Below, in pieces: positions 1 to 64,000 of a DNA stretch of 64,000 bases. The notes beneath the pieces were generated by a model that saw only the letters and a list, made by a program, of their open reading frames with translations, made no database searches and had not been told where the DNA came from. Both the position numbers and the translations under genes were made by a program. Origin of the DNA: Haloferax marinisediminis (GTDB lineage Archaea; Halobacteriota; Halobacteria; Halobacteriales; Haloferacaceae); the NCBI RefSeq assembly GCF_009674585.1, contig NZ_WKJP01000001.1, positions 186,001-250,000 of the forward strand, written 5' to 3'. Position 1 is the stretch's first letter. Every line of letters starts with the position of its first letter.

Positions 1-36
1 CCGGTCGTCACTACTGCCACCACGTCACTGTTGCGG

Positions 37-113
37 CCATCCCGTCGCCGTTGCAGTTACCACATTCTCACTGTGACCATCCCGTCGCCGTTGCAGTTAC
101 CACATTCTCACTG
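37..113. repeat. 40-bp tandem repeat (two near-perfect units with degenerate flanks)
   Basis: The 37 bases at 37-73 recur identically at 77-113, a period of 40. Bases 1-36 look like a decayed earlier unit and 114-133 like a decayed later one. The later partial unit overlaps the last codons and the stop of the membrane-protein gene that ends at 117, so the array may have grown from the end of that gene. No gene is visible in 1-116. Confidence 0.8.
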
Positions 114-116
114 CCG

Positions 117-1358
117 TCATCGCGTCGCGGTCGTAAGGAGAATCCACACGACGGCGAACCCGAGGACACCGATTCCACCGTCTAACAGAGCGTGGACCAC
201 GGCATCGGCCGGTTCGACCAGGAGCGTTCGCGAGTGGACCACCACGAGGAGGGCGGCCGAGAGACTCCCAGCGAGAACGAACGCGGTGACTTGTGTAGAG
301 CGTGACTGCCGTGGGCGAGTCGATTGCCGTCCAGAGAGGAAGAGCCCAACAGTTGCGACGACCCCAACCAGCGTCGGGAACCAATAGACCGTTCCTCGAT
401 AGACGAGTGCGGCGGCAGTTGCGAGGGCGCCAGCGATGCCCGTCATCGCCACGAGCAGTCCGGACAAGACGACGACTGCGCTTCCGATACCCCCGGGCGT
501 CGGCACGAGACCACTCACCTTGGCCAGCGGGATGACGACGAGAACGAGCAGGAGCGGTTGCGTCACACCGAGAGCGTCCAGGACGGTCCAGAGCGCCGCC
601 GCCACCGACAACTGCCCGAACACCGCGAGTGCGAAGACGACGGCGAGTCGCCACGGGTTGGCCGCCAACTCGTCGAGTGTCGCGACGAACTGGCTGACTC
701 GATGGGCGGCACGCTCAGGAGCTGGAGGAGAGACACCCGGAATCCAGCGACCACTCCACTGTGTGAGTCGTCCGAGCGCTCGGCCAACGACCGGTTCGAC
801 GTCGTGCCGGGTTATCCACAGCACAGCACCGGCGACGAGGAAACCCACGGTGACGGCGACGACGAGTGCAGCGATGTTCCGAACGCTGTCCACGACCACG
901 AGGTGAGACGAGTAGACCACGGCAGCGAAGAGACCCAGCGCGACCGAAGCGAGTCGAATCACGACGTTGACGCCGACGACCGCAGCGAATGCTCGCTCGT
1001 AGTCGATGGCACACTCCCACGCGACGAGCAGACTACTCACGGGTGTCCCGCCAGTCTGCCCGAACGGCGTGATGGCGTTGACGAACTCCATCGCCGTGAA
1101 GAGAACCGTCGCTCTCCAGAACGACACCTGTGTCCCGATTTGCCGGAGCACCACCCCGAGTGCTGTCCCCCAGGCGACGAGCGGAACGAGGCCGAGGACC
1201 GCGAGTGAAACGACGGTACGTCTCGAAACCGCACCGACGGCATCGACCACTGCCGTCGTTCCGACGACCCAGACGTAGAGTGCAAATCCGGAGAGTGCGA
1301 GGACGATGCCGGCGACCTTTCGCCACGTGCTCTGCGTCCGAATCGACGTCGTACTCAT
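117..1358 (-). CDS. Lysylphosphatidylglycerol synthase TM-region / UPF0104 flippase-like membrane protein
   Basis: A 413-residue integral membrane protein with about eight hydrophobic segments and the small-residue-rich pattern of the UPF0104 / LPG-synthase transmembrane family, including the PFGQTGGTPVSSLL and PTPGGIGSAVVVL loops seen in this family. The substrate is unknown; relatives are thought to move lipids or lipid-linked intermediates. I chose ATG at 1358 (MSTTSIRTQS) because it overlaps the stop of a small upstream reading frame in an ATGA arrangement and the residues further upstream are not membrane-protein-like. The C-terminus runs into a 40-bp tandem repeat, which supplies the final codons. 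Confidence 0.8.
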   Translation of the reverse strand: MSTTSIRTQSTWRKVAGIVLALSGFALYVWVVGTTAVVDAVGAVSRRTVVSLAVLGLVPLVAWGTALGVVLRQIGTQVSFWRATVLFTAMEFVNAITPFGQTGGTPVSSLLVAWECAIDYERAFAAVVGVNVVIRLASVALGLFAAVVYSSHLVVVDSVRNIAALVVAVTVGFLVAGAVLWITRHDVEPVVGRALGRLTQWSGRWIPGVSPPAPERAAHRVSQFVATLDELAANPWRLAVVFALAVFGQLSVAAALWTVLDALGVTQPLLLVLVVIPLAKVSGLVPTPGGIGSAVVVLSGLLVAMTGIAGALATAAALVYRGTVYWFPTLVGVVATVGLFLSGRQSTRPRQSRSTQVTAFVLAGSLSAALLVVVHSRTLLVEPADAVVHALLDGGIGVLGFAVVWILLTTATR

Positions 1359-1564
1359 CGTTCCGTGTGCTCGTCTGTGACGGTCGGTACGCGATGCTCG
1401 ACACGCTCGGCCCGCTCGATGCTGACGCCGACGTTCGTACGGGAGTGCTCCCAACGTTCTCCCGCCAGTTCGACGGGTACTACTGCACGTACCGTGGCAG
1501 GCTCCTCAACGTGGGCGAAGAGAGGGAGTGTTACCGACGGCGTGGTGGGGCGGTTAGCCACCAT
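1355..1564 (-). CDS. Small hypothetical protein between the CBS gene and the flippase-like gene
   Basis: A 69-residue reading frame, acidic, with no membrane segment and no motif I recognise. Two things support it: its TGA overlaps the ATG of the next gene (ATGA), and it lies in line between two genes of the same direction. Against it, its first 34 bases overlap the end of the CBS gene and the start is not certain. If real, it would be translationally coupled to the flippase-like protein. Confidence 0.45.
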   Translation of the reverse strand: MVANRPTTPSVTLPLFAHVEEPATVRAVVPVELAGERWEHSRTNVGVSIERAERVEHRVPTVTDEHTER

Positions 1565-2766
1565 CCGAACACCTTCGACCAGTACTCGTCAGGGTCTGAT
1601 GGGGGCTTTTTCGTCTCGTCGTGTGTCTTCCCTTCGAGTAACTGCCGCTCGACGATGTTCCGTGCGAGGTGCAAGGCGTGTGACGCTCCGTAGCCCTCAC
1701 CCGTGCCGACGAAGTGACCCTTGTCGGTGAACAGACGGATGCGGGCCATGATGAGCGGCGTGCCACGGAGTTTCTCGTCGTGTTCGTGCAGGTAGACGTT
1801 CGCTTCGAGTATCGTCAGCCCGCCGTACTTGTCGGCGAACCCCTCGACCATCTTGACGACTTCCTCGCGAGAGATGTCGTCCAGCAAGTTGACGTTCGTA
1901 ATCTGGACTGGAAGTCTCGATTCGCCCGTCCACGTCAGCGATTCGAGGACGTCGGTCTTCGTGACGATTCCTGCCGGCGCGTCCTCTTGCAGGACGATGA
2001 GCGAAGAGACACCCTCTTCGAACATGCGTTCGACGGCGTGGTCGAGTCCTTCGTTCGGGAGTGCTGTCGCGACGGGTGCGCTCATCACGTCCACGACGGG
2101 GAGGTCGAGCATTCGTTCGATTTCGCCGGCACGGTCACCCATCCCACCTGCCGACCGGAACCCGGGCGCGGCGTCGCCACTGGAGACGTCGAACCCGCCT
2201 GACGACCCGCCTGACGGTTTGCTCACCTCACGGGTCGTGAAGTCGAGGATGTCGTAGAGACTCACGACACCCACGACGTCGTCGCCCTCGGCGACGGGGA
2301 GGTGAGTGATACCGTTCTCACGGAAGGTGTTGAGCGCCTCACCGAACGTCGCCTCTCGTCCCACCGTGACGAGTGCGTCGGTGTACACGTCTTCGACGGT
2401 GAGCACGCCGAGAAACTCCTGTACCGCCTCTAGCACTCGGTCGGTCGAAACGGTACCGTACAGGTCGTCACCGTCGAAAACGGGGAGGACCTCGCTTCTG
2501 CTCGCGAGGATGAGGCGGGCGACGCGCCGAACGTCTTCGTCCACGTCGACCTTTGCAGGGTGCCACAGGACGCCCCGGGCTTTTGCATCAGGGTCTCGGT
2601 GAGTGACGTTCATCTGCCGAAGCGTGACGAGACCGAGGTACTCGTCGTCGTCGACGACGACGATCGCCTTCGTGCCCGTCTCCTGAAACATACCCTGAAG
2701 CTTCGAGACACGCGTATCTGGCCCGACCGTCGGAAAATCTCTGTCGACGAGATTCGAGATGTCCAT
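1531..2766 (-). CDS. Quadruple-CBS protein with ribosome-hibernation-factor-like C-terminal domain
   Basis: A 411-residue soluble protein. Residues 1-120 and 125-290 hold two pairs of CBS motifs (two Bateman modules), recognisable from repeats such as HLPVAEGDDVVGVVSLYDIL and SSLIVLQEDAPAGIVTKTDV. Bateman modules usually bind adenine nucleotides and act as energy sensors. The last ~120 residues (PVQITNVNLLDD onward, including VYLHEHDEKLRGTP) look like the S30AE/HPF fold that binds idle ribosomes; that assignment is by eye. Together this suggests nucleotide-gated control of ribosomes, an inference. ATG at 2766 (MDISNLVDRDF) is chosen because the CBS domain begins directly after it. Confidence 0.85.
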   Translation of the reverse strand: MDISNLVDRDFPTVGPDTRVSKLQGMFQETGTKAIVVVDDDEYLGLVTLRQMNVTHRDPDAKARGVLWHPAKVDVDEDVRRVARLILASRSEVLPVFDGDDLYGTVSTDRVLEAVQEFLGVLTVEDVYTDALVTVGREATFGEALNTFRENGITHLPVAEGDDVVGVVSLYDILDFTTREVSKPSGGSSGGFDVSSGDAAPGFRSAGGMGDRAGEIERMLDLPVVDVMSAPVATALPNEGLDHAVERMFEEGVSSLIVLQEDAPAGIVTKTDVLESLTWTGESRLPVQITNVNLLDDISREEVVKMVEGFADKYGGLTILEANVYLHEHDEKLRGTPLIMARIRLFTDKGHFVGTGEGYGASHALHLARNIVERQLLEGKTHDETKKPPSDPDEYWSKVFGWWLTAPPRRR

Positions 2767-2878
2767 ACACAGAGTACGCCAGATGAGATGTTGAATGTTG
2801 TCAGTTGAGTAATGGAAACACACTATCTCACTAACCGTTATGCGGTCTGTTAGCATAGTATACGTCGGTGGTGGTGAG

Positions 2879-4306
2879 ATGGTGAAACTCGTCGAACGCA
2901 GAGAGAACGTCTACGAAATCGAACGAACTGGGGAGATGCACGTCCCAGCGCGAGTCTACGGGTCAGCGTCCCTCATCGAGGAGATGCTGGAAGAAGGTGA
3001 CCTCACGCTCACGCAGGTACGAAACGTCGCGACACTCCCGGGAATCCAGAAGTTCGCTCTCGTCCTCCCGGATGGACATCAGGGGTACGGATTCCCCATC
3101 GGTGGTGTCGCCGCTGTGGACCTCGACGAGGGCGTCATCAGTCCGGGAGGCATCGGGTTCGACATCAACTGCGGTGTCAGGTTGCTCCGAACGGGACTCT
3201 CGTACGGAGACATCGCTGGACAGGAAGCAATTCTCGCGGACCGTCTGTATCAGACCATCCCGACGGGACTGGGGAAGGGTGGCTATCTCCGTACAGATAT
3301 CTCAGACGTGCGTGGTATCCTCGAATCGGGGATGGAGTGGATGCTAGAGAAGGGCCACGCTACCGAGGACGACCTCGACCACTGTGAAGAAAACGGCTGC
3401 CTTCCGGGCAACCCGAACGCGGTCCCGACCGAGGCCCTCAAACGCGGTGTCAATCAGGTCGGCTCGCTCGGCTCGGGGAACCACTTCCTCGAAGTTCAGC
3501 GCGTGGGCGAGGTGTACGACCCGGAGACGGCGGCAGCATTCGGCATCGAGAGCGACGACATCGTCGTGATGATTCACTCGGGTTCTCGTGGCCTCGGCCA
3601 CCAGACGTGTTCGCACTTCATCAGAGAGTTCGAGCGGGCGTATCCGGACCTCGTCGAGTCACTCCCGGACAGACAACTCGTCTACGCTCCGCTCGGTGAC
3701 CCACTCGCCGACAAATACTGGGGGGCGATGAACGGCGCGGCCAACTTCGCGTGGGCGAACCGGCAAGCGATGACGCAGGCGGTCCGCGAGGTGTTCGGCG
3801 CACTCTTCGACGCGACAGCGGTCGAACTCGTCTACGACGTGTGCCACAATATCGCAAAAGAGGAACGCCATACCGTCCGTGGGCGGGAGAAATCGCTGCT
3901 CGTACACCGAAAAGGCGCGACACGAGCATTCCCGGCCGGACGGCCCGAAATCCCAGACGCGTACCGAAACGTCGGCCAACCCGTCTTCCTCCCCGGGAGC
4001 ATGGGCACTCACTCGTACGTCCTCGCGGGCGGCCCGCAGTCACTGGAACTCAGTTTCGGGTCGACGGCCCACGGTGCCGGTCGGCTCAAGTCGCGGACGC
4101 AGGCGAAAGGTGAGTACACCGCTGGTGAACTCCAGAAGGCGCTCCGTGCCCGTGGCATCTTCGTGCGTGCGCGGTCCGGCGGGACCCTGACCGAAGAGGC
4201 GCCCGGGGCGTACAAAGACATCGACGAAGTCGTCCGGGTCAGCGACGCACTCGGAATCGGGACCAAAGTCGCGCGGATGTCGCCGCTCGCGAACATCAAA
4301 GGGTGA
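2879..4306 (+). CDS. rtcB: RNA-splicing ligase RtcB
   Basis: A 475-residue tRNA ligase that joins 2',3'-cyclic-phosphate and 5'-OH RNA ends with GTP and manganese; in archaea it seals exons after the splicing endonuclease removes tRNA introns. Metal-binding motifs are visible: PDGHQGYGFP (residues 64-73), DINCGVR with Cys98, GSGNHFLEVQ, HSGSRGLGHQ and SMGTHSY; the guanylated histidine should be His398 in STAHGAGR. The length is normal and no intein is present. ATG at 2879 follows a purine-rich GGTGGTGAG. The substrate is close by: two intron-containing tRNA-Asn genes lie 7-8 kb downstream. Confidence 0.96.
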   Translation: MVKLVERRENVYEIERTGEMHVPARVYGSASLIEEMLEEGDLTLTQVRNVATLPGIQKFALVLPDGHQGYGFPIGGVAAVDLDEGVISPGGIGFDINCGVRLLRTGLSYGDIAGQEAILADRLYQTIPTGLGKGGYLRTDISDVRGILESGMEWMLEKGHATEDDLDHCEENGCLPGNPNAVPTEALKRGVNQVGSLGSGNHFLEVQRVGEVYDPETAAAFGIESDDIVVMIHSGSRGLGHQTCSHFIREFERAYPDLVESLPDRQLVYAPLGDPLADKYWGAMNGAANFAWANRQAMTQAVREVFGALFDATAVELVYDVCHNIAKEERHTVRGREKSLLVHRKGATRAFPAGRPEIPDAYRNVGQPVFLPGSMGTHSYVLAGGPQSLELSFGSTAHGAGRLKSRTQAKGEYTAGELQKALRARGIFVRARSGGTLTEEAPGAYKDIDEVVRVSDALGIGTKVARMSPLANIKG

Positions 4307-4417
4307 GTCTGCACCGTGCGGACGGTCCGAACGAATCGTGTGATACTCCGTGCGAGTATCAGTACGAGTGAGACACCGGGGCGTAATCATATCACCTCGG
4401 CGCCCCACTATACACCC

Positions 4418-4837
4418 ATGGAAGCTGACAGACAACTCCTCCAACAGGCCCGGACCAAACTCGACGGGTGGATTTACACGGCACGTGACAGGACGTACCG
4501 TGAACTGTTCGCCGGCGACGACGCCGTCGTCACGGCAGAGGAGCGTCAGCTTCTCGACCACATCGACGAAGAACTCGCCACCGACGGCAACGGGGGGCTC
4601 TGGGGCACCGACGAGTACGACATCGTCATGGGCCACCCGAAGAACCATCCGCTCTCGGTCGTCTGTACGCACCATCCCCAAATTCCAGTCGAGTGGTCAC
4701 GCGGCGAAGAGAGCCTGACCGAACCGGAACGAGAACAGTTCAACGACTTGCTCTGGGACTACAGTGAACGCGTCCGCCGATACGTCCAGGACGAGGTAAA
4801 CGAGTTCGTCGGCGTCGCGGGAGTCCCCGAAGAGTAG
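4418..4837 (+). CDS. Conserved haloarchaeal hypothetical protein (139 aa)
   Basis: A highly acidic, soluble 139-residue protein of a type seen in haloarchaea but without a function I can name. Recognisable stretches are QARTKLDGWIYTARDRTYRE at the N-terminus and DEYDIVMGHPKNHPLSVVCT in the middle. ATG at 4418 is the first Met before the conserved start. It lies 12 bases ahead of a small zinc-ribbon gene on the same strand, so the two are probably one transcript. Confidence 0.8.
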   Translation: MEADRQLLQQARTKLDGWIYTARDRTYRELFAGDDAVVTAEERQLLDHIDEELATDGNGGLWGTDEYDIVMGHPKNHPLSVVCTHHPQIPVEWSRGEESLTEPEREQFNDLLWDYSERVRRYVQDEVNEFVGVAGVPEE

Positions 4838-4849
4838 TACGATTCGACC

Positions 4850-5032
4850 ATGCGCGTCATCCATCCACCCGACCGGCAACCCTGTTATCAATGTGGTGAC
4901 CGCGCCGAGGTAGTTGTCGCCCGTGGACACGAGATGTGGTACAGTTGCTGGGAGTGTGCCTACCCACTTCTCGAACACGGTGGTGTCATCGTCGCGGGAG
5001 CGTTGGGCAAGGCCGTTCGAAAGCCGAAGTGA
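4850..5032 (+). CDS. Small zinc-ribbon protein (60 aa)
   Basis: A 60-residue protein with two CxxC knuckles, Cys12/Cys15 (PCYQCG) and Cys33/Cys36 (SCWECA), as in one zinc ribbon. Haloarchaea encode many such tiny zinc-finger proteins; some affect biofilm or motility, but no role can be given here. It follows the previous gene by 12 bases and is likely co-transcribed. The C-terminus is slightly basic (VRKPK), unusual for a halophile and compatible with nucleic-acid contact. Confidence 0.8.
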   Translation: MRVIHPPDRQPCYQCGDRAEVVVARGHEMWYSCWECAYPLLEHGGVIVAGALGKAVRKPK

Positions 5033-5164
5033 CCACGACTCGTCGACTCTGACCCTGTACAACCAACTCTGACAGGCTCTGCGCGGGCCGCACGTGTTCG
5101 ACCGATTCCGAGGTCGTGAGAACGAGTTACGTATTCAAGCCGGACGAGTTCTTACTGAACGTCT

Positions 5165-7945
5165 ATGGGAGATTTAGATTCGTTTGGAGCCATCCGTGAA
5201 TTCGAACACGGAGGAACTACGTACAAGATGGCGGACCTGACGGCCCTCGAAGACCAGGGCCTCTGCGAACTCGACCGTCTTCCAGTGAGTATCAGAATCC
5301 TGTTGGAGTCCGTTCTCAGAAACGTCGACGGCGACATCGTCACCGACGAAGACGTCCGAAACGCGGCGTCGTGGGAACCGGACGTCCCGAACGTCGAAGT
5401 TCCGTTCACACCGTCGCGTGTGGTGTTGCAGGACCTCACCGGCGTGCCCGCAGTCGTCGACCTCGCAGCACTTCGGTCTGCGGCGGACCGCTCGGGAAAA
5501 GACCCCAGCATCGTCGAACCCGAAGTCCCCTGTGACCTCGTCATCGACCACAGTGTACAGGTCGACTTCTTCGGGTCGCCCGACGCGTACGAGAAGAACG
5601 TCGAACTGGAGTACGAGCGCAACGCCGAGCGCTACAAGGCGCTCAAGTGGGCACAAAACGCGTTCGAGAACTTCCAGGTCGTCCCGCCGGGAACGGGTAT
5701 CGTCCACCAGGTAAACCTCGAACATCTCGGGCAGGTCGTCCACGACCGAACGTGGCGAGACGAACAGTGGCTCTTACCCGACACCCTCGTCGGAACCGAC
5801 AGTCACACGCCGATGATTGGTGGTATCGGCGTCGTCGGCTGGGGTGTCGGTGGTATCGAAGCAGAGGCTGCGATGCTCGGCCAGCCAATCACGATGAAAC
5901 TGCCCGAAGTCGTCGGCGTCCGCCTTGAAGGGACCCTTCCAGAGGGGGCGACTGCGACGGACCTCGTCCTCCACGTCACCGAGCAGCTCCGCGAAGTCGG
6001 CGTCGTCGACCGATTCGTCGAGTTCTACGGTCCCGGTGTGAAGAACCTCTCCGTGCCCGACCGGGCGACCATCTCGAACATGGCACCCGAACAGGGGTCG
6101 ACTATCAGCGTCTTCCCGGTAGACGAAGCCACGCTGGACTATCTCGAACTCACCGGCCGCGACCCAGACCACATCGAACTCGTCCGCGCCTACCTCGACG
6201 CACAGGGCCTGTTCGGCGAACAGCACCCCGAGTACACCGAGACGGTCGACGTCGACCTCTCGACGGTCGAACCGAGCCTCGCCGGGCCGAAGCGCCCACA
6301 GGACCGCATCCCGATGGGCGACATGAAGACGCACTTCCGCGGACTCGTCCACGGTGAGTTCGAACAGGAACTCGACGACTACGACGAACGTGAACTCGAA
6401 CAGTGGTTGGGCGAAGGCGGGCACACCGACGGGGGAACAACTGCTGTCGAAGCAGACGCTGACCTCCACCCGCTGACCAAGCGCGTCACCGTCGAGATGG
6501 ACGACGGCACCGAGGCCGAAATCGGCCACGGGAGCGTCGTCGTCAGCGCCATCACGAGTTGTACGAACACGTCGAACCCGTCGGTCATGGTCGCCGCAGG
6601 TATCCTCGCCCGCAACGCCATCGAGAAGGGACTCGACATGCCGAACTACGTCAAGACGAGTCTCGCACCCGGCAGTCGCGTCGTCACGGAGTACCTGAAG
6701 AAAGCCGACCTCTTGCCCTCGCTTGAGCAACTCGGCTACGACGTCGTCGGCTACGGCTGTACGACCTGTATCGGGAACGCCGGCCCGCTCCCAGAACCAA
6801 TCGAGAACGCCATCGACGAACACAACCTGTGGACGACGAGCGTCCTCAGTGGGAACCGGAACTTCGAGGCGCGTATCCACCCGAAGATTCGCGCGAACTA
6901 TCTCGCCAGCCCGCCGCTCGTCGTCGCCTACGGCCTCGCTGGCCGGATGGACATCGACCTCGAACACGACCCGCTGGGGACCGACCAGAACGGCGACCCG
7001 GTCTATCTCGCGGACATCTGGCCGGACCCAGAAGAGGTCAGACAGACGATTCACGACAGCATCGACCCCTCGATGTTCCGTGAGAAGTACGCAGAAGTGT
7101 TCGAAGGCGACGAGCGCTGGGAGGCGCTCGAAGCACCGACCGGCGACGTCTACGAGTGGGACGACGAGTCGACCTACATTCGCGAACCGCCGTTCTTCAA
7201 AGACTTCCCACTGGAAGCACCCGGCGTCTCGAACATCGAAGACGCGCGCTGTCTCCTGACGCTCGGCGACACCGTGACGACCGACCACATCAGTCCCGCC
7301 GGTCCGTTCGGTTCGAAGCTTCCGGCAGGGCAGTGGCTCATGGACCACGGCGTCGACCCCGTCGACTTCAACACCTACGGCTCTCGCCGCGGGAATCACG
7401 AGGTCATGATGCGCGGGACGTTCGCCAACGTCCGCATCGAGAACCAGATGCTCGACGACGTCGAGGGTGGGTACACCATCCACTTCCCGACCGACGAAGA
7501 GACGACCGTCTTCGAAGCGAGCCAACGCTACCGTGAAGAAGAAACGCCGCTCGTCGTCCTCTCGGGCGTCGAGTTCGGCACCGGGTCGAGTCGTGACTGG
7601 GCGGCCAAAGGAACGGACCTCCTCGGTGTGCGAGCGACTATCGCAGAGAGTTACGAGCGCATCTACCGCGACAACCTCGTCGGCATGGGCGTCCTTCCCC
7701 TCCAGTTCGAAGACGGCGACTCGTGGGGGTCGCTCGGGCTCGACGGGTCGGAACACTTCGACATCCACGGCCTCGACGACGGCCTCGAAGTCAACGACGA
7801 ACTCTCCGTCGTCGCCACGAAAGACGACGGCACAGAAATCGAGTTCGACGTGACCGCACAGGTCGGCACGCCCGCCGCCGTGAAGTACGTCGAAAACGGT
7901 GGCATCCTCCACTTCGTCCTGCGCCGTCTGCTGACGCAGGACTGA
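5165..7945 (+). CDS. acnA: Aconitate hydratase (AcnA type, 926 aa)
   Basis: Isomerises citrate to isocitrate in the TCA cycle using a [4Fe-4S] cluster. The cluster cysteines are visible: Cys466 in ITSCTNTSNPS and Cys532/Cys535 in GCTTCIGNAGPL. The substrate-binding GTDSHTPMIGGIG motif lies at about residue 210, and the mobile C-terminal domain carries DHISPAGPFG and FGTGSSRDWAAKG. At 926 residues it is the long, bacterial AcnA/IRP1-like form, not the ~650-residue type also found in archaea. ATG at 5165 is preceded by a short leader. It is a single-gene unit; citrate synthase lies elsewhere in the window (60.5 kb). Confidence 0.95.
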   Translation: MGDLDSFGAIREFEHGGTTYKMADLTALEDQGLCELDRLPVSIRILLESVLRNVDGDIVTDEDVRNAASWEPDVPNVEVPFTPSRVVLQDLTGVPAVVDLAALRSAADRSGKDPSIVEPEVPCDLVIDHSVQVDFFGSPDAYEKNVELEYERNAERYKALKWAQNAFENFQVVPPGTGIVHQVNLEHLGQVVHDRTWRDEQWLLPDTLVGTDSHTPMIGGIGVVGWGVGGIEAEAAMLGQPITMKLPEVVGVRLEGTLPEGATATDLVLHVTEQLREVGVVDRFVEFYGPGVKNLSVPDRATISNMAPEQGSTISVFPVDEATLDYLELTGRDPDHIELVRAYLDAQGLFGEQHPEYTETVDVDLSTVEPSLAGPKRPQDRIPMGDMKTHFRGLVHGEFEQELDDYDERELEQWLGEGGHTDGGTTAVEADADLHPLTKRVTVEMDDGTEAEIGHGSVVVSAITSCTNTSNPSVMVAAGILARNAIEKGLDMPNYVKTSLAPGSRVVTEYLKKADLLPSLEQLGYDVVGYGCTTCIGNAGPLPEPIENAIDEHNLWTTSVLSGNRNFEARIHPKIRANYLASPPLVVAYGLAGRMDIDLEHDPLGTDQNGDPVYLADIWPDPEEVRQTIHDSIDPSMFREKYAEVFEGDERWEALEAPTGDVYEWDDESTYIREPPFFKDFPLEAPGVSNIEDARCLLTLGDTVTTDHISPAGPFGSKLPAGQWLMDHGVDPVDFNTYGSRRGNHEVMMRGTFANVRIENQMLDDVEGGYTIHFPTDEETTVFEASQRYREEETPLVVLSGVEFGTGSSRDWAAKGTDLLGVRATIAESYERIYRDNLVGMGVLPLQFEDGDSWGSLGLDGSEHFDIHGLDDGLEVNDELSVVATKDDGTEIEFDVTAQVGTPAAVKYVENGGILHFVLRRLLTQD

Positions 7946-8067
7946 ACAGGAAGTTGGGGCGGACCACTCCGCCCCGTCGACCCGCCCGAGTTGGTACCGT
8001 CTATTTTCGGTCGTTCGAGTCGAGTGACGCGCAGTTCATGCGCCTTGATGACGTAGTACACACTACC

Positions 8068-8493
8068 ATGTCAACAGTCACACCAACTGTCCGTCCAGCT
8101 CGGTCGGTACTCGCTCGACGAGGAGTGCTTGCCGTCGCGCTCTCGCTCGCCGCGAACGCGCTCGTCTTGGCGCTCGTCCTCGCGAGTGGGGCAGTTCAGC
8201 CGTATTCCCAACTCGCCTACCCACCTGTTCTGTTCCTCTCGGGTGCGGGTGCAGTCGGTGCAACACTCGTCTACAGCTATCTCACGACCCGCGTCGAGAA
8301 TCCAGACCGGACGTTCCTTCGCGTCGCACTCGCAGTCTTGGTCGTCTCGTTCCTTCCAGACATCGGGCTATTGGTCGGTGACCCGGAGGCGACGCTTCCG
8401 GCCGTCCTCGTGTTGATGGCGATGCACGTCATCGTCGCCGGGGTGTGCATCGCGACGCTGACGAAAATCGGGCGAACGGCAACAGCCGTCTGA
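8068..8493 (+). CDS. DUF6069-like membrane protein
   Basis: A 141-residue protein with four predicted membrane segments (starting near ALSLAANALVLALVL, PPVLFLSGAGAVGATLVY, ALAVLVVSFLPDIGLLV and AVLVLMAMHVIVAGVCIA). The pattern fits the DUF6069 family of four-helix membrane proteins. ATG at 8068 (MSTVTPTVRP) is favoured; an in-frame ATG at 8038 would add ten residues. Function unknown. Confidence 0.72.
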   Translation: MSTVTPTVRPARSVLARRGVLAVALSLAANALVLALVLASGAVQPYSQLAYPPVLFLSGAGAVGATLVYSYLTTRVENPDRTFLRVALAVLVVSFLPDIGLLVGDPEATLPAVLVLMAMHVIVAGVCIATLTKIGRTATAV

Positions 8494-8528
8494 GTGCGCG
8501 AGTCCTCTCGACCGACTAACGGACCCGG

Positions 8529-8846
8529 CTATCTCTGTTCTTGTTCTGCAGCGAGTCGCTGGAGGCGAGCGATTCGCTCTGCTGTCGGGGGATGAGTCCG
8601 AAAAGGCCACTCGTACCCGTCGGGAGAGAGCGAGAGGACTGCAAAGAGTCGCGGCAGGCCGTAAGCGAACTCGAACGGAGTGGTGAGGAGACCAAGAACC
8701 GCGAACCCGGCAAAGGCGCCGAGGACTGCCACGAACAGGGCGAGCACGACGGAGAGCGACGAAAGGATGGCCGCGGCCACAACCATCTGGAAGAGATGGA
8801 GAGGCGAAGTCGGAGTTCCATACGAATTAGTTGGTATATTGTACTG
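8529..8846 (-). pseudogene. C-terminal fragment of an M48 (HtpX-like) zinc metalloprotease
   Basis: The reading frame from just after an in-frame TGA at 8847-8849 down to the stop at 8529 encodes about 105 residues that look like the end of a membrane M48 protease: a membrane segment (SVVLALFVAVLGAFAGFAVL) followed by FRTHPPTAERIARLQRLAA, the typical HtpX-family tail. The HExxH catalytic helix and the rest of the protein are missing, and there is no room for them before the next gene. An internal ATG at 8786 could still allow an 85-residue product, but it would lack every catalytic residue. I read this as a decayed gene. Confidence 0.75.
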
Positions 8847-9063
8847 TCAATTTATCCATCACGACAGGTGACGACTCCAACTGCGGTCACCTATCCACCC
8901 GTTCACGTGACAGTCACTCCGGTGTCGGCACTATGTCATTTCGTGCGACAGTCGGGTGTCCCAAACTATCACGGTTAATTATATACGTTTTCGAAGTGTT
9001 AGTGAGTTCACAACACTGCCCTCCCCCTGAACGTCGGGACCTCCGCGCAGTTGTTGGAAAATC

Positions 9064-11094
9064 ATGCCATCAGAGAAATCTACAGCTGACAATTCAGTAC
9101 CAACAGAATCCCGCTCTCGGCTCTCCGTGTCGCGGCGCAAGATGCTCACGCTCCTCGGCGTCGGCGGCCTCACTGGAATCGCAGGAGTCGGAAGTGCCCA
9201 CCCGGGTGGCGTTACCGACGACCCAACCGAGTCGGACGAACACGAGGTCCACCGCGGGCTGCACAATCACGGTGCACCGGACCCCAGTCAACCGCTCATC
9301 GACCTCGATGCGACACACAACAGCGTCGTCAGCAGCGGCCCATCCGCTCACGTCGTGAAGAATCTCGCACTCGTAGGACGCGGCGAACGCCTCCTTCCAA
9401 ACGGAACGACCGACGTGTGGGCACTCGACGGCTATGCCTATATCGGGACGTTCAACACGCCCTGCGGGACGGGTGCCGGGTTCGGTAGCGGCGAACTCGT
9501 AGACGACCTCCTCGGCCCCGGTATCGCCGTCTTCGACGTCCACAACCCCAACAAGCCCGAGTACGTCGGTAGCATCCCCTCGGTTGCGGGCAGTCGTACC
9601 AACGACGTGAAGGTCGCGAACATGAACTCCGGACGCATCCTCGCGCACTCCAACGAGTCCTGTGGCGGCGGTCCGGGTGGATTCGAACTCTACAACGTGG
9701 ACGACCCACTCGCACCACAGCACCTCGCACACGTCCAGACCGACGATATGAATGCATTCTTGCGTGACAACTTTGGCTTCACCGACTTCGGTGTCCACAA
9801 CCTCTGGTTCTTCACACAGGGGGCGAACGACTACATCGCTGCAGTCGTCGAAAGCGAACTCGGCAACTTCCAGATTTACGACATCACGGACCCGTCCAAC
9901 CCGGTGTTCGTGAGTGGATGGGGTGCTGAGAGCCTGTTCGACTCCAACGTCGATTGGGCTTCGACGACCGACTTCGGCCTCATACTCGAAGCAGACGCCT
10001 ACCTGTTCAGCGGCTACGGTTCCTCGCAGAATCGTTTCCTGCACGACATCGTCGTCAACGAAGACGGTACCCGCGCATACCTCGCCAACTGGGACGCTGG
10101 CCTCGTCCTCCTCGACATCTCGGACCCGGCCAACCCGACGCTCGTCTCGCAGGCGATCGAACCGAGTGTGGGTGACGGCGAAGTCAACAGTCACCAGGCG
10201 TTCCCGAACGAGGACGGCAGCATCGTCGTCGAAACCGAAGAGGACTTCGACCCATTCACGCTCACCTTCGACATCACCAGTGGCCCAGACGCAGACGAGT
10301 ACCCGGCCGCAGAAGGGGCGATTACCTCCCCAATCGTCGAACTCCCCGGTGGCGAGATGAGCGGACCAACCACGTACGTCGGCCTCGCGTGTGACGCAGC
10401 AACCGTCCCGCCAGCACCTTCCCCGGACCACGTCGCAGTCATCCAGCGTGGCGTGTGTGCATTCTCACAGAAAGCACAGAATATCGTCGATGCTGGCTAC
10501 GCCGGGATGGTCGTGTTCAACGACGAAGCACGCGGTGACGCGCTCGTGACGATGGGTGGCACGGCAGTCGACACCCCCGGTCTCTTCGTCGGCCACTCCA
10601 CTGGCCTGAAGATTCTCGGTGTTGGGTCTGCGGCGGACCTCGTCGTGGGTGCCGCCGGCGAATCTGTCTCGGCCACCGCGGAACCCCAGCGCTGGGGCAA
10701 CGTCCGCATCTGGGACTACTCCGACGAATCGAATCCGGACCTCCTCAGCGAGTTCGACACGGTGTGCAGCGCCAACCCCAGCGACCCAAGTTGCGACCCA
10801 CGTGGTACCTACTCGGTCCACAACATCATCGTCGAAGACGACATGGTGTACATCTCGTGGTACTCCGACGGCGTCCTCATCGTCGACATCTCGGACCCAG
10901 CGAACCCCGTCGAAGTCGCCCGGTACAGCCCCGGTGGACAGGAGTTCGAAGACCAGAACGGCGGTATTCAGGACGTGTGGGGCATCGACAAAGAGAAGAA
11001 CAGTCCGTGGATTTACGCCTCCGACCGCAACGGTGGTCTGTACGTCCTGAAGGAACTCGGGTCTGGGTCGGAAAAGCGCAACAACCGTAACTGA
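9064..11094 (+). CDS. Tat-exported LVIVD-repeat protein with inserted PA domain
   Basis: A 676-residue exported protein. The N-terminus carries a twin-arginine signal (SRRKMLTLLG) followed by a hydrophobic stretch and cleavage near GSAHPG. The body consists of LVIVD beta-propeller repeats, with units such as GIAVFDVHNPNKPEYVGSIP, QIYDITDPSNPVFVSGWG, LVLLDISDPANPTLVSQAI and VLIVDISDPANPVEVARYSP. Between the later blades, roughly residues 430-540, lies a protease-associated (PA) domain-like segment (VAVIQRGVCAFSQKAQNIVD, YAGMVVFNDEARGDALV). LVIVD proteins are surface proteins of unknown ligand; the PA insert suggests protein binding. An AT-rich promoter lies at about 8979-8995. Confidence 0.88.
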   Translation: MPSEKSTADNSVPTESRSRLSVSRRKMLTLLGVGGLTGIAGVGSAHPGGVTDDPTESDEHEVHRGLHNHGAPDPSQPLIDLDATHNSVVSSGPSAHVVKNLALVGRGERLLPNGTTDVWALDGYAYIGTFNTPCGTGAGFGSGELVDDLLGPGIAVFDVHNPNKPEYVGSIPSVAGSRTNDVKVANMNSGRILAHSNESCGGGPGGFELYNVDDPLAPQHLAHVQTDDMNAFLRDNFGFTDFGVHNLWFFTQGANDYIAAVVESELGNFQIYDITDPSNPVFVSGWGAESLFDSNVDWASTTDFGLILEADAYLFSGYGSSQNRFLHDIVVNEDGTRAYLANWDAGLVLLDISDPANPTLVSQAIEPSVGDGEVNSHQAFPNEDGSIVVETEEDFDPFTLTFDITSGPDADEYPAAEGAITSPIVELPGGEMSGPTTYVGLACDAATVPPAPSPDHVAVIQRGVCAFSQKAQNIVDAGYAGMVVFNDEARGDALVTMGGTAVDTPGLFVGHSTGLKILGVGSAADLVVGAAGESVSATAEPQRWGNVRIWDYSDESNPDLLSEFDTVCSANPSDPSCDPRGTYSVHNIIVEDDMVYISWYSDGVLIVDISDPANPVEVARYSPGGQEFEDQNGGIQDVWGIDKEKNSPWIYASDRNGGLYVLKELGSGSEKRNNRN

Positions 11095-11107
11095 GCCGGC
11101 ATCGAAC

Positions 11108-11124
11108 CCGTGAACCGTTCACGG
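11108..11124 (+). terminator. Short perfect hairpin after the LVIVD gene
   Basis: Seven-base arms CCGTGAA (11108-11114) and TTCACGG (11118-11124) enclose a three-base loop, 13 bases after the stop of the LVIVD gene. No T-run follows directly, so a role in transcript end formation or stability is inferred. Confidence 0.45.
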
Positions 11125-11470
11125 TGAGTCTGCTTCGGTCCACCCCCGAGGTTGCCAGCGGCTACGGCTCACCTTCGTATGAGAGATGCGCTTGAAGTTC
11201 AGCCGAAAGAAAGCATACCAAACAGTTATCAACAAATCTCCCGAACGTGTTTTTGGGTTACAGAGTGTTGTGATTAGCGTCCTCACAAGGACACGTCCTA
11301 CTTTCACATCCTCTGTAGCCTATCTTCTACTTCGATAGAAGCCTCTCTGAGAGTTCGAGACTCAGTGAGATGGAGAACTGCAGTCCAGGTGTTGCAGAGA
11401 GTGCCAGATTCAGACATTCCGATGGCTGTGATGGGGATTCAGTGTCACCAAAGAACCGACTGAAATTATG
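11125..11470. other. Gene-poor, relatively AT-rich stretch between the LVIVD gene and the tRNA cluster
   Basis: I see no convincing gene here. Two short minus-strand frames (about 11119-11307 and 11327-11509) lack haloarchaeal codon and amino-acid bias, and the second runs into the tRNA-tail relic. A six-base hairpin CTTCTA/TAGAAG lies at 11324-11341. The base composition is lower in GC than the neighbouring genes, which fits remnant accessory DNA. Confidence 0.5.
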
Positions 11471-11518
11471 ATGGCCCATCGGGTTGCGAACCACGGTCAT
11501 TCCGCTCACTCCGTTCGC
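11471..11518 (-). repeat. tRNA-tail relic E (downstream of the CAU tRNA)
   Basis: Read on the minus strand, bases 11500-11471 are a degenerate copy of the T-arm and acceptor end of the CAU tRNA that ends at 11585. Just before it, at 11518-11503, lies the 16-base core GCGAACGGAGTGAGCG, shared with relics downstream of tRNA-Val and tRNA-Phe. The spacer from the tRNA also contains TTCGAATCAGGGAG, likewise found downstream of tRNA-Val. Confidence 0.7.
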
Positions 11519-11584
11519 TTCACTCCCTGATTCGAACCGCCATGGCGGGAACGTTCGGCCCTCGCTGTCGCTCGGGCACTCACA

Positions 11585-11659
11585 TGGGCCCCATGGGGTT
11601 CGAACCCATGACCACCCGGTTATGAGCCGAGCGCTCTGACCAGACTGAGCTAGGGGCCC
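11585..11659 (-). tRNA. tRNA with CAU anticodon (elongator Met or Ile2)
   Basis: A 75-base gene without intron. Acceptor strands GGGCCCC and GGGGCCC pair fully, the T-arm has TTCGAAC, and the anticodon loop is CTCATAA. The acceptor does not look like an archaeal initiator (AGC-type). CAU could be elongator Met or the Ile2 tRNA whose C34 is converted to agmatidine by TiaS; the sequence alone does not settle it. Confidence 0.88.
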
Positions 11660-11761
11660 TCGGTCGATTCTATTCCGGCCGCCCTCTTATGTCTTATCAG
11701 AAGGCGTCGACGGTGACGGGTCGCACCGCTCACCGGGTTGGGGGTGGGGGAATGAAGGAAG

Positions 11762-11865
11762 CGCCGCCGCCAGGACTCGAACCTGGGACCACCTCGTGTC
11801 TGCGGACGGCAGCCGGAACTGCAATCCCTAACAGCGAGGTGCTCTACCAACTGAGCTACGGCGGC
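11762..11865 (-). tRNA. tRNA-Asn(GTT), copy 1, with 31-base intron
   Basis: Acceptor GCCGCCG pairs with CGGCGGC and the discriminator is G, as usual for Asn. The anticodon loop CTGTTA is interrupted after position 37 by an intron at 11798-11828; the exons add up to 73 bases. The intron sits at the canonical archaeal position and can form the bulge-helix-bulge cut by EndA; RtcB (2879-4306) would seal the exons. A second near-identical gene lies 127 bases upstream on the same strand. Confidence 0.92.
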
Positions 11866-11992
11866 TCGCACCCGTACATATCGAGTGGAGTTTGAAGTGG
11901 ATTTCGTTTTGGACGAGCGTCGTCACTTCGAAGTCAGACACTCATTCTCGGGGAAGATAGCAGTCACTGGAAAGCGTTGAAAGTGAGAGAAG

Positions 11993-12096
11993 CGCCACCG
12001 CCAGGACTCGAACCTGGGACAACCTCGTGTCTGCGGACAGCAGCCGGAACTGCAATCCCTAACAGCGAGGTGCTCTACCAACTGAGCTACGGCGGC
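11993..12096 (-). tRNA. tRNA-Asn(GTT), copy 2, with 31-base intron
   Basis: Same architecture as copy 1, with the intron at 12029-12059 differing by one base. The acceptor 3' strand reads CGGTGGC, giving a G4-U69 wobble instead of G-C, and one base of the variable region also differs. The two genes are a tandem duplication including the intron. Confidence 0.92.
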
Positions 12097-12232
12097 TTTC
12101 GTCTGCAATGCTTCGTATTCGACGTTTCCTGATAGGGCTTTCGTTTTTGCCCGACGGCTGGCGGATGACAGCGACTCACGCGGTCGCGAGCGCACCGTCA
12201 CGCTTTCGCCACCCGGCACGGAACTGACGCCC

Positions 12233-13594
12233 ATGACGAACTCGGACCTCGACGCAGTCGTCGCCGCGGTCCGCGAGCGTATCGACCCCGACGAGGAGGA
12301 ACGTCGGGCGCTCGCCGATGCGGCGGCGGAACTGGAGTCCCGCGTCCACGACGCGCTGGCGGACCTGCCGGTCGACGCCGACGTGCTGCAAGTCGGCAGC
12401 ACCGCCCGTGGAACGTGGCTCTCTGGCGACCGTGACATCGACCTCTTCGTCCGGTTTCCCGAGGACCTCACGCGAGAGGAACTGCAAGAGTACGGTCTCG
12501 CCGTCGGCCACGCCGTCCTCCCCGACGGTCACGAAGAGTACGCCGAACACCCCTACGTCAAAGGAGACTACGACGGATTCGACGTCGACCTCGTCCCGTG
12601 CTACGACGTGCCGACGGCACCCGACATCCGCTCTGCAGTCGACCGGACACCGTTCCACAACGCCTACCTCACAGAACGCCTCGACGACGACCTCGCCGCC
12701 GACGTTCGTGTGTTCAAACGCTTCTTGAAAGGAATCGGTGCCTACGGCAGTGACCTCCGGACAGAGGGCTTCTCTGGATACCTCGCTGAACTCCTCATCC
12801 TCGAATACGGCGGCTTCGAACCACTCCTCCGCGCTGCGGCAGACTGGAACCCACAAGTCGAATTCGACCCCGAAGACCACGGCACACGAACCTTCTCCGA
12901 CCCGCTTGTCGTCATCGACCCGACGGACCCCGAGCGAAACGTCGCGGCCGTCTGCTCGGCGGAGAACGTCGCTCGCCTCCAGCACTACGCTCGCAGTCTG
13001 CTCGCGGACCCACGCGAGGACCTCTTTTTCCTCCCCGACCCACCTGCGCTCGATGCAGACGGTGTTCGAGCCCACCTCGAGCGCCGCGGCACCACACCTG
13101 TCGCCATCGTCTTCGACGCCCCCGACCTCGTCGACGACCAGCTCTACCCTCAACTTCGGAAGTCGCTCGATGGCGTCGCGGACGGCCTCGACCGGCGCGG
13201 GTTCGACGTGTTCAGAACGGAGACGTTCGCTGCCGACGACGCAGTGCTGTTCGTCGAACTCTCGGTCGCAGAACGGCCCGCCGTCGAACGACACGACGGG
13301 CCACCAGTGCACGTCAGACAGCACGCAGAAGGGTTCTACGGGGCGTACGCAGACGGCGAGGACCACTATGGCCCGTTCCTCGATGGAGACCGGTACGTCG
13401 TCGAACGGGACCGAGAGTTCACGTCTGCGACGGCGTTCCTCACGAGCGAGTCACTGTTCGACGTTGCACTCGGCAAGCACGTCGAATCGACACTGCGAGA
13501 AGACGGCTACGAGGTTCTCGTCGCCGACGAGGTCGCCGCCCTCGCCGACACGTTCGGTTCAGAGTTGGGTCGTTACTTCGACCCGAGGCCGTGA
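12233..13594 (+). CDS. cca: CCA-adding tRNA nucleotidyltransferase (archaeal class I)
   Basis: A 453-residue enzyme that adds CCA to tRNA 3' ends, needed here because none of the tRNA genes encodes CCA. The nucleotidyltransferase signature is GSTARGTWLSGDRDIDLFV (residues 56-74), whose paired aspartates bind metal; a further acidic residue lies in GFDVDLVPCYDV. Length and order match archaeal class I Cca. The gene follows the tRNA-Asn pair and points away from it. Its last 22 bases overlap the end of the convergent histone deacetylase gene. Confidence 0.95.
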   Translation: MTNSDLDAVVAAVRERIDPDEEERRALADAAAELESRVHDALADLPVDADVLQVGSTARGTWLSGDRDIDLFVRFPEDLTREELQEYGLAVGHAVLPDGHEEYAEHPYVKGDYDGFDVDLVPCYDVPTAPDIRSAVDRTPFHNAYLTERLDDDLAADVRVFKRFLKGIGAYGSDLRTEGFSGYLAELLILEYGGFEPLLRAAADWNPQVEFDPEDHGTRTFSDPLVVIDPTDPERNVAAVCSAENVARLQHYARSLLADPREDLFFLPDPPALDADGVRAHLERRGTTPVAIVFDAPDLVDDQLYPQLRKSLDGVADGLDRRGFDVFRTETFAADDAVLFVELSVAERPAVERHDGPPVHVRQHAEGFYGAYADGEDHYGPFLDGDRYVVERDREFTSATAFLTSESLFDVALGKHVESTLREDGYEVLVADEVAALADTFGSELGRYFDPRP

Positions 13595-14586
13595 ACGTCG
13601 CGAATTTCGTCGACGAGGTCGACGTTCTTCTGGTCGGGTTCTTCGTCGGGGTCCATCGCGATTCGGCCGTCGAACGTCTCGTGGACGATTGCGACGCCTT
13701 CTGAGAGCGTGTCGAGACCGTATCCGCCTTCGAGAACGAACGAGAGCGCGGCGTCGGTGTTCTCACAGAGGTCCCGGACTCGTTCGGTGAGCATCGCGTA
13801 GCCTTCGGTGGAGACGCGCATCCGCGAGATTGGGTCGTGTCGGTGCGCGTCGAACCCGGCGCTCACGATGAACAGGTCGGGGTCGAACTCCTCGACTGCC
13901 GGTTCGATGGTCTCTTCGAACGAGTAGACGTAGTCGGCGTCGCCAGCACCGGCACGGAGCGGGACGTTGAGGTTCGTCCCCTCCGCGCCGTCGGCACCAG
14001 TCTCTTCGACTTCACCCGTCCCGGGGTAGAGGCCGTCTTCGTGGATCGACGCATAGAACACGTCGTCACGGTCGTAGAAGATGTCCTGCGTGCCGTTTCC
14101 GTGGTGGACGTCCCAGTCGAAGATGGCGACGCGTTCGGCGAGGCCATCGTCGATGACTGCTTGTGCGGCGACGGCGGCGTTGTTGAAGAAGCAAAAGCCC
14201 ATGGCGTCGTCCACGACGGCGTGGTGTCCCGGTGGGCGGCCAAGCGAGAACGGTGTATCACGGCCATCGTCACCTGCGAGTGCCGAGCGTGCGCCCCACT
14301 CGGCGAGACCGGCAGACGCGAGGGCGGCGACCCACGACTCTTCGACAGCGACCGTGTCAGGGTCCCAGTTCCCGCCGCCGCCACGACAGAACGATTCGAA
14401 CTCGTCGACGTAGTCTGCGTCGTGGATGGCGGTGACAGTCGATTTCTCGGCCGGTGCTGCGTCGACGTACTCGACGCCGTGGCGTTTCGCCAGTCCGCGT
14501 CGAATCGCACGAAGACGGTCTGCCGTCTCTGGGTGTCGTGGCCCGGTATCGTGGTCGAGACACGTTTCGCTGTAGCCGAAGCGCAT
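13573..14586 (-). CDS. Histone deacetylase family protein (class II/AcuC-like)
   Basis: A 337-residue zinc-dependent deacetylase. Active-site motifs are complete: RPPGHHAVVDDAMGFCFFNN (tandem histidines), FDWDVHHGNGTQDIFY (zinc ligands Asp and His) and VSAGFDAHRHD, plus a C-terminal GGYGLDTL. In Haloferax the equivalent protein (HdaI, as I remember) is the class II deacetylase. The ATG shares its first base with the stop codon of the histone gene (TAATG), so translation is probably coupled. Histone or other lysine-acetylated proteins are the expected substrates, an inference from context. Confidence 0.93.
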   Translation of the reverse strand: MRFGYSETCLDHDTGPRHPETADRLRAIRRGLAKRHGVEYVDAAPAEKSTVTAIHDADYVDEFESFCRGGGGNWDPDTVAVEESWVAALASAGLAEWGARSALAGDDGRDTPFSLGRPPGHHAVVDDAMGFCFFNNAAVAAQAVIDDGLAERVAIFDWDVHHGNGTQDIFYDRDDVFYASIHEDGLYPGTGEVEETGADGAEGTNLNVPLRAGAGDADYVYSFEETIEPAVEEFDPDLFIVSAGFDAHRHDPISRMRVSTEGYAMLTERVRDLCENTDAALSFVLEGGYGLDTLSEGVAIVHETFDGRIAMDPDEEPDQKNVDLVDEIRDVHGLGSK

Positions 14587-15017
14587 TATTCGAAGAGAGA
14601 GAAGTAGGTCTCGATGTCCTCGGCTTGCACCGTTCGTCGGTCGGCGTGGTGGGCGAGTTTCACCGCAGCGCTCGCCACGTTGTTGGCGTAGTCTTCGAGG
14701 ATATCGGCCAGTGCGATTCGAGCATCCATCGCGACGCGGTAGCGGTCGTCGATCTGGAGGCGTGCGATACGGTCGATGGGCGCGACGGGGAGATAGAGGT
14801 CGTCTCGGTCGACGACCTGTTGGACGCCGAAGTCTTCGGCCATCAACGTCTTGCGACCGTCCGCCGTCGCCCGCTCGGCGGCGTCGATTGCCAACTCGGC
14901 ACCGTGGTCCTGAATCCGACGAGCGAGCTCCTCTGCAGCGCCTGCACTGACCCGAAGGTCACCCGCGTTCTGCCGGATAATCGCGTCTACCGGGGCGAAC
15001 GGTAGCTCGACACTCAT
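14586..15017 (-). CDS. hstA: Archaeal doublet histone
   Basis: A 143-residue protein with two histone folds in one chain (about residues 1-68 and 75-143). FAPVDAIIRQNAGDLRVS starts the first and PIDRIARLQIDDRYRVAM the second; AEDFGVQQ and AEDIETYF are the equivalent C-terminal helices. The doublet form is typical of haloarchaea. It should bind DNA as a histone-like or regulatory protein. ATG at 15017 is fixed by the fold start; a TATA-like element TTATAC lies about 25-30 bases upstream on the minus strand. It is followed without gap by the histone deacetylase. Confidence 0.95.
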   Translation of the reverse strand: MSVELPFAPVDAIIRQNAGDLRVSAGAAEELARRIQDHGAELAIDAAERATADGRKTLMAEDFGVQQVVDRDDLYLPVAPIDRIARLQIDDRYRVAMDARIALADILEDYANNVASAAVKLAHHADRRTVQAEDIETYFSLFE

Positions 15018-15182
15018 ACCCACATATCGGGTCCGTCCGGCGTATAATCCTTTCCGTCGCGGTGGCTTCTGTATTTTATCGGGCGCACAGCTCCTGAAAC
15101 CGGTCTTGAGTGGCGTCATACGGTTGACAGAGGCGGTTCAGACGACACAGACAGCGACTGTGTCGGCGGCGCCCGAGCGAGG

Positions 15183-16622
15183 TTACCGCTTTGCGCCCGT
15201 GTGGACTTCGACCGAGTCCGCAGTGATGCGACCGTCGGTCTCGGCTCCGTTGACCGTCACCTCGTCGCCGAGTCCGAGTTCGGCGTCAGTCTCGACGGTC
15301 TTCGTCTGTGTCCCGTCGTCAAGGATGACAGGGTTGCCGGCTTGGACGACTGTCCCCGTGAACTCGACCGGTTCACCGTCTGCACTGGCGCTAGACGAGT
15401 CCGCAGACGAGTCGGTCGACGCGGTCGAACTGGCCGCACTCGAGTCACCCGAGAACGCGCCGAGTCCCTGGTCGCTGGACGCAGACGTCTCTGCGTCGCT
15501 GCCACCAGCGTTGCCGGGGGCGTCGTCCATGACCGTGATAGACGACCGCCAGCCGGCGGACGCTTCGAGGTCCTCTTGCCAGCCCTCTTTGATTTGGACG
15601 TCTGTGATGACGACGTAGTCGGCGAGGTCGACGTCGGTGTCCGCTTTCTCGCCCCAGAGTGCGACGCGGATGTCGCCCGTGTCGTCCTTCACGCGGATGT
15701 TTCTGACCTGTCCTTGCGACCCGTCGTCGCGGTCGAAGGTTCGTTTGCCGTCGGACTCGATGACGCCACCGGCGATGTCCACCGTCTGCCCGAGTTCGAG
15801 CGCTTCGATGTCTGTCGTCTCGGGGACGTACTCGATGTCCTCGTCGATGACTTCGACTGCACCGCGCGACCCGACGTGGAGTTCGAGCGACCCGTCACGT
15901 TCGCGGACGTAGCCATCGACGACTTCGACGGACTCGCCGGTGTCGAGTTCTCCTGCGAGGTCTGCTCGTTCGTCCCAGAGCGTCACGCGGATGCGACCCG
16001 TTGCGTCGCCAAGCGAGAGGTTCGAGACGCGGCCTTCGGAGCCGTCGTCACGGTCGAACGTCCGAACCTCACCCGTGTCGAGGAGTTTCCCTTTGAGGTT
16101 CACGTCCGAGAGTCCGAGCGCGAGGTCTTCGACTCGGTAGCTATCGAGAATCTGGACGTCGACTTCGGCGTCGGGGTCTTCTTCGACCTTGTTCGCACTG
16201 ATTTCGACACCGTTGTAGCCATCTTTCGGCCGACCGGCGATGCGAAGGACGGTTCCGACTTCGAGGTTCTCCTCGGCGCCCACAGCCATCTCGTCCCACA
16301 GCGAGACGCGGATGCGGCCGGTCTCGTCGGCGACTTCGATGTTGAGGACGCGACCGTCTTCGTCTTCGCCGTCGCGTTCGAAGGTCCGAATCTCGCCGAT
16401 GCTGATGACCTTGGCGAGGAACTTCACGTCCTCCATCCCGGGTTCGATGTCGGCGATGCCGTTTACTTCCTCGTCGCGGAGTTCGTGGGCGATGAGCATC
16501 GCCGCCGTCTCCTCGTCGGCGAGGCCGCCCATCTGTTCGACCTTGTCTTTTACCGCGGCCTCGAACTTCTCGAACTCGACGTCGGTATCGAGGTCCTCGT
16601 ACACGTCCTCGATGACGCCCAT
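15183..16622 (-). CDS. rpa2: RPA-like single-stranded DNA-binding protein with four OB folds
   Basis: A 479-residue replication protein A homologue. After a helical N-terminus (1-65) come three full OB folds at about 65-165, 175-270 and 280-370, each with a GRxRVxLWDE-like strand (GRIRVSLWDE, GRIRVTLWDE, GDIRVALWGE), then a Ser/Ala/Asp-rich linker and a shorter fourth OB fold (PVEFTGTVVQAGNP onward). It binds ssDNA in replication and repair. In Haloferax this is the essential Rpa2, encoded without the Rpap partners of Rpa1 and Rpa3. It lies upstream of histone and deacetylase on the same strand, with a 165-base gap. A palindrome CGCTTAAGCG at 16707-16716 lies in its promoter region. Confidence 0.93.
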   Translation of the reverse strand: MGVIEDVYEDLDTDVEFEKFEAAVKDKVEQMGGLADEETAAMLIAHELRDEEVNGIADIEPGMEDVKFLAKVISIGEIRTFERDGEDEDGRVLNIEVADETGRIRVSLWDEMAVGAEENLEVGTVLRIAGRPKDGYNGVEISANKVEEDPDAEVDVQILDSYRVEDLALGLSDVNLKGKLLDTGEVRTFDRDDGSEGRVSNLSLGDATGRIRVTLWDERADLAGELDTGESVEVVDGYVRERDGSLELHVGSRGAVEVIDEDIEYVPETTDIEALELGQTVDIAGGVIESDGKRTFDRDDGSQGQVRNIRVKDDTGDIRVALWGEKADTDVDLADYVVITDVQIKEGWQEDLEASAGWRSSITVMDDAPGNAGGSDAETSASSDQGLGAFSGDSSAASSTASTDSSADSSSASADGEPVEFTGTVVQAGNPVILDDGTQTKTVETDAELGLGDEVTVNGAETDGRITADSVEVHTGAKR

Positions 16623-16887
16623 CAGGCGTCACCTCCCTGTCCAAATCGCGCACGTCGCGGCAGACGACACGTCGTACTCATTCTATGGACGAACAGGGAA
16701 GGCCGGCGCTTAAGCGTTGTTTTCCTCGTGGTTAGGACCGAGCGACCTCGGCGCAAATCAGACGACATAGTGGGGGATGGGACCGCCTTCACGTAAGAAC
16801 GTTCGCCGGACAGAATGCCATCGAACCTCGCTGGACGACAGACTCATCGACCTGCGCTGAACGTGGGACCGATCCAAGACGATATGT

Positions 16888-17397
16888 TCAGGTGTCGAGT
16901 TCGCGCCGAGTCAGTGTTCGGCGTCCGTTCACGTCGTCGTGGACGACCTCGATTGCTGCGGGGAGTTGGAACGAAAAGCGTAGTTGTGCCCGATAGCCGA
17001 GGGGGACGAGTGCTTGCGTGCATCCCTCGTCAGGTGCGACATCTTCCACCGTCTGGATGACGACTGTAGCGGTGTTCGAGTCAGAATCGTAGTCGGCGGC
17101 GGCGAGACGGACGACCGAACAGCCGTTCGCCCCCCAGAGACAGCCTTCGACGGTGATGACGCCCTCGGCGACGGCGGGGACGGTTGCCCTCCCGTCCGTG
17201 GGGCAGTCATCCGTCGGGACCGGGGAGAGCGACTGCTCGACTAACACCGGTTCACTCGGCGTGGGCGTCGGTGTGGTCGACGTGGTCTCTGTCGTCGTCT
17301 GGTCGCCGTCGCGGTCGTCAGTGTCGTCATCGGCCGCGCACCCCGCGAGGGAGACACAGACTCCAGCGACCCCGGCGAGGATGGCGCGTCGTTTCAC
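16888..17397 (-). CDS. Hypothetical lipoprotein (169 aa)
   Basis: GTG at 17397 gives a classic lipoprotein start, VKRRAILAGVAGVCVSLAGC, with the lipobox LAGC at residues 17-20; the segment upstream is not protein-like. A Thr/Pro/Ser-rich linker (TETTSTTPTPTPSEP) precedes a compact domain with four or five cysteines (DDCPTD, EGCLWGANGCSVV, DEGCTQA), suggesting disulfides outside the cell. Function unknown. Confidence 0.82.
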   Translation of the reverse strand: MKRRAILAGVAGVCVSLAGCAADDDTDDRDGDQTTTETTSTTPTPTPSEPVLVEQSLSPVPTDDCPTDGRATVPAVAEGVITVEGCLWGANGCSVVRLAAADYDSDSNTATVVIQTVEDVAPDEGCTQALVPLGYRAQLRFSFQLPAAIEVVHDDVNGRRTLTRRELDT

Positions 17398-17581
17398 GCC
17401 CGGTGCTACAGCACGTCGGCAAAAAGTCCTTGTGTCGAAACAGGTGTGCCCAGGGGTGAAACCACACTCCTCCTCGTCCGAAGCGTCACCCGGTCCTCGT
17501 GCCGTGGTCCCGCGGTTCACTGGCAGTTCACATCGTAACCGTCTTAAGTAACCGTCGAGTACCGAAGAATGCAGCAAGACA

Positions 17582-17654
17582 GTCCTGATAGGGTAGTGGA
17601 CTATCCTCCTGGCTTGCGGAGCCAGGGACCGGAGTTCAAATCTCCGTCAGGACG
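17582..17654 (+). tRNA. tRNA-Arg(GCG)
   Basis: A 73-base gene. Acceptor GTCCTGA pairs with TCAGGAC; anticodon stem CTGGC/GCCAG encloses the loop TTGCGGA; T-arm has TTCAAAT; discriminator G. No intron, and no tail relic follows this tRNA. Confidence 0.93.
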
Positions 17655-17796
17655 TTTCTCTTCCGAAACTACACCTCCGAGACACCTCTGTGCCTCTCGA
17701 TTCTCTGCCCCCGAAAATCGTTATTGGAGTGACTAACTCACGCCTCAACGAGAGCGCAATCGCTCGTGACAGAACAGACTCGGTAAAAGTTGGATA

Positions 17797-18018
17797 TCAC
17801 TCGTCGTCGTACGGAGGTTCGAGCGGACGGGGGAGGTTGTCGTCGTGTTGGTGGACCGACGACGTGGTCCGGGAACTCTGTGAGCGGGGTCGAGGGGGCA
17901 CCTCGGACCGAGGCGTCGTAGACCATGCTTCGTGACAGTCTGGGCAGTAATTGCCCTTGTACATCCGTGTGAACGAGTAGTTGTCACCACAGCGGATGCA
18001 GACCGGAGACGGAGTCAT
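17797..18018 (-). CDS. Small zinc-finger protein (73 aa)
   Basis: A 73-residue protein with Cys7/Cys10 (VCIRCG) and Cys25/Cys28 (YCPDCH) forming a zinc ribbon, then a Pro/Arg/Ser-rich, probably disordered tail. ATG at 18018 is the nearest Met before the first knuckle. It is convergent to tRNA-Arg and divergent from the DUF309 gene. Function unknown. Confidence 0.72.
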   Translation of the reverse strand: MTPSPVCIRCGDNYSFTRMYKGNYCPDCHEAWSTTPRSEVPPRPRSQSSRTTSSVHQHDDNLPRPLEPPYDDE

Positions 18019-18262
18019 GGTTCGAGACCTCGGTCGAGGATTTGGTGGGCATTCATGTGCTATCATACCTCATATGTCCCCGAGACGGATAAGTATGACC
18101 GCGCTGTGCGGTGACTGTCCCGAGAGCGGACCTGTTACCACTGGACTAACTATGGCCACAACAGAGCGACAGCTCACTTCCAAAAATGACAATATGAATA
18201 TATTTTCGTGCGGGACAGACTGATGCGGACGTTTTTAACTCGGTAACGGTCGAGTTCTCTCC
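18019..18262. other. Divergent intergenic region
   Basis: Holds the promoters of the zinc-finger gene (minus) and the DUF309 gene (plus); an AT-rich stretch TATTTTCG and GTTTTTAACTC lie within about 70 bases of the DUF309 start. No other gene is visible. Confidence 0.5.
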
Positions 18263-18877
18263 ATGGACGATTCGCTTCGCGCGGGGGTCGCAATCTACAA
18301 CGCGGGGGCGTACCGTGCGGCCCACGGTGCGTGGGAGTCGACGTGGTTGGCCCTCGAAGACGGAAGCGACGACGAGCGGTTCCTCCACGGACTCATCCAG
18401 TTCACGGCCGCCATCCATCACGCACGTGAACGAAACTACTCCGGTGCGACAGGATTAGCCGAGAGTGCACAGGGCTACCTCGACGGTCTTCCGGACGACT
18501 ATCGCGGTGTGAACCTCGACGACGTTCGCACCTCGCTCTCAGAACTCGAATCCGACCCCGATTCCGCCGCCCGCGACCCGCTCGTGCTCCGTCTCGATGG
18601 CCACGTCGTCACCGTCGACGACCTCGATTTCGACGCAATCGTCGTCGCCGCCGACACACTCGCCGAAGAACTCGATGGATACGACGAGTCGGTGGTGGCA
18701 GACGCAATCGACTACGCTCGTGAAGAGATTGCGGAGGGAGCGCAGACGCAGTTCACGGCGATGGTGTTCGACTTCGTGCAGAACGACGCACAGCGTGGAC
18801 TCGTCTATCAGCGGCTGGAAGAACACGTTCGACGAAAGCGACGCCGCGAAGACGACGTCAGCGGGCTGTTCGAGTAA
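18263..18877 (+). CDS. DUF309 domain protein
   Basis: A 204-residue soluble protein. The N-terminal ~80 residues match the DUF309 helical domain: IYNAGAYRAAHGAWESTWLA, then FLHGLIQFTAAIHHARERN. The rest is helical and acidic. DUF309 proteins are annotated as putative hydrolases or binding proteins without a proven reaction. A TATA-like TTTTTAAC sits about 30 bases before the ATG, suggesting a leaderless message. It is convergent with azf. Confidence 0.85.
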   Translation: MDDSLRAGVAIYNAGAYRAAHGAWESTWLALEDGSDDERFLHGLIQFTAAIHHARERNYSGATGLAESAQGYLDGLPDDYRGVNLDDVRTSLSELESDPDSAARDPLVLRLDGHVVTVDDLDFDAIVVAADTLAEELDGYDESVVADAIDYAREEIAEGAQTQFTAMVFDFVQNDAQRGLVYQRLEEHVRRKRRREDDVSGLFE

Positions 18878-18891
18878 TCGCTACGCTCGAA

Positions 18892-19680
18892 TCAGGCTTC
18901 GTCGAGTGGTTCGCCTTCGAAGGTGTACTCGGCAGAGTTGTCGATTGGGTCGTAGCCGAGCACCTCGCGGGCGCGGTCGATCGAGTAGTACTTTCGGTCG
19001 TTGTTGGAGATGCCGTAGACGATTTCGAACTCGTAGTCGGCCTCGACACAACACTCGAAGAGGTGCGCACAGTCGCGGTACGAGAGCCACATGGCCTGTC
19101 CGCGCTCGTACTCACGCGGTGGGTGGTGTTGCGTGAGATTGCCGATGCGGACGTTCACGACCGAGATGCCGTAGTGGTCGTGGTAGTAGCGTCCGAGTGT
19201 CTCTCCGGTCGCCTTGCTCACACCGTAGAGGTTGCTCGGACGGGGGAGTTCACTCCCATCTAAGCGGAACTCGTGGTGAGAGCGGTACATGTCCGGCGTT
19301 CGCTCTTCGGTCTCGTACGCGCCGACCGCGTGGTTCGACGAGGCGAAGGCGAACTTCTCGACGCCCGCTTCGACGGCCGCTTCGAACATCTTCTGCGTGC
19401 CGTCGATGTTGTTTCTGAGTACACTGTCCCACGGTGCCTCTGGACGGGGGTCACCGGCGAGGTGGATAACGGCGTAGACGCCCTCCATCGCGTTTTTCAC
19501 GGCAGTCTCGTCGGTGATATCTGCGACGTACACGTCCGTCCGGTCGACAGACGCTGGAATCTTCTCGTCAGGAAGTGGCTCTCGGTCCAGCAGTCGCCAG
19601 TCGTAGGCGTCCCCAATGTGCCCGAGTATCGCCTGGCCGACGCGCCCGCCAGCCCCCGTAAGCAAAACCGGCTGGTCCAT
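18892..19680 (-). CDS. azf: NAD-dependent glucose-6-phosphate dehydrogenase (Azf type, extended SDR)
   Basis: A 262-residue extended short-chain dehydrogenase. The NAD-binding glycine motif is LTGAGGRVGQA at the N-terminus, followed by DRTDVYVADITD and VIHLAGDPRPEAPW; the catalytic Tyr-Lys pair is in NLYGVSKATGE. Length and sequence character match Azf, which in Haloferax volcanii is the NAD-dependent glucose-6-phosphate dehydrogenase of the oxidative pentose phosphate route and is unrelated to the classical Zwf enzyme. Sugar epimerase or uronate dehydrogenase is the alternative reading. It is a single gene, convergent with DUF309 and divergent from mptD. Confidence 0.87.
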   Translation of the reverse strand: MDQPVLLTGAGGRVGQAILGHIGDAYDWRLLDREPLPDEKIPASVDRTDVYVADITDETAVKNAMEGVYAVIHLAGDPRPEAPWDSVLRNNIDGTQKMFEAAVEAGVEKFAFASSNHAVGAYETEERTPDMYRSHHEFRLDGSELPRPSNLYGVSKATGETLGRYYHDHYGISVVNVRIGNLTQHHPPREYERGQAMWLSYRDCAHLFECCVEADYEFEIVYGISNNDRKYYSIDRAREVLGYDPIDNSAEYTFEGEPLDEA

Positions 19681-19780
19681 TCGGTTCTACGTCCGCCGAG
19701 GGAGGCTAAGTAAGGACCGGTTCGCGTCTGCGGAGCCATCCAATCGGCGAACTTTAGCACTGAGCGACATATCCTCCCCC

Positions 19781-20122
19781 ATGGTCACCGACCCACAGAC
19801 CGCGTGTTTCGAGGCGGGAATCAAGTTCGGGACGCTCTATCACCAGTTCGCTGGAACGCCGGTCTCACCGGCCAGTTCTCGAAGTCTCGAACAGGCCATG
19901 GCGGAGGCGATCGAGAACCAACCGTACTGCGAATCGGTCTCGGTCGATATTCTGGACGACGAACTCGAAGCTGAACTCGCCGACTCGACGGCCGACTACA
20001 CTGAACTCACGGGTCAGTTCATGGAAGTCGAGATGCGAATCGAGTACGAAGGCGTCACGGTCCGGACGAAGATGGAGATGGAAGATGGGTATCCACTGAT
20101 GAAACTCGTCTCGGTCGAGTGA
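19781..20122 (+). CDS. mptD: Dihydroneopterin aldolase, archaeal MptD type
   Basis: A 113-residue protein of the archaeal MptD family. It converts 7,8-dihydroneopterin to 6-hydroxymethyl-dihydropterin and glycolaldehyde, in the folate/methanopterin route. Family features are the N-terminal DPQTACFEAGIKFGTLYHQF, the SRSLEQAMAEAIENQPYCES segment and the C-terminal DGYPLMKLVSVE. ATG at 19781 follows a short leader. The creatininase/ArfB-like gene 600 bases downstream may act in a related pathway. Confidence 0.9.
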   Translation: MVTDPQTACFEAGIKFGTLYHQFAGTPVSPASSRSLEQAMAEAIENQPYCESVSVDILDDELEAELADSTADYTELTGQFMEVEMRIEYEGVTVRTKMEMEDGYPLMKLVSVE

Positions 20123-20172
20123 GGGTGGTTCGACCGCTCCAAGAAATCGGCCACGACCGCAACCGAGTCGCA

Positions 20173-20206
20173 CGATTTCACTTTCACTTTCGGGGTCGTT
20201 TTTAAA
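20173..20206 (+). promoter_or_regulatory. DUF5790 promoter with CGATTTCACTTTCACT element
   Basis: The 16-base element at 20173-20188 lies about ten bases upstream of a TATA box (TTTTTAAA, around 20199-20206) and some 25 bases before the ATG of the DUF5790 gene. The same 16 bases recur at 61768-61783, again just upstream of a TATA box. The position fits an activator site or an extended BRE. Confidence 0.6.
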
Positions 20207-20230
20207 CCCCCACGTGCCGAATGTGTTGGC

Positions 20231-20692
20231 ATGAGTCAAGCTACCCTCGGCGACGACGACCTTTTCGGAGAGGCGGCGGCGGAAATGCGTGCAGATGTCG
20301 AGGAACATCTCGACGAGGCCCGCGCGGTCCTTCCCGACGCGGACGACGTGTGGAACGCCGACGCTGACAACGTGCTCGGCGTCCTCAACGGACTCCGTTC
20401 CTCGCTGAACGTCGACGACGCCGGAGAACACCTTCGACAGGCCAAGAAGTGGTTCGTCATCGGCCAACGCGCCGAAGCGTTCGACGACCCAGAGGACCTC
20501 GAAGAGGCCATCGAAGAACTCGAAGAACTCCTCGAGATGGTCGACGAGGCCCACGAGCTCGTCGGCGAACTCACGAACACGATGCCGCAGCTCCGCGGCG
20601 CGCTCGCAGATGCAGCGGAAGCGGCCGCTGAGGAAGAGGAAGAAGAAGAGGAAGAAGAAGAGGAAGAGGAAGAGGAAGAGGAAGAAGAGTAG
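20231..20692 (+). CDS. DUF5790 family protein with 20-residue polyglutamate tail
   Basis: A 153-residue, very acidic, all-helical protein of the haloarchaeal DUF5790 family. The conserved part (about 10-125) includes EHLRQAKKWFVIGQRAEAFD and a long Glu-rich helix. The last 20 codons before TAG (20630-20689) are an uninterrupted GAA/GAG run, so the protein ends in 20 glutamates. The run is a candidate for length variation by slippage. Function unknown; the strong promoter-like element suggests good expression. Confidence 0.88.
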   Translation: MSQATLGDDDLFGEAAAEMRADVEEHLDEARAVLPDADDVWNADADNVLGVLNGLRSSLNVDDAGEHLRQAKKWFVIGQRAEAFDDPEDLEEAIEELEELLEMVDEAHELVGELTNTMPQLRGALADAAEAAAEEEEEEEEEEEEEEEEEEEE

Positions 20693-20706
20693 ACAAAGAG
20701 TCTCTC

Positions 20707-21429
20707 TCAATCGAGTTTTCGTGTTTCGACCGCCGTGAGGAGCGATGCGAGTGCGTCGGCCGCGAGCGACTCCAGTTCTTCGCCACGCGCCGCGTCGCCA
20801 TCGGCCGGGTCGCCGACGACACCGTTCTCGCTGAACTCGTCCGAGTCGTGCGCAAGATTGACCCCTGAAACCCACTCTCCCCAGCGGTCTGCGGCGCCCT
20901 CCCGTGCCTCGTCGATTCGGTCTTCGTGGACGAGTTCGGGGTGCGTGTGCCGCAGGAGGGCGGTTTCGAGTGGGCCGCCGTGACCCATATCCGACGAGTG
21001 CTCGCCGACAGCGTTGAACCACGTGAAAGCGACTGCGTAGGCGTCACCCGTCCGTGAGAGACGCCGACAGACTTCTGCGAGGGCCTCGACGTTGCCGCCG
21101 TGGCCGTTGACGACGACGACGCGGTCGAATCCGTGGAAGGCGAGCGATTCGATGGTCTCGCGAACGTACGCGCGGAAAGTGTCTGGAGAGACCCAGAGGG
21201 TTCCGTCGAAGGTGCGGTGCTCCTCGGCGATACCGACTGGAATCGTTGGCGCGACGACGGCCTCTCCGTCGAAGGCCTCTACACCGGCCTCGGCTATCGA
21301 TTCGGCGTTGAAGAAGTCCGTGCCGAGTGGTGCGTGTGGCCCGTGTTGCTCGGTGCTCCCAACGGGGAGGACCGCGAGGTCGGTGTCGAGGTCGGCGACT
21401 GCGGTCCAGGTGGCCTCGGAGAGTCGCAT
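20707..21429 (-). CDS. Creatininase-family amidohydrolase, possibly ArfB
   Basis: A 240-residue zinc hydrolase. Metal and active-site motifs are complete: PVGSTEQHGPHAPLGTDFFN (residues 22-41), VVVNGHGGN and MGHGGPLETALLRH. Archaeal members include ArfB, which deformylates the formylaminopyrimidine intermediate of riboflavin/F420 synthesis, and other members open creatinine-like rings. ArfB is my first guess because of the length and the pterin gene nearby, but the family does not allow a firm call. It converges on the DUF5790 gene, 14 bases apart. Confidence 0.85.
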   Translation of the reverse strand: MRLSEATWTAVADLDTDLAVLPVGSTEQHGPHAPLGTDFFNAESIAEAGVEAFDGEAVVAPTIPVGIAEEHRTFDGTLWVSPDTFRAYVRETIESLAFHGFDRVVVVNGHGGNVEALAEVCRRLSRTGDAYAVAFTWFNAVGEHSSDMGHGGPLETALLRHTHPELVHEDRIDEAREGAADRWGEWVSGVNLAHDSDEFSENGVVGDPADGDAARGEELESLAADALASLLTAVETRKLD

Positions 21430-21475
21430 AGCGGGAGAAGGGAGGGGGTGACCTTAGTGGTAGGCGCTTTTCACG

Positions 21476-23413
21476 TCAGTCGTCGCTGGCGTCGACTTCG
21501 GCCTGTCGGCGCGCGGCGCGCTCGACGAACTCGTCGGGGAGTTGGTCGATTTCGCCGGCCTGCACACCCCAGAGGTGGGCGTAGAGGCCATCTTCGGTGA
21601 GCAGGTCGTCGTGCGTGCCGCGCTCGACGATGCGGCCGTCTTCGAGGACGACGATTTGGTCTGCGTCTTTGATCGTCGAGAGGCGGTGAGCGATACTGAA
21701 GGTCGTTCGGTCGGCGGTGAGTGAATCGAGCGAGCGCTGGATGAGCATCTCCGTCTCGGTGTCCACGTCGGACGTCGCTTCGTCTAAGACGAGGACTTCG
21801 GGGTCTTTGAGGATGGCGCGGGCGATAGAGACGCGTTGGCGCTGGCCGCCTGAGAGTTTCACGCCGCGTTCGCCGACTTTCGTGTCGTATCCGTCCGGGA
21901 GGTTCGAAATGAAGTCGTGGGCTTCGGCGGCTTTCGCGGCCGCGACGATGTCCTCGTGGTCGGCGTCGAACGTCCCGTAGGCGATGTTCTCTTCGACCGT
22001 CCCGTAGAACAGGAAGGTCTCTTGGCTGACGTAGGCAATCGACTCGCGGAGACTCGACAGCGCCACGTCACGGACGTCTTGGCCGTCGATACTGACGCTC
22101 CCTGCGTCGGTGTCGTACATCCGCATCAGCAGTTTGAGGATGGTCGACTTTCCGGCACCCGTCGGGCCGACGAGCGCGAGGGTCTCGCCACCACCGACCT
22201 CGAACGAGATGTCTTCGACAATCGTCTCACCGTCGTCGTAGCCGAACGTGACGTGGTCGTACTCGACGCGACCCTCGGAGACGGCGAGGTCCGGTGCGTC
22301 TTTCTTCTCGGCGAGGCGCGCGGGTTCGTCCATCAGTCCGAAGATGCGTGCACTCGACGCGTGAGCGCGCTGGTACATGTTGATAATTTGGCCGAACTGT
22401 GCGAGTGGCCAGACGAACTGCTGGGTGAGCAGGATGAACGTGACGAACTCACCGACTGCGAGGGTTCCGGTGAAGGGGCCGGGTCCTTCACCGTTGATGA
22501 CCCAGAGGCCACCGACGACGAAGGTCAGCGTGAACCCGATGCCGGCGAGGATGCGCAGCGCCGGGAAGAACTTGATTCGGGTGTTGATGGCGTCCCAGTT
22601 CGCGTCGAAGTAGTCCATCGAGACGCCGCCGACACGGTCAGATTCGTGTGACTCTGCGTTGAACGTCTTGATGACCTGAATCCCGCCGAGGTTGTTCTCC
22701 AACCGGGAGTTGAGTTTTCCGACCGAGGACCGCACGTCGGCGTACTTTGGCTGGATGATGTCCACGAACTTCCACGTGAACAGCGCGATGAGTGGGACAG
22801 GGAGGAGGGCGACGAGCGCCAGTTGCCAGTTGTAGGACAACAGGACGACGGCGATGGCGATGACCATCACCGAGAGACGGAAGAACGAGTTCATCCCGTC
22901 GTTGAGGAACCGTTCGAGTCGGTTCACGTCGTTCGAGAGGATGGACATCATCTCGCCGGTCTGTTTGTCGGCGAAGAAGTCCATGTTGAGCAGTTGCATC
23001 CGGTCGTAGGTGTCGGTCCGGACGGCGTGCTGGATGTTCTGTGCGTAGGAGTTCCACCCCCAGTTTCGGAGCCAGTGGAACACTGCACCACCGGTAAAAC
23101 TGAACACGATGAGGCCGACGGCGAAGAGGAACTGGCCACTTCGCGTCGCGGGGACGAGCGGTGCGACCCACGCCTCGGGGACGACGGGGAACGCGGCCGC
23201 GAACGACTTCTCTTGACGGATGATAGCGTCGATGGCGAGACCTAAGACGACCGGCGGGACCAAATCCAACACTCGGGCGGCGATGCTCGCGGCGATGCCG
23301 ACGATGAACTGCATCGTGTTCTCGCGCCCGTATTCGGAGAACAGGCGTCGCATCGGACTGTCGACCCGCTCTCGTTGGTCTTCGAACGGGTCGTCGTCTG
23401 TATCAGGAGGCAC
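21476..23413 (-). CDS. ABC-type exporter, fused membrane and ATPase domains
   Basis: A 645-residue half-transporter of the MsbA/multidrug type. Residues 1-370 hold six membrane helices, including the DFFADKQTGEMMSILSNDVN coupling region. The ATPase has Walker A GPTGAGKST, signature LSGGQRQRVSIARA, Walker B VLVLDEATSDVD and the switch histidine in FSIAHRLST. It should work as a homodimer exporting lipid or drug-like compounds. The start is GTG at 23413, giving the PFEDQRERVDSPMRRLFSEY N-terminus common to haloarchaeal relatives; the next ATG is at 23353. Confidence 0.92.
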   Translation of the reverse strand: MPPDTDDDPFEDQRERVDSPMRRLFSEYGRENTMQFIVGIAASIAARVLDLVPPVVLGLAIDAIIRQEKSFAAAFPVVPEAWVAPLVPATRSGQFLFAVGLIVFSFTGGAVFHWLRNWGWNSYAQNIQHAVRTDTYDRMQLLNMDFFADKQTGEMMSILSNDVNRLERFLNDGMNSFFRLSVMVIAIAVVLLSYNWQLALVALLPVPLIALFTWKFVDIIQPKYADVRSSVGKLNSRLENNLGGIQVIKTFNAESHESDRVGGVSMDYFDANWDAINTRIKFFPALRILAGIGFTLTFVVGGLWVINGEGPGPFTGTLAVGEFVTFILLTQQFVWPLAQFGQIINMYQRAHASSARIFGLMDEPARLAEKKDAPDLAVSEGRVEYDHVTFGYDDGETIVEDISFEVGGGETLALVGPTGAGKSTILKLLMRMYDTDAGSVSIDGQDVRDVALSSLRESIAYVSQETFLFYGTVEENIAYGTFDADHEDIVAAAKAAEAHDFISNLPDGYDTKVGERGVKLSGGQRQRVSIARAILKDPEVLVLDEATSDVDTETEMLIQRSLDSLTADRTTFSIAHRLSTIKDADQIVVLEDGRIVERGTHDDLLTEDGLYAHLWGVQAGEIDQLPDEFVERAARRQAEVDASDD

Positions 23414-23482
23414 GAAAGCGTTTCAAGGGGCGCGCAGGGTAAAGTCCTCGGGTGGGGGAGTACTGCGCCGGTTTTCGGTCGC

Positions 23483-23872
23483 TCAGGTGTTGGCGGCACG
23501 GAGGGAACGCACCGTCACGACACCCTGTGCGACAGAGAGGACGAAGGTCGCCGCAATGAGCGCGAGCGAGACGGGAAGTCGAAACTCCGGGCGACCGAGC
23601 GCGAGGAAATAACTGTGGGCGACGACGGCGAACAGCCCTGCCGCCACGAGGAAGAGTGAGAACTGGTAGCCGCGTCGCTCCCGAAGGACGAGCCGACGAA
23701 GCCCTTCGAGAAAGACGAAGACGAGAACGAGATTGAACACGTCGAACACCTGAATGCCGCCGGGGATGCCGAACAGAGTCCACTCCTCCCAGTATGCGGA
23801 GTCTATCTCGTGCGTAATCAGGACTGCCAGATTCAGCATGTACAAACGAACCGTCCACGTGTGGGTGTCCAC
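23483..23872 (-). CDS. DUF6713-like small membrane protein
   Basis: A 129-residue protein with four predicted membrane helices and HEIDSAYWEEWTLFGIPGGI in the first loop, the part most typical of DUF6713 proteins. GTG at 23872 is the furthest plausible start; an ATG eleven codons in is possible. Located 70 bases beyond the start of the ABC exporter on the same strand, so it may head the same transcript. Function unknown. Confidence 0.75.
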   Translation of the reverse strand: MDTHTWTVRLYMLNLAVLITHEIDSAYWEEWTLFGIPGGIQVFDVFNLVLVFVFLEGLRRLVLRERRGYQFSLFLVAAGLFAVVAHSYFLALGRPEFRLPVSLALIAATFVLSVAQGVVTVRSLRAANT

Positions 23873-24287
23873 GTATTCTCACCTCCGTCACAGTTCGTCG
23901 CCGAACGAGTTGAATACACGCGAACAGGTTCTATGCGCTCCTTGCGGGACGGTTCTTCACTCAGAACTCCCCGACTGACGTCGGTTCTGCGAGGGGGAGA
24001 ACGAGATAGTCTTGCAATCCGACGACGCCCAATTTTGAAATTTAAATTTAGTTTACTACACTATAGTTGTAGACGAGTTTGTGAGTATACGATATTGTTG
24101 TATCTTCCGGTAATTTGAATACCGTCGTGACGAGACCATACACTGCTGGGGTGCCTCTGACTACACCAGCATCGTCGCCTTACTGGGGTGCCCGGTCCAG
24201 TAGAGGCGACAGAAGAGCTCTTTGTTCACTCTGACCGCAGTCTCGACGAAGTTGTACGACCGAGCCACGCTCGGAGCCGACGTCTCT
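23873..24287. other. 415-base gene-free region with AT-rich core and two related hairpins
   Basis: No complete gene. The middle (about 24030-24120) is strikingly AT-rich for this genome. Hairpin 1 has arms TGCTGG (24144-24149) and CCAGCA (24166-24171). Hairpin 2 has arms GTCGCC/GGCGAC (24174-24179, 24205-24210) around TACTGG/CCAGTA (24181-24186, 24197-24202). Both loops start with GGTGCC, so they look like copies. On the minus strand a short open stretch encodes VARSYNFVETAVRVNKELFC and about 16 more residues before a stop, which reads like a protein remnant out of frame with the DUF7538-like gene. Confidence 0.5.
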
Positions 24288-24557
24288 CTAGAGAACGCGG
24301 GATTCTATCTCTGGGTCGAGTCCAGACTCGGCCAAATCCTCTCGGATGCGGGTTCGAAGCGGGTCTGGAACCGTGTCGCGGCCGACGGGAACCGCCGTCT
24401 CGCCGTCGCCTTTCACTTTCCAGTAGAGGACGCAGTTCGACGGTTCGTAGTACTCGATGCTGTACGCGTCGTCGGCACCGCGGTAGTGGACGCGTGCTGC
24501 GAAGTCCTCAGCGAGCCACCCTTCGAGTTCGGCCAGCGCATCGACGTGTTCGCCCAT
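24288..24557 (-). CDS. Conserved haloarchaeal hypothetical protein (DUF7538-like)
   Basis: An 89-residue soluble protein with ARVHYRGADDAYSIEYYEPS and VLYWKVKGDGETAVPVGRDT as recognisable conserved stretches. ATG at 24557 is preferred; a GTG at 24620 would add 21 residues and overlap the upstream gene by 23 bases. It follows the DUF192 gene closely and is probably co-transcribed with it. Function unknown; the DUF number is from memory. Confidence 0.75.
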   Translation of the reverse strand: MGEHVDALAELEGWLAEDFAARVHYRGADDAYSIEYYEPSNCVLYWKVKGDGETAVPVGRDTVPDPLRTRIREDLAESGLDPEIESRVL

Positions 24558-24597
24558 GGAACCACGCACACAGGCCACGCTTTCGGTCGTTTCGCTT

Positions 24598-25095
24598 TCA
24601 GTCGAAGACGACGCGGTCACCTTCGTGGATGCAGTTCTCCGTCGTGTAGCCGTAGGGGACTTCGAGGACGTACTTTCCAGTGCCTCGGTAGCGGGTCAGG
24701 TCAGACTCACTGGTTCCCGCAGGGTCGAGTTCGGCGTGGTGAATGCGCGTGATAGTGCCGTTCTCGGCGACGAAGATGATGTCGATGGGGAAGTCCATAT
24801 CGCGCATCACGTAGGTGTAGGTTCCCGGTGAGTCGTGGACGAACCACATCCCTTCGTTCGTCGCGAGCGACTCGGTGTCACTCAGCCCCGTGAAGCGCTT
24901 GGGATAGGTGTCCGACACGCGGGCGTCGACAGTCGCGAGCGTCTCGCCCGTCTGGTCGTCGACGATAGTCAACGAAGTTCGCTCGTAGTCGTCGGTTGCT
25001 CCGGGGGCGATTGCAGGGTTCGAGAGGTACGCCACGCTGGCGACGACGACGAGCACGACCGCGACGAAGAGGGCAGTTCGTGCGCGAGAGGTCAT
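24598..25095 (-). CDS. DUF192 family membrane-anchored protein
   Basis: A 165-residue protein with an N-terminal membrane anchor (RTALFVAVVLVVVASVAYL) followed by a DUF192 domain outside the membrane. Domain markers are FTGLSDTESLATNEGMWFVH, VMRDMDFPIDIIFVAENGTI and YVLEVPYGYTTENCIHEGDR. The fold is a small beta structure of unknown role. The start is the first ATG, and the gene heads a probable two-gene unit with the DUF7538-like gene. Confidence 0.9.
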   Translation of the reverse strand: MTSRARTALFVAVVLVVVASVAYLSNPAIAPGATDDYERTSLTIVDDQTGETLATVDARVSDTYPKRFTGLSDTESLATNEGMWFVHDSPGTYTYVMRDMDFPIDIIFVAENGTITRIHHAELDPAGTSESDLTRYRGTGKYVLEVPYGYTTENCIHEGDRVVFD

Positions 25096-25189
25096 TCGCC
25101 CGACGATACGTTCGCAACGCGTCTAAGGGTTCCGGGGGTCGGACGAAACGAAAACCGTTATGAGCGCGAACCGGTTCGAATGTAATGCA

Positions 25190-25263
25190 GGGCTCGTGGT
25201 CTAGTTGGTTATGACGCGGCCTTTACAAGGCTGAGGTCGGTGGTTCGAATCCGCCCGAGCCCA
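25190..25263 (+). tRNA. tRNA-Val(TAC)
   Basis: A 74-base gene. Acceptor GGGCTCG/CGAGCCC, anticodon stem CGGCC/GGCTG with loop TTTACAA, T-loop TTCGAAT, discriminator A. A near-perfect copy of its last 22 bases lies 104 bases further on. Confidence 0.93.
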
Positions 25264-25324
25264 CTAAAACTCGCGAGCGGTAGCGAGCGATGTTTTCGTA
25301 CCCGAGGGCGATTCGAATCAGGGA

Positions 25325-25367
25325 GCGAACGCAGTGAGCGACTGAGGTTCGAATCCGCCCGAGCCCA
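25325..25367 (+). repeat. tRNA-tail relic A (tRNA-Val 3' end copy plus spacer core)
   Basis: Bases 25346-25367 repeat exactly the last 22 bases of tRNA-Val (25242-25263). Before them lies the core GCGAACGCAGTGAGCG (25325-25340), one base different from the core of the other relics, preceded by TTCGAATCAGGGA as in relic E. The similarity to the tRNA continues leftward through CTGAGG with a seven-base deletion. A duplicated tRNA 3' end is the usual footprint of integrase-mediated insertion. Confidence 0.85.
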
Positions 25368-25467
25368 TGTTTCTGCGACGAACCGAACGGTGAGTCACAA
25401 ATCTGTTCCACCCTCACCACAACCCCACACGAACCCTTTTATCCAATCACGCACCCACTCCCGTTCA

Positions 25468-25863
25468 GTGACCATCGTCGCCCGTCTCAGAGAGCGCCCC
25501 CGCAGCACCCTCGTCGTCGTTGGGTACGCCCTCGTCGTCCTCGTCGTCTCGGTGATACCGACGCCGCCGGGAGGCCTCTCCCCGAGCGGACCACTTGGAC
25601 TGGTCGGCGTCGACAAGTGGGTCCACGGGATTGGATACGCCGGACTCAGCCTCGGGCTTGGGTTCGCCAGTCAGGCACGGCGACCTGCAGAGATACGCAC
25701 CGTAGTCGTGGTCGCCAGCTGCTACGGCGCGTGCATCGAACTCGTGCAGGCGACACTCCCGTATCGGTCGTTCAGCCTCGCAGACATGGGTGCCAACGTC
25801 GTCGGTGCGGTACTCGGCGGCGTACTCTGGTACGTCGTCGTCCGCCCCCATGTGGGGAGGTAG
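25468..25863 (+). CDS. VanZ-like membrane protein
   Basis: A 131-residue protein with four membrane helices and the VanZ-family pattern: VVSVIPTPPGGLSP after the first helix, then VDKWVHGIGYAGLSLGLGFA and IELVQATLPYRSFSLADMGA with the charged positions conserved in VanZ/YoaI-like proteins. GTG at 25468 gives a normal VanZ start. Function in archaea is unknown. It lies directly downstream of the tRNA-Val relic. Confidence 0.85.
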   Translation: MTIVARLRERPRSTLVVVGYALVVLVVSVIPTPPGGLSPSGPLGLVGVDKWVHGIGYAGLSLGLGFASQARRPAEIRTVVVVASCYGACIELVQATLPYRSFSLADMGANVVGAVLGGVLWYVVVRPHVGR

Positions 25864-25910
25864 CATTATGACCCCCCCTTGTCTACCACCACCAGTGAAG
25901 TGAGAGGCAC

Positions 25911-26591
25911 ATGGGCACAAAACGACTACTTCGGGCAGCTGGACGGGCACTCGGAGTCGCAGGGGTAGCGCTCAGCGGCGCGTATCTCTTCGCACTCCGG
26001 CCGTGGCACAGACGCTGGGGAACGACCGACACCGAGGCGGCGGGCGCACTCCCGGGTGACGACTTCGTCGGCGACGCCGACGTGGTCTCCACACGAGCAA
26101 TCACCATCGCGACACCAGCGCGGGCCATCTGGCCGTGGCTGGTGCAGTTAGGGCAGGGTCGCGGTGGGTTCTACAGTTACGAGCGGCTGGAGAACCTCTT
26201 CGGGTTGCAGATTCACAGCGCCGACCACATCCTCCCGAGCCACCAGCACCTCAGCGTCGGTGACGTGATTCGTCTCGGTCCACCGGGGTCGAACACACCG
26301 TCGTTTCACGTAGCATTGGTCGACCCAGGTCGGACGCTCGTCTTGAGCGCGCCGGGGTGGGAAACGGGAGCGAGTACGGCCACGTGGACGTTCGCGTTAC
26401 ACGAAATCTCCCCCAGTGCGACGAGACTCATCGTCAGATTCCGGGGACGCTCGACGTCGCTTCGGGAGCGAGTGTTCAACCGACTCGTCGTCGAACCCAT
26501 CCAGTTCGCGATGGAGCGAAAGATGTTGAAAGGCATCCGAAAGCGGGCCGAACGAGCGCGAGCGAGTCCGACAGAGGGTCGGCGTCGCTGA
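25911..26591 (+). CDS. Membrane-anchored SRPBCC (START-like) protein
   Basis: A 226-residue protein. An N-terminal hydrophobic segment (LGVAGVALSGAYLFAL) is followed by an SRPBCC/polyketide-cyclase-like domain, with TRAITIATPARAIWPWLVQL, QGRGGFYSYERLENLFGLQI and TWTFALHEISPSATRLIVRF as typical strands. Such domains bind hydrophobic ligands; the ligand is unknown. ATG at 25911 is well placed, 47 bases after the VanZ-like gene, possibly in one transcript with it. Confidence 0.82.
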   Translation: MGTKRLLRAAGRALGVAGVALSGAYLFALRPWHRRWGTTDTEAAGALPGDDFVGDADVVSTRAITIATPARAIWPWLVQLGQGRGGFYSYERLENLFGLQIHSADHILPSHQHLSVGDVIRLGPPGSNTPSFHVALVDPGRTLVLSAPGWETGASTATWTFALHEISPSATRLIVRFRGRSTSLRERVFNRLVVEPIQFAMERKMLKGIRKRAERARASPTEGRRR

Positions 26592-26652
26592 CCCAGCGCC
26601 GACGGGCGATTCGAAAGTCTTTTTCGTCCCCTCCGGCTTCGGAAGAGTGCAA

Positions 26653-26726
26653 GCCGCCTTAGCTCAGACTGGGAGAGCACTCGACTGAAGATCGAGCTGT
26701 CCCCGGTTCAAATCCGGGAGGCGGCA
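26653..26726 (+). tRNA. tRNA-Phe(GAA), copy 1
   Basis: A 74-base gene with acceptor GCCGCCT/AGGCGGC, anticodon stem CTCGA/TCGAG, loop CTGAAGA and discriminator A. Identical in sequence to copy 2 at 32165-32238, while the upstream flanks differ. Confidence 0.94.
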
Positions 26727-26792
26727 CTTCTGTGATTTCAACCCGACGAGCGGAGCGAGTCGCAGTGAAATCCAGAATGCGACCCGAGCGGG

Positions 26793-26870
26793 TTCTGAAC
26801 CAGACGAGTCGCAGCGTTCGAGCGAAGCGAGAACGACCGTCTCGGCGAGGTTCAAATCCGGGAAGTGGCA
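26793..26870 (+). repeat. tRNA-tail relic B (after tRNA-Phe copy 1)
   Basis: Bases 26849-26870 copy the last 22 bases of tRNA-Phe with two changes, 144 bases downstream of the original. A 21-base block at 26793-26813 (begins TTCTGAACCAGACGAG) recurs exactly at 32304-32324 in relic C. Between them is GAGCGAAGCGAG instead of the core seen at the other sites. Confidence 0.82.
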
Positions 26871-27175
26871 ATTTCCTACGTACTGCACGAACGAGCGACG
26901 CAACCGAGTCGTGTGACGACACAGTATTCAGTTCTCTTTCGGACCCAACTCGACCCTTCCATCGACGAGAAAAGACGAAATTCAGGAAGATTCAGGGGTG
27001 AGTTCGTCCTCGGGATAGCAGAATGTACCCGAGAATGTAATTATTACACCTAGATACGTTGTGAGTGGGTTTATTGAAATTATAACCCTGCATTGCAACT
27101 GTATCGACAATTAACGTGTGTTGAACTTCTTGTAAGCGACACATAACAATACGTCTTATTTGTCAATTTATCCCG
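26871..27175. other. AT-rich intergenic region upstream of the charged Tat protein
   Basis: No gene visible. A hairpin CTCGGG/CCCGAG lies at 27009-27033. From about 27035 the sequence is strongly AT-rich; CTTATTT around 27152 is a candidate TATA element for the gene starting at 27176. Confidence 0.5.
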
Positions 27176-28534
27176 ATGACAGAACCCTCGAGACCTAGTG
27201 GCCGGTTGCCGCTAGACAGACGGTCTGCGCTGAAATTGACTGGTGGGTTCCTCCTCGCGAGTGCGCTCGGTGGACAGGTTGGAGCAGTTCACGCGCTCGA
27301 TGGAACACAGCAAGTATACCGTGTCAAGCAAGGCTCCCGCGAGTTCGAAATCACTCTCCTCGAGGGTGATACACCCGTCAGAGAGCTCTACGACCTTCGG
27401 ATTCCAGACGCGTACGGTGGCGACAACGGTGCGACGGACCCCGGAGAAGGGCCGTACTACGAGTCACTGGGGCTCAAATACCTGCTAGAAGCGCAAGAAT
27501 CGGTGATGTTCCTCTACCACGGGCCAGATGGGGTCAGTCTCGTCGCACTCCATGGCGGTCCGGGTGACGGGACAGCAGTCACGTGGCGGGTTACTGGCGT
27601 GCCCTCCGGTGCAAAGTGGCTGGTGAAAGACGACCTGTACACCTACCCAGAGACGGGAGAGCCAGCGGTGTCGAACTACGACCAGTGGAACGTGAGCGGA
27701 AGCCAGCACGTCATCGATTGGACGTGGGCTGGTGGCCGAACAGACGGTGGCGTTCTCGGCTATCTCAACGGCGACTTCTCGATTACCATCGACCCAGCGT
27801 ACAACACCGCTGCAACACTCTACGGAGAGTATTTTGCCGGCGTAATCGCCGGGTGGTACGTCCTCACCGGTAGTTGGGGTAATCTGACGCGCGAGGAGTT
27901 GAACCTCCAAGAACCAGTGACGATTAGCTGCGAGACGATCCAGGAGCCAGAAGTGCCTGGGACGCCGCAGGAGGAGACTCCAGAAGAGACTCCCACAGAA
28001 ACCCCTGAAGAAGAGACTCCTGAAGAAACACCAGAAGAGTCGCCCGAAGAATCTCCTGCGGAAGAGACTCCCACAGAAACCCCTGAAGAGAAGAAGTCGA
28101 ACGAGAAGAAGAAGAAAAAGAACAAAGAAGAGAAGGAGAAGCCGGAGTGGAAGGAAGACCGCGACGAGGCACGTGAAGAGTGGAAAGAAGACCGAGACGA
28201 GTGGCAGAAAAAACGCGACAACGGGGACGACGACTGGAAAGAAGCCCGCGACGAAGCACGAGAAGAGCGGAAAGAAAAGCGTGACAAGTGGCAGGACAAG
28301 CGGGACAAAGAAAAGGAGAAAGAGAGGAAAAAGCGAGAAAAAGAGAAAGAGAAGGAGAAGAAGAAGCGGGAGAAGGAGAAAGAGAAGGAGAGAAAAAAGC
28401 GAGAGAAGAAGAAAAAGAAGGAGAGGAAAAAGAAGCGAAACAGGGGCGACGACCGCGAGTGGGATGATGACGACGACGACGATGACGACGACCGCGAGTG
28501 GGATGACGACGACGACGATGACGACGACGACTGA
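27176..28534 (+). CDS. Tat-exported protein with extreme charged low-complexity tail
   Basis: A 452-residue protein. A Tat signal (DRRSALKLTGGFLLASALGG) precedes a folded-looking domain of about 220 residues (YRVKQGSREFEITLLEGD, ALHGGPGDGTAVTWRVTGVP, YFAGVIAGWYVLTGSWGNL) that I cannot assign. From about residue 262 come Glu/Thr/Pro repeats (ETPEETPTETPEE), with a 29-base direct DNA repeat at 27983-28011 and 28061-28089; then about 115 residues of almost only Lys, Glu, Arg and Asp; and finally two REW motifs each followed by ten aspartates. Polyaspartate could bind calcium; the tail resembles a stalk or wall-interacting region. It lies directly before the halolysin gene. Confidence 0.85.
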   Translation: MTEPSRPSGRLPLDRRSALKLTGGFLLASALGGQVGAVHALDGTQQVYRVKQGSREFEITLLEGDTPVRELYDLRIPDAYGGDNGATDPGEGPYYESLGLKYLLEAQESVMFLYHGPDGVSLVALHGGPGDGTAVTWRVTGVPSGAKWLVKDDLYTYPETGEPAVSNYDQWNVSGSQHVIDWTWAGGRTDGGVLGYLNGDFSITIDPAYNTAATLYGEYFAGVIAGWYVLTGSWGNLTREELNLQEPVTISCETIQEPEVPGTPQEETPEETPTETPEEETPEETPEESPEESPAEETPTETPEEKKSNEKKKKKNKEEKEKPEWKEDRDEAREEWKEDRDEWQKKRDNGDDDWKEARDEAREERKEKRDKWQDKRDKEKEKERKKREKEKEKEKKKREKEKEKERKKREKKKKKERKKKRNRGDDREWDDDDDDDDDDREWDDDDDDDDDD

Positions 28535-28745
28535 TCCGTTCAGTACGACTCCAATCTCGGTGACGACGACCTCGGCGTAATTCACCGCGGGCACACTACT
28601 TCTCACAGGGAACACGCGAGCAGAGAGACAGCGACCCTCGTACGGGGCGAGTGAAACCGGCGAATAATTTTATCGTGTTCTGGACCGTCCGGTTTACCTG
28701 ATAGTATCGGCGTCCAACTCGGCCCGGTAGTATTGCTTTCACACT

Positions 28746-30527
28746 ATGACAGATTACACCACAATCAGCCGTCGGCAGTTGCTCAGAATAACAGGTGCTA
28801 GCATTGCACTTGGGGGAGTTGGGACGGGCGTCGCGGGCGCCGAAGAAGGACGTTACATCGTCGGCGTGAATTCGAACGCAGGTCTCAGAGAGGCACGACG
28901 GCGTGCGGCATCGGTCAAACGCGTTCTCGATTTCGGCGGTATCGGGACGGCCGTCGCCGGACAGTTCTCACAGTCCGCACTTCGAGGCCTCTCGAACCGT
29001 CCCGACGTTCGGTACATCGAACCAGACGGTGTCATGCACGCGATCGGCGGCCCCAGTGACATCGACAGCAGCGACGCGGAGATTCCGTGGGGCGTCGACC
29101 GCGTCGACGCAGAGAAGGTACACGAGAGCACGACGGGAGACGGTGCGCACATCGCGATTATCGACAGTGGCATCGACAACGACCACCCGGACCTCTCGGG
29201 GAACCTCGGAGACGGAATCGCCTACACGGTCGGCCCTCGATGGCGCGACGACTCCAGTACCGACCCGAGAGACTGGGACGACGGAAACGGTCACGGGACG
29301 CATTGCGCAGGCATCGCCGCCGCAGTCAACAACGGGAACGGTGTCGTGGGTGTTTCGACACGGTCGACGTTGCACGCCGTGAAGGTGCTCGATAACAGCG
29401 GCAGTGGGTCCTACTCCGACGTCGCCGCGGGCATCGCGTACGTCGCAGACCGTGGGTGGGATGTGGGAAGTCTGAGTCTCGGAGGTGGACTCTCCAGCAC
29501 CATCGAAGACGCGTGTAACTACGCGTATGGGAAGGGCGTGCTGTTAGTTGCCGCAGCAGGCAACGACGGTGAAGACGTCGCAAACAGCGCCCCAGCAGCG
29601 TACCCATCTGTCGTCGCGGTGAGTGCCACGAGCGACGACGATTCGGTTCCGAGCTGGTCGAACTTCGGCGACGAAATCGAACTGGCCGCACCGGGCGTCA
29701 ACATCTACTCCACGTACAAAGGCGGTGGCTACGCGACACTGTCCGGAACGTCGATGGCGTGTCCACACGTCTCGGGAGCAGCAGGGCTCTTGATGAGCAC
29801 CGGGCTTTCGCACACGGACGCACGAACTCGCCTGCAATCGTCGGCAGAAGATATCGGGGCCAGTGGCCGCGACACGTACTACGGATACGGTCTCCTCGAC
29901 GTCGAAGCTGCGCTCGGTGGGGCGAGTGATGGCGGGTCAGGCGATGACGGGTCGTCAGATACGACTGCCCCGTCGGCACCGTCGAATTTGACGTCACCCA
30001 CCCAAACAGACACGACAGTCGACCTGAGTTGGGATGCTTCGACAGACGACACCGGCGTGGCGTACTACACCGTCTACGTCGGCAGCACAGCGTGGGGAAC
30101 TACGACAGAGACGTCTGAGACAGTGACGGGCCTCGCCGCAGACACGTCGTACGACTGCTTCGTCACTGCCACCGACGCCGCAGGAAACGAATCTGCACAG
30201 AGTAACACGATTACCGTGACCACCAACACGGCCGGCGGGACGCCGCCGACGGTCACCTCGTTCAGCGTGCAATCTGGAAGTCCGAACAACCCACACGCGG
30301 ACGTGGAACTGTCGTGGCGCGTCTCTGGGTCGCCCGAGTCGGTGGCGCTCGAACTGTACGACGGGTCCATCAGTTCAGGAGAGTCGCCGATTCAGACGTG
30401 GAGCGTCGCGAGCGAAGGGAGCCTCGTCTACCAAGAGAAGTTCGCCTCTCCGAAGGCGTACACCGCTCGAATCGTCGCGACGAACGCCGCAGGCACCGAC
30501 GAGGAGACGAAGACAGTACAGGCCTGA
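28746..30527 (+). CDS. Halolysin-type subtilisin-like serine protease with fibronectin III domain
   Basis: A 593-residue exported protease. Tat signal SRRQLLRITGASIALGG at the N-terminus, an inhibitor-like propeptide (YIVGVNSNAG to PDVRYIEPDG), then a subtilase domain with catalytic Asp140 (IIDSGIDNDH), His183 (GNGHGTHCAGI) and Ser336 (SGTSMACPHVSG). After a Gly/Ser/Asp linker at about 395 comes a fibronectin type III domain (APSNLTSPTQTDTTVDLSWD) and an Ig-like C-terminal domain. Halolysins fold in the cytoplasm and mature outside the cell. The start follows a promoter at about 28670-28720. Confidence 0.94.
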   Translation: MTDYTTISRRQLLRITGASIALGGVGTGVAGAEEGRYIVGVNSNAGLREARRRAASVKRVLDFGGIGTAVAGQFSQSALRGLSNRPDVRYIEPDGVMHAIGGPSDIDSSDAEIPWGVDRVDAEKVHESTTGDGAHIAIIDSGIDNDHPDLSGNLGDGIAYTVGPRWRDDSSTDPRDWDDGNGHGTHCAGIAAAVNNGNGVVGVSTRSTLHAVKVLDNSGSGSYSDVAAGIAYVADRGWDVGSLSLGGGLSSTIEDACNYAYGKGVLLVAAAGNDGEDVANSAPAAYPSVVAVSATSDDDSVPSWSNFGDEIELAAPGVNIYSTYKGGGYATLSGTSMACPHVSGAAGLLMSTGLSHTDARTRLQSSAEDIGASGRDTYYGYGLLDVEAALGGASDGGSGDDGSSDTTAPSAPSNLTSPTQTDTTVDLSWDASTDDTGVAYYTVYVGSTAWGTTTETSETVTGLAADTSYDCFVTATDAAGNESAQSNTITVTTNTAGGTPPTVTSFSVQSGSPNNPHADVELSWRVSGSPESVALELYDGSISSGESPIQTWSVASEGSLVYQEKFASPKAYTARIVATNAAGTDEETKTVQA

Positions 30528-30656
30528 GGCCCCCGGTCGAGGGCGCTACAGGAGCGTTCTCAGCCGACACGCCACAGCGCGAGATGTCCACCAACAGGAC
30601 GTTCACCTTTCCCCTTCACAAGACTTATACGTGCAACGCGGTTGAATCCAAAGGCA

Positions 30657-30851
30657 ATGGCGAAAGGTAAGGTTGATTTCTTCAACGACACTGGCGGTTA
30701 CGGTTTCATCTCTACTGACGACGCGGACGACGACGTGTTCTTCCACATGGAAGACGTTGGCGGCCCGGACCTCGAAGAGGGTCAGGAAATCGAATTCGAC
30801 ATCGAACAGGCCCCCAAGGGTCCCCGCGCGACGAACGTCACCCGCCTCTAA
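30657..30851 (+). CDS. Cold-shock domain protein, copy 1
   Basis: A 64-residue CspA-type protein with one OB fold; the RNA-binding motifs appear as GYGFIS and DVFFHME. It is expected to bind single-stranded RNA or DNA. TATA-like CTTATACG lies about 35 bases upstream. A second gene 164 bases further on is about 94 percent identical in DNA, and the ten bases AAAGGCAATG around the start are shared. Confidence 0.95.
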   Translation: MAKGKVDFFNDTGGYGFISTDDADDDVFFHMEDVGGPDLEEGQEIEFDIEQAPKGPRATNVTRL

Positions 30852-31014
30852 GCAGGTTTTCGTTCAACGCCGGTAACTTCACACACTGACGAACTTTCTT
30901 CCGTTTTTCACCCACCGACAGCGGGCGCGCTGTGTCGCGCAGTCTCGCGGTTATCCGAACTCAGTTGAGGTATGCGGAAGGGTTAACCGTCCACAGCATC
31001 GTTATACAAAGGCA

Positions 31015-31209
31015 ATGGCGAAAGGTAAAGTTGATTTCTTCAACGACACTGGCGGTTACGGTTTCATTTCTACTGACGACGCGGACGACGACGTGTTCTT
31101 CCACATGGAAGACGTTGGCGGCCCGGACCTCGAAGAGGGACAGGAAGTCGAATTCGACATCGAAGACGCCCCGAAGGGCCCGCGCGCGACGAACGTCAAG
31201 CGCCTCTAA
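31015..31209 (+). CDS. Cold-shock domain protein, copy 2
   Basis: A 64-residue paralogue of the preceding gene, differing at 11 of 195 bases and at three residues (Val for Ile, Asp for Gln, Lys for Thr), all in the C-terminal half. The first ~120 bases differ at only two sites. It has its own short upstream region (GTTATAC). Confidence 0.95.
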   Translation: MAKGKVDFFNDTGGYGFISTDDADDDVFFHMEDVGGPDLEEGQEVEFDIEDAPKGPRATNVKRL

Positions 31210-31389
31210 CTCGGTGCGAACTCGTAACCACAGACGAATCGTTTCTTGAGAACTATTTTCTACAGCCGAAGAGTCGCATCGCTCGTCGACGGTAGTATTG
31301 TATCCAACCACAATATTCTGGCACAGATGTTGCCCCAGTCAGGGCAGAAGATTCATACCTCTCCGTAGTTGTGCATAGATTGAACAACA

Positions 31390-32115
31390 ATGTCTGCCGA
31401 GAGGGAGCGCGAACCCCACCCGAGGCCGCCCGATTCACACATCGGTGCGGACCTCTTCGACGAGACCATGGGTCCGGGGTCGTCGTTCGCCCACCTGTAC
31501 CGCGGAGAGATACACCGGATGAAATCCTGGCGCGAGCGGTTAGACCGGACGAGCAACTGGGCGATTACGCTGATGGCGGGGATTCTCACGTGGTCGTTCT
31601 CTGCACAGACACACCCACACTACATCATCCTGCTCGGCCTCGTGACGCTGAGTATCTTCCTCGGAATCGAGTCGCGCCGCTTCCGTGCGTACGACATCTG
31701 GCGCTCCCGCGTCAGGATGTTCCAACAGAACGTCTTCGCGTACGCACTCGACCCGATGGGCGGTGTCGTCGACGAGAACTGGCGACAGAAACTGGGCAGC
31801 GACTACCGAACGCCGAACATGAAGATTCCGTTCGAAGAGGCGGTTGCACACCGGCTTCGGCGGGTGTATCTCCCACTGTTCCTCGTGATGCTCGTCGCGT
31901 GGGTTATCCAGTTGACCACGTACACTGACCACGCGAGTCTGGTCGCCAACGCAGGCGTCGGAAGCGTTCCGGGGACCGTCACCGTCGCCATCGTAGCGGC
32001 GTTCTACGCGACGATCGTCGCCATCGCGTTCCGGCCACGGGACTGGAACGTCAACGGCGAACTCATCCCGAGTGACGTGACCGGATGGGAACCGCCCGAA
32101 CGCGACGAGACCTAG
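31390..32115 (+). CDS. DUF2270 membrane protein
   Basis: A 241-residue protein of the DUF2270 family. N-terminal cytoplasmic part with FAHLYRGEIHRMKSWRERLD, two helices (NWAITLMAGILTWSFSAQ and YIILLGLVTLSIFLGIE), a conserved cytoplasmic block (RRFRAYDIWRSRVRMFQQNV), then two more helices. Function unknown. It ends 50 bases before tRNA-Phe copy 2. Confidence 0.88.
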   Translation: MSAEREREPHPRPPDSHIGADLFDETMGPGSSFAHLYRGEIHRMKSWRERLDRTSNWAITLMAGILTWSFSAQTHPHYIILLGLVTLSIFLGIESRRFRAYDIWRSRVRMFQQNVFAYALDPMGGVVDENWRQKLGSDYRTPNMKIPFEEAVAHRLRRVYLPLFLVMLVAWVIQLTTYTDHASLVANAGVGSVPGTVTVAIVAAFYATIVAIAFRPRDWNVNGELIPSDVTGWEPPERDET

Positions 32116-32164
32116 CGCCGGAATCCGAAATCGTTTTTTCCACCCTGCACGTCTACCGAGATGC

Positions 32165-32238
32165 GCCGCCTTAGCTCAGACTGGGAGAGCACTCGACTGA
32201 AGATCGAGCTGTCCCCGGTTCAAATCCGGGAGGCGGCA
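32165..32238 (+). tRNA. tRNA-Phe(GAA), copy 2
   Basis: Identical over all 74 bases to copy 1 at 26653-26726. The upstream flanks of the two genes differ. Downstream sequence carries relic C. Confidence 0.94.
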
Positions 32239-32303
32239 CTTCTCTGAACCCGACCACCGAGCGAAGCGAGCGTGGCGGGTTCTGAACGTGCGACTTGAGC
32301 GGA

Positions 32304-32378
32304 TTCTGAACCAGACGAGTCGCAACCGCGAACGGAGTGAGCGGTCCGTCTCGACTCGGTTCAAATCCGAGAGGCAGA
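32304..32378 (+). repeat. tRNA-tail relic C (left repeat of the peroxiredoxin cassette)
   Basis: Contains the 21-base block shared with relic B (32304-32324), the core GCGAACGGAGTGAGCG (32328-32343) and a degenerate tRNA-Phe 3' end (32358-32378, 18 of 21 matching). Its 48 bases at 32316-32363 recur exactly at 33143-33190. Confidence 0.88.
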
Positions 32379-32469
32379 GGACGCTGTTTACTCGTCGGAC
32401 GCATCCAAACTAGAGAGACGGAATACCCGTGGGAACAATTAACATGGATGCTAGCGTACGTGTAATGTT

Positions 32470-33138
32470 ATGCAGAGTGCTGACGAGAACGTCGAGGCGC
32501 TGGTGACGAAGGCAGAAGCCGAGTGGATGAAGCGATACGAAACGGGCCCGTCGCGCCTCCGATGGACCGAACTCCCGGTGCAGGTTGGCGACGACGCGCC
32601 GGACGCCGAACTGGCAGACTTGAATGGAGAGATGCGGTCACTGAGTGGGTTCTGGGCCGAACAACCGACAATCGTGATGTTCTGGCGGCACTTCGGGTGT
32701 AACTGCGGAATCGAACGTGCAGAGCGATTAGCAACGGAGTACGGCGACTACCGCGACGCGGGCGCGGAAGTGGTCGTAGTGACGCAAGCCGAGCCTGCAC
32801 GGTCGGCCGAGTACGCCGAACGACGTGGCATCGAGTGTCCCGTCCTCTGTGACCCGGGACGAGAGACGTACGACGCGTTCGGACTGTTGGATTACGACCT
32901 CCCGCAAGTGTTCCAAGGCGCACCCGACGAGTTCCTCGCGCTGGACCCCGAGGCGGGCGCTGGCTTAGCCGCCGACCGGCGTGAGATGGGACAGAATATG
33001 GTCGACAACCCGTGGCAACAGGCAGGCGAATTCCTCGTCGATACGGACGGTCACATTCAGGTGAGCCACCGGTACCAGTACTGCGAGGACTACCCCGACC
33101 CGGGCGTCTTCCTGACTGCGCTTCGGATGCTCGAGTGA
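32470..33138 (+). CDS. Peroxiredoxin-like (AhpC/TSA-type) protein
   Basis: A 222-residue thioredoxin-fold protein. The N-terminal half matches AhpC/TSA-like proteins: VGDDAPDAELADLNGEM, then PTIVMFWRHFGCNCGIERAE, where the usual peroxidatic-Cys region has a CxC (GCNCG), followed by EVVVVTQAEPARSAEY and IECPVLCDPGRETYDAFGL. It probably reduces peroxides or acts in disulfide exchange; the CxC makes it atypical. The gene stands alone between two 48-bp direct repeats derived from tRNA-Phe, which suggests acquisition as a cassette. Confidence 0.8.
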   Translation: MQSADENVEALVTKAEAEWMKRYETGPSRLRWTELPVQVGDDAPDAELADLNGEMRSLSGFWAEQPTIVMFWRHFGCNCGIERAERLATEYGDYRDAGAEVVVVTQAEPARSAEYAERRGIECPVLCDPGRETYDAFGLLDYDLPQVFQGAPDEFLALDPEAGAGLAADRREMGQNMVDNPWQQAGEFLVDTDGHIQVSHRYQYCEDYPDPGVFLTALRMLE

Positions 33139-33142
33139 ACGG

Positions 33143-33206
33143 CGAGTCGCAACCGCGAACGGAGTGAGCGGTCCGTCTCGACTCGGTTCACATCCAGGAG
33201 ACAGCA
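33143..33206 (+). repeat. tRNA-tail relic D (orphan, right repeat of the cassette)
   Basis: Starts four bases after the peroxiredoxin-like stop codon. Bases 33143-33190 equal 32316-32363 exactly (48 of 48), including the core at 33155-33170. Bases 33185-33206 match the tRNA-Phe 3' end at 18 of 22 positions, yet no tRNA gene is attached. Confidence 0.88.
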
Positions 33207-33329
33207 TACTTCTGCGAACCACTGAGAGAGCAGCAGGACCGAACAGCGCGTGAGCGGACGAGACTGTCGATTAGGCAATTGCTAATTAACGTTGAATCTG
33301 GCGATGTTTCTAATCAGCCAAAACTCGTT

Positions 33330-34331
33330 ATGGAAATACAAGAACTCACACTCGACGAGTGGGCAGCCGTCGCTGAGAGGAAACGCCTCGGTGTGTTTCA
33401 TATGCCCGACGTACTGTCCGTTATCGACGACCACACTGATGCGGAGATGCGCCTCCTCGGAGGGTTCGATGGCAAACAACTGGTCGGGATGCTTCCGCTC
33501 TTCTTGCACAAGTATCCGGGGGTACGACTCGCACTTTCTCCCCCACCGGCAGTGAACATGTCGCGGATGGGGCCAGTCGTGATGATAAATAGCCCCAAGC
33601 TCCGGAAGCAAGAACGCCTCAATCAGGAATTCACTGAAGCGGTCCTGAACGAACTCGACCGCTACAAAGGAATCATGCTGTACTACATGATTCTCGACAC
33701 GACGTACACCGACCCACGGCCGTACCGATGGGCTGGATTCAGATTCGAACCGCGGTATACCTATCAGCTCGATTTGCGAGACAGGGGCGCCGACGAGGTC
33801 ATAGCTGGGTTCTCACGCAACCTCCGTTGGGAAATCCAAAACTTCGACGACCATTCGGTTGAGGTATCTCTCGGTGGGGTTGGTGACGCTCTTCGAGTCT
33901 ACGACGACACGAAAGCGCGATTCGCTGAACAGGGAGCAAAATTCCCGGTTTCGCGGGCGTTCACACGTGACCTCATTTCGACGCTCGACGACTCCGCCCG
34001 AGTCTACACCGCCACAGGCCCAGACGGCGAGTACCTCGGAGGAATCACGGTTCTGTACTCCGATACGACGGCCTACTTCTGGCTCGGTGGCACACGGGCG
34101 AACTACCAAAACCAGAGTGTCAACAGTTTCCTCCACTGGCAGATAATTCAGGACATCCTCTCTGACCCCACGCTCGAGAGCGTCGAACGGTACGACCTCG
34201 GAAGGGCTGCAGTCAAGCGACTCGGCCGGTACAAGAGCAAGTTCAATCCAGAACTCGTTCCCTACTACGAGATCAAATCGAGCAGGCTCATCGACCTCGC
34301 CAAAGAGGCCTATAAACTCGTCTCGTACTGA
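33330..34331 (+). CDS. FemAB/GNAT-like acyltransferase
   Basis: A 333-residue protein with the double-GNAT layout of FemAB/BioF2-like transferases: LGVFHMPDVLSVIDDHTDAE and LVGMLPLFLHKYPGVRLALS in the first half; a second half with YQLDLRDRGADEVIAGFSRN, LGGITVLYSDTTAYFWLGGT and VERYDLGRAAVKRLGRYKSK. Relatives transfer amino acids or acyl groups to cell-envelope or lipid-linked substrates; the substrate here is unknown. ATG at 33330 starts the conserved domain. The 5' part has lower GC than core genes, in line with an accessory origin next to the cassette. Confidence 0.8.
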   Translation: MEIQELTLDEWAAVAERKRLGVFHMPDVLSVIDDHTDAEMRLLGGFDGKQLVGMLPLFLHKYPGVRLALSPPPAVNMSRMGPVVMINSPKLRKQERLNQEFTEAVLNELDRYKGIMLYYMILDTTYTDPRPYRWAGFRFEPRYTYQLDLRDRGADEVIAGFSRNLRWEIQNFDDHSVEVSLGGVGDALRVYDDTKARFAEQGAKFPVSRAFTRDLISTLDDSARVYTATGPDGEYLGGITVLYSDTTAYFWLGGTRANYQNQSVNSFLHWQIIQDILSDPTLESVERYDLGRAAVKRLGRYKSKFNPELVPYYEIKSSRLIDLAKEAYKLVSY

Positions 34332-34359
34332 ACGACCGTGCAGAACGGAGTCCTCGATA

Positions 34360-34490
34360 GAACCGCAACCGAAGCACGAAGTCGATTGACTGGACACAGT
34401 CTCGTGTCGTCTACACCCGGTTGCGGTTCCGCGAGGCGGTCCCCAGCGCCGCCTCACGAACGACAGTCGAGCGCCCTCAAAGAGGCGCTC
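34360..34490. other. Three consecutive hairpins in a convergent intergenic region
   Basis: Hairpin 1: 12-base perfect arms GAACCGCAACCG (34360-34371) and CGGTTGCGGTTC (34418-34429), enclosing nested arms CACGA/TCGTG (34375-34379, 34402-34406) and GACTG/CAGTC (34388-34392, 34397-34401). Hairpin 2: GAGGCGG/CCGCCTC (34433-34439, 34449-34455). Hairpin 3: GAGCGCC/GGCGCTC (34469-34475, 34484-34490). The region lies between the ends of the FemAB-like gene and the HTH gene. It may be a bidirectional terminator, a structured RNA or a small mobile element; no T-runs follow and no target-site duplication is visible. Confidence 0.75.
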
Positions 34491-34519
34491 ACAGCCCGGT
34501 TAGAAGAAGAGAATCCACC

Positions 34520-34915
34520 TTACGCGGTGATAGTCGACCCTTGTGCAACGTCACGGTGCGTGACGCGCACTTCGAGTCCAGACGACGTGACGGAGACAGT
34601 GACGTCGTCGACGGCGCGCTCGTACTCGGCGGTGTGTTTTCCGGCGCGAGAGATACGCAGTCGCTTCGAGAGGAGGCCAGCGTCGGTGAGGGGTTCGAGT
34701 TTGCGGTACGTCGTCGAGAGTGGGAGGTCACACGACTCGGCGATTTCACTCGCGGACAGTGCGGTTCCGTCGGTGGCTTCGAGGATGCACCGGCAGCTTT
34801 CGTCGTCGAGCACATCGAAGAGGACATCCATCGTCTCTTGGTCGTCGACGACGGTTTCGTCGGACGAACTGGGAGTGAAAGAGCGAACGGACGATGGGGG
34901 CGATGCCTGACTCAT
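34520..34915 (-). CDS. Winged-helix transcription regulator (ArsR-like)
   Basis: A 131-residue regulator. The helix-turn-helix spans about residues 28-85 (MDVLFDVLDDESCRCILEAT, ALSASEIAESCDLPLSTTYR, KLEPLTDAGLLSKRLRIS), followed by a short beta C-terminus (YERAVDDVTVSVTSSGLEVR). Haloarchaea hold many such small regulators. It is a clear paralogue of the HTH gene at 36986-37372, sharing the SCDLPLSTTYRKL / VCDIPLSSVYRKL recognition-helix pattern. Targets unknown. Confidence 0.85.
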   Translation of the reverse strand: MSQASPPSSVRSFTPSSSDETVVDDQETMDVLFDVLDDESCRCILEATDGTALSASEIAESCDLPLSTTYRKLEPLTDAGLLSKRLRISRAGKHTAEYERAVDDVTVSVTSSGLEVRVTHRDVAQGSTITA

Positions 34916-35008
34916 ACTCCAATAGAGTCACTGTACGTAGACCAACGGACAACCACGATATCCGGGGACGTTTATATACTCCCGTGCCAGACGGGTGGGA
35001 GACGACGA

Positions 35009-35656
35009 TTAGCCTTCTTCGAGGATATCGCCGAGAAGTTTCGTCTGTGCGGCCGCAAGATGCTCCGAAAACGTCGATTGACTGATGTCGAGTGCTGCCG
35101 CCACTTCGGTCGCGTTTGCCCGCCGTGGGCGTTCGAAGTAGCCCATCTCGTAGGCCGTCTGGAGCACTTCGAGTTGTCGGGCCGTGAGTTTCCCTCGGTC
35201 GACGAAGATGTTGTCCTCTGGTGACTCGCCCGTGGGAGACCTGACGAGTCGTTTGATGTCCACCTCCGGGAACCGTTCGCGGAGTTCTCCAATGACGCCT
35301 TGCAGTTGTTCGTAGTCGGCCGCGTGGAAGACGAGCGTCAGCGTACCGCGCTGTGTGAAGTAGCGGTCGATTGGGCAGCCAAACTCACCGAGACACTCGC
35401 ACGGACAGTTCACGCTGCCGTCGTGCGTGATTCGGAACAGATGCTTGTTCCCGTACGAGAAGATGGGTTCGACCGACGTATCGTCGGGAACCTCGTCGGA
35501 GTCGATGACGAACTCGGTGACGCTCACCGTCTCGGGCGTCGGTGCGACGCTGGTAGAAACAGAGTTGACGACGGAGTCAGTCGAATACGCAATCGAGGTA
35601 ATCTGGCAGATGGACGGCGAATCGAACTCGACAGTCGCACGAATCCCAGCAGGCAT
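35009..35656 (-). CDS. Bat-type HTH_10 transcription regulator
   Basis: A 215-residue haloarchaeal regulator. An N-terminal sensing region (1-150) with an uncommon NCPCECLGEFGCPIDRYF cysteine cluster is followed by the HTH_10 domain, recognisable from LTARQLEVLQTAYEMGYFER and ATEVAAALDISQSTFSEHLA. HTH_10 proteins control genes in response to light, oxygen or metabolites. The cysteine cluster may bind metal or sense redox state (inference). A TATA-like TTTATATACT lies downstream, near 34971-34980. Confidence 0.88.
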   Translation of the reverse strand: MPAGIRATVEFDSPSICQITSIAYSTDSVVNSVSTSVAPTPETVSVTEFVIDSDEVPDDTSVEPIFSYGNKHLFRITHDGSVNCPCECLGEFGCPIDRYFTQRGTLTLVFHAADYEQLQGVIGELRERFPEVDIKRLVRSPTGESPEDNIFVDRGKLTARQLEVLQTAYEMGYFERPRRANATEVAAALDISQSTFSEHLAAAQTKLLGDILEEG

Positions 35657-35761
35657 CAGTTGGTTACTCGGTTTGGGGTGCTGTGGTTTCGAGCGACGAG
35701 ACGGTCGTGCCCGATGCGTCGGCTCGGCGTTCGAGGGTCGGTACAGCGTCGGGTTGGAGGC

Positions 35762-36217
35762 TCATTCCTCGTCCTCGTCGATGCGGACCTCTCGGCCACC
35801 CAGACGCTCCGGGGCGAGTTCGTAGAGTTGGATGTCGAGGTCACGCTTCGTCTCGCCCCAAATCTCGAACAGCGGGCGCTTCGCCTTGCCGTACTGGACG
35901 ATGCGTTCGACCGTCATCTCGCTCGGGTCGACTCGTTCGAGGTTGCCCTCGGCGATGACGCTTCGGTAGATTTCACCGTTCGCTTCGTGGACGACGAGTC
36001 GAGCGCGCGGCGAGGACGTGAGGAACTGGCGTTTTTCGCTTTCGGGCGTCGAAACGAGTCGAAGGTAGAACTGGCCACCTTCGGGGTCGTAGCCGTAGGA
36101 GATGGGGATAGCGTAGGGTTCGTCTCCTTTCGCGAGCGACAGCACTCCCGTCTCGTGGCGAGCCAGTACCTCACTAATATCATCCGCCGAGAGGTTGGTC
36201 TGTTGGTCCAGAGACAT
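35762..36217 (-). CDS. Pyridoxamine 5'-phosphate oxidase-family flavoprotein, copy 1
   Basis: A 151-residue split-barrel protein of the PPOX/FMN-binding class: LARHETGVLSLAKGDEPYAI, PISYGYDPEGGQFYLRLVST and SPRARLVVHEANGEIYRSVI. Small haloarchaeal members bind FMN or F420 and reduce unknown substrates. ATG at 36217 (MSLDQQTNLS) fits the family. A paralogue with the same VLSLA...PISFGYD layout is at 40273-40728. Confidence 0.87.
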   Translation of the reverse strand: MSLDQQTNLSADDISEVLARHETGVLSLAKGDEPYAIPISYGYDPEGGQFYLRLVSTPESEKRQFLTSSPRARLVVHEANGEIYRSVIAEGNLERVDPSEMTVERIVQYGKAKRPLFEIWGETKRDLDIQLYELAPERLGGREVRIDEDEE

Positions 36218-36354
36218 AGTTCGTATCCACTGACTCGCGGGGGGCGTAATCATTGTTACTTCTCGAACCAGGAACGTTCGAGAGAGAAATCCCGTCGTCA
36301 GGTGGACTCACAGTTCGCACTGACACTGAGTACGGGCGCAGGGAGACAGAGCGT

Positions 36355-36501
36355 TCAGGCGTGAGAGAACGATTGGTCCGAGACGGACGACCCACAGATG
36401 ACACACCCGTTGTCGATGAGTGCGTCACGCATCGGAGCGTTGACCACCATCGACTCAGCACATTCCGGGCAGACGAAGGTGAAGTCCGTTGCGTCGCTCA
36501 T
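36355..36501 (-). CDS. Very small zinc-ribbon protein (48 aa)
   Basis: A 48-residue protein, below usual gene-calling limits. Two CxxC knuckles, Cys11/Cys14 (VCPECA) and Cys33/Cys36 (GCVICG), are separated exactly as in the 54-residue protein at 36610-36774, and both share the MRDAL segment before the second knuckle. The paralogue and the codon use support a real gene. It probably binds zinc; role unknown. Confidence 0.8.
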   Translation of the reverse strand: MSDATDFTFVCPECAESMVVNAPMRDALIDNGCVICGSSVSDQSFSHA

Positions 36502-36609
36502 GCTTGTTGATAGTACGGGTACCACTTGTATATGTAGCCTACTGTTTTCTCGATGAGACTAACACACGACGAGGAAAGAAGAGAACTGTCGAGAGACCCG
36601 TAGAGACGC

Positions 36610-36774
36610 TCAGCGAGAGGACAGCGGAGTGAACGCGGTGCCAGAGACGGTAGACGTACAGACAGGGCAGCCGCGCTCGAGCAGTGCATCTCGCATCCCG
36701 CCGTTGACTTCGAACTGTTCTCCGCACTGTGGGCATTCGAACTCGAATTCGTCTGCTGTTATCCCGGACATCAT
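36610..36774 (-). CDS. Very small zinc-ribbon protein (54 aa), coupled to an HTH operon
   Basis: A 54-residue protein (53 if the second ATG at 36771 is used) with Cys14/Cys17 (ECPQCG) and Cys36/Cys39 (GCPVCT). Its first ATG overlaps the stop of the upstream small gene (TGATG), so it is translated as the third gene of an operon: HTH regulator, 68-residue protein, zinc ribbon. A paralogue lies 109 bases further downstream. Confidence 0.83.
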   Translation of the reverse strand: MMSGITADEFEFECPQCGEQFEVNGGMRDALLERGCPVCTSTVSGTAFTPLSSR

Positions 36775-36980
36775 CAGTCCACCTCTGGAGATTCGAGTGC
36801 GTCTTCCATTCCGGTCTCACGGACCGTCGTCGCGATCTCTTCCATCAGTTCGACATCTTCTGCTCGGAGTTCGGTGACGACACTGGCGATGGCGTCTTGC
36901 GGTTCGGTCAACGTCGTCTGACCAGTGAGTTCGACGAACAGTTCACCGAAGTTCCGTGTTGGGGAGCGTTGGACGGACAT
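36774..36980 (-). CDS. Small hypothetical protein (68 aa) in the HTH/zinc-ribbon operon
   Basis: A 68-residue acidic protein, predicted mostly helical (AIASVVTELRAEDVELMEEI). It lies five bases after the HTH gene and overlaps the zinc-ribbon start by one base. No family is recognised; tight coupling with a regulator suggests a partner or modulator. Confidence 0.75.
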   Translation of the reverse strand: MSVQRSPTRNFGELFVELTGQTTLTEPQDAIASVVTELRAEDVELMEEIATTVRETGMEDALESPEVD

Positions 36981-36985
36981 CGGCC

Positions 36986-37372
36986 TCAGCGCTCCGTACC
37001 GTCTTGGCCGCCGTCGGTCGCGACCTGTCGGAAGTCCACCGAGACACCGGTTTCACCGAACGAGAACGAGAGCGTGTCGAATCGGGTCGAGAACTCTCGT
37101 GGGTGGTGTGCGGCAGTCTGAATGCGGCGTCCCTCGTCGAGGAGCGACGCCTCGGAGAGTTGTCCGAGTTTGCGGTAGACACTCGACAGTGGAATATCGC
37201 ACACTTCGGCGCACTCCTGTGCGGTCCGTGGCGCGTCGTCGCACGCGGCGAGGAGACGCCGATTGTCGTCGTCGCTGAGGGCCGAGAGGACGACAGACGT
37301 GTCGGCGACGTCTTGGTGCTGAGAGTCGACACCTGGAATTCCGTTTGCGGCGAGGGTACTCGACGTGTTCAT
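36986..37372 (-). CDS. Winged-helix transcription regulator, paralogue of the 34.5-kb regulator
   Basis: A 128-residue regulator with the HTH at about residues 27-85 (VLSALSDDDNRRLLAACDDA, TAQECAEVCDIPLSSVYRKL, QLSEASLLDEGRRI) and a beta C-terminus (FDTLSFSFGETGVSVDF). First gene of a three-gene unit with a 68-residue protein and a zinc ribbon. The promoter region includes TTTAAAT at about 37430. Confidence 0.85.
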   Translation of the reverse strand: MNTSSTLAANGIPGVDSQHQDVADTSVVLSALSDDDNRRLLAACDDAPRTAQECAEVCDIPLSSVYRKLGQLSEASLLDEGRRIQTAAHHPREFSTRFDTLSFSFGETGVSVDFRQVATDGGQDGTER

Positions 37373-37472
37373 ACTACAATAGACGGCCGTTAGTCGGAGG
37401 TATTCAGCACCGCGCTATCTGGGGTGGTTTAAATAGGTCGCTCGGATGACCTGTCGAAAACGGGTGACTCGC

Positions 37473-37976
37473 TCAGGAGCTGGTCGGTGCCACCGCGTCG
37501 AGTAACACGCCGTCTTGGCCGACGGGTTTTCCAGTCCGAACGTGGTCTTCGAGCCCTTCGAGAACGCCTGCGAGCGTCCGTTCCATTCGCGACTCGGCCA
37601 TCAGTTTCGCCATGACCCATCCGAGCGGCCCGTATTTGGGGACGAACCGTGAGACCATCTCCACGTCGGTCGTCTCTGCGTCGACTTCGTACACACGAAT
37701 CGACGCGCGCATCTCTTTCATCGGGAACGAACCAACGTCGACGAAGTCGACGTCGTAGCCGACTCCCGGCTCGTACGAGGTGATTCGTTCCTGAATCGAC
37801 GCTCCGCCGTAGAAGTCACACTGGCGGGTCGCGCCCTCACCAGTCTCGACGTCGTTCGTGATGAACGACCGCTCGATGCTGGGGTTGTAGTTCGCGACGC
37901 CGCCAAAATCGTCGAGGACGGCCCAGACGTCGTCTAGCGGTGCATCGATTGTCCGTCGTTGAGTTACGGTGTGCAT
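37473..37976 (-). CDS. SRPBCC family protein
   Basis: A 167-residue START-like protein: TQRRTIDAPLDDVWAVLDDF at the N-terminus, GATRQCDFYGGASIQERITS in the middle and RMERTLAGVLEGLEDHVRTG at the C-terminal helix. Related domains bind lipids, quinones or polyketides. ATG at 37976 (MHTVTQRRTI) is the usual start for the family. Single gene. Confidence 0.85.
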   Translation of the reverse strand: MHTVTQRRTIDAPLDDVWAVLDDFGGVANYNPSIERSFITNDVETGEGATRQCDFYGGASIQERITSYEPGVGYDVDFVDVGSFPMKEMRASIRVYEVDAETTDVEMVSRFVPKYGPLGWVMAKLMAESRMERTLAGVLEGLEDHVRTGKPVGQDGVLLDAVAPTSS

Positions 37977-38051
37977 ATCGTCAGTCGCCGGCTGTGGCGT
38001 GTACGAGGGAAGCACGCCCTGAAACAAAATGTGCGCCCAGTCGTGCGTGGG

Positions 38052-38951
38052 TCACGCCTCGCTGCGAGTGGTCGGCCCACCATCTTCGAGTCGCTCCAGA
38101 CGCTCACGAACTGCCGCGTTCGTCGTCGGTGCGAGGATGAAGTGACCTGCACCCATGGAGAGACTCTTGAGATACCACCGAACAGCACGTTTGACGGGGC
38201 CGTACCGGCCATCGGTCAGGACGACTGCCCCTCGCCAGGCGTTGCGTCGCCCCTCGCGCAGTGTGAAAAACGAGAGCGTCTCGTCGAGTCGGCCAAGTGA
38301 TTCGTCGACGTCGGCGATTCCGCCGGCGTAACGCTCTGCGATGAGGTCCTGTTCTTCGTCGACGAGGCTGCGCAAGACCCGATTTATCCGCCGGTGGTCG
38401 TCGTACTTCGCTCGTCTGTCGGGGTCGATACCGACTTCGGAGAGTGCCAACGCCAAGTCGTAGTTCACGTGTGCGTTGATGCCGAGGAGGATATCTTGGG
38501 ACACGAGCGCGTCCCCTCGTACCGACGTCTCGAACGAGAGACGCCACGGGTCGGGAACCTCGTCGACGGTGCCGCGCTCGAATGCACAGAAGGCCCGGCG
38601 GTAGTGGTCGGCGAACGTGACGAGGTAGTCGGCGACCCACGCCGGGTCGTTGAACGCGTCGCGTGAGAGTCCCTCGTCGACCTCGGCAGTCACGCGCGCG
38701 TAGATGGTCAAGAATGCGGCGCGCCGGTCGTCACGCTCGTAGAGGAGCGATTCGAGAGCCGACAGTCGCTCGTGTGCGTCGGCGACGTCACGAAACGGGT
38801 CTTCGACGAGGTCCAGAACCGCCGCCGACGACTCGGGGCGGACACCGGACAACGAGGGGTTCGGCGTTCGCACTGCCGTCGTGAGTTTTCGCCCTTCGTC
38901 GAACGTCATCCGGCGCATCAGATGAGCTATCGATACGCGCGTTGGCTGCAT
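38052..38951 (-). CDS. DUF5995 family protein
   Basis: A protein of up to 299 residues, helical and soluble, with DUF5995 markers WVADYLVTFADHYRRAFCAF, SQDILLGINAHVNYDLALAL and DHRRINRVLRSLVDEEQDLI. The His-rich centre resembles helical metal enzymes, but no reaction is established. ATG at 38951 is the longest start; ATGs at 38918 and 38909 are possible. Confidence 0.82.
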   Translation of the reverse strand: MQPTRVSIAHLMRRMTFDEGRKLTTAVRTPNPSLSGVRPESSAAVLDLVEDPFRDVADAHERLSALESLLYERDDRRAAFLTIYARVTAEVDEGLSRDAFNDPAWVADYLVTFADHYRRAFCAFERGTVDEVPDPWRLSFETSVRGDALVSQDILLGINAHVNYDLALALSEVGIDPDRRAKYDDHRRINRVLRSLVDEEQDLIAERYAGGIADVDESLGRLDETLSFFTLREGRRNAWRGAVVLTDGRYGPVKRAVRWYLKSLSMGAGHFILAPTTNAAVRERLERLEDGGPTTRSEA

Positions 38952-38990
38952 AATGGTACCGTCGCCGAGATACTCAGAGCGAGCAGAGTG

Positions 38991-40250
38991 TCAGCCACGT
39001 CCGCCGGCTAACTTCGCCGCACCGGGGTGTCTCCGAAGTCGCCACATCGCGAGCGTTCCGACGGCCGGGCCGAGTGCGAGTGGGGCGAACGCCCACTGCC
39101 ACCCCACGAGGGAGGCGACGATGGGCGTGAGTTGAATCGAGACGACGGTCAGCAGGAACCCGAACGCAGTCTGGAGTGTGAGCGCCGTGCCGAGATAACT
39201 CGAGTCCGCGAGTTCGGAGACGGCCGCGGAGAACTGTGCGGAGTCGGCGACGATGACGAATCCCCACCCGAGAACGAACGGAACGACGACGAGTGGGGAG
39301 GCGCCGAAGACGAGCCCCACGAGGAGGCTTGCGAGTCCGCTCACGACCAGACTTACCGCGGTGACGGTCGTCCGGCCCCAGATGTCGGCGGCACGTCCGG
39401 CGACCAGCGCACCGACGCCACCGATGGCGATGGCACCGAACGCAGTCAACGCGGCCGCTCTGGGCGTCGCCAGCGGGTGTGAGGAGGCGTCGTACGAGAG
39501 CGTGAGAAAGACCGGGAGCCACGTCCAAACGGCGTAGAGTTCCCACATGTGACCGAAGTACCCGGTGTTGGCGAGGAGCGTCGGTGGGTCACGGAGGATA
39601 CGCCGAACTGCCGCCGGGTCGAACGGGGCGGCAGGAGATTGGTACGGGCCGGGACGCACACGGAGTACGACGACAGCACCGACCGTCGCGAGTGCTGCTG
39701 CACCGACCAAGACGAGCCGAGGTTGGTCGATACCACCCACAGCACGGAGGAGGTGTGGCAGTGCAGACCCGACGGTGAGAGCTCCGATGAGCGTCCCGAT
39801 GGCCAATCCACGCTCTTCGCGGAACCACCCGGCGACGAGTTTCATCCCCGGCGGATAGACCCCCGCGAGGGCGACACCAGTGAGGAACCGGAGTCCAAGC
39901 GCGACGGTCGGTGACTGGACGACGGTGCCGAGAAGCACCGTCGCGGCAGCGCCGACGAGCGCCGACCCGGCAAAGAGGTAGCGTGGTTGGACGAGGTCAG
40001 AGAGCGTGAGTGCGGCAGATGCGAGCGCACCGACGACGAAGCCGAGTTGGACGGCAGTCGTCAACCACGCGGCTTGTTCGAGTGAGAGTCCCCACGCGAC
40101 GGCGAGTTGGGGCGCGACGGCGCTGGCGCTGAACCACAACGACATCGCGAACAACTCCGCCACGGCGACGATTCCGAGGACCCGCCACTTCGAGGTCTTC
40201 ACGGATGAACTGACGGGAGAGGAGACAAAAGTGGAATCGCGGCCGTGCAT
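38991..40250 (-). CDS. Major facilitator superfamily transporter
   Basis: A 419-residue MFS permease with twelve predicted helices. Early loop LSDLVQPRYLFAGSALVGAA and GVYPPGMKLVAGWFREERGL, which corresponds to the conserved motif after helix 4-5, support the family. The second half repeats the pattern (VAGRAADIWGRTTVTAVSLV). The substrate is unknown; the sequence resembles nitrate/organic-anion type MFS proteins in general layout. Confidence 0.88.
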   Translation of the reverse strand: MHGRDSTFVSSPVSSSVKTSKWRVLGIVAVAELFAMSLWFSASAVAPQLAVAWGLSLEQAAWLTTAVQLGFVVGALASAALTLSDLVQPRYLFAGSALVGAAATVLLGTVVQSPTVALGLRFLTGVALAGVYPPGMKLVAGWFREERGLAIGTLIGALTVGSALPHLLRAVGGIDQPRLVLVGAAALATVGAVVVLRVRPGPYQSPAAPFDPAAVRRILRDPPTLLANTGYFGHMWELYAVWTWLPVFLTLSYDASSHPLATPRAAALTAFGAIAIGGVGALVAGRAADIWGRTTVTAVSLVVSGLASLLVGLVFGASPLVVVPFVLGWGFVIVADSAQFSAAVSELADSSYLGTALTLQTAFGFLLTVVSIQLTPIVASLVGWQWAFAPLALGPAVGTLAMWRLRRHPGAAKLAGGRG

Positions 40251-40272
40251 TCGAGTTGCGCAGGCGCGATAC

Positions 40273-40728
40273 TCACGAACCCCGGCGCTTGAGACCAGAC
40301 CGGTGGTCGATACGGAGTTCCCACCCGAGCATGTCCTGCATCGGTTCGGTCTCCGAGAAGAGACTCGGATACCACGCGTTGTCCTCGAGCGTCTCGTTCA
40401 CGCGCGGCCACTCCTCGTCGGCGATGGGCAAGAGTTCGCCGTCGACCACGACGCTCTTCCACTCGTAGCGCGACGGGGAGTCCCAGACCGCGAAACTCGC
40501 CCGAACCGTCCGTTCGGCGAAATCTTCCTTCCGTGACAGCTCGCCGGGCCGGAGGAAGATGAAATAGAGGCGCCCCAGTTCGGCGTCGTACCCGAAGGAA
40601 ATGGGAATTCCGTACGCGACACCGTCGTCCGCGAGCGAGAGGACGCCAACTCCTTGCTCTCGGAGGAGATTGTCTACCTCCTCATCAGACATCCCAACTC
40701 GATTACTTTCCGGGTATTCAGGGGCCAT
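40273..40728 (-). CDS. Pyridoxamine 5'-phosphate oxidase-family flavoprotein, copy 2
   Basis: A 151-residue PPOX-like split-barrel protein: LREQGVGVLSLADDGVAYGI, PISFGYDAELGRLYFIFLRP and TVRASFAVWDSPSRYEWKSV. Paralogue of 35762-36217. ATG at 40728 (MAPEYPES) is preferred over the start five codons upstream. It is followed after 22 bases by the MFS gene on the same strand, so the two may be co-transcribed. Confidence 0.87.
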   Translation of the reverse strand: MAPEYPESNRVGMSDEEVDNLLREQGVGVLSLADDGVAYGIPISFGYDAELGRLYFIFLRPGELSRKEDFAERTVRASFAVWDSPSRYEWKSVVVDGELLPIADEEWPRVNETLEDNAWYPSLFSETEPMQDMLGWELRIDHRSGLKRRGS

Positions 40729-40838
40729 GGTATAGATACGCACGGGAAGAGCATAAGCCTGCCAGCGAACCGGAATATTCCGCCATCCACGACGCGGGTC
40801 TTATACCCGACGGCCACGAATCGCGTGCCGACACCCGG

Positions 40839-41657
40839 ATGACGGTGAACACACTCCACCGGCCGACGCACCGCGACGCGCTCGTCCACCTCGAAGCGGC
40901 CTTCGAGCGCGACGACATGATTACCGTGTTCGGACGGTGTACCGTGGACTACGACGGCCGCGCGACGAGCGAACTCGGCCCCGGCGACCGACTGGTGATT
41001 CTGAAACCAGACGGCACCATCCTCGTCCACACCGACGAAAAACGGACGCCAGTCAACTGGCAACCACCGGGGTGTACGCACTCCGCGAGCGTCCGAGACG
41101 GCCGCTTGCGCATCCGCAGCACGCGGTCGAACCCGGACGAACGACTCGACGTCCACTTCGAGCGCGTCGAACAGTGTTCTGCCTACGGCGTGAACGACCG
41201 AAGTGACCTCGAACTCACCGGCAGCGAAGAGGACCTTCGACAGCACATCCTCTCGAACCCCTCGACGCTCGAATCCGGGTTCGACCCACTCGAAACGGAG
41301 CGCCAGAGCGACGCCGGGCCAATCGACATCTTCGGAGAGGACGCCGACGGCGTTCCCGTCGTCGTAGAGTTGAAGCGGCGGCGCGTCGGTCCCGCTGCAG
41401 CGAGTCAACTCCGCCGATACGTCGATGCACTCCGTCGGGAGTTCGGCGACGACGAACCGGTTCGCGGTATCCTCGTCGCACCCTCGGTCACCGACAGAGC
41501 AGCAGACTTGCTCGAACGGGAGGGATTAGAGTTCGTCGCCCTCGACCCCGAGACGGGAGCACCGCCGGTCGAAGACGAGGCCAACGAAGACGACACTGAC
41601 GAGAAACCTGACGGCGAAACCGGTGACGAAGCGGACGGCGAAACCCGCGACGAGTAA
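40839..41657 (+). CDS. nucS: Endonuclease NucS
   Basis: A 272-residue archaeal mismatch/branched-DNA nuclease (EndoMS/NucS). The N-terminal domain binds DNA (VFGRCTVDYDGRATSELGPG) and the C-terminal RecB-like nuclease has the metal motif GPIDIFGEDADG...VVVELKRRR with the acidic residues and lysine in place. It ends in an acidic low-complexity tail (about residues 245-272). It cuts mismatched DNA in a non-MutS repair route with PCNA. Its stop directly abuts the stop of the convergent amidotransferase gene. Confidence 0.93.
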   Translation: MTVNTLHRPTHRDALVHLEAAFERDDMITVFGRCTVDYDGRATSELGPGDRLVILKPDGTILVHTDEKRTPVNWQPPGCTHSASVRDGRLRIRSTRSNPDERLDVHFERVEQCSAYGVNDRSDLELTGSEEDLRQHILSNPSTLESGFDPLETERQSDAGPIDIFGEDADGVPVVVELKRRRVGPAAASQLRRYVDALRREFGDDEPVRGILVAPSVTDRAADLLEREGLEFVALDPETGAPPVEDEANEDDTDEKPDGETGDEADGETRDE

Positions 41658-42308
41658 TCAGTCGAGCCCGGCGAGAGCAGCGAAGTTCTCGACGGTGTTC
41701 ACGGCCGTCACGTCGTCGAAGTCGCGGTCCGAATCGTCCTCCGGCCACCCGAAGTCGTCGGCGATGCGGTCGAACAACGCCGCGGTGAACTCGGGATGGT
41801 ACTGGACCGTCCAGACGGGTGCAGACTCGTGACGGGTCGCGAGATGGTCGTAGTAGTCGGCCGAGGCAATCGTCTCCATTCGCTTCCCCGGTTCGACCAC
41901 GTAGTCACCGTGGACCATCGGAATCGTGCTGGCTATCCCCTCGAACACTGGGTCGTCGGCGAGGTCGACGTCGACGAGACCACGTTTCTGGTCGCCTGCT
42001 TCGACAGTTCCGCCGAGTGCGTCGTTGACGAGTTGGTGACCGAAGCAGACGCCGAGAGTTGGAATCTCTCGTGCGACGAGTTCGCGGACGAGACGCCGGC
42101 CATCGTCTATCCACGGCCGCTCGTCGGCCTCGTAGACGCCCGCGGTACTCCCGGTGACGACGACGGCGTCGACGTCCGAGAGCGACGGGAGGCCGTCACT
42201 GGGAAGCGAGTGGACGACCCCGTCACGGCCATCGAGGGCGAGGTCGGCAAGTGCGTCAGTGAAGTACGACGGCCCATCTAGGGCCATCGTATCGCAGACG
42301 AGCAACAT
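41658..42308 (-). CDS. Class I glutamine amidotransferase
   Basis: A 216-residue GATase1 protein. Catalytic Cys lies in [18 protein letters not shown] and the His/Glu pair in VQYHPEF. Free-standing members resemble GMP-synthase amidotransferase subunits but act on unknown acceptors. No synthetase partner is adjacent. Convergent with nucS with no spacing between the stops. Confidence 0.9.
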
Positions 42309-42477
42309 CGTCTATGCTGAGGTGAAGGCATCTCATAAGGATGTTCATCGATACCGAAACCCACGCTTCTGCGGTATCCAACGGTGCTGGTCGTGTGAGT
42401 GGCACACACACGCAGTTTGCCGAGTGAAGCTTCGAAGCGTTTTTAGCCCGCCTGACCCTTCGGTTTCACAAGTAACC

Positions 42478-43008
42478 ATGTCAGACAAACCCGCCTCTAT
42501 GTACCGGGAAATCAAGAACCCGGCGTACACGCGACGCGAGTACATCACGGGAATTCCCGGTTCCAAGATCGCACAGCACAACATGGGCGACCTGCAGGCG
42601 GACCCCGAGGACTACCCTGTCCAGATCTCCCTGAAGGTCGAAGAAGACGTTCAGATTCGACACGGTTCGCTCGAATCCGCACGTCTCTCTGCTAACCGCC
42701 TGATGCTCAAGAACGCAGGCGAGAAGCAGTACAAGATGATTCTGCGCAAGTTCCCGCACCACGTCATCCGCGAGAACAAGCAGGCAACCGGTGCAGGTGC
42801 AGACCGTGTTTCTGACGGAATGCGCCAGTCCTTCGGGAAGGTCGTCGGGACCGCAGCACGCATCCCCCGTGGCGAGACCGTCTTCACCATCTACTGCGAC
42901 GTCGAAGACGCAGCGATTGCGAAGGACGCCTTCCGCCGCGCCTACAACAAGATGTCGCCGCCGTGCCGCATCGTCGTCGAACGCGGCGAAGAACTGCTCG
43001 TCGCGTAA
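42478..43008 (+). CDS. rpl10e: Large ribosomal subunit protein L10e (uL16)
   Basis: A 176-residue ribosomal protein L10e/uL16 of the 50S subunit, which contacts tRNA near the peptidyl-transferase centre. Typical segments: [40 protein letters not shown] and [20 protein letters not shown]. Lower acidity than neighbours is normal for a ribosomal protein. A TATA-like GTTTTTAG lies about 30 bases upstream of the ATG, suggesting a leaderless transcript. Confidence 0.97.
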
Positions 43009-43067
43009 ATTCGCACGAGTTTCCGCGAACCACCCCACTTTTGACCACACACATCGCCTCGTAGCGT

Positions 43068-43940
43068 ATGCTCCGTCTGGCGGTGACGACCAACAGCGAG
43101 ACGTTCGAGCGGATGCGCGAGCCGCTCGCCGCGCGTGGCATCGACGTCGGACACCTCCGCGCCAAAGAGTTCGCACTCGACCTCTCGACGCCGCCGAGTG
43201 ACGAGTTCGACGTCGGATTCGTCTACCCCACTCGGCCGATGGAGGGAGGCGTCGTCGCGGCGAGATACGACATCCCGTGGGTGAACACGCGCGACGACGT
43301 CCTGACCTCGCGAAACAAGGCGGGTGTCATCGCAGCACTCTCGCGAGCGAACATCCCCGTCCTCCGAAGCGTCTACGTCTCGAACCCGACTACCGACGCG
43401 TCGCTCATGGAGGCCATCGACCGGGCGAACTTCGACTACCCCGTCGTCGTCAAGCCGAACTCGACGACCCGCGGTGTCGGCATCGCAAAAGCCCACGACC
43501 CCGACTCGCTGTCGGGCCTCGTCGACCACCTGAACCTCGTCCACGACTACCGAGCGACCGGCGACAAATCGTATCTCGTCCAAGAGTGGCTTCCGGACGC
43601 TCGTGATTACCGCGCGATGGTCGTCGACGGAACAGTGGTCGGTGCAGTCGAACGTCGTCTACCCGAGCGCGCACGCGCAGACGGGCGATGGAAACACAAC
43701 GTCCACCGCGGGGCCGACGCAGTCGGCGTCGACCTCCCCGAAACACACCGACGCCTCGCGGAGTCGGTCGCCGAGGAACTGGGCATCCGCTATCTCGGTG
43801 TCGACCTCCTCGAGTCGGGAGACCGTCTCGTCGTCTCGGAGACGAACGCGCGGCCAACCATCGACGACGACACGAAGTACGACGACGACTTCTTCGACCG
43901 ACTGGCAGCGCTGGTCGAACAGGTTGCGAAAAACTCGTAA
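43068..43940 (+). CDS. RimK-like ATP-grasp ligase
   Basis: A 290-residue ATP-grasp enzyme. ATP-binding segments include YPVVVKPNSTTRGVGIAKAH and YLVQEWLPDARDYRAMVVDG; the metal-binding end is LGVDLLESGDRLVVSETNAR. RimK-type enzymes add glutamate or related groups to carboxylates; candidates in archaea include LysX, coenzyme F420 ligase and lysine-carrier ligases. No partner settles the substrate. It lies 60 bases after rpl10e on the same strand. Confidence 0.87.
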   Translation: MLRLAVTTNSETFERMREPLAARGIDVGHLRAKEFALDLSTPPSDEFDVGFVYPTRPMEGGVVAARYDIPWVNTRDDVLTSRNKAGVIAALSRANIPVLRSVYVSNPTTDASLMEAIDRANFDYPVVVKPNSTTRGVGIAKAHDPDSLSGLVDHLNLVHDYRATGDKSYLVQEWLPDARDYRAMVVDGTVVGAVERRLPERARADGRWKHNVHRGADAVGVDLPETHRRLAESVAEELGIRYLGVDLLESGDRLVVSETNARPTIDDDTKYDDDFFDRLAALVEQVAKNS

Positions 43941-43961
43941 TGCTGCCGTCTCGGTCGCCGA

Positions 43962-44324
43962 TTACTCGACGTCGATAGCGGCAGAATCCTCAGCGCGGTC
44001 GAACGTGACCTGCAGGACGCCGTTGTTGAAGGTGGCTTTCGCGGAGTGTTCGTCGACGCGTGCCGGGAGGCGGATGCGTTCGTCGAACTCGCGGCGGTCA
44101 CCGGCGGCACTAATCGTCAGCGTTTCGCCATCGCACTTGAGGTCGATTGCGTCTTTGTCGACGCCTGGGAGGTCCGCGACGAGTCGAAGTGTAGAACCCT
44201 CATCATATACGTCGATGTGGGTTTCGGAGGCGAATCCAGCGTCCCCTCCGGTCATGTCATTCATCATCCGTTCGATTTCATCGAAGATGTTGTCGAACGG
44301 GTCGTCACGGTCGTCTCTGACCAT
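43962..44324 (-). CDS. Hsp20/alpha-crystallin small heat-shock protein
   Basis: A 120-residue chaperone. The alpha-crystallin domain runs from about residue 35 (THIDVYDEGSTLRLVADLPG) to RIRLPARVDEHSAKATFNNG and GVLQVTFDR; it binds unfolding proteins as an oligomer. The C-terminal IxI motif is represented only by AIDVE. ATG at 44324 (MVRDDRDDPFDN) begins the family N-terminus. An 11-base palindrome GTGACAGTCAC sits 41-51 bases upstream of the start and may be an operator. Confidence 0.93.
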   Translation of the reverse strand: MVRDDRDDPFDNIFDEIERMMNDMTGGDAGFASETHIDVYDEGSTLRLVADLPGVDKDAIDLKCDGETLTISAAGDRREFDERIRLPARVDEHSAKATFNNGVLQVTFDRAEDSAAIDVE

Positions 44325-44364
44325 GGGGGCCGCTATGAAATCGGAGGATAAAACGTTTCTGCCT

Positions 44365-44375
44365 GTGACAGTCAC
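44365..44375. promoter_or_regulatory. Palindrome GTGACAGTCAC upstream of the Hsp20 gene
   Basis: Arms GTGAC and GTCAC around a central A, located where a regulator or promoter element of the minus-strand Hsp20 gene would be. The same 11 bases occur at 8907-8917, upstream of the LVIVD gene. Confidence 0.5.
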
Positions 44376-44534
44376 TTGGCAACGAATCGCCACAAATTCG
44401 CCGTGTGACGGCCTCTCCCCACCGCCTCGCTTCTCGACAATCCCGTGCGATATTGACCGGTTGTGATTGTTTGTGTAGCTATTATGACCGAGTATGAAAG
44501 GTAACGTTCGATTTGGTCGGATTTACCGAAACAG

Positions 44535-44540
44535 ATATAC
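44535..44540 (+). promoter_or_regulatory. TATA box of the type I GAPDH gene
   Basis: TATAC in ACAGATATAC lies about 40 bases before the ATG at 44579, placing transcription start around 44564 with a leader of about 15 bases. Confidence 0.55.
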
Positions 44541-44578
44541 TGCTTGCACAGTGATTTGGAGGTAGGAACTACTCAAAT

Positions 44579-45631
44579 ATGAGTGAAAAATCCTACCTCA
44601 GCGCGGGCGAGAACGTGGACGAGTCGGACGTGGTGCGGGTGGCACTCAACGGCTTCGGCCGAATCGGTCGGAACATCTTCCGTGCCGTCCTCGACAACCC
44701 GACGGTCGAACTGGTCGCAATCAACGACGTCATGGACTTCGACGACATGGCGTACCTCGCAAAGTACGACTCCGTCATGGGTCGTCTCGATGGCGTCAAG
44801 CGTGAAGGCGACTCCCTGACCATCGGCGGCACGTCGGTTGGACTCTACAACGTTCAGTCCCCAGCAGAACTGCCGTGGGGCGAACTCGACGTCGACGTCG
44901 CCCTCGAATGTACCGGCATCTTCCGTACGAAGGAAGACGCCTCGTCCCACCTCGAAGCAGGTGCAGACAAGGTCGTCATCTCGGCACCGCCGAAGGGTGA
45001 CGAGCCAGTCAAGCAGCTCGTCTACGGTGTCAACCACGACGAGTACGACGGCGAAGACATCGTCTCCAACGCCTCCTGTACGACGAACTCCGTCACGCCG
45101 GTCGCGAAGGTTCTCGACGACGAGTTCGGCATCGAGAACGGTCTCATGACGACCGTCCACGCCTACACGGGGAGCCAGAACCTCATCGACGGCCCACACG
45201 GCAAGCAGCGCCGTGGCCGTGCTGCCGCCGAGAACATCGTCCCGACGACGACGGGCGCCGCACAGGCCGCCACCGAGATTCTGCCCCAGCTCGACGGCAA
45301 ACTCGACGGCATGGCGATTCGCGTCCCCGTCCCGAACGGCTCGCTCACCGAACTCGTCGTGAGCCTCGAAGAGAAGCCGTCGGTCGAAGAAATCAACGAC
45401 GCCTTCCGCGCGGCTGCTGACTCCGGCCCGCTCGCCGGTGTCCTCGGCTACACCGACGACGAAGTCACCTCCCGCGACATCCTCGGTCTGCCGTTCTCCA
45501 GCACCGTCGACCTCAACACGACCAACCAGGTCAACGACGGTGGCCTCTACAAGATTCTGACGTGGTACGACAACGAGTACGGCTTCTCCAACCGGATGCT
45601 CGACATGGCGTCGTTCATCAAGCCCGAGTAA
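44579..45631 (+). CDS. gapI: Glyceraldehyde-3-phosphate dehydrogenase, type I
   Basis: A 350-residue, bacterial-type GAPDH. NAD-binding GFGRIGRNIFRA near residue 24, catalytic Cys167 in NASCTTNSVTP, and the C-terminal WYDNEYGFSNRMLDMASFIK. Made in Haloferax during sugar breakdown (semi-phosphorylated Entner-Doudoroff), where this form is glycolytic. An N-terminal extension of about 20 residues precedes the Rossmann fold. Pgk follows 770 bases on, with a lipoprotein gene between. A second, unrelated type II GAPDH is at 49517-50584. Confidence 0.95.
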   Translation: MSEKSYLSAGENVDESDVVRVALNGFGRIGRNIFRAVLDNPTVELVAINDVMDFDDMAYLAKYDSVMGRLDGVKREGDSLTIGGTSVGLYNVQSPAELPWGELDVDVALECTGIFRTKEDASSHLEAGADKVVISAPPKGDEPVKQLVYGVNHDEYDGEDIVSNASCTTNSVTPVAKVLDDEFGIENGLMTTVHAYTGSQNLIDGPHGKQRRGRAAAENIVPTTTGAAQAATEILPQLDGKLDGMAIRVPVPNGSLTELVVSLEEKPSVEEINDAFRAAADSGPLAGVLGYTDDEVTSRDILGLPFSSTVDLNTTNQVNDGGLYKILTWYDNEYGFSNRMLDMASFIKPE

Positions 45632-45772
45632 CCGACACACTCGCTTCGCCCCCTCTTCGCCTCTCTTCGTTTTTGGGCCGGCTAGCCTGTTGGCTACGTC
45701 GCGCCGTCGTTTCCTCACCGTCGACCGACGGCCAGCGCAAGAACGATACAACAGGCGCATGACGTCCACGTG

Positions 45773-46339
45773 ATGCGCCGCCGACAGTTCCTCCCCGCAC
45801 TTGTTGCGACGGTCGTTCCCCTCGCTGGGTGTGCCGCGCCGACGACGTCGACGCCGACGCCGCTCTCTGACCCCGGAGAAGGAGACATTCGTGGCCAGTC
45901 GTCTCTCGTCTACCGCCGCGACGGGGAGCGCCTCGTCGAGTTCAGCGTCAACGCATTCGATACCGGCGACGACGTCTCCGTGAACGACGTGGCTCCGTTC
46001 GACGTCTACGTCGAACGTGGCGAGCGGGTTTCGTTCGACTCGGTTCGGTACGCGTTTACCACGAGTTCCCCCGGCATGCACCCCGTCGTGTACGTGCAGA
46101 AAACCGGGACGACCGAATTCCCGCCGTTCACGTTCGTCGAGTCCGGACAGAGGAACGCGACGATTCTCCAGATAGACGAGTTCGACGAGGTCGACTTCGC
46201 CCAGTTCCCCTTGCACTTTCTCTTGTCAGACGACGAGTTGCCGACGGAACTGACGGTCGCGGCCCGAATCGTCGTGGCCGAACGCGACGGCGGTCGTCGA
46301 TACGTCGCCGAACCGACCGTGACGGTCGAACTCGACTAG
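45773..46339 (+). CDS. Hypothetical lipoprotein between gapI and pgk
   Basis: A 188-residue exported protein. The start MRRRQFLPALVATVVPLAGC combines an Arg-rich Tat-like N-terminus with a lipobox (LAGC). The mature part is a beta-rich domain (VSVNDVAPFDVYVERGERVS, FPPFTFVESGQRNATILQID) of unknown family. ATG at 45773 is used; a GTG one codon upstream is possible. Function unknown. Confidence 0.82.
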   Translation: MRRRQFLPALVATVVPLAGCAAPTTSTPTPLSDPGEGDIRGQSSLVYRRDGERLVEFSVNAFDTGDDVSVNDVAPFDVYVERGERVSFDSVRYAFTTSSPGMHPVVYVQKTGTTEFPPFTFVESGQRNATILQIDEFDEVDFAQFPLHFLLSDDELPTELTVAARIVVAERDGGRRYVAEPTVTVELD

Positions 46340-46399
46340 CGGGGCGGCCCTCGTCCGTTTTGCCCACGACTAAGTGACTCGCCTACGTTCCCTCGCGTG

Positions 46400-47608
46400 A
46401 TGACCTTCAAGACGCTCGACGACCTCGAACCCGGCCAGCGTGTCCTCGTCCGCCTCGACCTCAACTCCCCCGTCGAGGACGGCGAAGTACAGGACAACCG
46501 CCGGTTCGACCGACACGCGACGACGGTGAAGGAACTCGCCGAACGTGGCGACGAAGTCGTCCTCATGGCACATCAGGGCCGACCCGGTGGCGACGACTTC
46601 GTCTCGCTCGAACAGCACGCCGACATCCTCGCTGGTCACGTCGGGAAGGATGTCGAGTTCGTCGCCGACACCTACGGTGACGACGCTATCGACGCCATCG
46701 AGTCGCTCGAATCGGGCGAGATTCTGCTCCTCGAAAACACACGGATGTGTGACGAGGAACTCCCCGAAGAAGACCCCGAAGTCAAAGCAGACACCGAGTT
46801 CGTCCAGACGCTCGCACCACACTTCGACGCGTACATCAACGACGCCTACTCTGCTGCACACCGCTCGCACGCCTCCCTCGTCGGATTCGCGCTCGAACTG
46901 CCCGCGTACGCGGGGCGCGTGATGGAGACCGAGTACGAGGCGAACTCCTCCATCGCAACCCGTGAGTTCGAGGGGCAGGTCACGATGGTCGTCGGTGGCA
47001 CGAAAGCGACCGACGTCATCAACGTGATGAACAACCTCGGCGACAAGGTCGACCAGTTCTTGCTGGGCGGCATCGCGGGTGAACTGTTCCTCCGCGCCGC
47101 CGGCAACGACGTCGGATTCGACCTCGAAGGCATGGACTTCTTCGACGACCAGTGGGAGGCAAACCGCGAGACCATCGAGTCGCTCCTCGACGAGCGTGGC
47201 GACCAAATCAAACTCGCCGTCGACCTCGCCTACGAGGACGATACCGACGAACGCGCCGAAATCGCAGTCGCCGACATCGACGAGAAAGACCGCGCCTACC
47301 TCGACGTCGGGTCGATGACTGTCGACGAGTACGACCCCATCATCCGCGACTCCGAGGCCGTCTTCGTGAAGGGCGCACTCGGACTGTTCGAAGACGAGCG
47401 CTTCTCGGTCGGCACTGTCGGCGTCCTCCGCGCCATCTCCGAGACCGACTGCTTCTCGGTCGTCGGCGGCGGCGACACCTCGCGCGCCATCGAGATGTAC
47501 GGCATGGACGAAGCTGACTTCGGCCACGTCTCCATCGCCGGTGGCGCGTACATCCGTGCGCTCACGGGTGCGCCACTGGCCGGCGTGGAAGTGCTGAAGC
47601 AGGACTAA
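46400..47608 (+). CDS. pgk: Phosphoglycerate kinase
   Basis: A 402-residue enzyme exchanging phosphate between 1,3-bisphosphoglycerate and ADP. Substrate-binding RLDLNSPVEDGEVQDNRRFD near the N-terminus, LMAHQGRPGG, LLLENTRMCDEE, and the nucleotide-binding C-terminal VVGGGDTSRAIE. Serves both glycolysis and gluconeogenesis together with the two GAPDHs nearby. ATG at 46400 lies 60 bases after the lipoprotein gene. Confidence 0.96.
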   Translation: MTFKTLDDLEPGQRVLVRLDLNSPVEDGEVQDNRRFDRHATTVKELAERGDEVVLMAHQGRPGGDDFVSLEQHADILAGHVGKDVEFVADTYGDDAIDAIESLESGEILLLENTRMCDEELPEEDPEVKADTEFVQTLAPHFDAYINDAYSAAHRSHASLVGFALELPAYAGRVMETEYEANSSIATREFEGQVTMVVGGTKATDVINVMNNLGDKVDQFLLGGIAGELFLRAAGNDVGFDLEGMDFFDDQWEANRETIESLLDERGDQIKLAVDLAYEDDTDERAEIAVADIDEKDRAYLDVGSMTVDEYDPIIRDSEAVFVKGALGLFEDERFSVGTVGVLRAISETDCFSVVGGGDTSRAIEMYGMDEADFGHVSIAGGAYIRALTGAPLAGVEVLKQD

Positions 47609-47623
47609 GCACCGACTGTTGCG

Positions 47624-47629
47624 TTTTTT
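47624..47629 (+). terminator. Poly-T terminator after pgk
   Basis: A six-T run lies 15 bases after the pgk stop, following GC-rich sequence. U-rich tracts end transcription in haloarchaea. Confidence 0.6.
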
Positions 47630-47722
47630 CGGTGACGACACTGGCGGAGAGACACAGCTCTCGTCTGCGCCGAGCGTGATAGCACACAAACAGTAATGAG
47701 GGGGCGACCTGAGCACGGTACT

Positions 47723-48904
47723 ATGCAGGATGCGTATCTCGTGGACGCCGTCCGGACCCCGTTTGGAAAGCGAAAGGGGGCGTTCAGTGACGTGCACCCA
47801 CAGGACCTCGCTGCGGAACCACTGCTCGCGCTGGAGGAACGTGTCGGGTTCGCGGGCGACGAAGACCCAGAGGACGTCATCTACGGGTGTGTCACCCCCA
47901 TCGGCGAACAGGGGATGAACATCGGCCGCTTGGCACCGATGGTCGCTGGGTGGGGAGACCGCATCCCCGGAGTGCAGCTCAACCGAATGTGTGGCTCCGG
48001 CCAACAGGCCATCAACTTCGCGGCGGGACAGATCCGGGGTGGGATGCACGACGTGCTCGTCGCCGGTGGGGTCGAACACATGACACGAGTCCCGATGGCG
48101 TCGGACTCCGCCGTCGACCGACTGACGTTCGCCGACCCAGCGAACGTGTCTGAGACGTACTTCGACCACTTCGACGAACTCACCTCGCAAGGAGAAGGTG
48201 CCGAACGAATCGCAACGCAGTGGGAACTCTCACGAGAAGCCGTCGACCAGATTGCCGTGGACTCGCAGTCACGCTGGGGACGTGCCGCAGCGGCCGGAAA
48301 GTACGACGAACAGGTCGTCCCGGTCGAAGTGGAAACAGACGGCGAGACACGCGTCGTCACCGAGGATGAACATCCACGACCGAACACAGACATGGAGACG
48401 CTCGGAACCCTCCCGCTCGCGTTCCGTGAGGAAGGCGATGGCGTCATCCATCCCGGGAACGCCTCCGGTATCGTCGATGGCGCGGCGGCCACGCTCGTCG
48501 CATCCGGAAACGCGTGCGAAGAATACGGCTGGGAGCCGATGGCGCGAATCGTCGATACACACGTCGTCGGCGTCGACCCGAAGACGATGCTGACGGGTCC
48601 GATACCCGCGACGAACGAGATACTCGCCGATAACGGCCTCGAAATAGACGACATCGACCGATTCGAAGTGAACGAGGCGTTCGCCTCCGTCATCGGTGCG
48701 TGGCTCGAAGAAACCGGCGCGGACTGGGAGAAAACGAACGTCTGGGGTGGCGCAATCGCTCACGGACATCCGCTCGGTGCCACCGGTGCGGCGCTTCTCG
48801 GAAAACTCGCGTATCAACTCGAAGACTGTGGAGGGCAGTACGGCCTCTGTACGATGTGTATCGGCTTCGGACAGGGAATCGCGACGATTATCGAACGGGT
48901 CTGA
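47723..48904 (+). CDS. Thiolase family acetyl-CoA acyltransferase
   Basis: A 393-residue thiolase. Active-site residues are complete: nucleophile Cys90 in NRMCGSGQQAIN, His in GGAIAHGHPLGATG and the second Cys in CTMCIGFGQG. It condenses or cleaves acyl-CoA, in fatty-acid degradation, acetoacetyl-CoA formation for mevalonate, or polyhydroxyalkanoate synthesis; context does not discriminate. ATG at 47723 starts the conserved YLVDAVRTPFGKRKG; an upstream start would add nine residues. Confidence 0.93.
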   Translation: MQDAYLVDAVRTPFGKRKGAFSDVHPQDLAAEPLLALEERVGFAGDEDPEDVIYGCVTPIGEQGMNIGRLAPMVAGWGDRIPGVQLNRMCGSGQQAINFAAGQIRGGMHDVLVAGGVEHMTRVPMASDSAVDRLTFADPANVSETYFDHFDELTSQGEGAERIATQWELSREAVDQIAVDSQSRWGRAAAAGKYDEQVVPVEVETDGETRVVTEDEHPRPNTDMETLGTLPLAFREEGDGVIHPGNASGIVDGAAATLVASGNACEEYGWEPMARIVDTHVVGVDPKTMLTGPIPATNEILADNGLEIDDIDRFEVNEAFASVIGAWLEETGADWEKTNVWGGAIAHGHPLGATGAALLGKLAYQLEDCGGQYGLCTMCIGFGQGIATIIERV

Positions 48905-48970
48905 GGACGACTCTCCCGTCCGAATCGGTATCGACCAAGTTTGAAACCCGATGCCGACGAATCGTGAGCC

Positions 48971-49459
48971 ATGAAACTCGGCGTCGTCTCGGACACACAC
49001 GACAACCTCGACTATGTCGAAGCAGCAGTCTCACACTTCGAAGCAGAAGGCGTGGACGTCGTCGTCCACTGCGGCGACATCGTCGCGCCCTTCTCGGCAA
49101 CACCGTTCGACGCTGACTTCGAGTTCCACGCCGTCCGCGGCAACAACGACGGCGAGTGGAAACTCCGCGAGATAGTCGAATCGTTCGGAACCTACCACGA
49201 CGACTTCGCGCACCTCACTCTCGACGGGCAGGATATCGCGGTCTACCACGGAACCGAAGCGGGCCTCGTCGACGCTCTCGTCGACTCGGCGACCTACGAC
49301 TACGTCCTCCGCGGACACACCCACGAGAAGACGCTCGACGACCGCGGTGGGACGACACACATCAACCCCGGTGGACTGCCGATTCCGGGCGCAGACGAGG
49401 CGTTCCACGTCGCCGTCGTGGACCTCGGTACTGGAAACGTCTCGTTCGAGTCACTCTAA
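48971..49459 (+). CDS. Calcineurin-like metallophosphoesterase (YfcE/MJ0936 type)
   Basis: A 162-residue phosphodiesterase. All metal motifs are present: SDTHDNLDYVE, HCGDIVAPF, RGNNDGEW, YHGTEAG and RGHTHEKT. Small archaeal members hydrolyse model phosphodiesters; the natural substrate is unknown. Leaderless start likely. It follows the thiolase by 66 bases. Confidence 0.92.
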   Translation: MKLGVVSDTHDNLDYVEAAVSHFEAEGVDVVVHCGDIVAPFSATPFDADFEFHAVRGNNDGEWKLREIVESFGTYHDDFAHLTLDGQDIAVYHGTEAGLVDALVDSATYDYVLRGHTHEKTLDDRGGTTHINPGGLPIPGADEAFHVAVVDLGTGNVSFESL

Positions 49460-49516
49460 CGCGGTGAATCGAGAGAGGGGGAACGAAAAAGTGGGGGTGA
49501 ACAGACGATTCGCCGA

Positions 49517-50584
49517 TTAGTCGTCGGCGAACTCCGCACGCGCCTGCTCAGAGAACCCAGAAGGGTCGCCAGAGATGCCGACACCGATTTTGCGGTCGGT
49601 GAGTTCCATACTCGTCTTCTGGTCTTCGAGTTCGAACATCGCGCGAATCGCGTCGACGTTCTCGGGGATGACGTCGGACTCCTGGTGGATGGCCTGGAAC
49701 AAGTAGAGGTCACGGCCGTTCACGCCGATAGACTCGCCCCAGACACAGTTCTCCCAGAGGTCACCACGCGGGCGTTCGGCGTCGAGTGCGAGGTCCTTGA
49801 GTTTGCCAGCGCCGTCGATACCGAGGCCTTCCGGAATGACGTAGATTCGGTTTTCGCCTTCGAGCAGTTGGCGGACGTGGGCACCCGTCACGTCGTCTTC
49901 GAGGGTGACGTTGAGGGCGTGGACGTGCATCAGGGTCGCCGGCACCTTCAGCCCGAGCGTGTCGATTTCGAGGTCGGGGAAGATGGTCTTCACGTCGGGA
50001 CCGTGGTGCGATGGTACCTTGATTGGGTCCGGGAGGATGTCGTTGATTGGTCCCCGAGAGTTCTGGCCGGGGTCGCCACCGCGGCGGACGAGCGTCGCGC
50101 GGACCTTCTCGACACCGTACTCCTCTTCGAGGGGAGCGATGATGCGGGAGAGGCCGGTCGTGTTACACGAGACGACGCGGACGTAGTCGGCGTCGCGGGC
50201 GGCGTCGTAGTTCGAACGTGCGTTGAAACTCACTTCGGCGACATCAGCGTCTTCGCCGCCTTGGAAGATTGCAGGCGTGTGGTGGGTCTCGTACAGTTCT
50301 CGGTTCTTCGCACCGATGCCAGACGGCGTACAGTCGACGATGACGTCCGCTTCGGCGACGAGTTCGTCTACTTCACCGGCGAGTTCGATGCCGGCCTCGC
50401 CAAACAGCGGTGCACGCTTGGGAATTGCTGCGTACATCGGGTACCCGCGTTTGACGGCAGTGTGCGCTTCGAAGTTGGGTTGCGTCTTGGCCACGCCGAT
50501 AATTTCCATATCGGGTTGCGCCTCGACCGCGTCGGCGACGCGCTTCCCGATTGTACCGTAGCCGTTGACACCCACTCGTATCAT
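49517..50584 (-). CDS. gapII: Glyceraldehyde-3-phosphate dehydrogenase, type II (archaeal)
   Basis: A 355-residue archaeal-type GAPDH. NAD(P)-binding [14 protein letters not shown] at the N-terminus and catalytic Cys140 in [12 protein letters not shown], followed by [20 protein letters not shown] typical of type II enzymes. In Haloferax volcanii this isoform works in gluconeogenesis and the type I enzyme in sugar breakdown. Divergent from the aminopeptidase gene; the shared upstream region holds a candidate TrmB-type site. Confidence 0.95.
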
Positions 50585-50703
50585 AGATTACAGACGACTG
50601 TCGTCAACCATAGTTATTTCGATGGTTAATCGGCAGAAATTAACTCTCGGGCGAGTGAGTCACGGGATTATCTCTGAGGCGAGTGAAGTTGCTGAGACTG
50701 TAG

Positions 50704-50719
50704 TACGCGAACGCGAGTA
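50704..50719. promoter_or_regulatory. Candidate TrmB-type operator
   Basis: TACG, seven bases, GAGTA: one base off the TACT-N7/8-GAGTA motif that I recall for the haloarchaeal sugar regulator TrmB. It lies 120 bases upstream of gapII and 67 bases before the aminopeptidase start. Confidence 0.35.
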
Positions 50720-50785
50720 AACCAATAACTGGCCGGTGGCGTCGAGATGGGAACGCCTAACCCACACGGTATCGCAGAAAACCAC

Positions 50786-51745
50786 ATGACGACGGACGAC
50801 TCCGACCTCCGTGCCGCCAGCGAGACAGCAGTTCTCCAGTGTCTCGAACTCGACGCCGACGAATCGCTGCTCGTCGTCACCGACGACAAGCGCCAGCGCA
50901 TCGGTGAGGCGCTCTACGAGGTTGCGTGCGAGGTGACCGACGACGTGTCGATTATCCGCTACCCGCCGGGGAACCAACACGGCGAAGAACCGCCAGCACC
51001 CGTCGCCGCGGCCATGGCCGAAGCTGACGCCTTCCTCGCGCCGACGACGAAGAGTCTCAGTCACACTCGCGCACGCGGTACCGCCTGCGACGCCGGCGCT
51101 CGTGGGGCGACGCTCCCCGGCATCACCGAAGACGTGTTCGTCACCGGCCTCGACGCCGACTACGACCTCATCTACGACCACAGCAAGGCGATGTTGGAAG
51201 CCGTCGGCGACGCCGACGAGGTTCGTGTGACCACCGAGAAGGGCACGGACATCACGTTCGTCCGCGGCGACCGCGAGTGGCTTGCAGACACGGGTGACAT
51301 CTCCGAGTCCGGGTCGTTCTCGAATCTCCCCGCAGGCGAAATCTTCCTCAGCCCTGAATCCGCCACCGGCACGTACGTCGTCGACGGGACGATGATGCCT
51401 CACGGCCTCCTCGACGAGGGGCAAGACCTTCGCTTCGAAGTCAAAGACGGCTACGTCACCGAGATTTCGGACGACGACATCCGCGAACAGGTCGAGGCCG
51501 CCGCCGAGGAAGTCGGTCGAGACGCGTTCAACCTCGCCGAGATCGGCATCGGAACCAACGTCGGTGTGACCGACCTCGTCGGGTCTGTCCTCTTAGACGA
51601 GAAGGCCGCCGGCACGGTCCACATCGCCATCGGCGACGACGCGGGCATCGGTGGCGACACCGACGCACCGCTCCACCTCGACGGCATCATCCAGAACCCG
51701 ACGGTGTACGCCGACGGCGAGGAAGTCGAACTGCCGCAACCGTAG
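50786..51745 (+). CDS. Aminopeptidase-like protein (M29-like, leucyl aminopeptidase)
   Basis: A 319-residue soluble protein resembling the metal-dependent M29/leucyl aminopeptidase-like group in archaea. Conserved regions: PTTKSLSHTRARGTACDAGA, FSNLPAGEIFLSPESATGTY and AEIGIGTNVGVTDLVGSVLL, GTVHIAIGDDAGIGGDTDAP with candidate metal ligands. It may trim peptides. ATG at 50786 is preferred; an in-frame ATG at 50747 would add 13 residues. Confidence 0.75.
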   Translation: MTTDDSDLRAASETAVLQCLELDADESLLVVTDDKRQRIGEALYEVACEVTDDVSIIRYPPGNQHGEEPPAPVAAAMAEADAFLAPTTKSLSHTRARGTACDAGARGATLPGITEDVFVTGLDADYDLIYDHSKAMLEAVGDADEVRVTTEKGTDITFVRGDREWLADTGDISESGSFSNLPAGEIFLSPESATGTYVVDGTMMPHGLLDEGQDLRFEVKDGYVTEISDDDIREQVEAAAEEVGRDAFNLAEIGIGTNVGVTDLVGSVLLDEKAAGTVHIAIGDDAGIGGDTDAPLHLDGIIQNPTVYADGEEVELPQP

Positions 51746-51780
51746 ACTGTCACTCGAGCACCGACCGCTTCGTTCTTTCT

Positions 51781-53055
51781 TCACCTACCGAAACAGCGCC
51801 CGCCCACCGAGAACCCACACGACTCGAAACACACCAACTCCCCACGACCCAGCGCGAGGTAGGCCGCGCCATCGACCACCGCCAACCCAGCAGTGTCAGG
51901 TGAGCCCGGAATCCGCCCTGAGCCGCGGACGCGTCCAGTCGAACGGTCCAGCACGTAGAGATAGTTTGGTGACCCAGATTCGGTCGTGCGCTCGGCGACG
52001 AAGTAGACGTTCGACCCGGCGACGATGGGCGTCCAACTGAGCGAGACGACCGGAGTCGGACCGAACGACCAGACGAGTTCGCCGGTGTCGAGCCGTCGCG
52101 CCACGAGCAGTCTATCGGCGCAGTAGTAGACGAGTTCACCAGCGACTGCGACCGCCGATTCGGTTCGTCTGGTCGCCGGTTTTCGCCAGACGATGTCGTG
52201 AGTGCGCCGGTCGAGGGCCACGATGGATTCGGAGTCGCCGCCGAGTGGCACGAGCAACGTGTCACCGGCGACCGTCACGGGCCCATCGACTGGAAGCGAA
52301 AGCGCCCACTCCTGTGCTCCAGTTTCGATGTCGAGCGCGACGAGACCCGCATCACCGTCCAGAAACGGAGCGTACACGGTCCCATCGGCGGCCGAGAGTG
52401 TCCACGGCACCTTCCGAGAGTTGAACCCCGCTCGCCACCGGGGCCTACCGTTCTCGGCATCGACAGCGACGACGCCCGCAGGTGGAGTTCTGTCGCCGTA
52501 CGTCGCCGTCACGGCCATGTCACGGGAGATGACCGGTGGCGCGACGACAGGGTACGATTGTTCCGTCGTCGGAACTGGGTGCGACCACAACACCTCGCCG
52601 CCGGTCGACAGTGTGTGGAGTCCTTCGAAAGTTCGCGCGTAGAGGAAGTCGCCGGAGACCACCAGTGAGTCGTGGTGATACGCAATCTGGTCGACAGCGG
52701 TGGTCGAAATGGTCGTCTGCCACGCTTCTTCGCCGGTTGCAGCGTCGAACGCCGAGACGGCTGTCTCGTGTTGCCCGTCCTGCCCACCGCGTGTGTGGAG
52801 GGAGTAGACGACACCGTCGGTGACGACTGGCGAACTCGTCGGAAACGCGTCGAACACCGGCGCACGCCACGCGACGGTGGGGTCTCCAGTCGGACCCATC
52901 ACCGGCGAGAATCCGGTTCGAGCGTCGTCGAATCCGCGGCGCGACCACGTGCCTTCGTATGTTGGTTGGTCACCGCTGCCGACGCACCCGGCAGTCGCCG
53001 CGAGGGCAGTCGTTCCGACTGCGGCGAGGAACTGGCGACGACTCGAAGTGGGCAC
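51781..53055 (-). CDS. Tat lipoprotein with PQQ-like beta-propeller
   Basis: A 424-residue exported protein. GTG start, then SRRQFLAAVGTTALAATAGC, a twin-arginine signal with lipobox. The rest consists of PQQ-enzyme-like repeats: AVSAFDAATGEEAWQTTIST, GVVAVDAENGRPRWRAGFNS, LVALDIETGAQEWALSLPVD and LVARRLDTGELVWSFGPTP. The propeller probably serves protein binding on the cell surface; PQQ chemistry is not implied. Confidence 0.9.
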   Translation of the reverse strand: MPTSSRRQFLAAVGTTALAATAGCVGSGDQPTYEGTWSRRGFDDARTGFSPVMGPTGDPTVAWRAPVFDAFPTSSPVVTDGVVYSLHTRGGQDGQHETAVSAFDAATGEEAWQTTISTTAVDQIAYHHDSLVVSGDFLYARTFEGLHTLSTGGEVLWSHPVPTTEQSYPVVAPPVISRDMAVTATYGDRTPPAGVVAVDAENGRPRWRAGFNSRKVPWTLSAADGTVYAPFLDGDAGLVALDIETGAQEWALSLPVDGPVTVAGDTLLVPLGGDSESIVALDRRTHDIVWRKPATRRTESAVAVAGELVYYCADRLLVARRLDTGELVWSFGPTPVVSLSWTPIVAGSNVYFVAERTTESGSPNYLYVLDRSTGRVRGSGRIPGSPDTAGLAVVDGAAYLALGRGELVCFESCGFSVGGRCFGR

Positions 53056-53297
53056 GGCAAAGAAGTACGCTGGCTACGAGCAAAAGCGTCTGCCGTGGGT
53101 TAGCCGACCAGACAGTGGTCGAGGACGCCGGCAGTGCAGTCTTCGAGGCAGATGAGTTCGTCGTAGGTGTGAGAGATACATCGACCAGGTGTCTCGGCTT
53201 CGCGTGTACAGCATCCTCGTCACCACACCCCGACACCGACTCTCACGCGGACGAAGAGAAAGGCGGCTTTTTACCGCCTGACGGGTTACCGAGGCGT

Positions 53298-53954
53298 ATG
53301 AGCCTACCCGACGCCGGTGAACGCGTCCCGCTCCCTTGTCCGTCGTGTTCACCCGACGAACCTACCGTCCACGAGGTGCTGAAGCCCGGCGGTCACTCGA
53401 CCGTCCGCTGCACCGAGTGCGGTCAAGTCCACAAAGAGAAAGTAGAGATTCCCGACGAAATCGACATGGACGTCGTCGTCTCGCAGGACGGGTCCTCCGT
53501 CTCGACGACCGTCTCGGCCCCCAAAGAGGCAGACATCGCGCTCGGCGAGGAGTTCATCGTCGACACCCCCGAAGCGATTCAACTCGTCCGCATCACGGGC
53601 ATCGAAGTTGGCCCCGACGAGCGAGTCGACGAAGCAGTCGTAAACGACGTCCAGACCGTCTGGACCCGCGTTGTCGACAACGTCGCGGTGAACGTCACCG
53701 TACACCCGAAAGACGGCAAGCGCGAAGACACGCGCAGTATCACCGTCAACGTCCCCGGTGACTACGAGTTCGTCGTCGGCGAGACCGAGTCCTTCGGCGA
53801 CGAAGAGGTCAAAATCGAGGGCCTCGTCGTTCGCGCCGACGCCCCCGAGTACCGTCACGGGAAACTCGACCACCCCGGCGACATGGTGTACGCCAAAGAC
53901 GCAAAGCGCGTCTACGCCCGCGACCAGACCTCCACCGCGTGGTCTGCCTGGTAG
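53298..53954 (+). CDS. HVO_0476 family zinc-finger protein
   Basis: A 218-residue protein of the haloarchaeal HVO_0476 family: an N-terminal zinc finger with Cys14/Cys17 (PCPSCS) and Cys38/Cys41 (RCTECG), then a beta-rich part (DMDVVVSQDGSSVSTTVSAP, SITVNVPGDYEFVVGETESF) ending in ARDQTSTAWSAW. The role is not known; the fold suggests an RNA- or translation-linked protein (inference). ATG at 53298 follows TTTTTACC by about 25 bases. Confidence 0.9.
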   Translation: MSLPDAGERVPLPCPSCSPDEPTVHEVLKPGGHSTVRCTECGQVHKEKVEIPDEIDMDVVVSQDGSSVSTTVSAPKEADIALGEEFIVDTPEAIQLVRITGIEVGPDERVDEAVVNDVQTVWTRVVDNVAVNVTVHPKDGKREDTRSITVNVPGDYEFVVGETESFGDEEVKIEGLVVRADAPEYRHGKLDHPGDMVYAKDAKRVYARDQTSTAWSAW

Positions 53955-54046
53955 TCGAATCCAGCGAGACACGCTAAGAACACGACAGACGCGGAACACG
54001 ACGCACACGGAACGAACTTTTCTTCTCGTATCCCGTCGGTGCTGCT

Positions 54047-54985
54047 ATGCCTACCCGCGACCGGTCGCAGTTCTCGGTCGAATCGCTCGCACTCCTCTGG
54101 GCCGCCCGCGAGAGCGGCGTCATCGACGCACTCACGACCACCGCTGGCACCGCCAAGGACGTCGCCGACGTTGCCGACATCGACCCCCGTGCAGCGCGAA
54201 TCACCGTCGAAGCGCTGGCGTCGATGGGGTTCATCAAACGCGTGGGCAGTGAGTACGAGATAACGAACCGGGCGCTCGGCTTTCTCGCAAAGCGTGACGT
54301 TCGGTCCATCGGCCGTCTCCCACACACTCTCGATTTCTTCTCGTTGTACACGGAGCTCCCGGAGACGATGGCGAACGGCGACGCCCCTTCCCGCCCCGAC
54401 GAGTGGGTCCGCAACCGACTCGGGGCACACGACGCCACCGACGAGTCGGTCGTCCGGGCTTGCGTGACCGCGGCAGTCCGCGAAGCACCCGATTCGACCC
54501 ACGTCCTCGACCTCGCGGGTGGGTCGGGTGTCTTCGCTCGTGAGTTCGTCGAACGCGGGTACGACGTGACGTTCGTCGAGGTCCCCGAGACGGTCGACGT
54601 GGTCCGACCACTGCTCTCGCGGGCGGGTGTCGACCTCGTCGCTGCCGACCCGACGAATCCACCAGTCGATGGCTTCGACCTCGTCTTCGTGGGCGATGCC
54701 TTCGCGGGACGAAACGCTGAGGAAGCGGTCTCGTTGGTCCAAGGAGCATACGACGCCCTCGAACCGGGCGGAACTGCCGTCTTCGTCGACGCACTGCACG
54801 GGCAGTGTTCGACGGCCACGACGACGCAACGAGCAGTCGATGCGCTCGCACTCGGACGCGGCGACCTGTACGGCGAAGCGACGGTCCTCTCGTGGACCGA
54901 ATCGGCCGGATTCTCGCGTCAGATGACCCACGACATCCCCGGAACCGACCTACGGGCAGTTGTCGCCGAACGTGCGGTTGATTAG
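54047..54985 (+). CDS. SAM-dependent O-methyltransferase-like protein
   Basis: A 312-residue protein with an N-terminal winged-helix dimerisation part (LALLWAARESGVIDALTTTA, VADIDPRAARITVEALASMG) and a class I methyltransferase domain with the SAM motif HVLDLAGGSGVFAREF and VDLVAADPTNPPVDGFDLVF. The layout is that of O-methyltransferases acting on small molecules. A pcm-like gene follows after 21 bases, likely in one transcript. Confidence 0.87.
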   Translation: MPTRDRSQFSVESLALLWAARESGVIDALTTTAGTAKDVADVADIDPRAARITVEALASMGFIKRVGSEYEITNRALGFLAKRDVRSIGRLPHTLDFFSLYTELPETMANGDAPSRPDEWVRNRLGAHDATDESVVRACVTAAVREAPDSTHVLDLAGGSGVFAREFVERGYDVTFVEVPETVDVVRPLLSRAGVDLVAADPTNPPVDGFDLVFVGDAFAGRNAEEAVSLVQGAYDALEPGGTAVFVDALHGQCSTATTTQRAVDALALGRGDLYGEATVLSWTESAGFSRQMTHDIPGTDLRAVVAERAVD

Positions 54986-55006
54986 TGACCATCTCTGAGT
55001 TCCCCT

Positions 55007-55741
55007 ATGGACAACTCGGTGCTGCGCCACGACATGGTCGATGGATTAGAGGAATCCCTCGACCGGTTCCCCGACGCCGTCAGCGTCGCGATGCGCAGCG
55101 TCCCGCGACACGAGTTCGTCACCGACGGACCGTACCAAAATCGCCCGACTGAGCACCGGAAGACGAACACGACGATTCTCGCACCAACGGCAGTTGGCCG
55201 GCTCCTGTCGGCACTCGCCGTCGAACCGGACCACGACGTGCTCGTCGTTGGCGCTGGCGTGGGCTACACGGCCGCCGTCATCGCCGAAATCGTCGGCGAC
55301 TCGAACGTCCACGCCGTGGACATCACCCGGACGCTCGTCTACGAGGCCCGCGAGAACCTCCAGCGAGCAGGGTATGAAGGCGTACTCGTGGACTGCCGCG
55401 ACGGCGCCGACGGTCTCCCCGAGTACGCACCGTTCGACCGCATCCTCGTCGAAGCTTCGGCGGTCAAGCCACCGCGTCGCCTCCTCGCACAACTCGCAGA
55501 CGGTGGCCGACTCGTCATGCCGATGGGCGTGGGCGAGCAGACGCTCGTCGCCATCGAAGACGGCGACGTGGCCGAGAAGTTCGGCCCACTCTCGTTTAAA
55601 CCGTTGCTCGTCGACGGCGAACAGACGGGGAGCATCGTCCGCAACCGGACGAAACGCGAGGACCCGGAGTACGAAGGCCGTGGATGGCACGCCGGCCACG
55701 GATGGGAACAAGACTGGATCGACTGGGAAGCGCACCACTGA
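55007..55741 (+). CDS. Protein-L-isoaspartate O-methyltransferase family protein
   Basis: A 244-residue class I methyltransferase of the PCMT family. The N-terminal VAMRSVPRHEFVTDGPYQNR, the motif I VLVVGAGVGYTAAVIAEIVG and FDRILVEASAVKPPRRLLAQ match. Haloarchaea usually have two PCMT-like genes; whether this one repairs isoaspartate is open. Probably an operon with the preceding methyltransferase. Confidence 0.88.
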   Translation: MDNSVLRHDMVDGLEESLDRFPDAVSVAMRSVPRHEFVTDGPYQNRPTEHRKTNTTILAPTAVGRLLSALAVEPDHDVLVVGAGVGYTAAVIAEIVGDSNVHAVDITRTLVYEARENLQRAGYEGVLVDCRDGADGLPEYAPFDRILVEASAVKPPRRLLAQLADGGRLVMPMGVGEQTLVAIEDGDVAEKFGPLSFKPLLVDGEQTGSIVRNRTKREDPEYEGRGWHAGHGWEQDWIDWEAHH

Positions 55742-55775
55742 CTCGAAACGGCGTTGCTGGGACGCAGGTCTACCC

Positions 55776-55982
55776 CTACTGGATTTTACCTTCGAGATAG
55801 CCGACCCGGAGCGCCTGAAGCACCGTCACGAGCGTCCAAACTGCGAGTGCAGCGAATGCCGACCCGAGCAGAAGTCCTGCTGAAGAGAAGCCAGTCGCGA
55901 CGAGGTAGATGACCAGCGTGAGTGTGAGAAATCGACCGATTGGCTCGTCTTCGCCGGGGAGGACGTAGGAAACGCGGGACAT
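55776..55982 (-). CDS. Small membrane protein (68 aa)
   Basis: A 68-residue protein with two predicted helices (FLTLTLVIYLVATGFSSAGL and GSAFAALAVWTLVTVLQALR). ATG at 55982. Convergent with the pcm-like gene and isolated. Family not recognised. Confidence 0.72.
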   Translation of the reverse strand: MSRVSYVLPGEDEPIGRFLTLTLVIYLVATGFSSAGLLLGSAFAALAVWTLVTVLQALRVGYLEGKIQ

Positions 55983-56125
55983 ACGCTATTTGTCAGGTCC
56001 GTCCGTGATAATTGTGTTGTCGAAGACACATGTTCTGTCGGCGGATAGTCACGGTTCCTTCACGGCGAGAAGCGCCTGCACGGCCTATCCCGGTGTGACA
56101 CCTATTTTCACACGGTGTACCACTC

Positions 56126-56401
56126 ATGGAGAAGAACGTCGGCGGATACGACCGCATCGCTCGATTCATCGTCGGACCAGTACTCATCGTCCTCGGCGCA
56201 GCAGCGCTCGCTGGTGTCCTGACGATTGCAACAGGCACGCTCGGACTCGTCGTCGCGGGAGTTGCACTCCTGCTCGGAGCAATCCTGACGACCACTGCAG
56301 TGACGCAGAAATGCCCGCTCAACAGGGCACTCGGCTTCAACACCTACAAGGGCACCACGAAGACCGACCCAGAGACGATGGGCAACGCCCGAGCGCAGTA
56401 A
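56126..56401 (+). CDS. DUF2892 (YgaP-type) membrane protein
   Basis: A 91-residue protein beginning MEKNVGGYDRIARFIVGPVL, the typical DUF2892 start, with two membrane helices and KCPLNRALGFNTYKGT after them. Related domains occur in inner-membrane rhodaneses. Its own role is unknown. A TATA-like TATTTTC lies about 25 bases upstream. Confidence 0.9.
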   Translation: MEKNVGGYDRIARFIVGPVLIVLGAAALAGVLTIATGTLGLVVAGVALLLGAILTTTAVTQKCPLNRALGFNTYKGTTKTDPETMGNARAQ

Positions 56402-56416
56402 CTACTTTTTCAGACT

Positions 56417-57520
56417 TCAGGTCTTGAGTCCACTGCCAGTCAGCGGAACGACCACGTCGTCGTCTTCGTCGACGACGCCGGAGATGCGCAGTTCACGAAG
56501 TGCGGCGGGTGCGACTGCGCAGGTCGGTTCGGTGTAGAACCCGTGGCGGTGGAGTCTGTCGAGTTCGTCTTCCACCGCGTCGGCAGAGAGCGCGATGGCG
56601 TCGCCACCCGTCTCGTCGAGTGCCTCGTGAATCTCCGACTCGCGGACGGGGGAGAGAATCTGGATGCCGTCGGCGACGTCGTTCGTCTCGTCTGCGGCGG
56701 TGTAGTGGCGGGCCTCGGCAATCGGGGCGTAGCCAGCGGCCTGTGCGCCGTACAGACGCGGGATGCTGTCTATCCACCCTGCTTCGTAGAGGGCGGTGAA
56801 TCCGCGGTACGCACCGAGGAAGAGCGTGCCGTGCCCGAGTGGTGTGACGACGGCGTCGGGCACGTCCCAGTCTCGTTGCGCGGCGACTTCGTAGGCGAAC
56901 GTTGCTGTCCCAGCGAAGAACGCCGGGTTCCACGCGTGACTCGCGTACCACGCGTCGTCGGCTTCGACGGCCTCGACACAGGCGTCGGTCACGGCCTGTC
57001 TGTCCCCTTCGATGCGAACGGGTTTCGCTCCGGCGCGTTCGATGGCACGAAGTTTCGAGGGCTTGACCGACGCGGGAACGTATATTTCGGCGTCGATACC
57101 GGCGCGAGCGGCGTAGGTGGCGATTGCGGCACCGGCGTTTCCAGAGGAGTCTTCGACGACACGTTCGACGCCGAGTTCACGTGCCACCGAGAGTGTGGTC
57201 GTCGCCCCGCGGTCTTTGAACGAGCCGGTCGGAAAGACGTACTCCAGTTTGAACGACGCGTCCCACTCGTCTGCATCCACGAGTGGGGTCATTCCCTCAC
57301 CGAGCGTGGCGAGCGGGTCGGTCGGGAGGAAGTCCTCGAACGCCCAGAGGCCGCGTCGGTAGTCGAGTGCGGCGTCTTCGGGAGTCGTGGCCGAGGGAAC
57401 GAAGTCGGCCGCGAAGTCGAGCGGTTCGCCGCAAGTACACCGCCAGCGCCAGACGTCGAACGTCGACCCGCACTCGTCGCACGCGAGACGGAGGTGAGAC
57501 GGGAGAGTGTTCGGTGTCAT
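56417..57520 (-). CDS. thrC: Threonine synthase-type PLP enzyme
   Basis: A 367-residue fold-type II PLP enzyme that makes threonine from O-phosphohomoserine. The PLP lysine is Lys102 in PTGSFKDRGATTT; a phosphate-binding SSGNAGAAIA and GTATFAYEVA follow. A putative zinc-ribbon (Cys14, Cys17, Cys28, Cys30) at the N-terminus is common in archaeal ThrC. Haloarchaea often have more than one ThrC-like gene, so a related PLP role is possible. It follows the aspartoacylase-like gene by six bases. Confidence 0.87.
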   Translation of the reverse strand: MTPNTLPSHLRLACDECGSTFDVWRWRCTCGEPLDFAADFVPSATTPEDAALDYRRGLWAFEDFLPTDPLATLGEGMTPLVDADEWDASFKLEYVFPTGSFKDRGATTTLSVARELGVERVVEDSSGNAGAAIATYAARAGIDAEIYVPASVKPSKLRAIERAGAKPVRIEGDRQAVTDACVEAVEADDAWYASHAWNPAFFAGTATFAYEVAAQRDWDVPDAVVTPLGHGTLFLGAYRGFTALYEAGWIDSIPRLYGAQAAGYAPIAEARHYTAADETNDVADGIQILSPVRESEIHEALDETGGDAIALSADAVEDELDRLHRHGFYTEPTCAVAPAALRELRISGVVDEDDDVVVPLTGSGLKT

Positions 57521-57526
57521 CGTCAG

Positions 57527-58483
57527 TTAGTACGTATCGATGTCGATGCCGACCGAACAGACGTATTCGCCGCTGGCGACCTGTGGAAGTCGTCGGGAGC
57601 GCCAGAAGATGCCGGCGTGGTCGGCGGTGACGCGGGCTTTGAGCGTGCCGAAGACGTCGGTGACTTCGAAGAGAACGTCACCGGACGACACTTCGTCGCC
57701 GAGGTCACACTTGAAGCGAACGAGGCCGCCGACTGGCGACCCGTACTGGTCGAATCCACGAGCGCGAGTCTGTGCTTCGAGTTCGGCCTCGCCGTCGACG
57801 AAGCCGTAGCCTCTGAGGACGTTGTGGACGCCTTGGACACCCTTCTGGATGCTCTCTTCGTCCCAGCCGACGCACCCACCGAGTTCCGGGTCGATAGTCG
57901 GGATTCCCGCGTCCGGGCCAGCGCGAGCGAGTTGGCCGTCGGGACCCTTCTGGTCGAGGACGTACCCGCATCCGAACGTCTTGGCGAGACGCAGGCACTT
58001 GGCGTGCATCCGGTGGTGGCGACCACAGCGGACGCGAACCTCGTTTATCATCCGACTGGTCGACCCCTGATGGAGGTCCAAGATGAGGTCGGCGCGACGG
58101 GCGGCCTCGAACGTCGCGGCCGCGATGCGCTCCGACGACGTTCCTCGTTCGTCGCCGGGGTACGCGCGGTTCATCTTCGTATCGTCGATGGGGTTGCGGT
58201 GCTGTGCGACCTGGTACGCGTAGTAGTTGACGATGCCGACGACGAGAATCGTGCCGGAGAGTTCGGCCGGGTCGATCTGCGGGACCACTCGTTGGATAAC
58301 GCCGACGCCGTTGAGTTCGTCACCGTCTGAGGCGGCCTGTATGTAGAGCGTCTTGCCGGGAGACGCGCCGTTGATGACGGCGACAGGCAGACCGACGGAC
58401 CCGCCGTCGCGGGACTCACCCACCTCCAGGCGGCCCACGTCCATCTCCCCGGGGGCCGCGCTTGCCGTTCCCAAGGTAATCAT
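57527..58483 (-). CDS. Succinylglutamate desuccinylase/aspartoacylase family protein
   Basis: A 318-residue zinc carboxypeptidase-like hydrolase. Catalytic region: AASDGDELNGVGVIQR (usually GxHGDE; here SDGDE), RNPIDDTKMNRAYPG and ADLILDLHQGSTSRMINEVR. A C-terminal beta domain (LVRFKCDLGDEVSSGDVLFE) resembles biotinyl/lipoyl folds. The first metal ligand of the GxHG motif appears replaced by Ser-Asp, which could mean altered chemistry. ATG at 58483 is the conserved start. Substrate unknown; it precedes thrC in a likely operon. Confidence 0.85.
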   Translation of the reverse strand: MITLGTASAAPGEMDVGRLEVGESRDGGSVGLPVAVINGASPGKTLYIQAASDGDELNGVGVIQRVVPQIDPAELSGTILVVGIVNYYAYQVAQHRNPIDDTKMNRAYPGDERGTSSERIAAATFEAARRADLILDLHQGSTSRMINEVRVRCGRHHRMHAKCLRLAKTFGCGYVLDQKGPDGQLARAGPDAGIPTIDPELGGCVGWDEESIQKGVQGVHNVLRGYGFVDGEAELEAQTRARGFDQYGSPVGGLVRFKCDLGDEVSSGDVLFEVTDVFGTLKARVTADHAGIFWRSRRLPQVASGEYVCSVGIDIDTY

Positions 58484-58664
58484 ATCGCGAAACTCGGACC
58501 CACTTCCCTTTAGGGGTTCGGTCCGGCGAGAACCACCGCCACCGCGGTGGGTATCGAGTGGGTACCGAACGCGAACCGATGTCCACCCACCACAGCACCC
58601 AGAACGACATCGAACTGCCACGAAAAGCGGTGCCGCTTTGGTCTCCGGGTCGTAACGTCGGATT

Positions 58665-58955
58665 GTGACAGACGACGTTCCCGACCGCCCGCCGGCAGGC
58701 GGTCTCGTACAGGCACTCGACGTGCCACGAAACGCCGCAATCGGTGCCGTCGTCGGCCTTGGACTCGCCGTCGTGGCCTACCTGTTCCGGGTCCTCGAAC
58801 TGTTCGGTCCGTTCGCGGGCACGCGTGAGTACCCGGTCCTCGGCGCAGAAGGATGGTTCCTCATCCTCGCGTTCGTCCTCGCGTCTTCGACGGCACTCCT
58901 CGTGGCGACGGTGCTCACGCTCGTGTCGGCGTATCGGCTGAGCCAAACGCTCTGA
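58665..58955 (+). CDS. Small membrane protein (96 aa, DUF7536-like)
   Basis: A 96-residue protein with two long helices (NAAIGAVVGLGLAVVAYLFR and FLILAFVLASSTALLVATVL). GTG start at 58665. The DUF number is from memory. Its stop directly abuts the end of the convergent TrkA/PhoU-like gene. Function unknown. Confidence 0.78.
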   Translation: MTDDVPDRPPAGGLVQALDVPRNAAIGAVVGLGLAVVAYLFRVLELFGPFAGTREYPVLGAEGWFLILAFVLASSTALLVATVLTLVSAYRLSQTL

Positions 58956-60164
58956 TTACTCGTCGAACTCGCGTTCGTCGCCGACGAGTTCACCGAGTCG
59001 CTCAGCGCCCGCGCGCGTCCCCTTCGCGATGATGAGGTCGCGGCCGTGCAGTCGGGTGTTCGACCCGGGCGAGACGACCCATTCCTTGTTTCCGGCGCGG
59101 CGAACCGCGATGACGCGCATCCCGGTCTCGGTCTTGACACGCCGGTCACCGAGCGTGGAGTCTGCGAGCAGACTTCCGGGCGCGACGCGCAGACGAATGA
59201 TGACCTCGTCGGACTCTTTGACGGCTGCAGCGACGACGGGGTGAGCGTCGATACCCCGGAGGACGCCCTCTGCGATTTCGAGGGCGGCGTCGCTTATCGT
59301 CTCGGTCGCACTGGCGAGTTGGACGAGACCGCGGAGGGAGACCGGGTCTTCGACACGACTCGCCGCACGAAGCGTCCACGCCTCGAACCGTGACTTCAGG
59401 GCGTCCACCTCGGCTTCGAGTTCTTCGACCTCTTCGGCGACACCTTCGCTGTCGAACAGCACCGCCCCGTACGCGAGGTCGACCGCGAGTTCGCTCATAT
59501 CCTTCATCAGGACGATGGAGTCGACGGCGCGTTCGAGGTCTTCGATGGTCGACTCTTCGACCTCCGGTGGGTCGTACCGGATGCCAGTCGCTGCTTCGTG
59601 GACGGTTCGGAGGCCGTCGTCGCGGCCGCGGAGGAGGAGCACGTCGCCTGCACGGAGCGTCGTCTCGTGGTCGGGGTTCGTCACCCACTCACCCGCGCGG
59701 TGGATGGCGACGACCCTGACACCCGTCTCCGTCTCCATGTTGATTGACCCGAGTGACTGACCGGCGTAGGGTGACGTGGGCGTGAGTTCACACCGAATCG
59801 TCGTCTCGACGGCCTCGGGGAGCGCCGCGCGGATGGCGTCGGGGAGGCCGATATCTTCGATGACGACCTTGGCGATGTCGCCTGCGGCGTCGGAAATCTT
59901 CTCTGCGGCACCGACGACTCCGAGGACCGGTGCGAGTTCTTCTGCGTCCTCGGGACTCCGGGCAGCCATCATCAGACTCATGCGCGCCTGCAGTTGCAGG
60001 ATGTCCATCCGCTCTTCGAGGTCAAGCACCTCGGCCGCGAGTTCCTCGTTCGCGTGGAGGACAGACGAGTACGAGAGGTCGATGAGTAGCTCTGCCGTAT
60101 CTTTCATCTCTGCGAGTACGGCTTTCACGCTCACCGGTTCGTACTCGACGTCCTCCGGATTCAT
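58956..60164 (-). CDS. PhoU/TrkA-C domain protein, potassium-channel regulatory type
   Basis: A 402-residue soluble protein of two similar halves. Each starts with a PhoU-like helical part (VLAEMKDTAELLIDLSYSSV; VLMKDMSELAVDLAYGAVLF) followed by a TrkA-C domain (TGVRVVAIHRAGEWVTNPDH with LRAGDVLLLRGRDDG; TGMRVIAVRRAGNKEWVVSP). TrkA-C domains bind ligands such as c-di-AMP in potassium transport control, so a regulator of potassium uptake is likely in a salt-in halophile. The internal duplication is clear. ATG at 60164. Confidence 0.88.
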   Translation of the reverse strand: MNPEDVEYEPVSVKAVLAEMKDTAELLIDLSYSSVLHANEELAAEVLDLEERMDILQLQARMSLMMAARSPEDAEELAPVLGVVGAAEKISDAAGDIAKVVIEDIGLPDAIRAALPEAVETTIRCELTPTSPYAGQSLGSINMETETGVRVVAIHRAGEWVTNPDHETTLRAGDVLLLRGRDDGLRTVHEAATGIRYDPPEVEESTIEDLERAVDSIVLMKDMSELAVDLAYGAVLFDSEGVAEEVEELEAEVDALKSRFEAWTLRAASRVEDPVSLRGLVQLASATETISDAALEIAEGVLRGIDAHPVVAAAVKESDEVIIRLRVAPGSLLADSTLGDRRVKTETGMRVIAVRRAGNKEWVVSPGSNTRLHGRDLIIAKGTRAGAERLGELVGDEREFDE

Positions 60165-60480
60165 GCGCCCGCCTTCACGACGTGACGGGAAAAGACTTGC
60201 CAGGAATATCGGTGCCACCGTTTCTCGACTAGACCTACGACGCCATTGCATATGACATAGGTGGGCGACCGAACTGCACGCCACACAGAGCCACGACTGC
60301 GGGCGCGACGACAGTGGCGTATATAATGGACACCGTATGTCGACAGTTGTCGATGTATTGTGTCGACGCTCCATCAGAGAAGAATCGCATGACAGCGTTC
60401 GTATCCTATGTGTATGTCGGTCGATAACATATGCAGGGAAACGATAACGCTTTTTTGATATGGTAAGCAACCTTCTGGGT
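60165..60480. other. Divergent intergenic region between the TrkA/PhoU gene and citrate synthase
   Basis: Contains the TATA box TATATAA (60319-60326) and dyad described separately, and a second AT-rich element (about 60450-60460, CTTTTTTGATATGG) close to the citrate synthase start. No gene is visible. Confidence 0.55.
60319..60353 (+). promoter_or_regulatory. Promoter and dyad upstream of citrate synthase
   Basis: TATATAA near 60320 is followed by the dyad TCGACA-GT-TGTCGA (60340-60353), which lies at the expected transcription start, about 130 bases before the ATG. The position suits a repressor site. Confidence 0.5.
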
Positions 60481-61620
60481 ATGTCAGGCGAACTGAAGCG
60501 GGGGCTGGAAGGTGTGCTGGTCACCGAGTCGGAGCTCAGCTTTATCGACGGCGACGCTGGACAACTCATCTATCGCGGGTACGATATCGACGACCTCGCA
60601 CGCGACGCGAGTTACGAGGAAGTACTCTATCTCCTGTGGCACGGGAAACTTCCGAATCGCGAGGAACTCGACGACTTCTCGGCAGAACTGGCGGCGCACC
60701 GTGACCTCGGCGACGGGATTCTCGACGTGGCACGCGAACTCGCCGAGCAGGACGAGTCGCCGATGGCGGCACTCCGAACGCTCGTCTCGGCGATGTCGGC
60801 GTTCGACGAGAACGCGGACTTCGAAGACGTGACCAACCGCGAGGTCAACCTCGAAAAGGCAAAGCGCATCACGGCGAAGATGCCGTCGGTACTCGCGGCC
60901 TACGCGCGATTCCGACGTGGCGACGACTACGTCGCACCCAACGAGGACCTCGACCACGCTGCAAACTTCCTCTACATGCTCAACGGCGAAGAGCCGAACG
61001 ACGTTCTCGCCGAGACGTTCGACATGGCGCTCGTCCTGCACGCGGACCACGGTCTGAACGCCTCGACGTTCTCTGCGATGGTGACGGCGTCCACGCTCTC
61101 GGACATGTACAGTGCAGTGACCTCGGCAGTGGGCACGCTCTCGGGGTCGCTCCACGGTGGCGCCAACGCGAACGTCATGCGGATGCTGAAAGATGTCGAC
61201 GACAGCGACATGGACCCCACCCAGTGGGTCAAAGACGCCCTCGAGCGCGGCGAGCGTGTCGCCGGGTTCGGCCACCGCGTCTACAACGTCAAAGACCCAC
61301 GCGCGAACATTCTCGGCGAGAAGTCCGAAGCGCTCGGTGAGGCCGCCGGCGACATGAAGTGGTACGAGATGTCGGTCGCCATCGAGGAGTACATCGGTGA
61401 GGAGAAAGGCCTCGCACCCAACGTCGACTTCTACTCTGCGTCGACGTACTACCAGATGGGAATCCCGATCGACCTCTACACTCCCATCTTCGCCGTCTCG
61501 CGCGTCGGCGGGTGGATTGCACACATCCTCGAACAGTACGACGACAACCGCCTCATCCGCCCCCGTGCCCGCTACGTCGGTGACAAGGGTCTGGAGTTCC
61601 CGGGTCTCGACGACCGGTAA
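60481..61620 (+). CDS. citZ: Citrate synthase
   Basis: A 379-residue enzyme condensing acetyl-CoA and oxaloacetate. Catalytic residues are His225 (GSLHGGANANVM), His265 (GFGHRVYNV) and Asp316 (APNVDFYSAS); the N-terminal GVLVTESELSFIDGDAGQLI is typical of archaeal/Gram-positive type enzymes. ATG at 60481 is used; an in-frame ATG seven codons upstream is possible. A T-rich terminator (TTCTTTTTC) follows at about 61639. The partner aconitase is at 5165-7945. Confidence 0.96.
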   Translation: MSGELKRGLEGVLVTESELSFIDGDAGQLIYRGYDIDDLARDASYEEVLYLLWHGKLPNREELDDFSAELAAHRDLGDGILDVARELAEQDESPMAALRTLVSAMSAFDENADFEDVTNREVNLEKAKRITAKMPSVLAAYARFRRGDDYVAPNEDLDHAANFLYMLNGEEPNDVLAETFDMALVLHADHGLNASTFSAMVTASTLSDMYSAVTSAVGTLSGSLHGGANANVMRMLKDVDDSDMDPTQWVKDALERGERVAGFGHRVYNVKDPRANILGEKSEALGEAAGDMKWYEMSVAIEEYIGEEKGLAPNVDFYSASTYYQMGIPIDLYTPIFAVSRVGGWIAHILEQYDDNRLIRPRARYVGDKGLEFPGLDDR

Positions 61621-61767
61621 CGACGGCGAACCACCCGTTCTTTTTCATACGCGCTGACACCAACACCGGCTGGTCAACGTCCCAGAGAGTTTACGTTAGT
61701 TTATCGACACTGGCACGACACCTGAATGACGAGCGTCATACGCCGCGATTAGGTCGCCGCTGTCTTG

Positions 61768-61972
61768 CGATTTCACTTTCACTGCGGGTGGGAGACGTTT
61801 ATATACCTAGGGGTCAGAAAAACAGTTGCACGTCACACGCGTGCATTCCCCCTTTCCCCCACATTCACATCGAAGAGCGACGGCTCCTCGCAGTCGCCGT
61901 GTGAGTTGACAACACGGGGGTGATTGGAATCTATCCCGAACGATTAAACACGAATGGCAGTGATTCGTGACC
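61768..61972 (+). promoter_or_regulatory. Promoter element and hairpin-bearing leader upstream of ilvA
   Basis: CGATTTCACTTTCACT (61768-61783) precedes a TATA box at 61798-61806, so transcription should start near 61828 and leave a leader of about 145 bases, long for a haloarchaeon. The leader holds hairpins GCGAC/GTCGC (61877-61881, 61893-61897) and CCGTGT/ACACGG (61897-61902, 61912-61917), which share one base and cannot both form fully. Pyrimidine-rich and C-rich sequence precedes them. The region 61621-61767 shows no gene. Confidence 0.5.
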
Positions 61973-63184
61973 ATGCTCTCTCTTTCCGACGTTCAAGACG
62001 CCCGCGAGCGCGTCGAAGCGGTCGCTCGACGGACACCGCTCGAATACTCGCACACGTTCTCTGATATGACTGGCGCAGAGGTCCACCTGAAGTTGGAGAA
62101 CTTCCAGCGGACCGGCTCGTTCAAGATTCGTGGGGCGATGAACCGCATCACGACGCTCTCGGAGGAGGAACAACGCGCAGGCGTGGTGACGGCGAGTGCC
62201 GGCAACCACGCACAGGGTGTCGCACTCGCGGCGACACGGGCGGGCGTGGACTCGAAAATCGTGATGCCGGAGTACGCCCCCATCACGAAGGTAAAAGCGA
62301 CAGAGCGCTACGGCGGTGACGTCGTCCTCCACGGCGCCGACTACGACGAAGCCCAAACGAAAGCCCACGAACTCGAAGCAGCAGAAGGACGCACCTACGT
62401 CCACGCCTTCGACGACGAGTACGTGATGGCTGGACAGGGAACGATTGGTCTCGAAATCGTCGAAGACTGTCCTGACCTCGATACCGTCGTCGTTCCAATC
62501 GGTGGGGGCGGCCTCATCTCCGGCATCGCCACCGCCATCAAAGAACAGCACCCCGACGTTCGCGTCGTCGGTGTGCAGGCAGAACAGGCGTCCAGCGCTG
62601 CCGACTCGCTCACCAAAGGCTCCGTACAGGAGATCGACGAAGTAGACACCATCGCCGACGGTATCGCAGTTCGCCGGATGGGTGACAAGACGTTCGAGGT
62701 CATCCAAGAGCGTGTCGACGAGGTCGTCACCGTCTCTGACGAGGAAATCGCCGTCGCGCTCATGTACTTACTCGAACGCTCGAAGACGTTGGTCGAAGGC
62801 GCCGGTGCGGTGGCACTGGCGGCACTCATCTTCGAGAAATTCGACTACGAAGCAGACGAGGTTATCGTCCCGGCGCTGTGCGGTGGCAACATAGACATGA
62901 ACACGCTCACAACCGTCGTGATGCGTGGTCTCGTCGAGACGGGGCGGTACCTGAAGATTCGCACCGAACTCAAAGACCGCCCGGGGTCGCTCGAACAACT
63001 CATTCAAATCATCGCCGAGAAGAAGGCGAACATCTACGCCGTCCGGCACGACCGGACCTCCCGGAAGATTGCACTGAACGCGACGGAAGTCGAAATCGAC
63101 CTCGAGATGCGTGGCCCCGAGCACGTCGATACGCTCCTCGCTGCACTCCGCGGCGAAGGCTACGAAGTCGAAGTCCTCGACTGA
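61973..63184 (+). CDS. ilvA: Threonine ammonia-lyase (threonine dehydratase) with ACT domain
   Basis: A 403-residue PLP enzyme converting threonine to 2-oxobutyrate for isoleucine synthesis or threonine breakdown. PLP lysine Lys51 in RTGSFKIRGAMN, SAGNHAQGVALA and the glycine loop IGGGGLISGIA. The C-terminal ACT domain (about 330-403, LKIRTELKDRPGSLEQLIQI) should bind an amino acid for feedback control. ATG at 61973 is preferred; GTG at 61967 would add two residues. RidA follows 111 bases on, a functional partner. Confidence 0.94.
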   Translation: MLSLSDVQDARERVEAVARRTPLEYSHTFSDMTGAEVHLKLENFQRTGSFKIRGAMNRITTLSEEEQRAGVVTASAGNHAQGVALAATRAGVDSKIVMPEYAPITKVKATERYGGDVVLHGADYDEAQTKAHELEAAEGRTYVHAFDDEYVMAGQGTIGLEIVEDCPDLDTVVVPIGGGGLISGIATAIKEQHPDVRVVGVQAEQASSAADSLTKGSVQEIDEVDTIADGIAVRRMGDKTFEVIQERVDEVVTVSDEEIAVALMYLLERSKTLVEGAGAVALAALIFEKFDYEADEVIVPALCGGNIDMNTLTTVVMRGLVETGRYLKIRTELKDRPGSLEQLIQIIAEKKANIYAVRHDRTSRKIALNATEVEIDLEMRGPEHVDTLLAALRGEGYEVEVLD

Positions 63185-63295
63185 GGTCACGGGCGCGTCG
63201 TCGGACAACCTGAACGGAAAGCAGAACGTCGCCCCGACGCGACTGCCCCGACTGTTCCCGCCTATTTTATCACGTCGTGGCGAAACTTGCCGGGT

Positions 63296-63682
63296 ATGAA
63301 GCGCGTCATCTCGACAGACGAAGCGCCGGCTGCAGTCGGTGCGTACAGTCAAGCAACGACGAACGGGTCCCTCCTCTACACTGCCGGCCAGATTCCCCTG
63401 ACGCCGGACGGTGAACTCCTCGACGACGAGGACATCGCCACCCAGACCAAGCAGTCTCTCGACAACGTGATAGCCATCCTCGACGAGGCGGGCGCAGACG
63501 CAGGCGACGTGCTGAAGACGACCGTCTTCCTCGCCGACATCGACGACTTCGACGAGATGAACGAGACGTACGCGACGTACTTCGACGACGAACCACCGGC
63601 ACGGTCGGCCGTCGAGGTGGGTAACCTCCCGAAGGGCGTCGGCGTCGAAATCGAAGCGGTCGCCGTCCTCGACGAGGAGTGA
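63296..63682 (+). CDS. ridA: RidA family enamine/imine deaminase
   Basis: A 128-residue RidA protein. Conserved VGAYSQATTNGSLLYTAGQI near the N-terminus, TTVFLADIDDFDEMNETYAT and the catalytic Arg in PPARSAVEVGNLPKGVGVEI. It hydrolyses the reactive 2-aminoacrylate or 2-aminocrotonate released by threonine ammonia-lyase, encoded just upstream. ATG at 63296 fits the family. Confidence 0.94.
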   Translation: MKRVISTDEAPAAVGAYSQATTNGSLLYTAGQIPLTPDGELLDDEDIATQTKQSLDNVIAILDEAGADAGDVLKTTVFLADIDDFDEMNETYATYFDDEPPARSAVEVGNLPKGVGVEIEAVAVLDEE

Positions 63683-63885
63683 ACCGTCGGGTTCGGTCGG
63701 CCCTCGCGTGGGGTGCAGTGAGCCTCCTCCTCGTGGGCGTTCTCGCGCAGGGTGCGACCCTCTTCGGCCTCGGTATCGAGGCGTCGTTTTGGGCGGTGGC
63801 AGCAGTGGCACTCACCGCAGGCATCGTCGTCACGTCTGTGACATACGTCACCGAGCCACGGCTCGAACGGAAAGGAAGGGCTTAA
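63679..63885 (+). CDS. Small membrane protein coupled to RidA (68 aa)
   Basis: A 68-residue protein with two hydrophobic helices (ALAWGAVSLLLVGVLAQGAT and FWAVAAVALTAGIVVTSVTY). Its GTG start overlaps the RidA stop (GTGA), so translation is likely coupled. No family recognised. Confidence 0.72.
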   Translation: MNRRVRSALAWGAVSLLLVGVLAQGATLFGLGIEASFWAVAAVALTAGIVVTSVTYVTEPRLERKGRA

Positions 63886-63918
63886 ATTATCGAGGCAGAA
63901 ACGTTGCGTTGTAAGCCA

Positions 63919-63999
63919 GCCAGGATGGCCGAGCGGTAAGGCGCACGCCTGGAAAGCGTGTTCCCTCTGGGATCGGGGGTTCAAATCCCTCTCCTGGCG
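63919..63999 (+). tRNA. tRNA-Ser(GGA)
   Basis: An 81-base gene with long variable arm. Acceptor GCCAGGA/TCCTGGC, anticodon loop CTGGAAA, T-loop TTCAAAT, discriminator G. The window ends one base after it, so a downstream tail relic cannot be checked. Confidence 0.92.
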
Positions 64000-64000
64000 C

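Follow-up and report, generated by a model that had tools for sequence, protein, structure and literature searches.

In haloarchaea, hairpin units stand immediately behind many tRNA genes, singly or in series. They are non-coding segments, mostly about 80–150 bp long, that end in a copy of the last ~22 bases of their own tRNA. Behind the second tRNA-Phe gene of Haloferax marinisediminis, a single redox gene lies between two copies of the distal half of such a unit. In the preliminary description, this locus was seen as a single-gene cassette between attachment-like sites, a reading that is partly right. An extra one-gene insert at the locus is likely, the gene being missing from 14 of 14 congeners, but the view of the repeats as attachment sites made by its integration gains no support. 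The structural family to which they belong is widespread and also occurs gene-free: in this genome and throughout the class, numerous tRNA genes have such units behind them and no insert. The unit family is the more interesting part of the finding.

Two haloarchaea of different families have structured units behind roughly half of their tRNA genes, each unit ending in a copy of the tail of its own tRNA. These units may set the landing place of foreign DNA, sparing the tRNA or diverting attack on it, or they may alternatively act in tRNA maturation. The peroxiredoxin-like (Prx-like) cassette illustrates that a gene can come to lie between two of them. In the open-access literature, to which the search was confined, subscription journals lying outside it, we came across no account of the units, of the inverted arms that match the cognate tRNA or of the class-wide spread. 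Features of the window, which is the entire 64,000-nt stretch of DNA analysed, are listed in Table 1.

Table 1. Coordinates of the tRNA-tail units, repeats and cassette gene within the window
Feature	Position	Strand	Basis
Tail copy of the unit behind tRNA-Val (TAC), exact	25346..25367	+	
Tail copy of the unit behind the first tRNA-Phe, 2 mismatches/22	26849..26870	+	
tRNA-Phe (GAA), second of two in the genome	32165..32238	+	
Complete tRNA-tail unit directly 3′ of tRNA-Phe	32239..32379	+	
Hairpin I of the tRNA-Phe unit (GAACCCG...CGGGTTC)	32246..32282	+	Fold
Hairpin II of the tRNA-Phe unit, closed by inverted and direct T-arm copies	32300..32369	+	Fold, unit family
Left 48-bp exact repeat (hairpin module plus GGTTCA)	32316..32363	+	Sequence comparison
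Left degenerate tail copy, 4 mismatches/22	32358..32379	+	Tail scan
Inferred insert, 827 bp (one repeat period); edges may slide inside the repeat	32364..33190	+	
AT-rich CAATTAACATGG, 22–33 bp upstream of the start codon	32437..32448	+	Sequence only
AhpC/TSA, SelL-related redox protein gene, 222 aa	32470..33138	+	
Right 48-bp exact repeat	33143..33190	+	Sequence comparison
Right degenerate tail copy, 4 mismatches/22, then apparent start of a further unit (TACTTCTGCGAACC)	33185..33206	+	

Architecture of the tRNA-tail units

Each unit is composed of a T-rich start at the 3′ end of the tRNA, hairpin I and then hairpin II. The 3′ arm of hairpin II consists of the T-arm and acceptor tail of the cognate tRNA, and the 5′ arm repeats this sequence imperfectly in inverted orientation. 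The unit behind the second tRNA-Phe directly follows the tRNA and ends in that tRNA's own tail, with the tail copy located 119 bp past the gene. When the inverted arms of 24 units were compared with tRNA tails, the mean score was 20.2 for the tail of the unit's own tRNA and 14.1 for those of other tRNAs. Individual units are not always distinct in this respect; for the inverted arm of this tRNA-Phe unit, 13 of 45 other tails score equally high or higher.

The stems also change in a paired manner. In an alignment of 12 hairpins, 90.9% of the cells are paired, compared with 85.5% after shuffling, and 10 cells are double (compensatory) changes, compared with 3.5; neither value was reached in 500 shuffles, for an alignment that was hand-picked and a structure that was written from the same sequences, which favours it against slid versions. 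Behind tRNA genes, GA-rich hairpin modules were found on the sense strand only; such modules occur elsewhere too. Paired changes and modules confined to the tRNA-sense strand are what one would look for if the units act at the RNA level, as structured tRNA trailers with a role in, for example, termination or processing, the gene insertion being incidental. We regard such a role as possible, if on the unlikely side, and it is compatible with the crossover route described below. A mobile element with a fixed insertion direction would give the same strand bias, however, and the T-rich start of the unit may stop transcription ahead of the hairpins. About half of the tRNA genes lack a unit, and the number of units differs among species, which also speaks against an RNA-level role.

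The units following tRNA-Phe in genome G109 (L168) retain a recognisable, degenerate anticodon arm (TTGAAGATCGAGTTGTCCCCG), and those of G021 (L177) are alike. This suggests that the units may have begun as tandem tRNA copies.

Distribution and variation of the units

Of 51 tRNA genes in this genome, 24 are followed, no more than 320 bp downstream, by a tail copy that has 7 mismatches or fewer in 22 positions. The corresponding count for G109, which belongs to another family, is 17 of 29, seven of the copies being exact. None of 54 tRNA genes sampled from archaea of the same phylum outside the class has one, and upstream of the tRNA genes of H. marinisediminis and G109 no tail match has fewer than 9 mismatches. 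A significant tail copy is present at 20 of 35 tRNA-Phe loci of other genera (8 of 13 families), and within the genus every listed tRNA-Phe or tRNA-Val array except one contains at least one copy. A scan of 9.5 kb around 52 tRNA genes of this genome placed copies with at most 5 mismatches 78–238 bp downstream. The only farther copy not explained by the neighbouring tRNA-Phe locus is the right repeat of the Prx cassette, at +946, and the same scan revealed no other gene cassette between tails, so that the Prx case stands alone within this range.

The arrays vary among species in both the number of units and the combination of modules. Along the arrays, tail copies become less tRNA-like with distance in 17 steps and more so in 3 (sign test p = 0.0013, an optimistic value because arrays of related species share history). 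This decay is as expected if new units enter beside the tRNA, or if conversion by the tRNA fades with distance. One hairpin module occurs with different tRNA tails. A plasmid search with the tRNA-Phe unit matched the Natronorubrum bangense plasmid NZ_CP031306 (L301:2859–3077), where the unit behind a tRNA-Val(CAC) contains the same CAGACGAGTCGC...CGTCTCGG hairpin with a Val tail.

The repeat pair

Direct comparison bears out the 48-base exact identity reported earlier: CGAGTCGCAACCGCGAACGGAGTGAGCGGTCCGTCTCGACTCGGTTCA is present in two identical copies on the forward strand. When stretched to 62 nt, the pair is 94% identical, with a start-to-start spacing of 827 bp. The next best match to the 62-mer in the 3.49-Mb genome covers only part of it at ~76% identity (E 0.016); the pair is thus unique and not a product of chance. 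Each repeat does run on into a degenerate version of the tRNA-Phe 3′ tail, as had been noted, and no tail-like match with at most 5 mismatches was found in 577 kb of the same chromosome outside the surroundings of tRNA genes. The exact repeat is, as also recognised before, more than a tRNA tail. Its tail-derived portion is limited to the first six bases (GGTTCA), and most of the repeat is hairpin.

The two copies are embedded differently. The left repeat lies within a full unit of two hairpins beginning immediately behind tRNA-Phe, and the right repeat represents only the distal half of a unit, without hairpin I and without the 5′ arm of hairpin II. The outer flanks of the repeats are unlike each other, and past the 48 bp the two copies disagree at 4 of 14 tail positions. 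Since units ending in a tail are widespread without inserts, the unit probably predates the gene and was probably resident at this site before the gene arrived.

The redox gene

The AhpC/TSA gene is the sole gene between the repeats, and its stop codon lies four bases before the right repeat, in agreement with the preliminary description. The product matches PF00578 (62.2 bits, cut-off 26) and PF13911 (45.6 bits, cut-off 27). Judged by profile matches, its nearest group is the SelL-related redox proteins, although the score against NF040769 (85.2 bits) is below the family cut-off of 120. The AT-rich segment upstream of the start codon is a possible archaeal TATA region. Scans for sigma-70 promoters and terminators, which are unsuited to archaea, returned nothing.

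Of 391 genomes of the class, four have the Prx-like gene or a relative of it, H. marinisediminis among them. The remaining three belong to one genus of another, distant family, and their proteins are 47–54% identical to this one. The 3.6 kb around these three relatives contains no tRNA gene or tail unit, as judged with ARAGORN for two of them and by eye, on the flanks only, for the third. The remaining relatives are bacterial in a scan that covered close relatives only. Because the gene is missing from the 14 congeners and rare in the class, and its other relatives are bacterial, it is probably a horizontal arrival. Plasmid-borne relatives were considered as a source and set aside; they are distant bacterial proteins with 25–32% identity and do not indicate one. 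The cassette has no match among phage records, and the exact 22-nt Phe tail does not occur in the viral contigs.

The locus in congeners

The comparison with relatives that had been proposed as a check was carried out, and the gene does not keep the same neighbours in all of them: the tRNA-Phe site is conserved in all 14 congeners, and the Prx-like gene is missing from it in every one. The DUF2270 gene, tRNA-Phe, the tail unit or units and the downstream HTH, DmsR-like and pyridoxamine-oxidase-like genes are kept throughout. All 14 also have two tRNA-Phe genes, the second preceded by the DUF2270 gene. Most genomes searched outside the genus have a single full tRNA-Phe match; G031 is an exception.

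The congener G010 contains a near-identical hairpin in one copy and no gene. Cutting one repeat period of 827 bp from the H. marinisediminis locus leaves the hairpin, the right tail and the start of another unit, and the joined flanks align through the tail into the next unit of the G010 array. The part of this alignment beyond the repeat is suggestive only, being modest enough that 6 of 240 random 60-mers reach an equal score. That removal of 827 bp restores a G010-like array makes an insertion likely.

Two other tRNA-Phe loci contain additional DNA ahead of a tail copy. G012 (L055, about 3243–5363) carries a 2.1-kb insert with small ORFs and a low GC content (0.47, compared with 0.58 in the flank), which is bounded by a unit tail on one side and by 19 bp copied from the tRNA-Phe tail on the other. 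It is a further example, after the Prx cassette, of foreign-looking DNA enclosed by two tail copies. In G108 (L202), ~9.6 kb separates tRNA-Phe from an exact tail copy, and a second, degenerate copy follows 104 bp further on. Two further genomes, G032 and G098, have tail-like matches a long way downstream of tRNA-Phe, which were rejected as apparent chance, with no common repeats and ordinary genes between.

A GNAT/FemAB-like acetyltransferase gene (33330–34331) beside the cassette is also missing here in all 14 congeners and is not accompanied by clear repeats. A 12-nt perfect inverted repeat lies 3′ of it (34360–34371 and 34418–34429). The tail-like stretch in this region (34360–34429) was discarded as weak, with 9 of 474 control windows matching as well.

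A possible route of insertion

We see an even chance that a piece of DNA bearing the gene and one hairpin II half inserted 827 bp by a single crossover in the resident half. The gene would have arrived by horizontal transfer, on a circle or on a fragment of another cell's array, and the incoming piece would have carried one copy of the hairpin II half. A single crossover inside this half would then insert 827 bp and leave one hairpin on each side. The crossover could be made by homologous recombination over 48 bp, which across the hairpin would suffice, or by a tyrosine recombinase reading the tail or the hairpin. Such an insert could be tolerated at this site, being placed past the tRNA and equipped with an upstream region of its own, and it would in effect amount to a cassette of one gene taken up at a hairpin. 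A crossover of this type is expected to leave an exact repeat whose outer flanks are unlike. The tail-bracketed low-GC insert of G012, the gene-free array of G010 and the 14 empty sites also favour this route, as do the rarity of the gene in the class and the unit family itself. Against it, none of the three haloarchaeal Prx relatives lies in such a cassette, neither a circular form nor a second strain with the cassette was seen, the alignment to G010 past the repeat is modest, and the neighbourhood examined contains no integrase. The GNAT gene is likewise extra and has no visible repeats, so the region may simply collect DNA.

The main rival on how the gene entered is gene conversion after an unrelated insertion within the array or past it, in which the hairpin II halves were equalized later, by conversion or by unequal crossing-over within the array. 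Since the tails differ at 4 of the 14 positions beyond the 48 bp, the repeat may have been evened out in this manner; exact identity ends inside the tail, where the copies diverge. Units are duplicated, hybrid units that join halves of different units occur in G002 and G003, and both tRNA-Phe copies of G012 are nearly identical together with their first units, as conversion predicts. The right copy is not a whole unit, however, and a boundary four bases past the stop codon fits the edge of a discrete insert. We consider amplification or conversion of this kind rather unlikely. Quite improbable is a remnant of an integrated plasmid or virus that used the tRNA-Phe tail through a tyrosine integrase and later lost all but one gene: the 9.6-kb stretch of G108 and the G012 insert between tails would suit it, but here a unit separates the start of the insert from the tRNA, hairpin makes up most of the repeat and tail little of it, no integrase or viral gene is present among the neighbouring genes examined, and phage records give no match.

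Comparison with known systems

Archaeal integrases favour the 3′ ends of tRNA genes (PMC8371274). Archaeal tRNA-targeted elements (SNJ2, SSV, pNOB8 and related integrases) resemble the cassette in that the inserted DNA is bounded distally by a copied tRNA 3′ tail. The units differ from them in that close to half of the tRNA genes have tail copies no more than ~240 bp away, which enclose hairpins and come with no integrase, and the Prx repeat itself is mainly hairpin. Whereas such elements abut an intact tRNA gene and encode or adjoin an integrase, a complete hairpin unit lies here between tRNA-Phe and the insert. The genome has eight matches to PF00589, and the tyrosine-recombinase matches on this contig lie at least ~196 kb away.

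Integron cassettes with their attC sites, including those of archaeal integrons (PMC9668308), share with this locus a single gene followed by an imperfect palindromic hairpin, with hairpins on both sides. The same palindromic site is present on both sides here, as the hairpin II half flanks the gene left and right. The likeness is one of layout, and the locus differs in having one gene only, a hairpin that contains the cognate tRNA tail and no IntI noted among the neighbouring genes examined. The words 'Halobacter' and 'haloarchaea' do not occur in the text of PMC9668308. A class-wide, tRNA-anchored cassette system, in which tail-copying units are added beside the tRNA, modules are exchanged between tRNA genes and species, and whole genes are occasionally captured with an integron-like outcome, strikes us as doubtful, and its recombinase would be hypothetical.

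The transposase-free mobile repeats of Haloquadratum (MITE, PATE and SMR) are spread fairly evenly round the chromosome (PMC3119063). They are, like the units, short, non-coding, palindromic and haloarchaeal, but the present units are fixed at tRNA 3′ ends and match the cognate tRNA. Partial tRNAs are reported for Haloferax gibbonsii LR2-5 (PMC7921747), several of which directly adjoin the full copy. Compared with the passages describing them, hairpins, arrays and class-wide occurrence are features of the present units.

Other features of the window

Upstream of the DUF2270 gene are two tandem cold-shock-like genes (30646–30851 and 31004–31209) with 94% identity over 206 bp, and nucleotide comparison suggests that most congeners also have two copies. 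The gene at 27176–28534 encodes a protein without a Pfam family, whose long C-terminus is charged and of low complexity (KEK/ERK runs followed by poly-Asp); relatives of this protein are present in G013 and G010.
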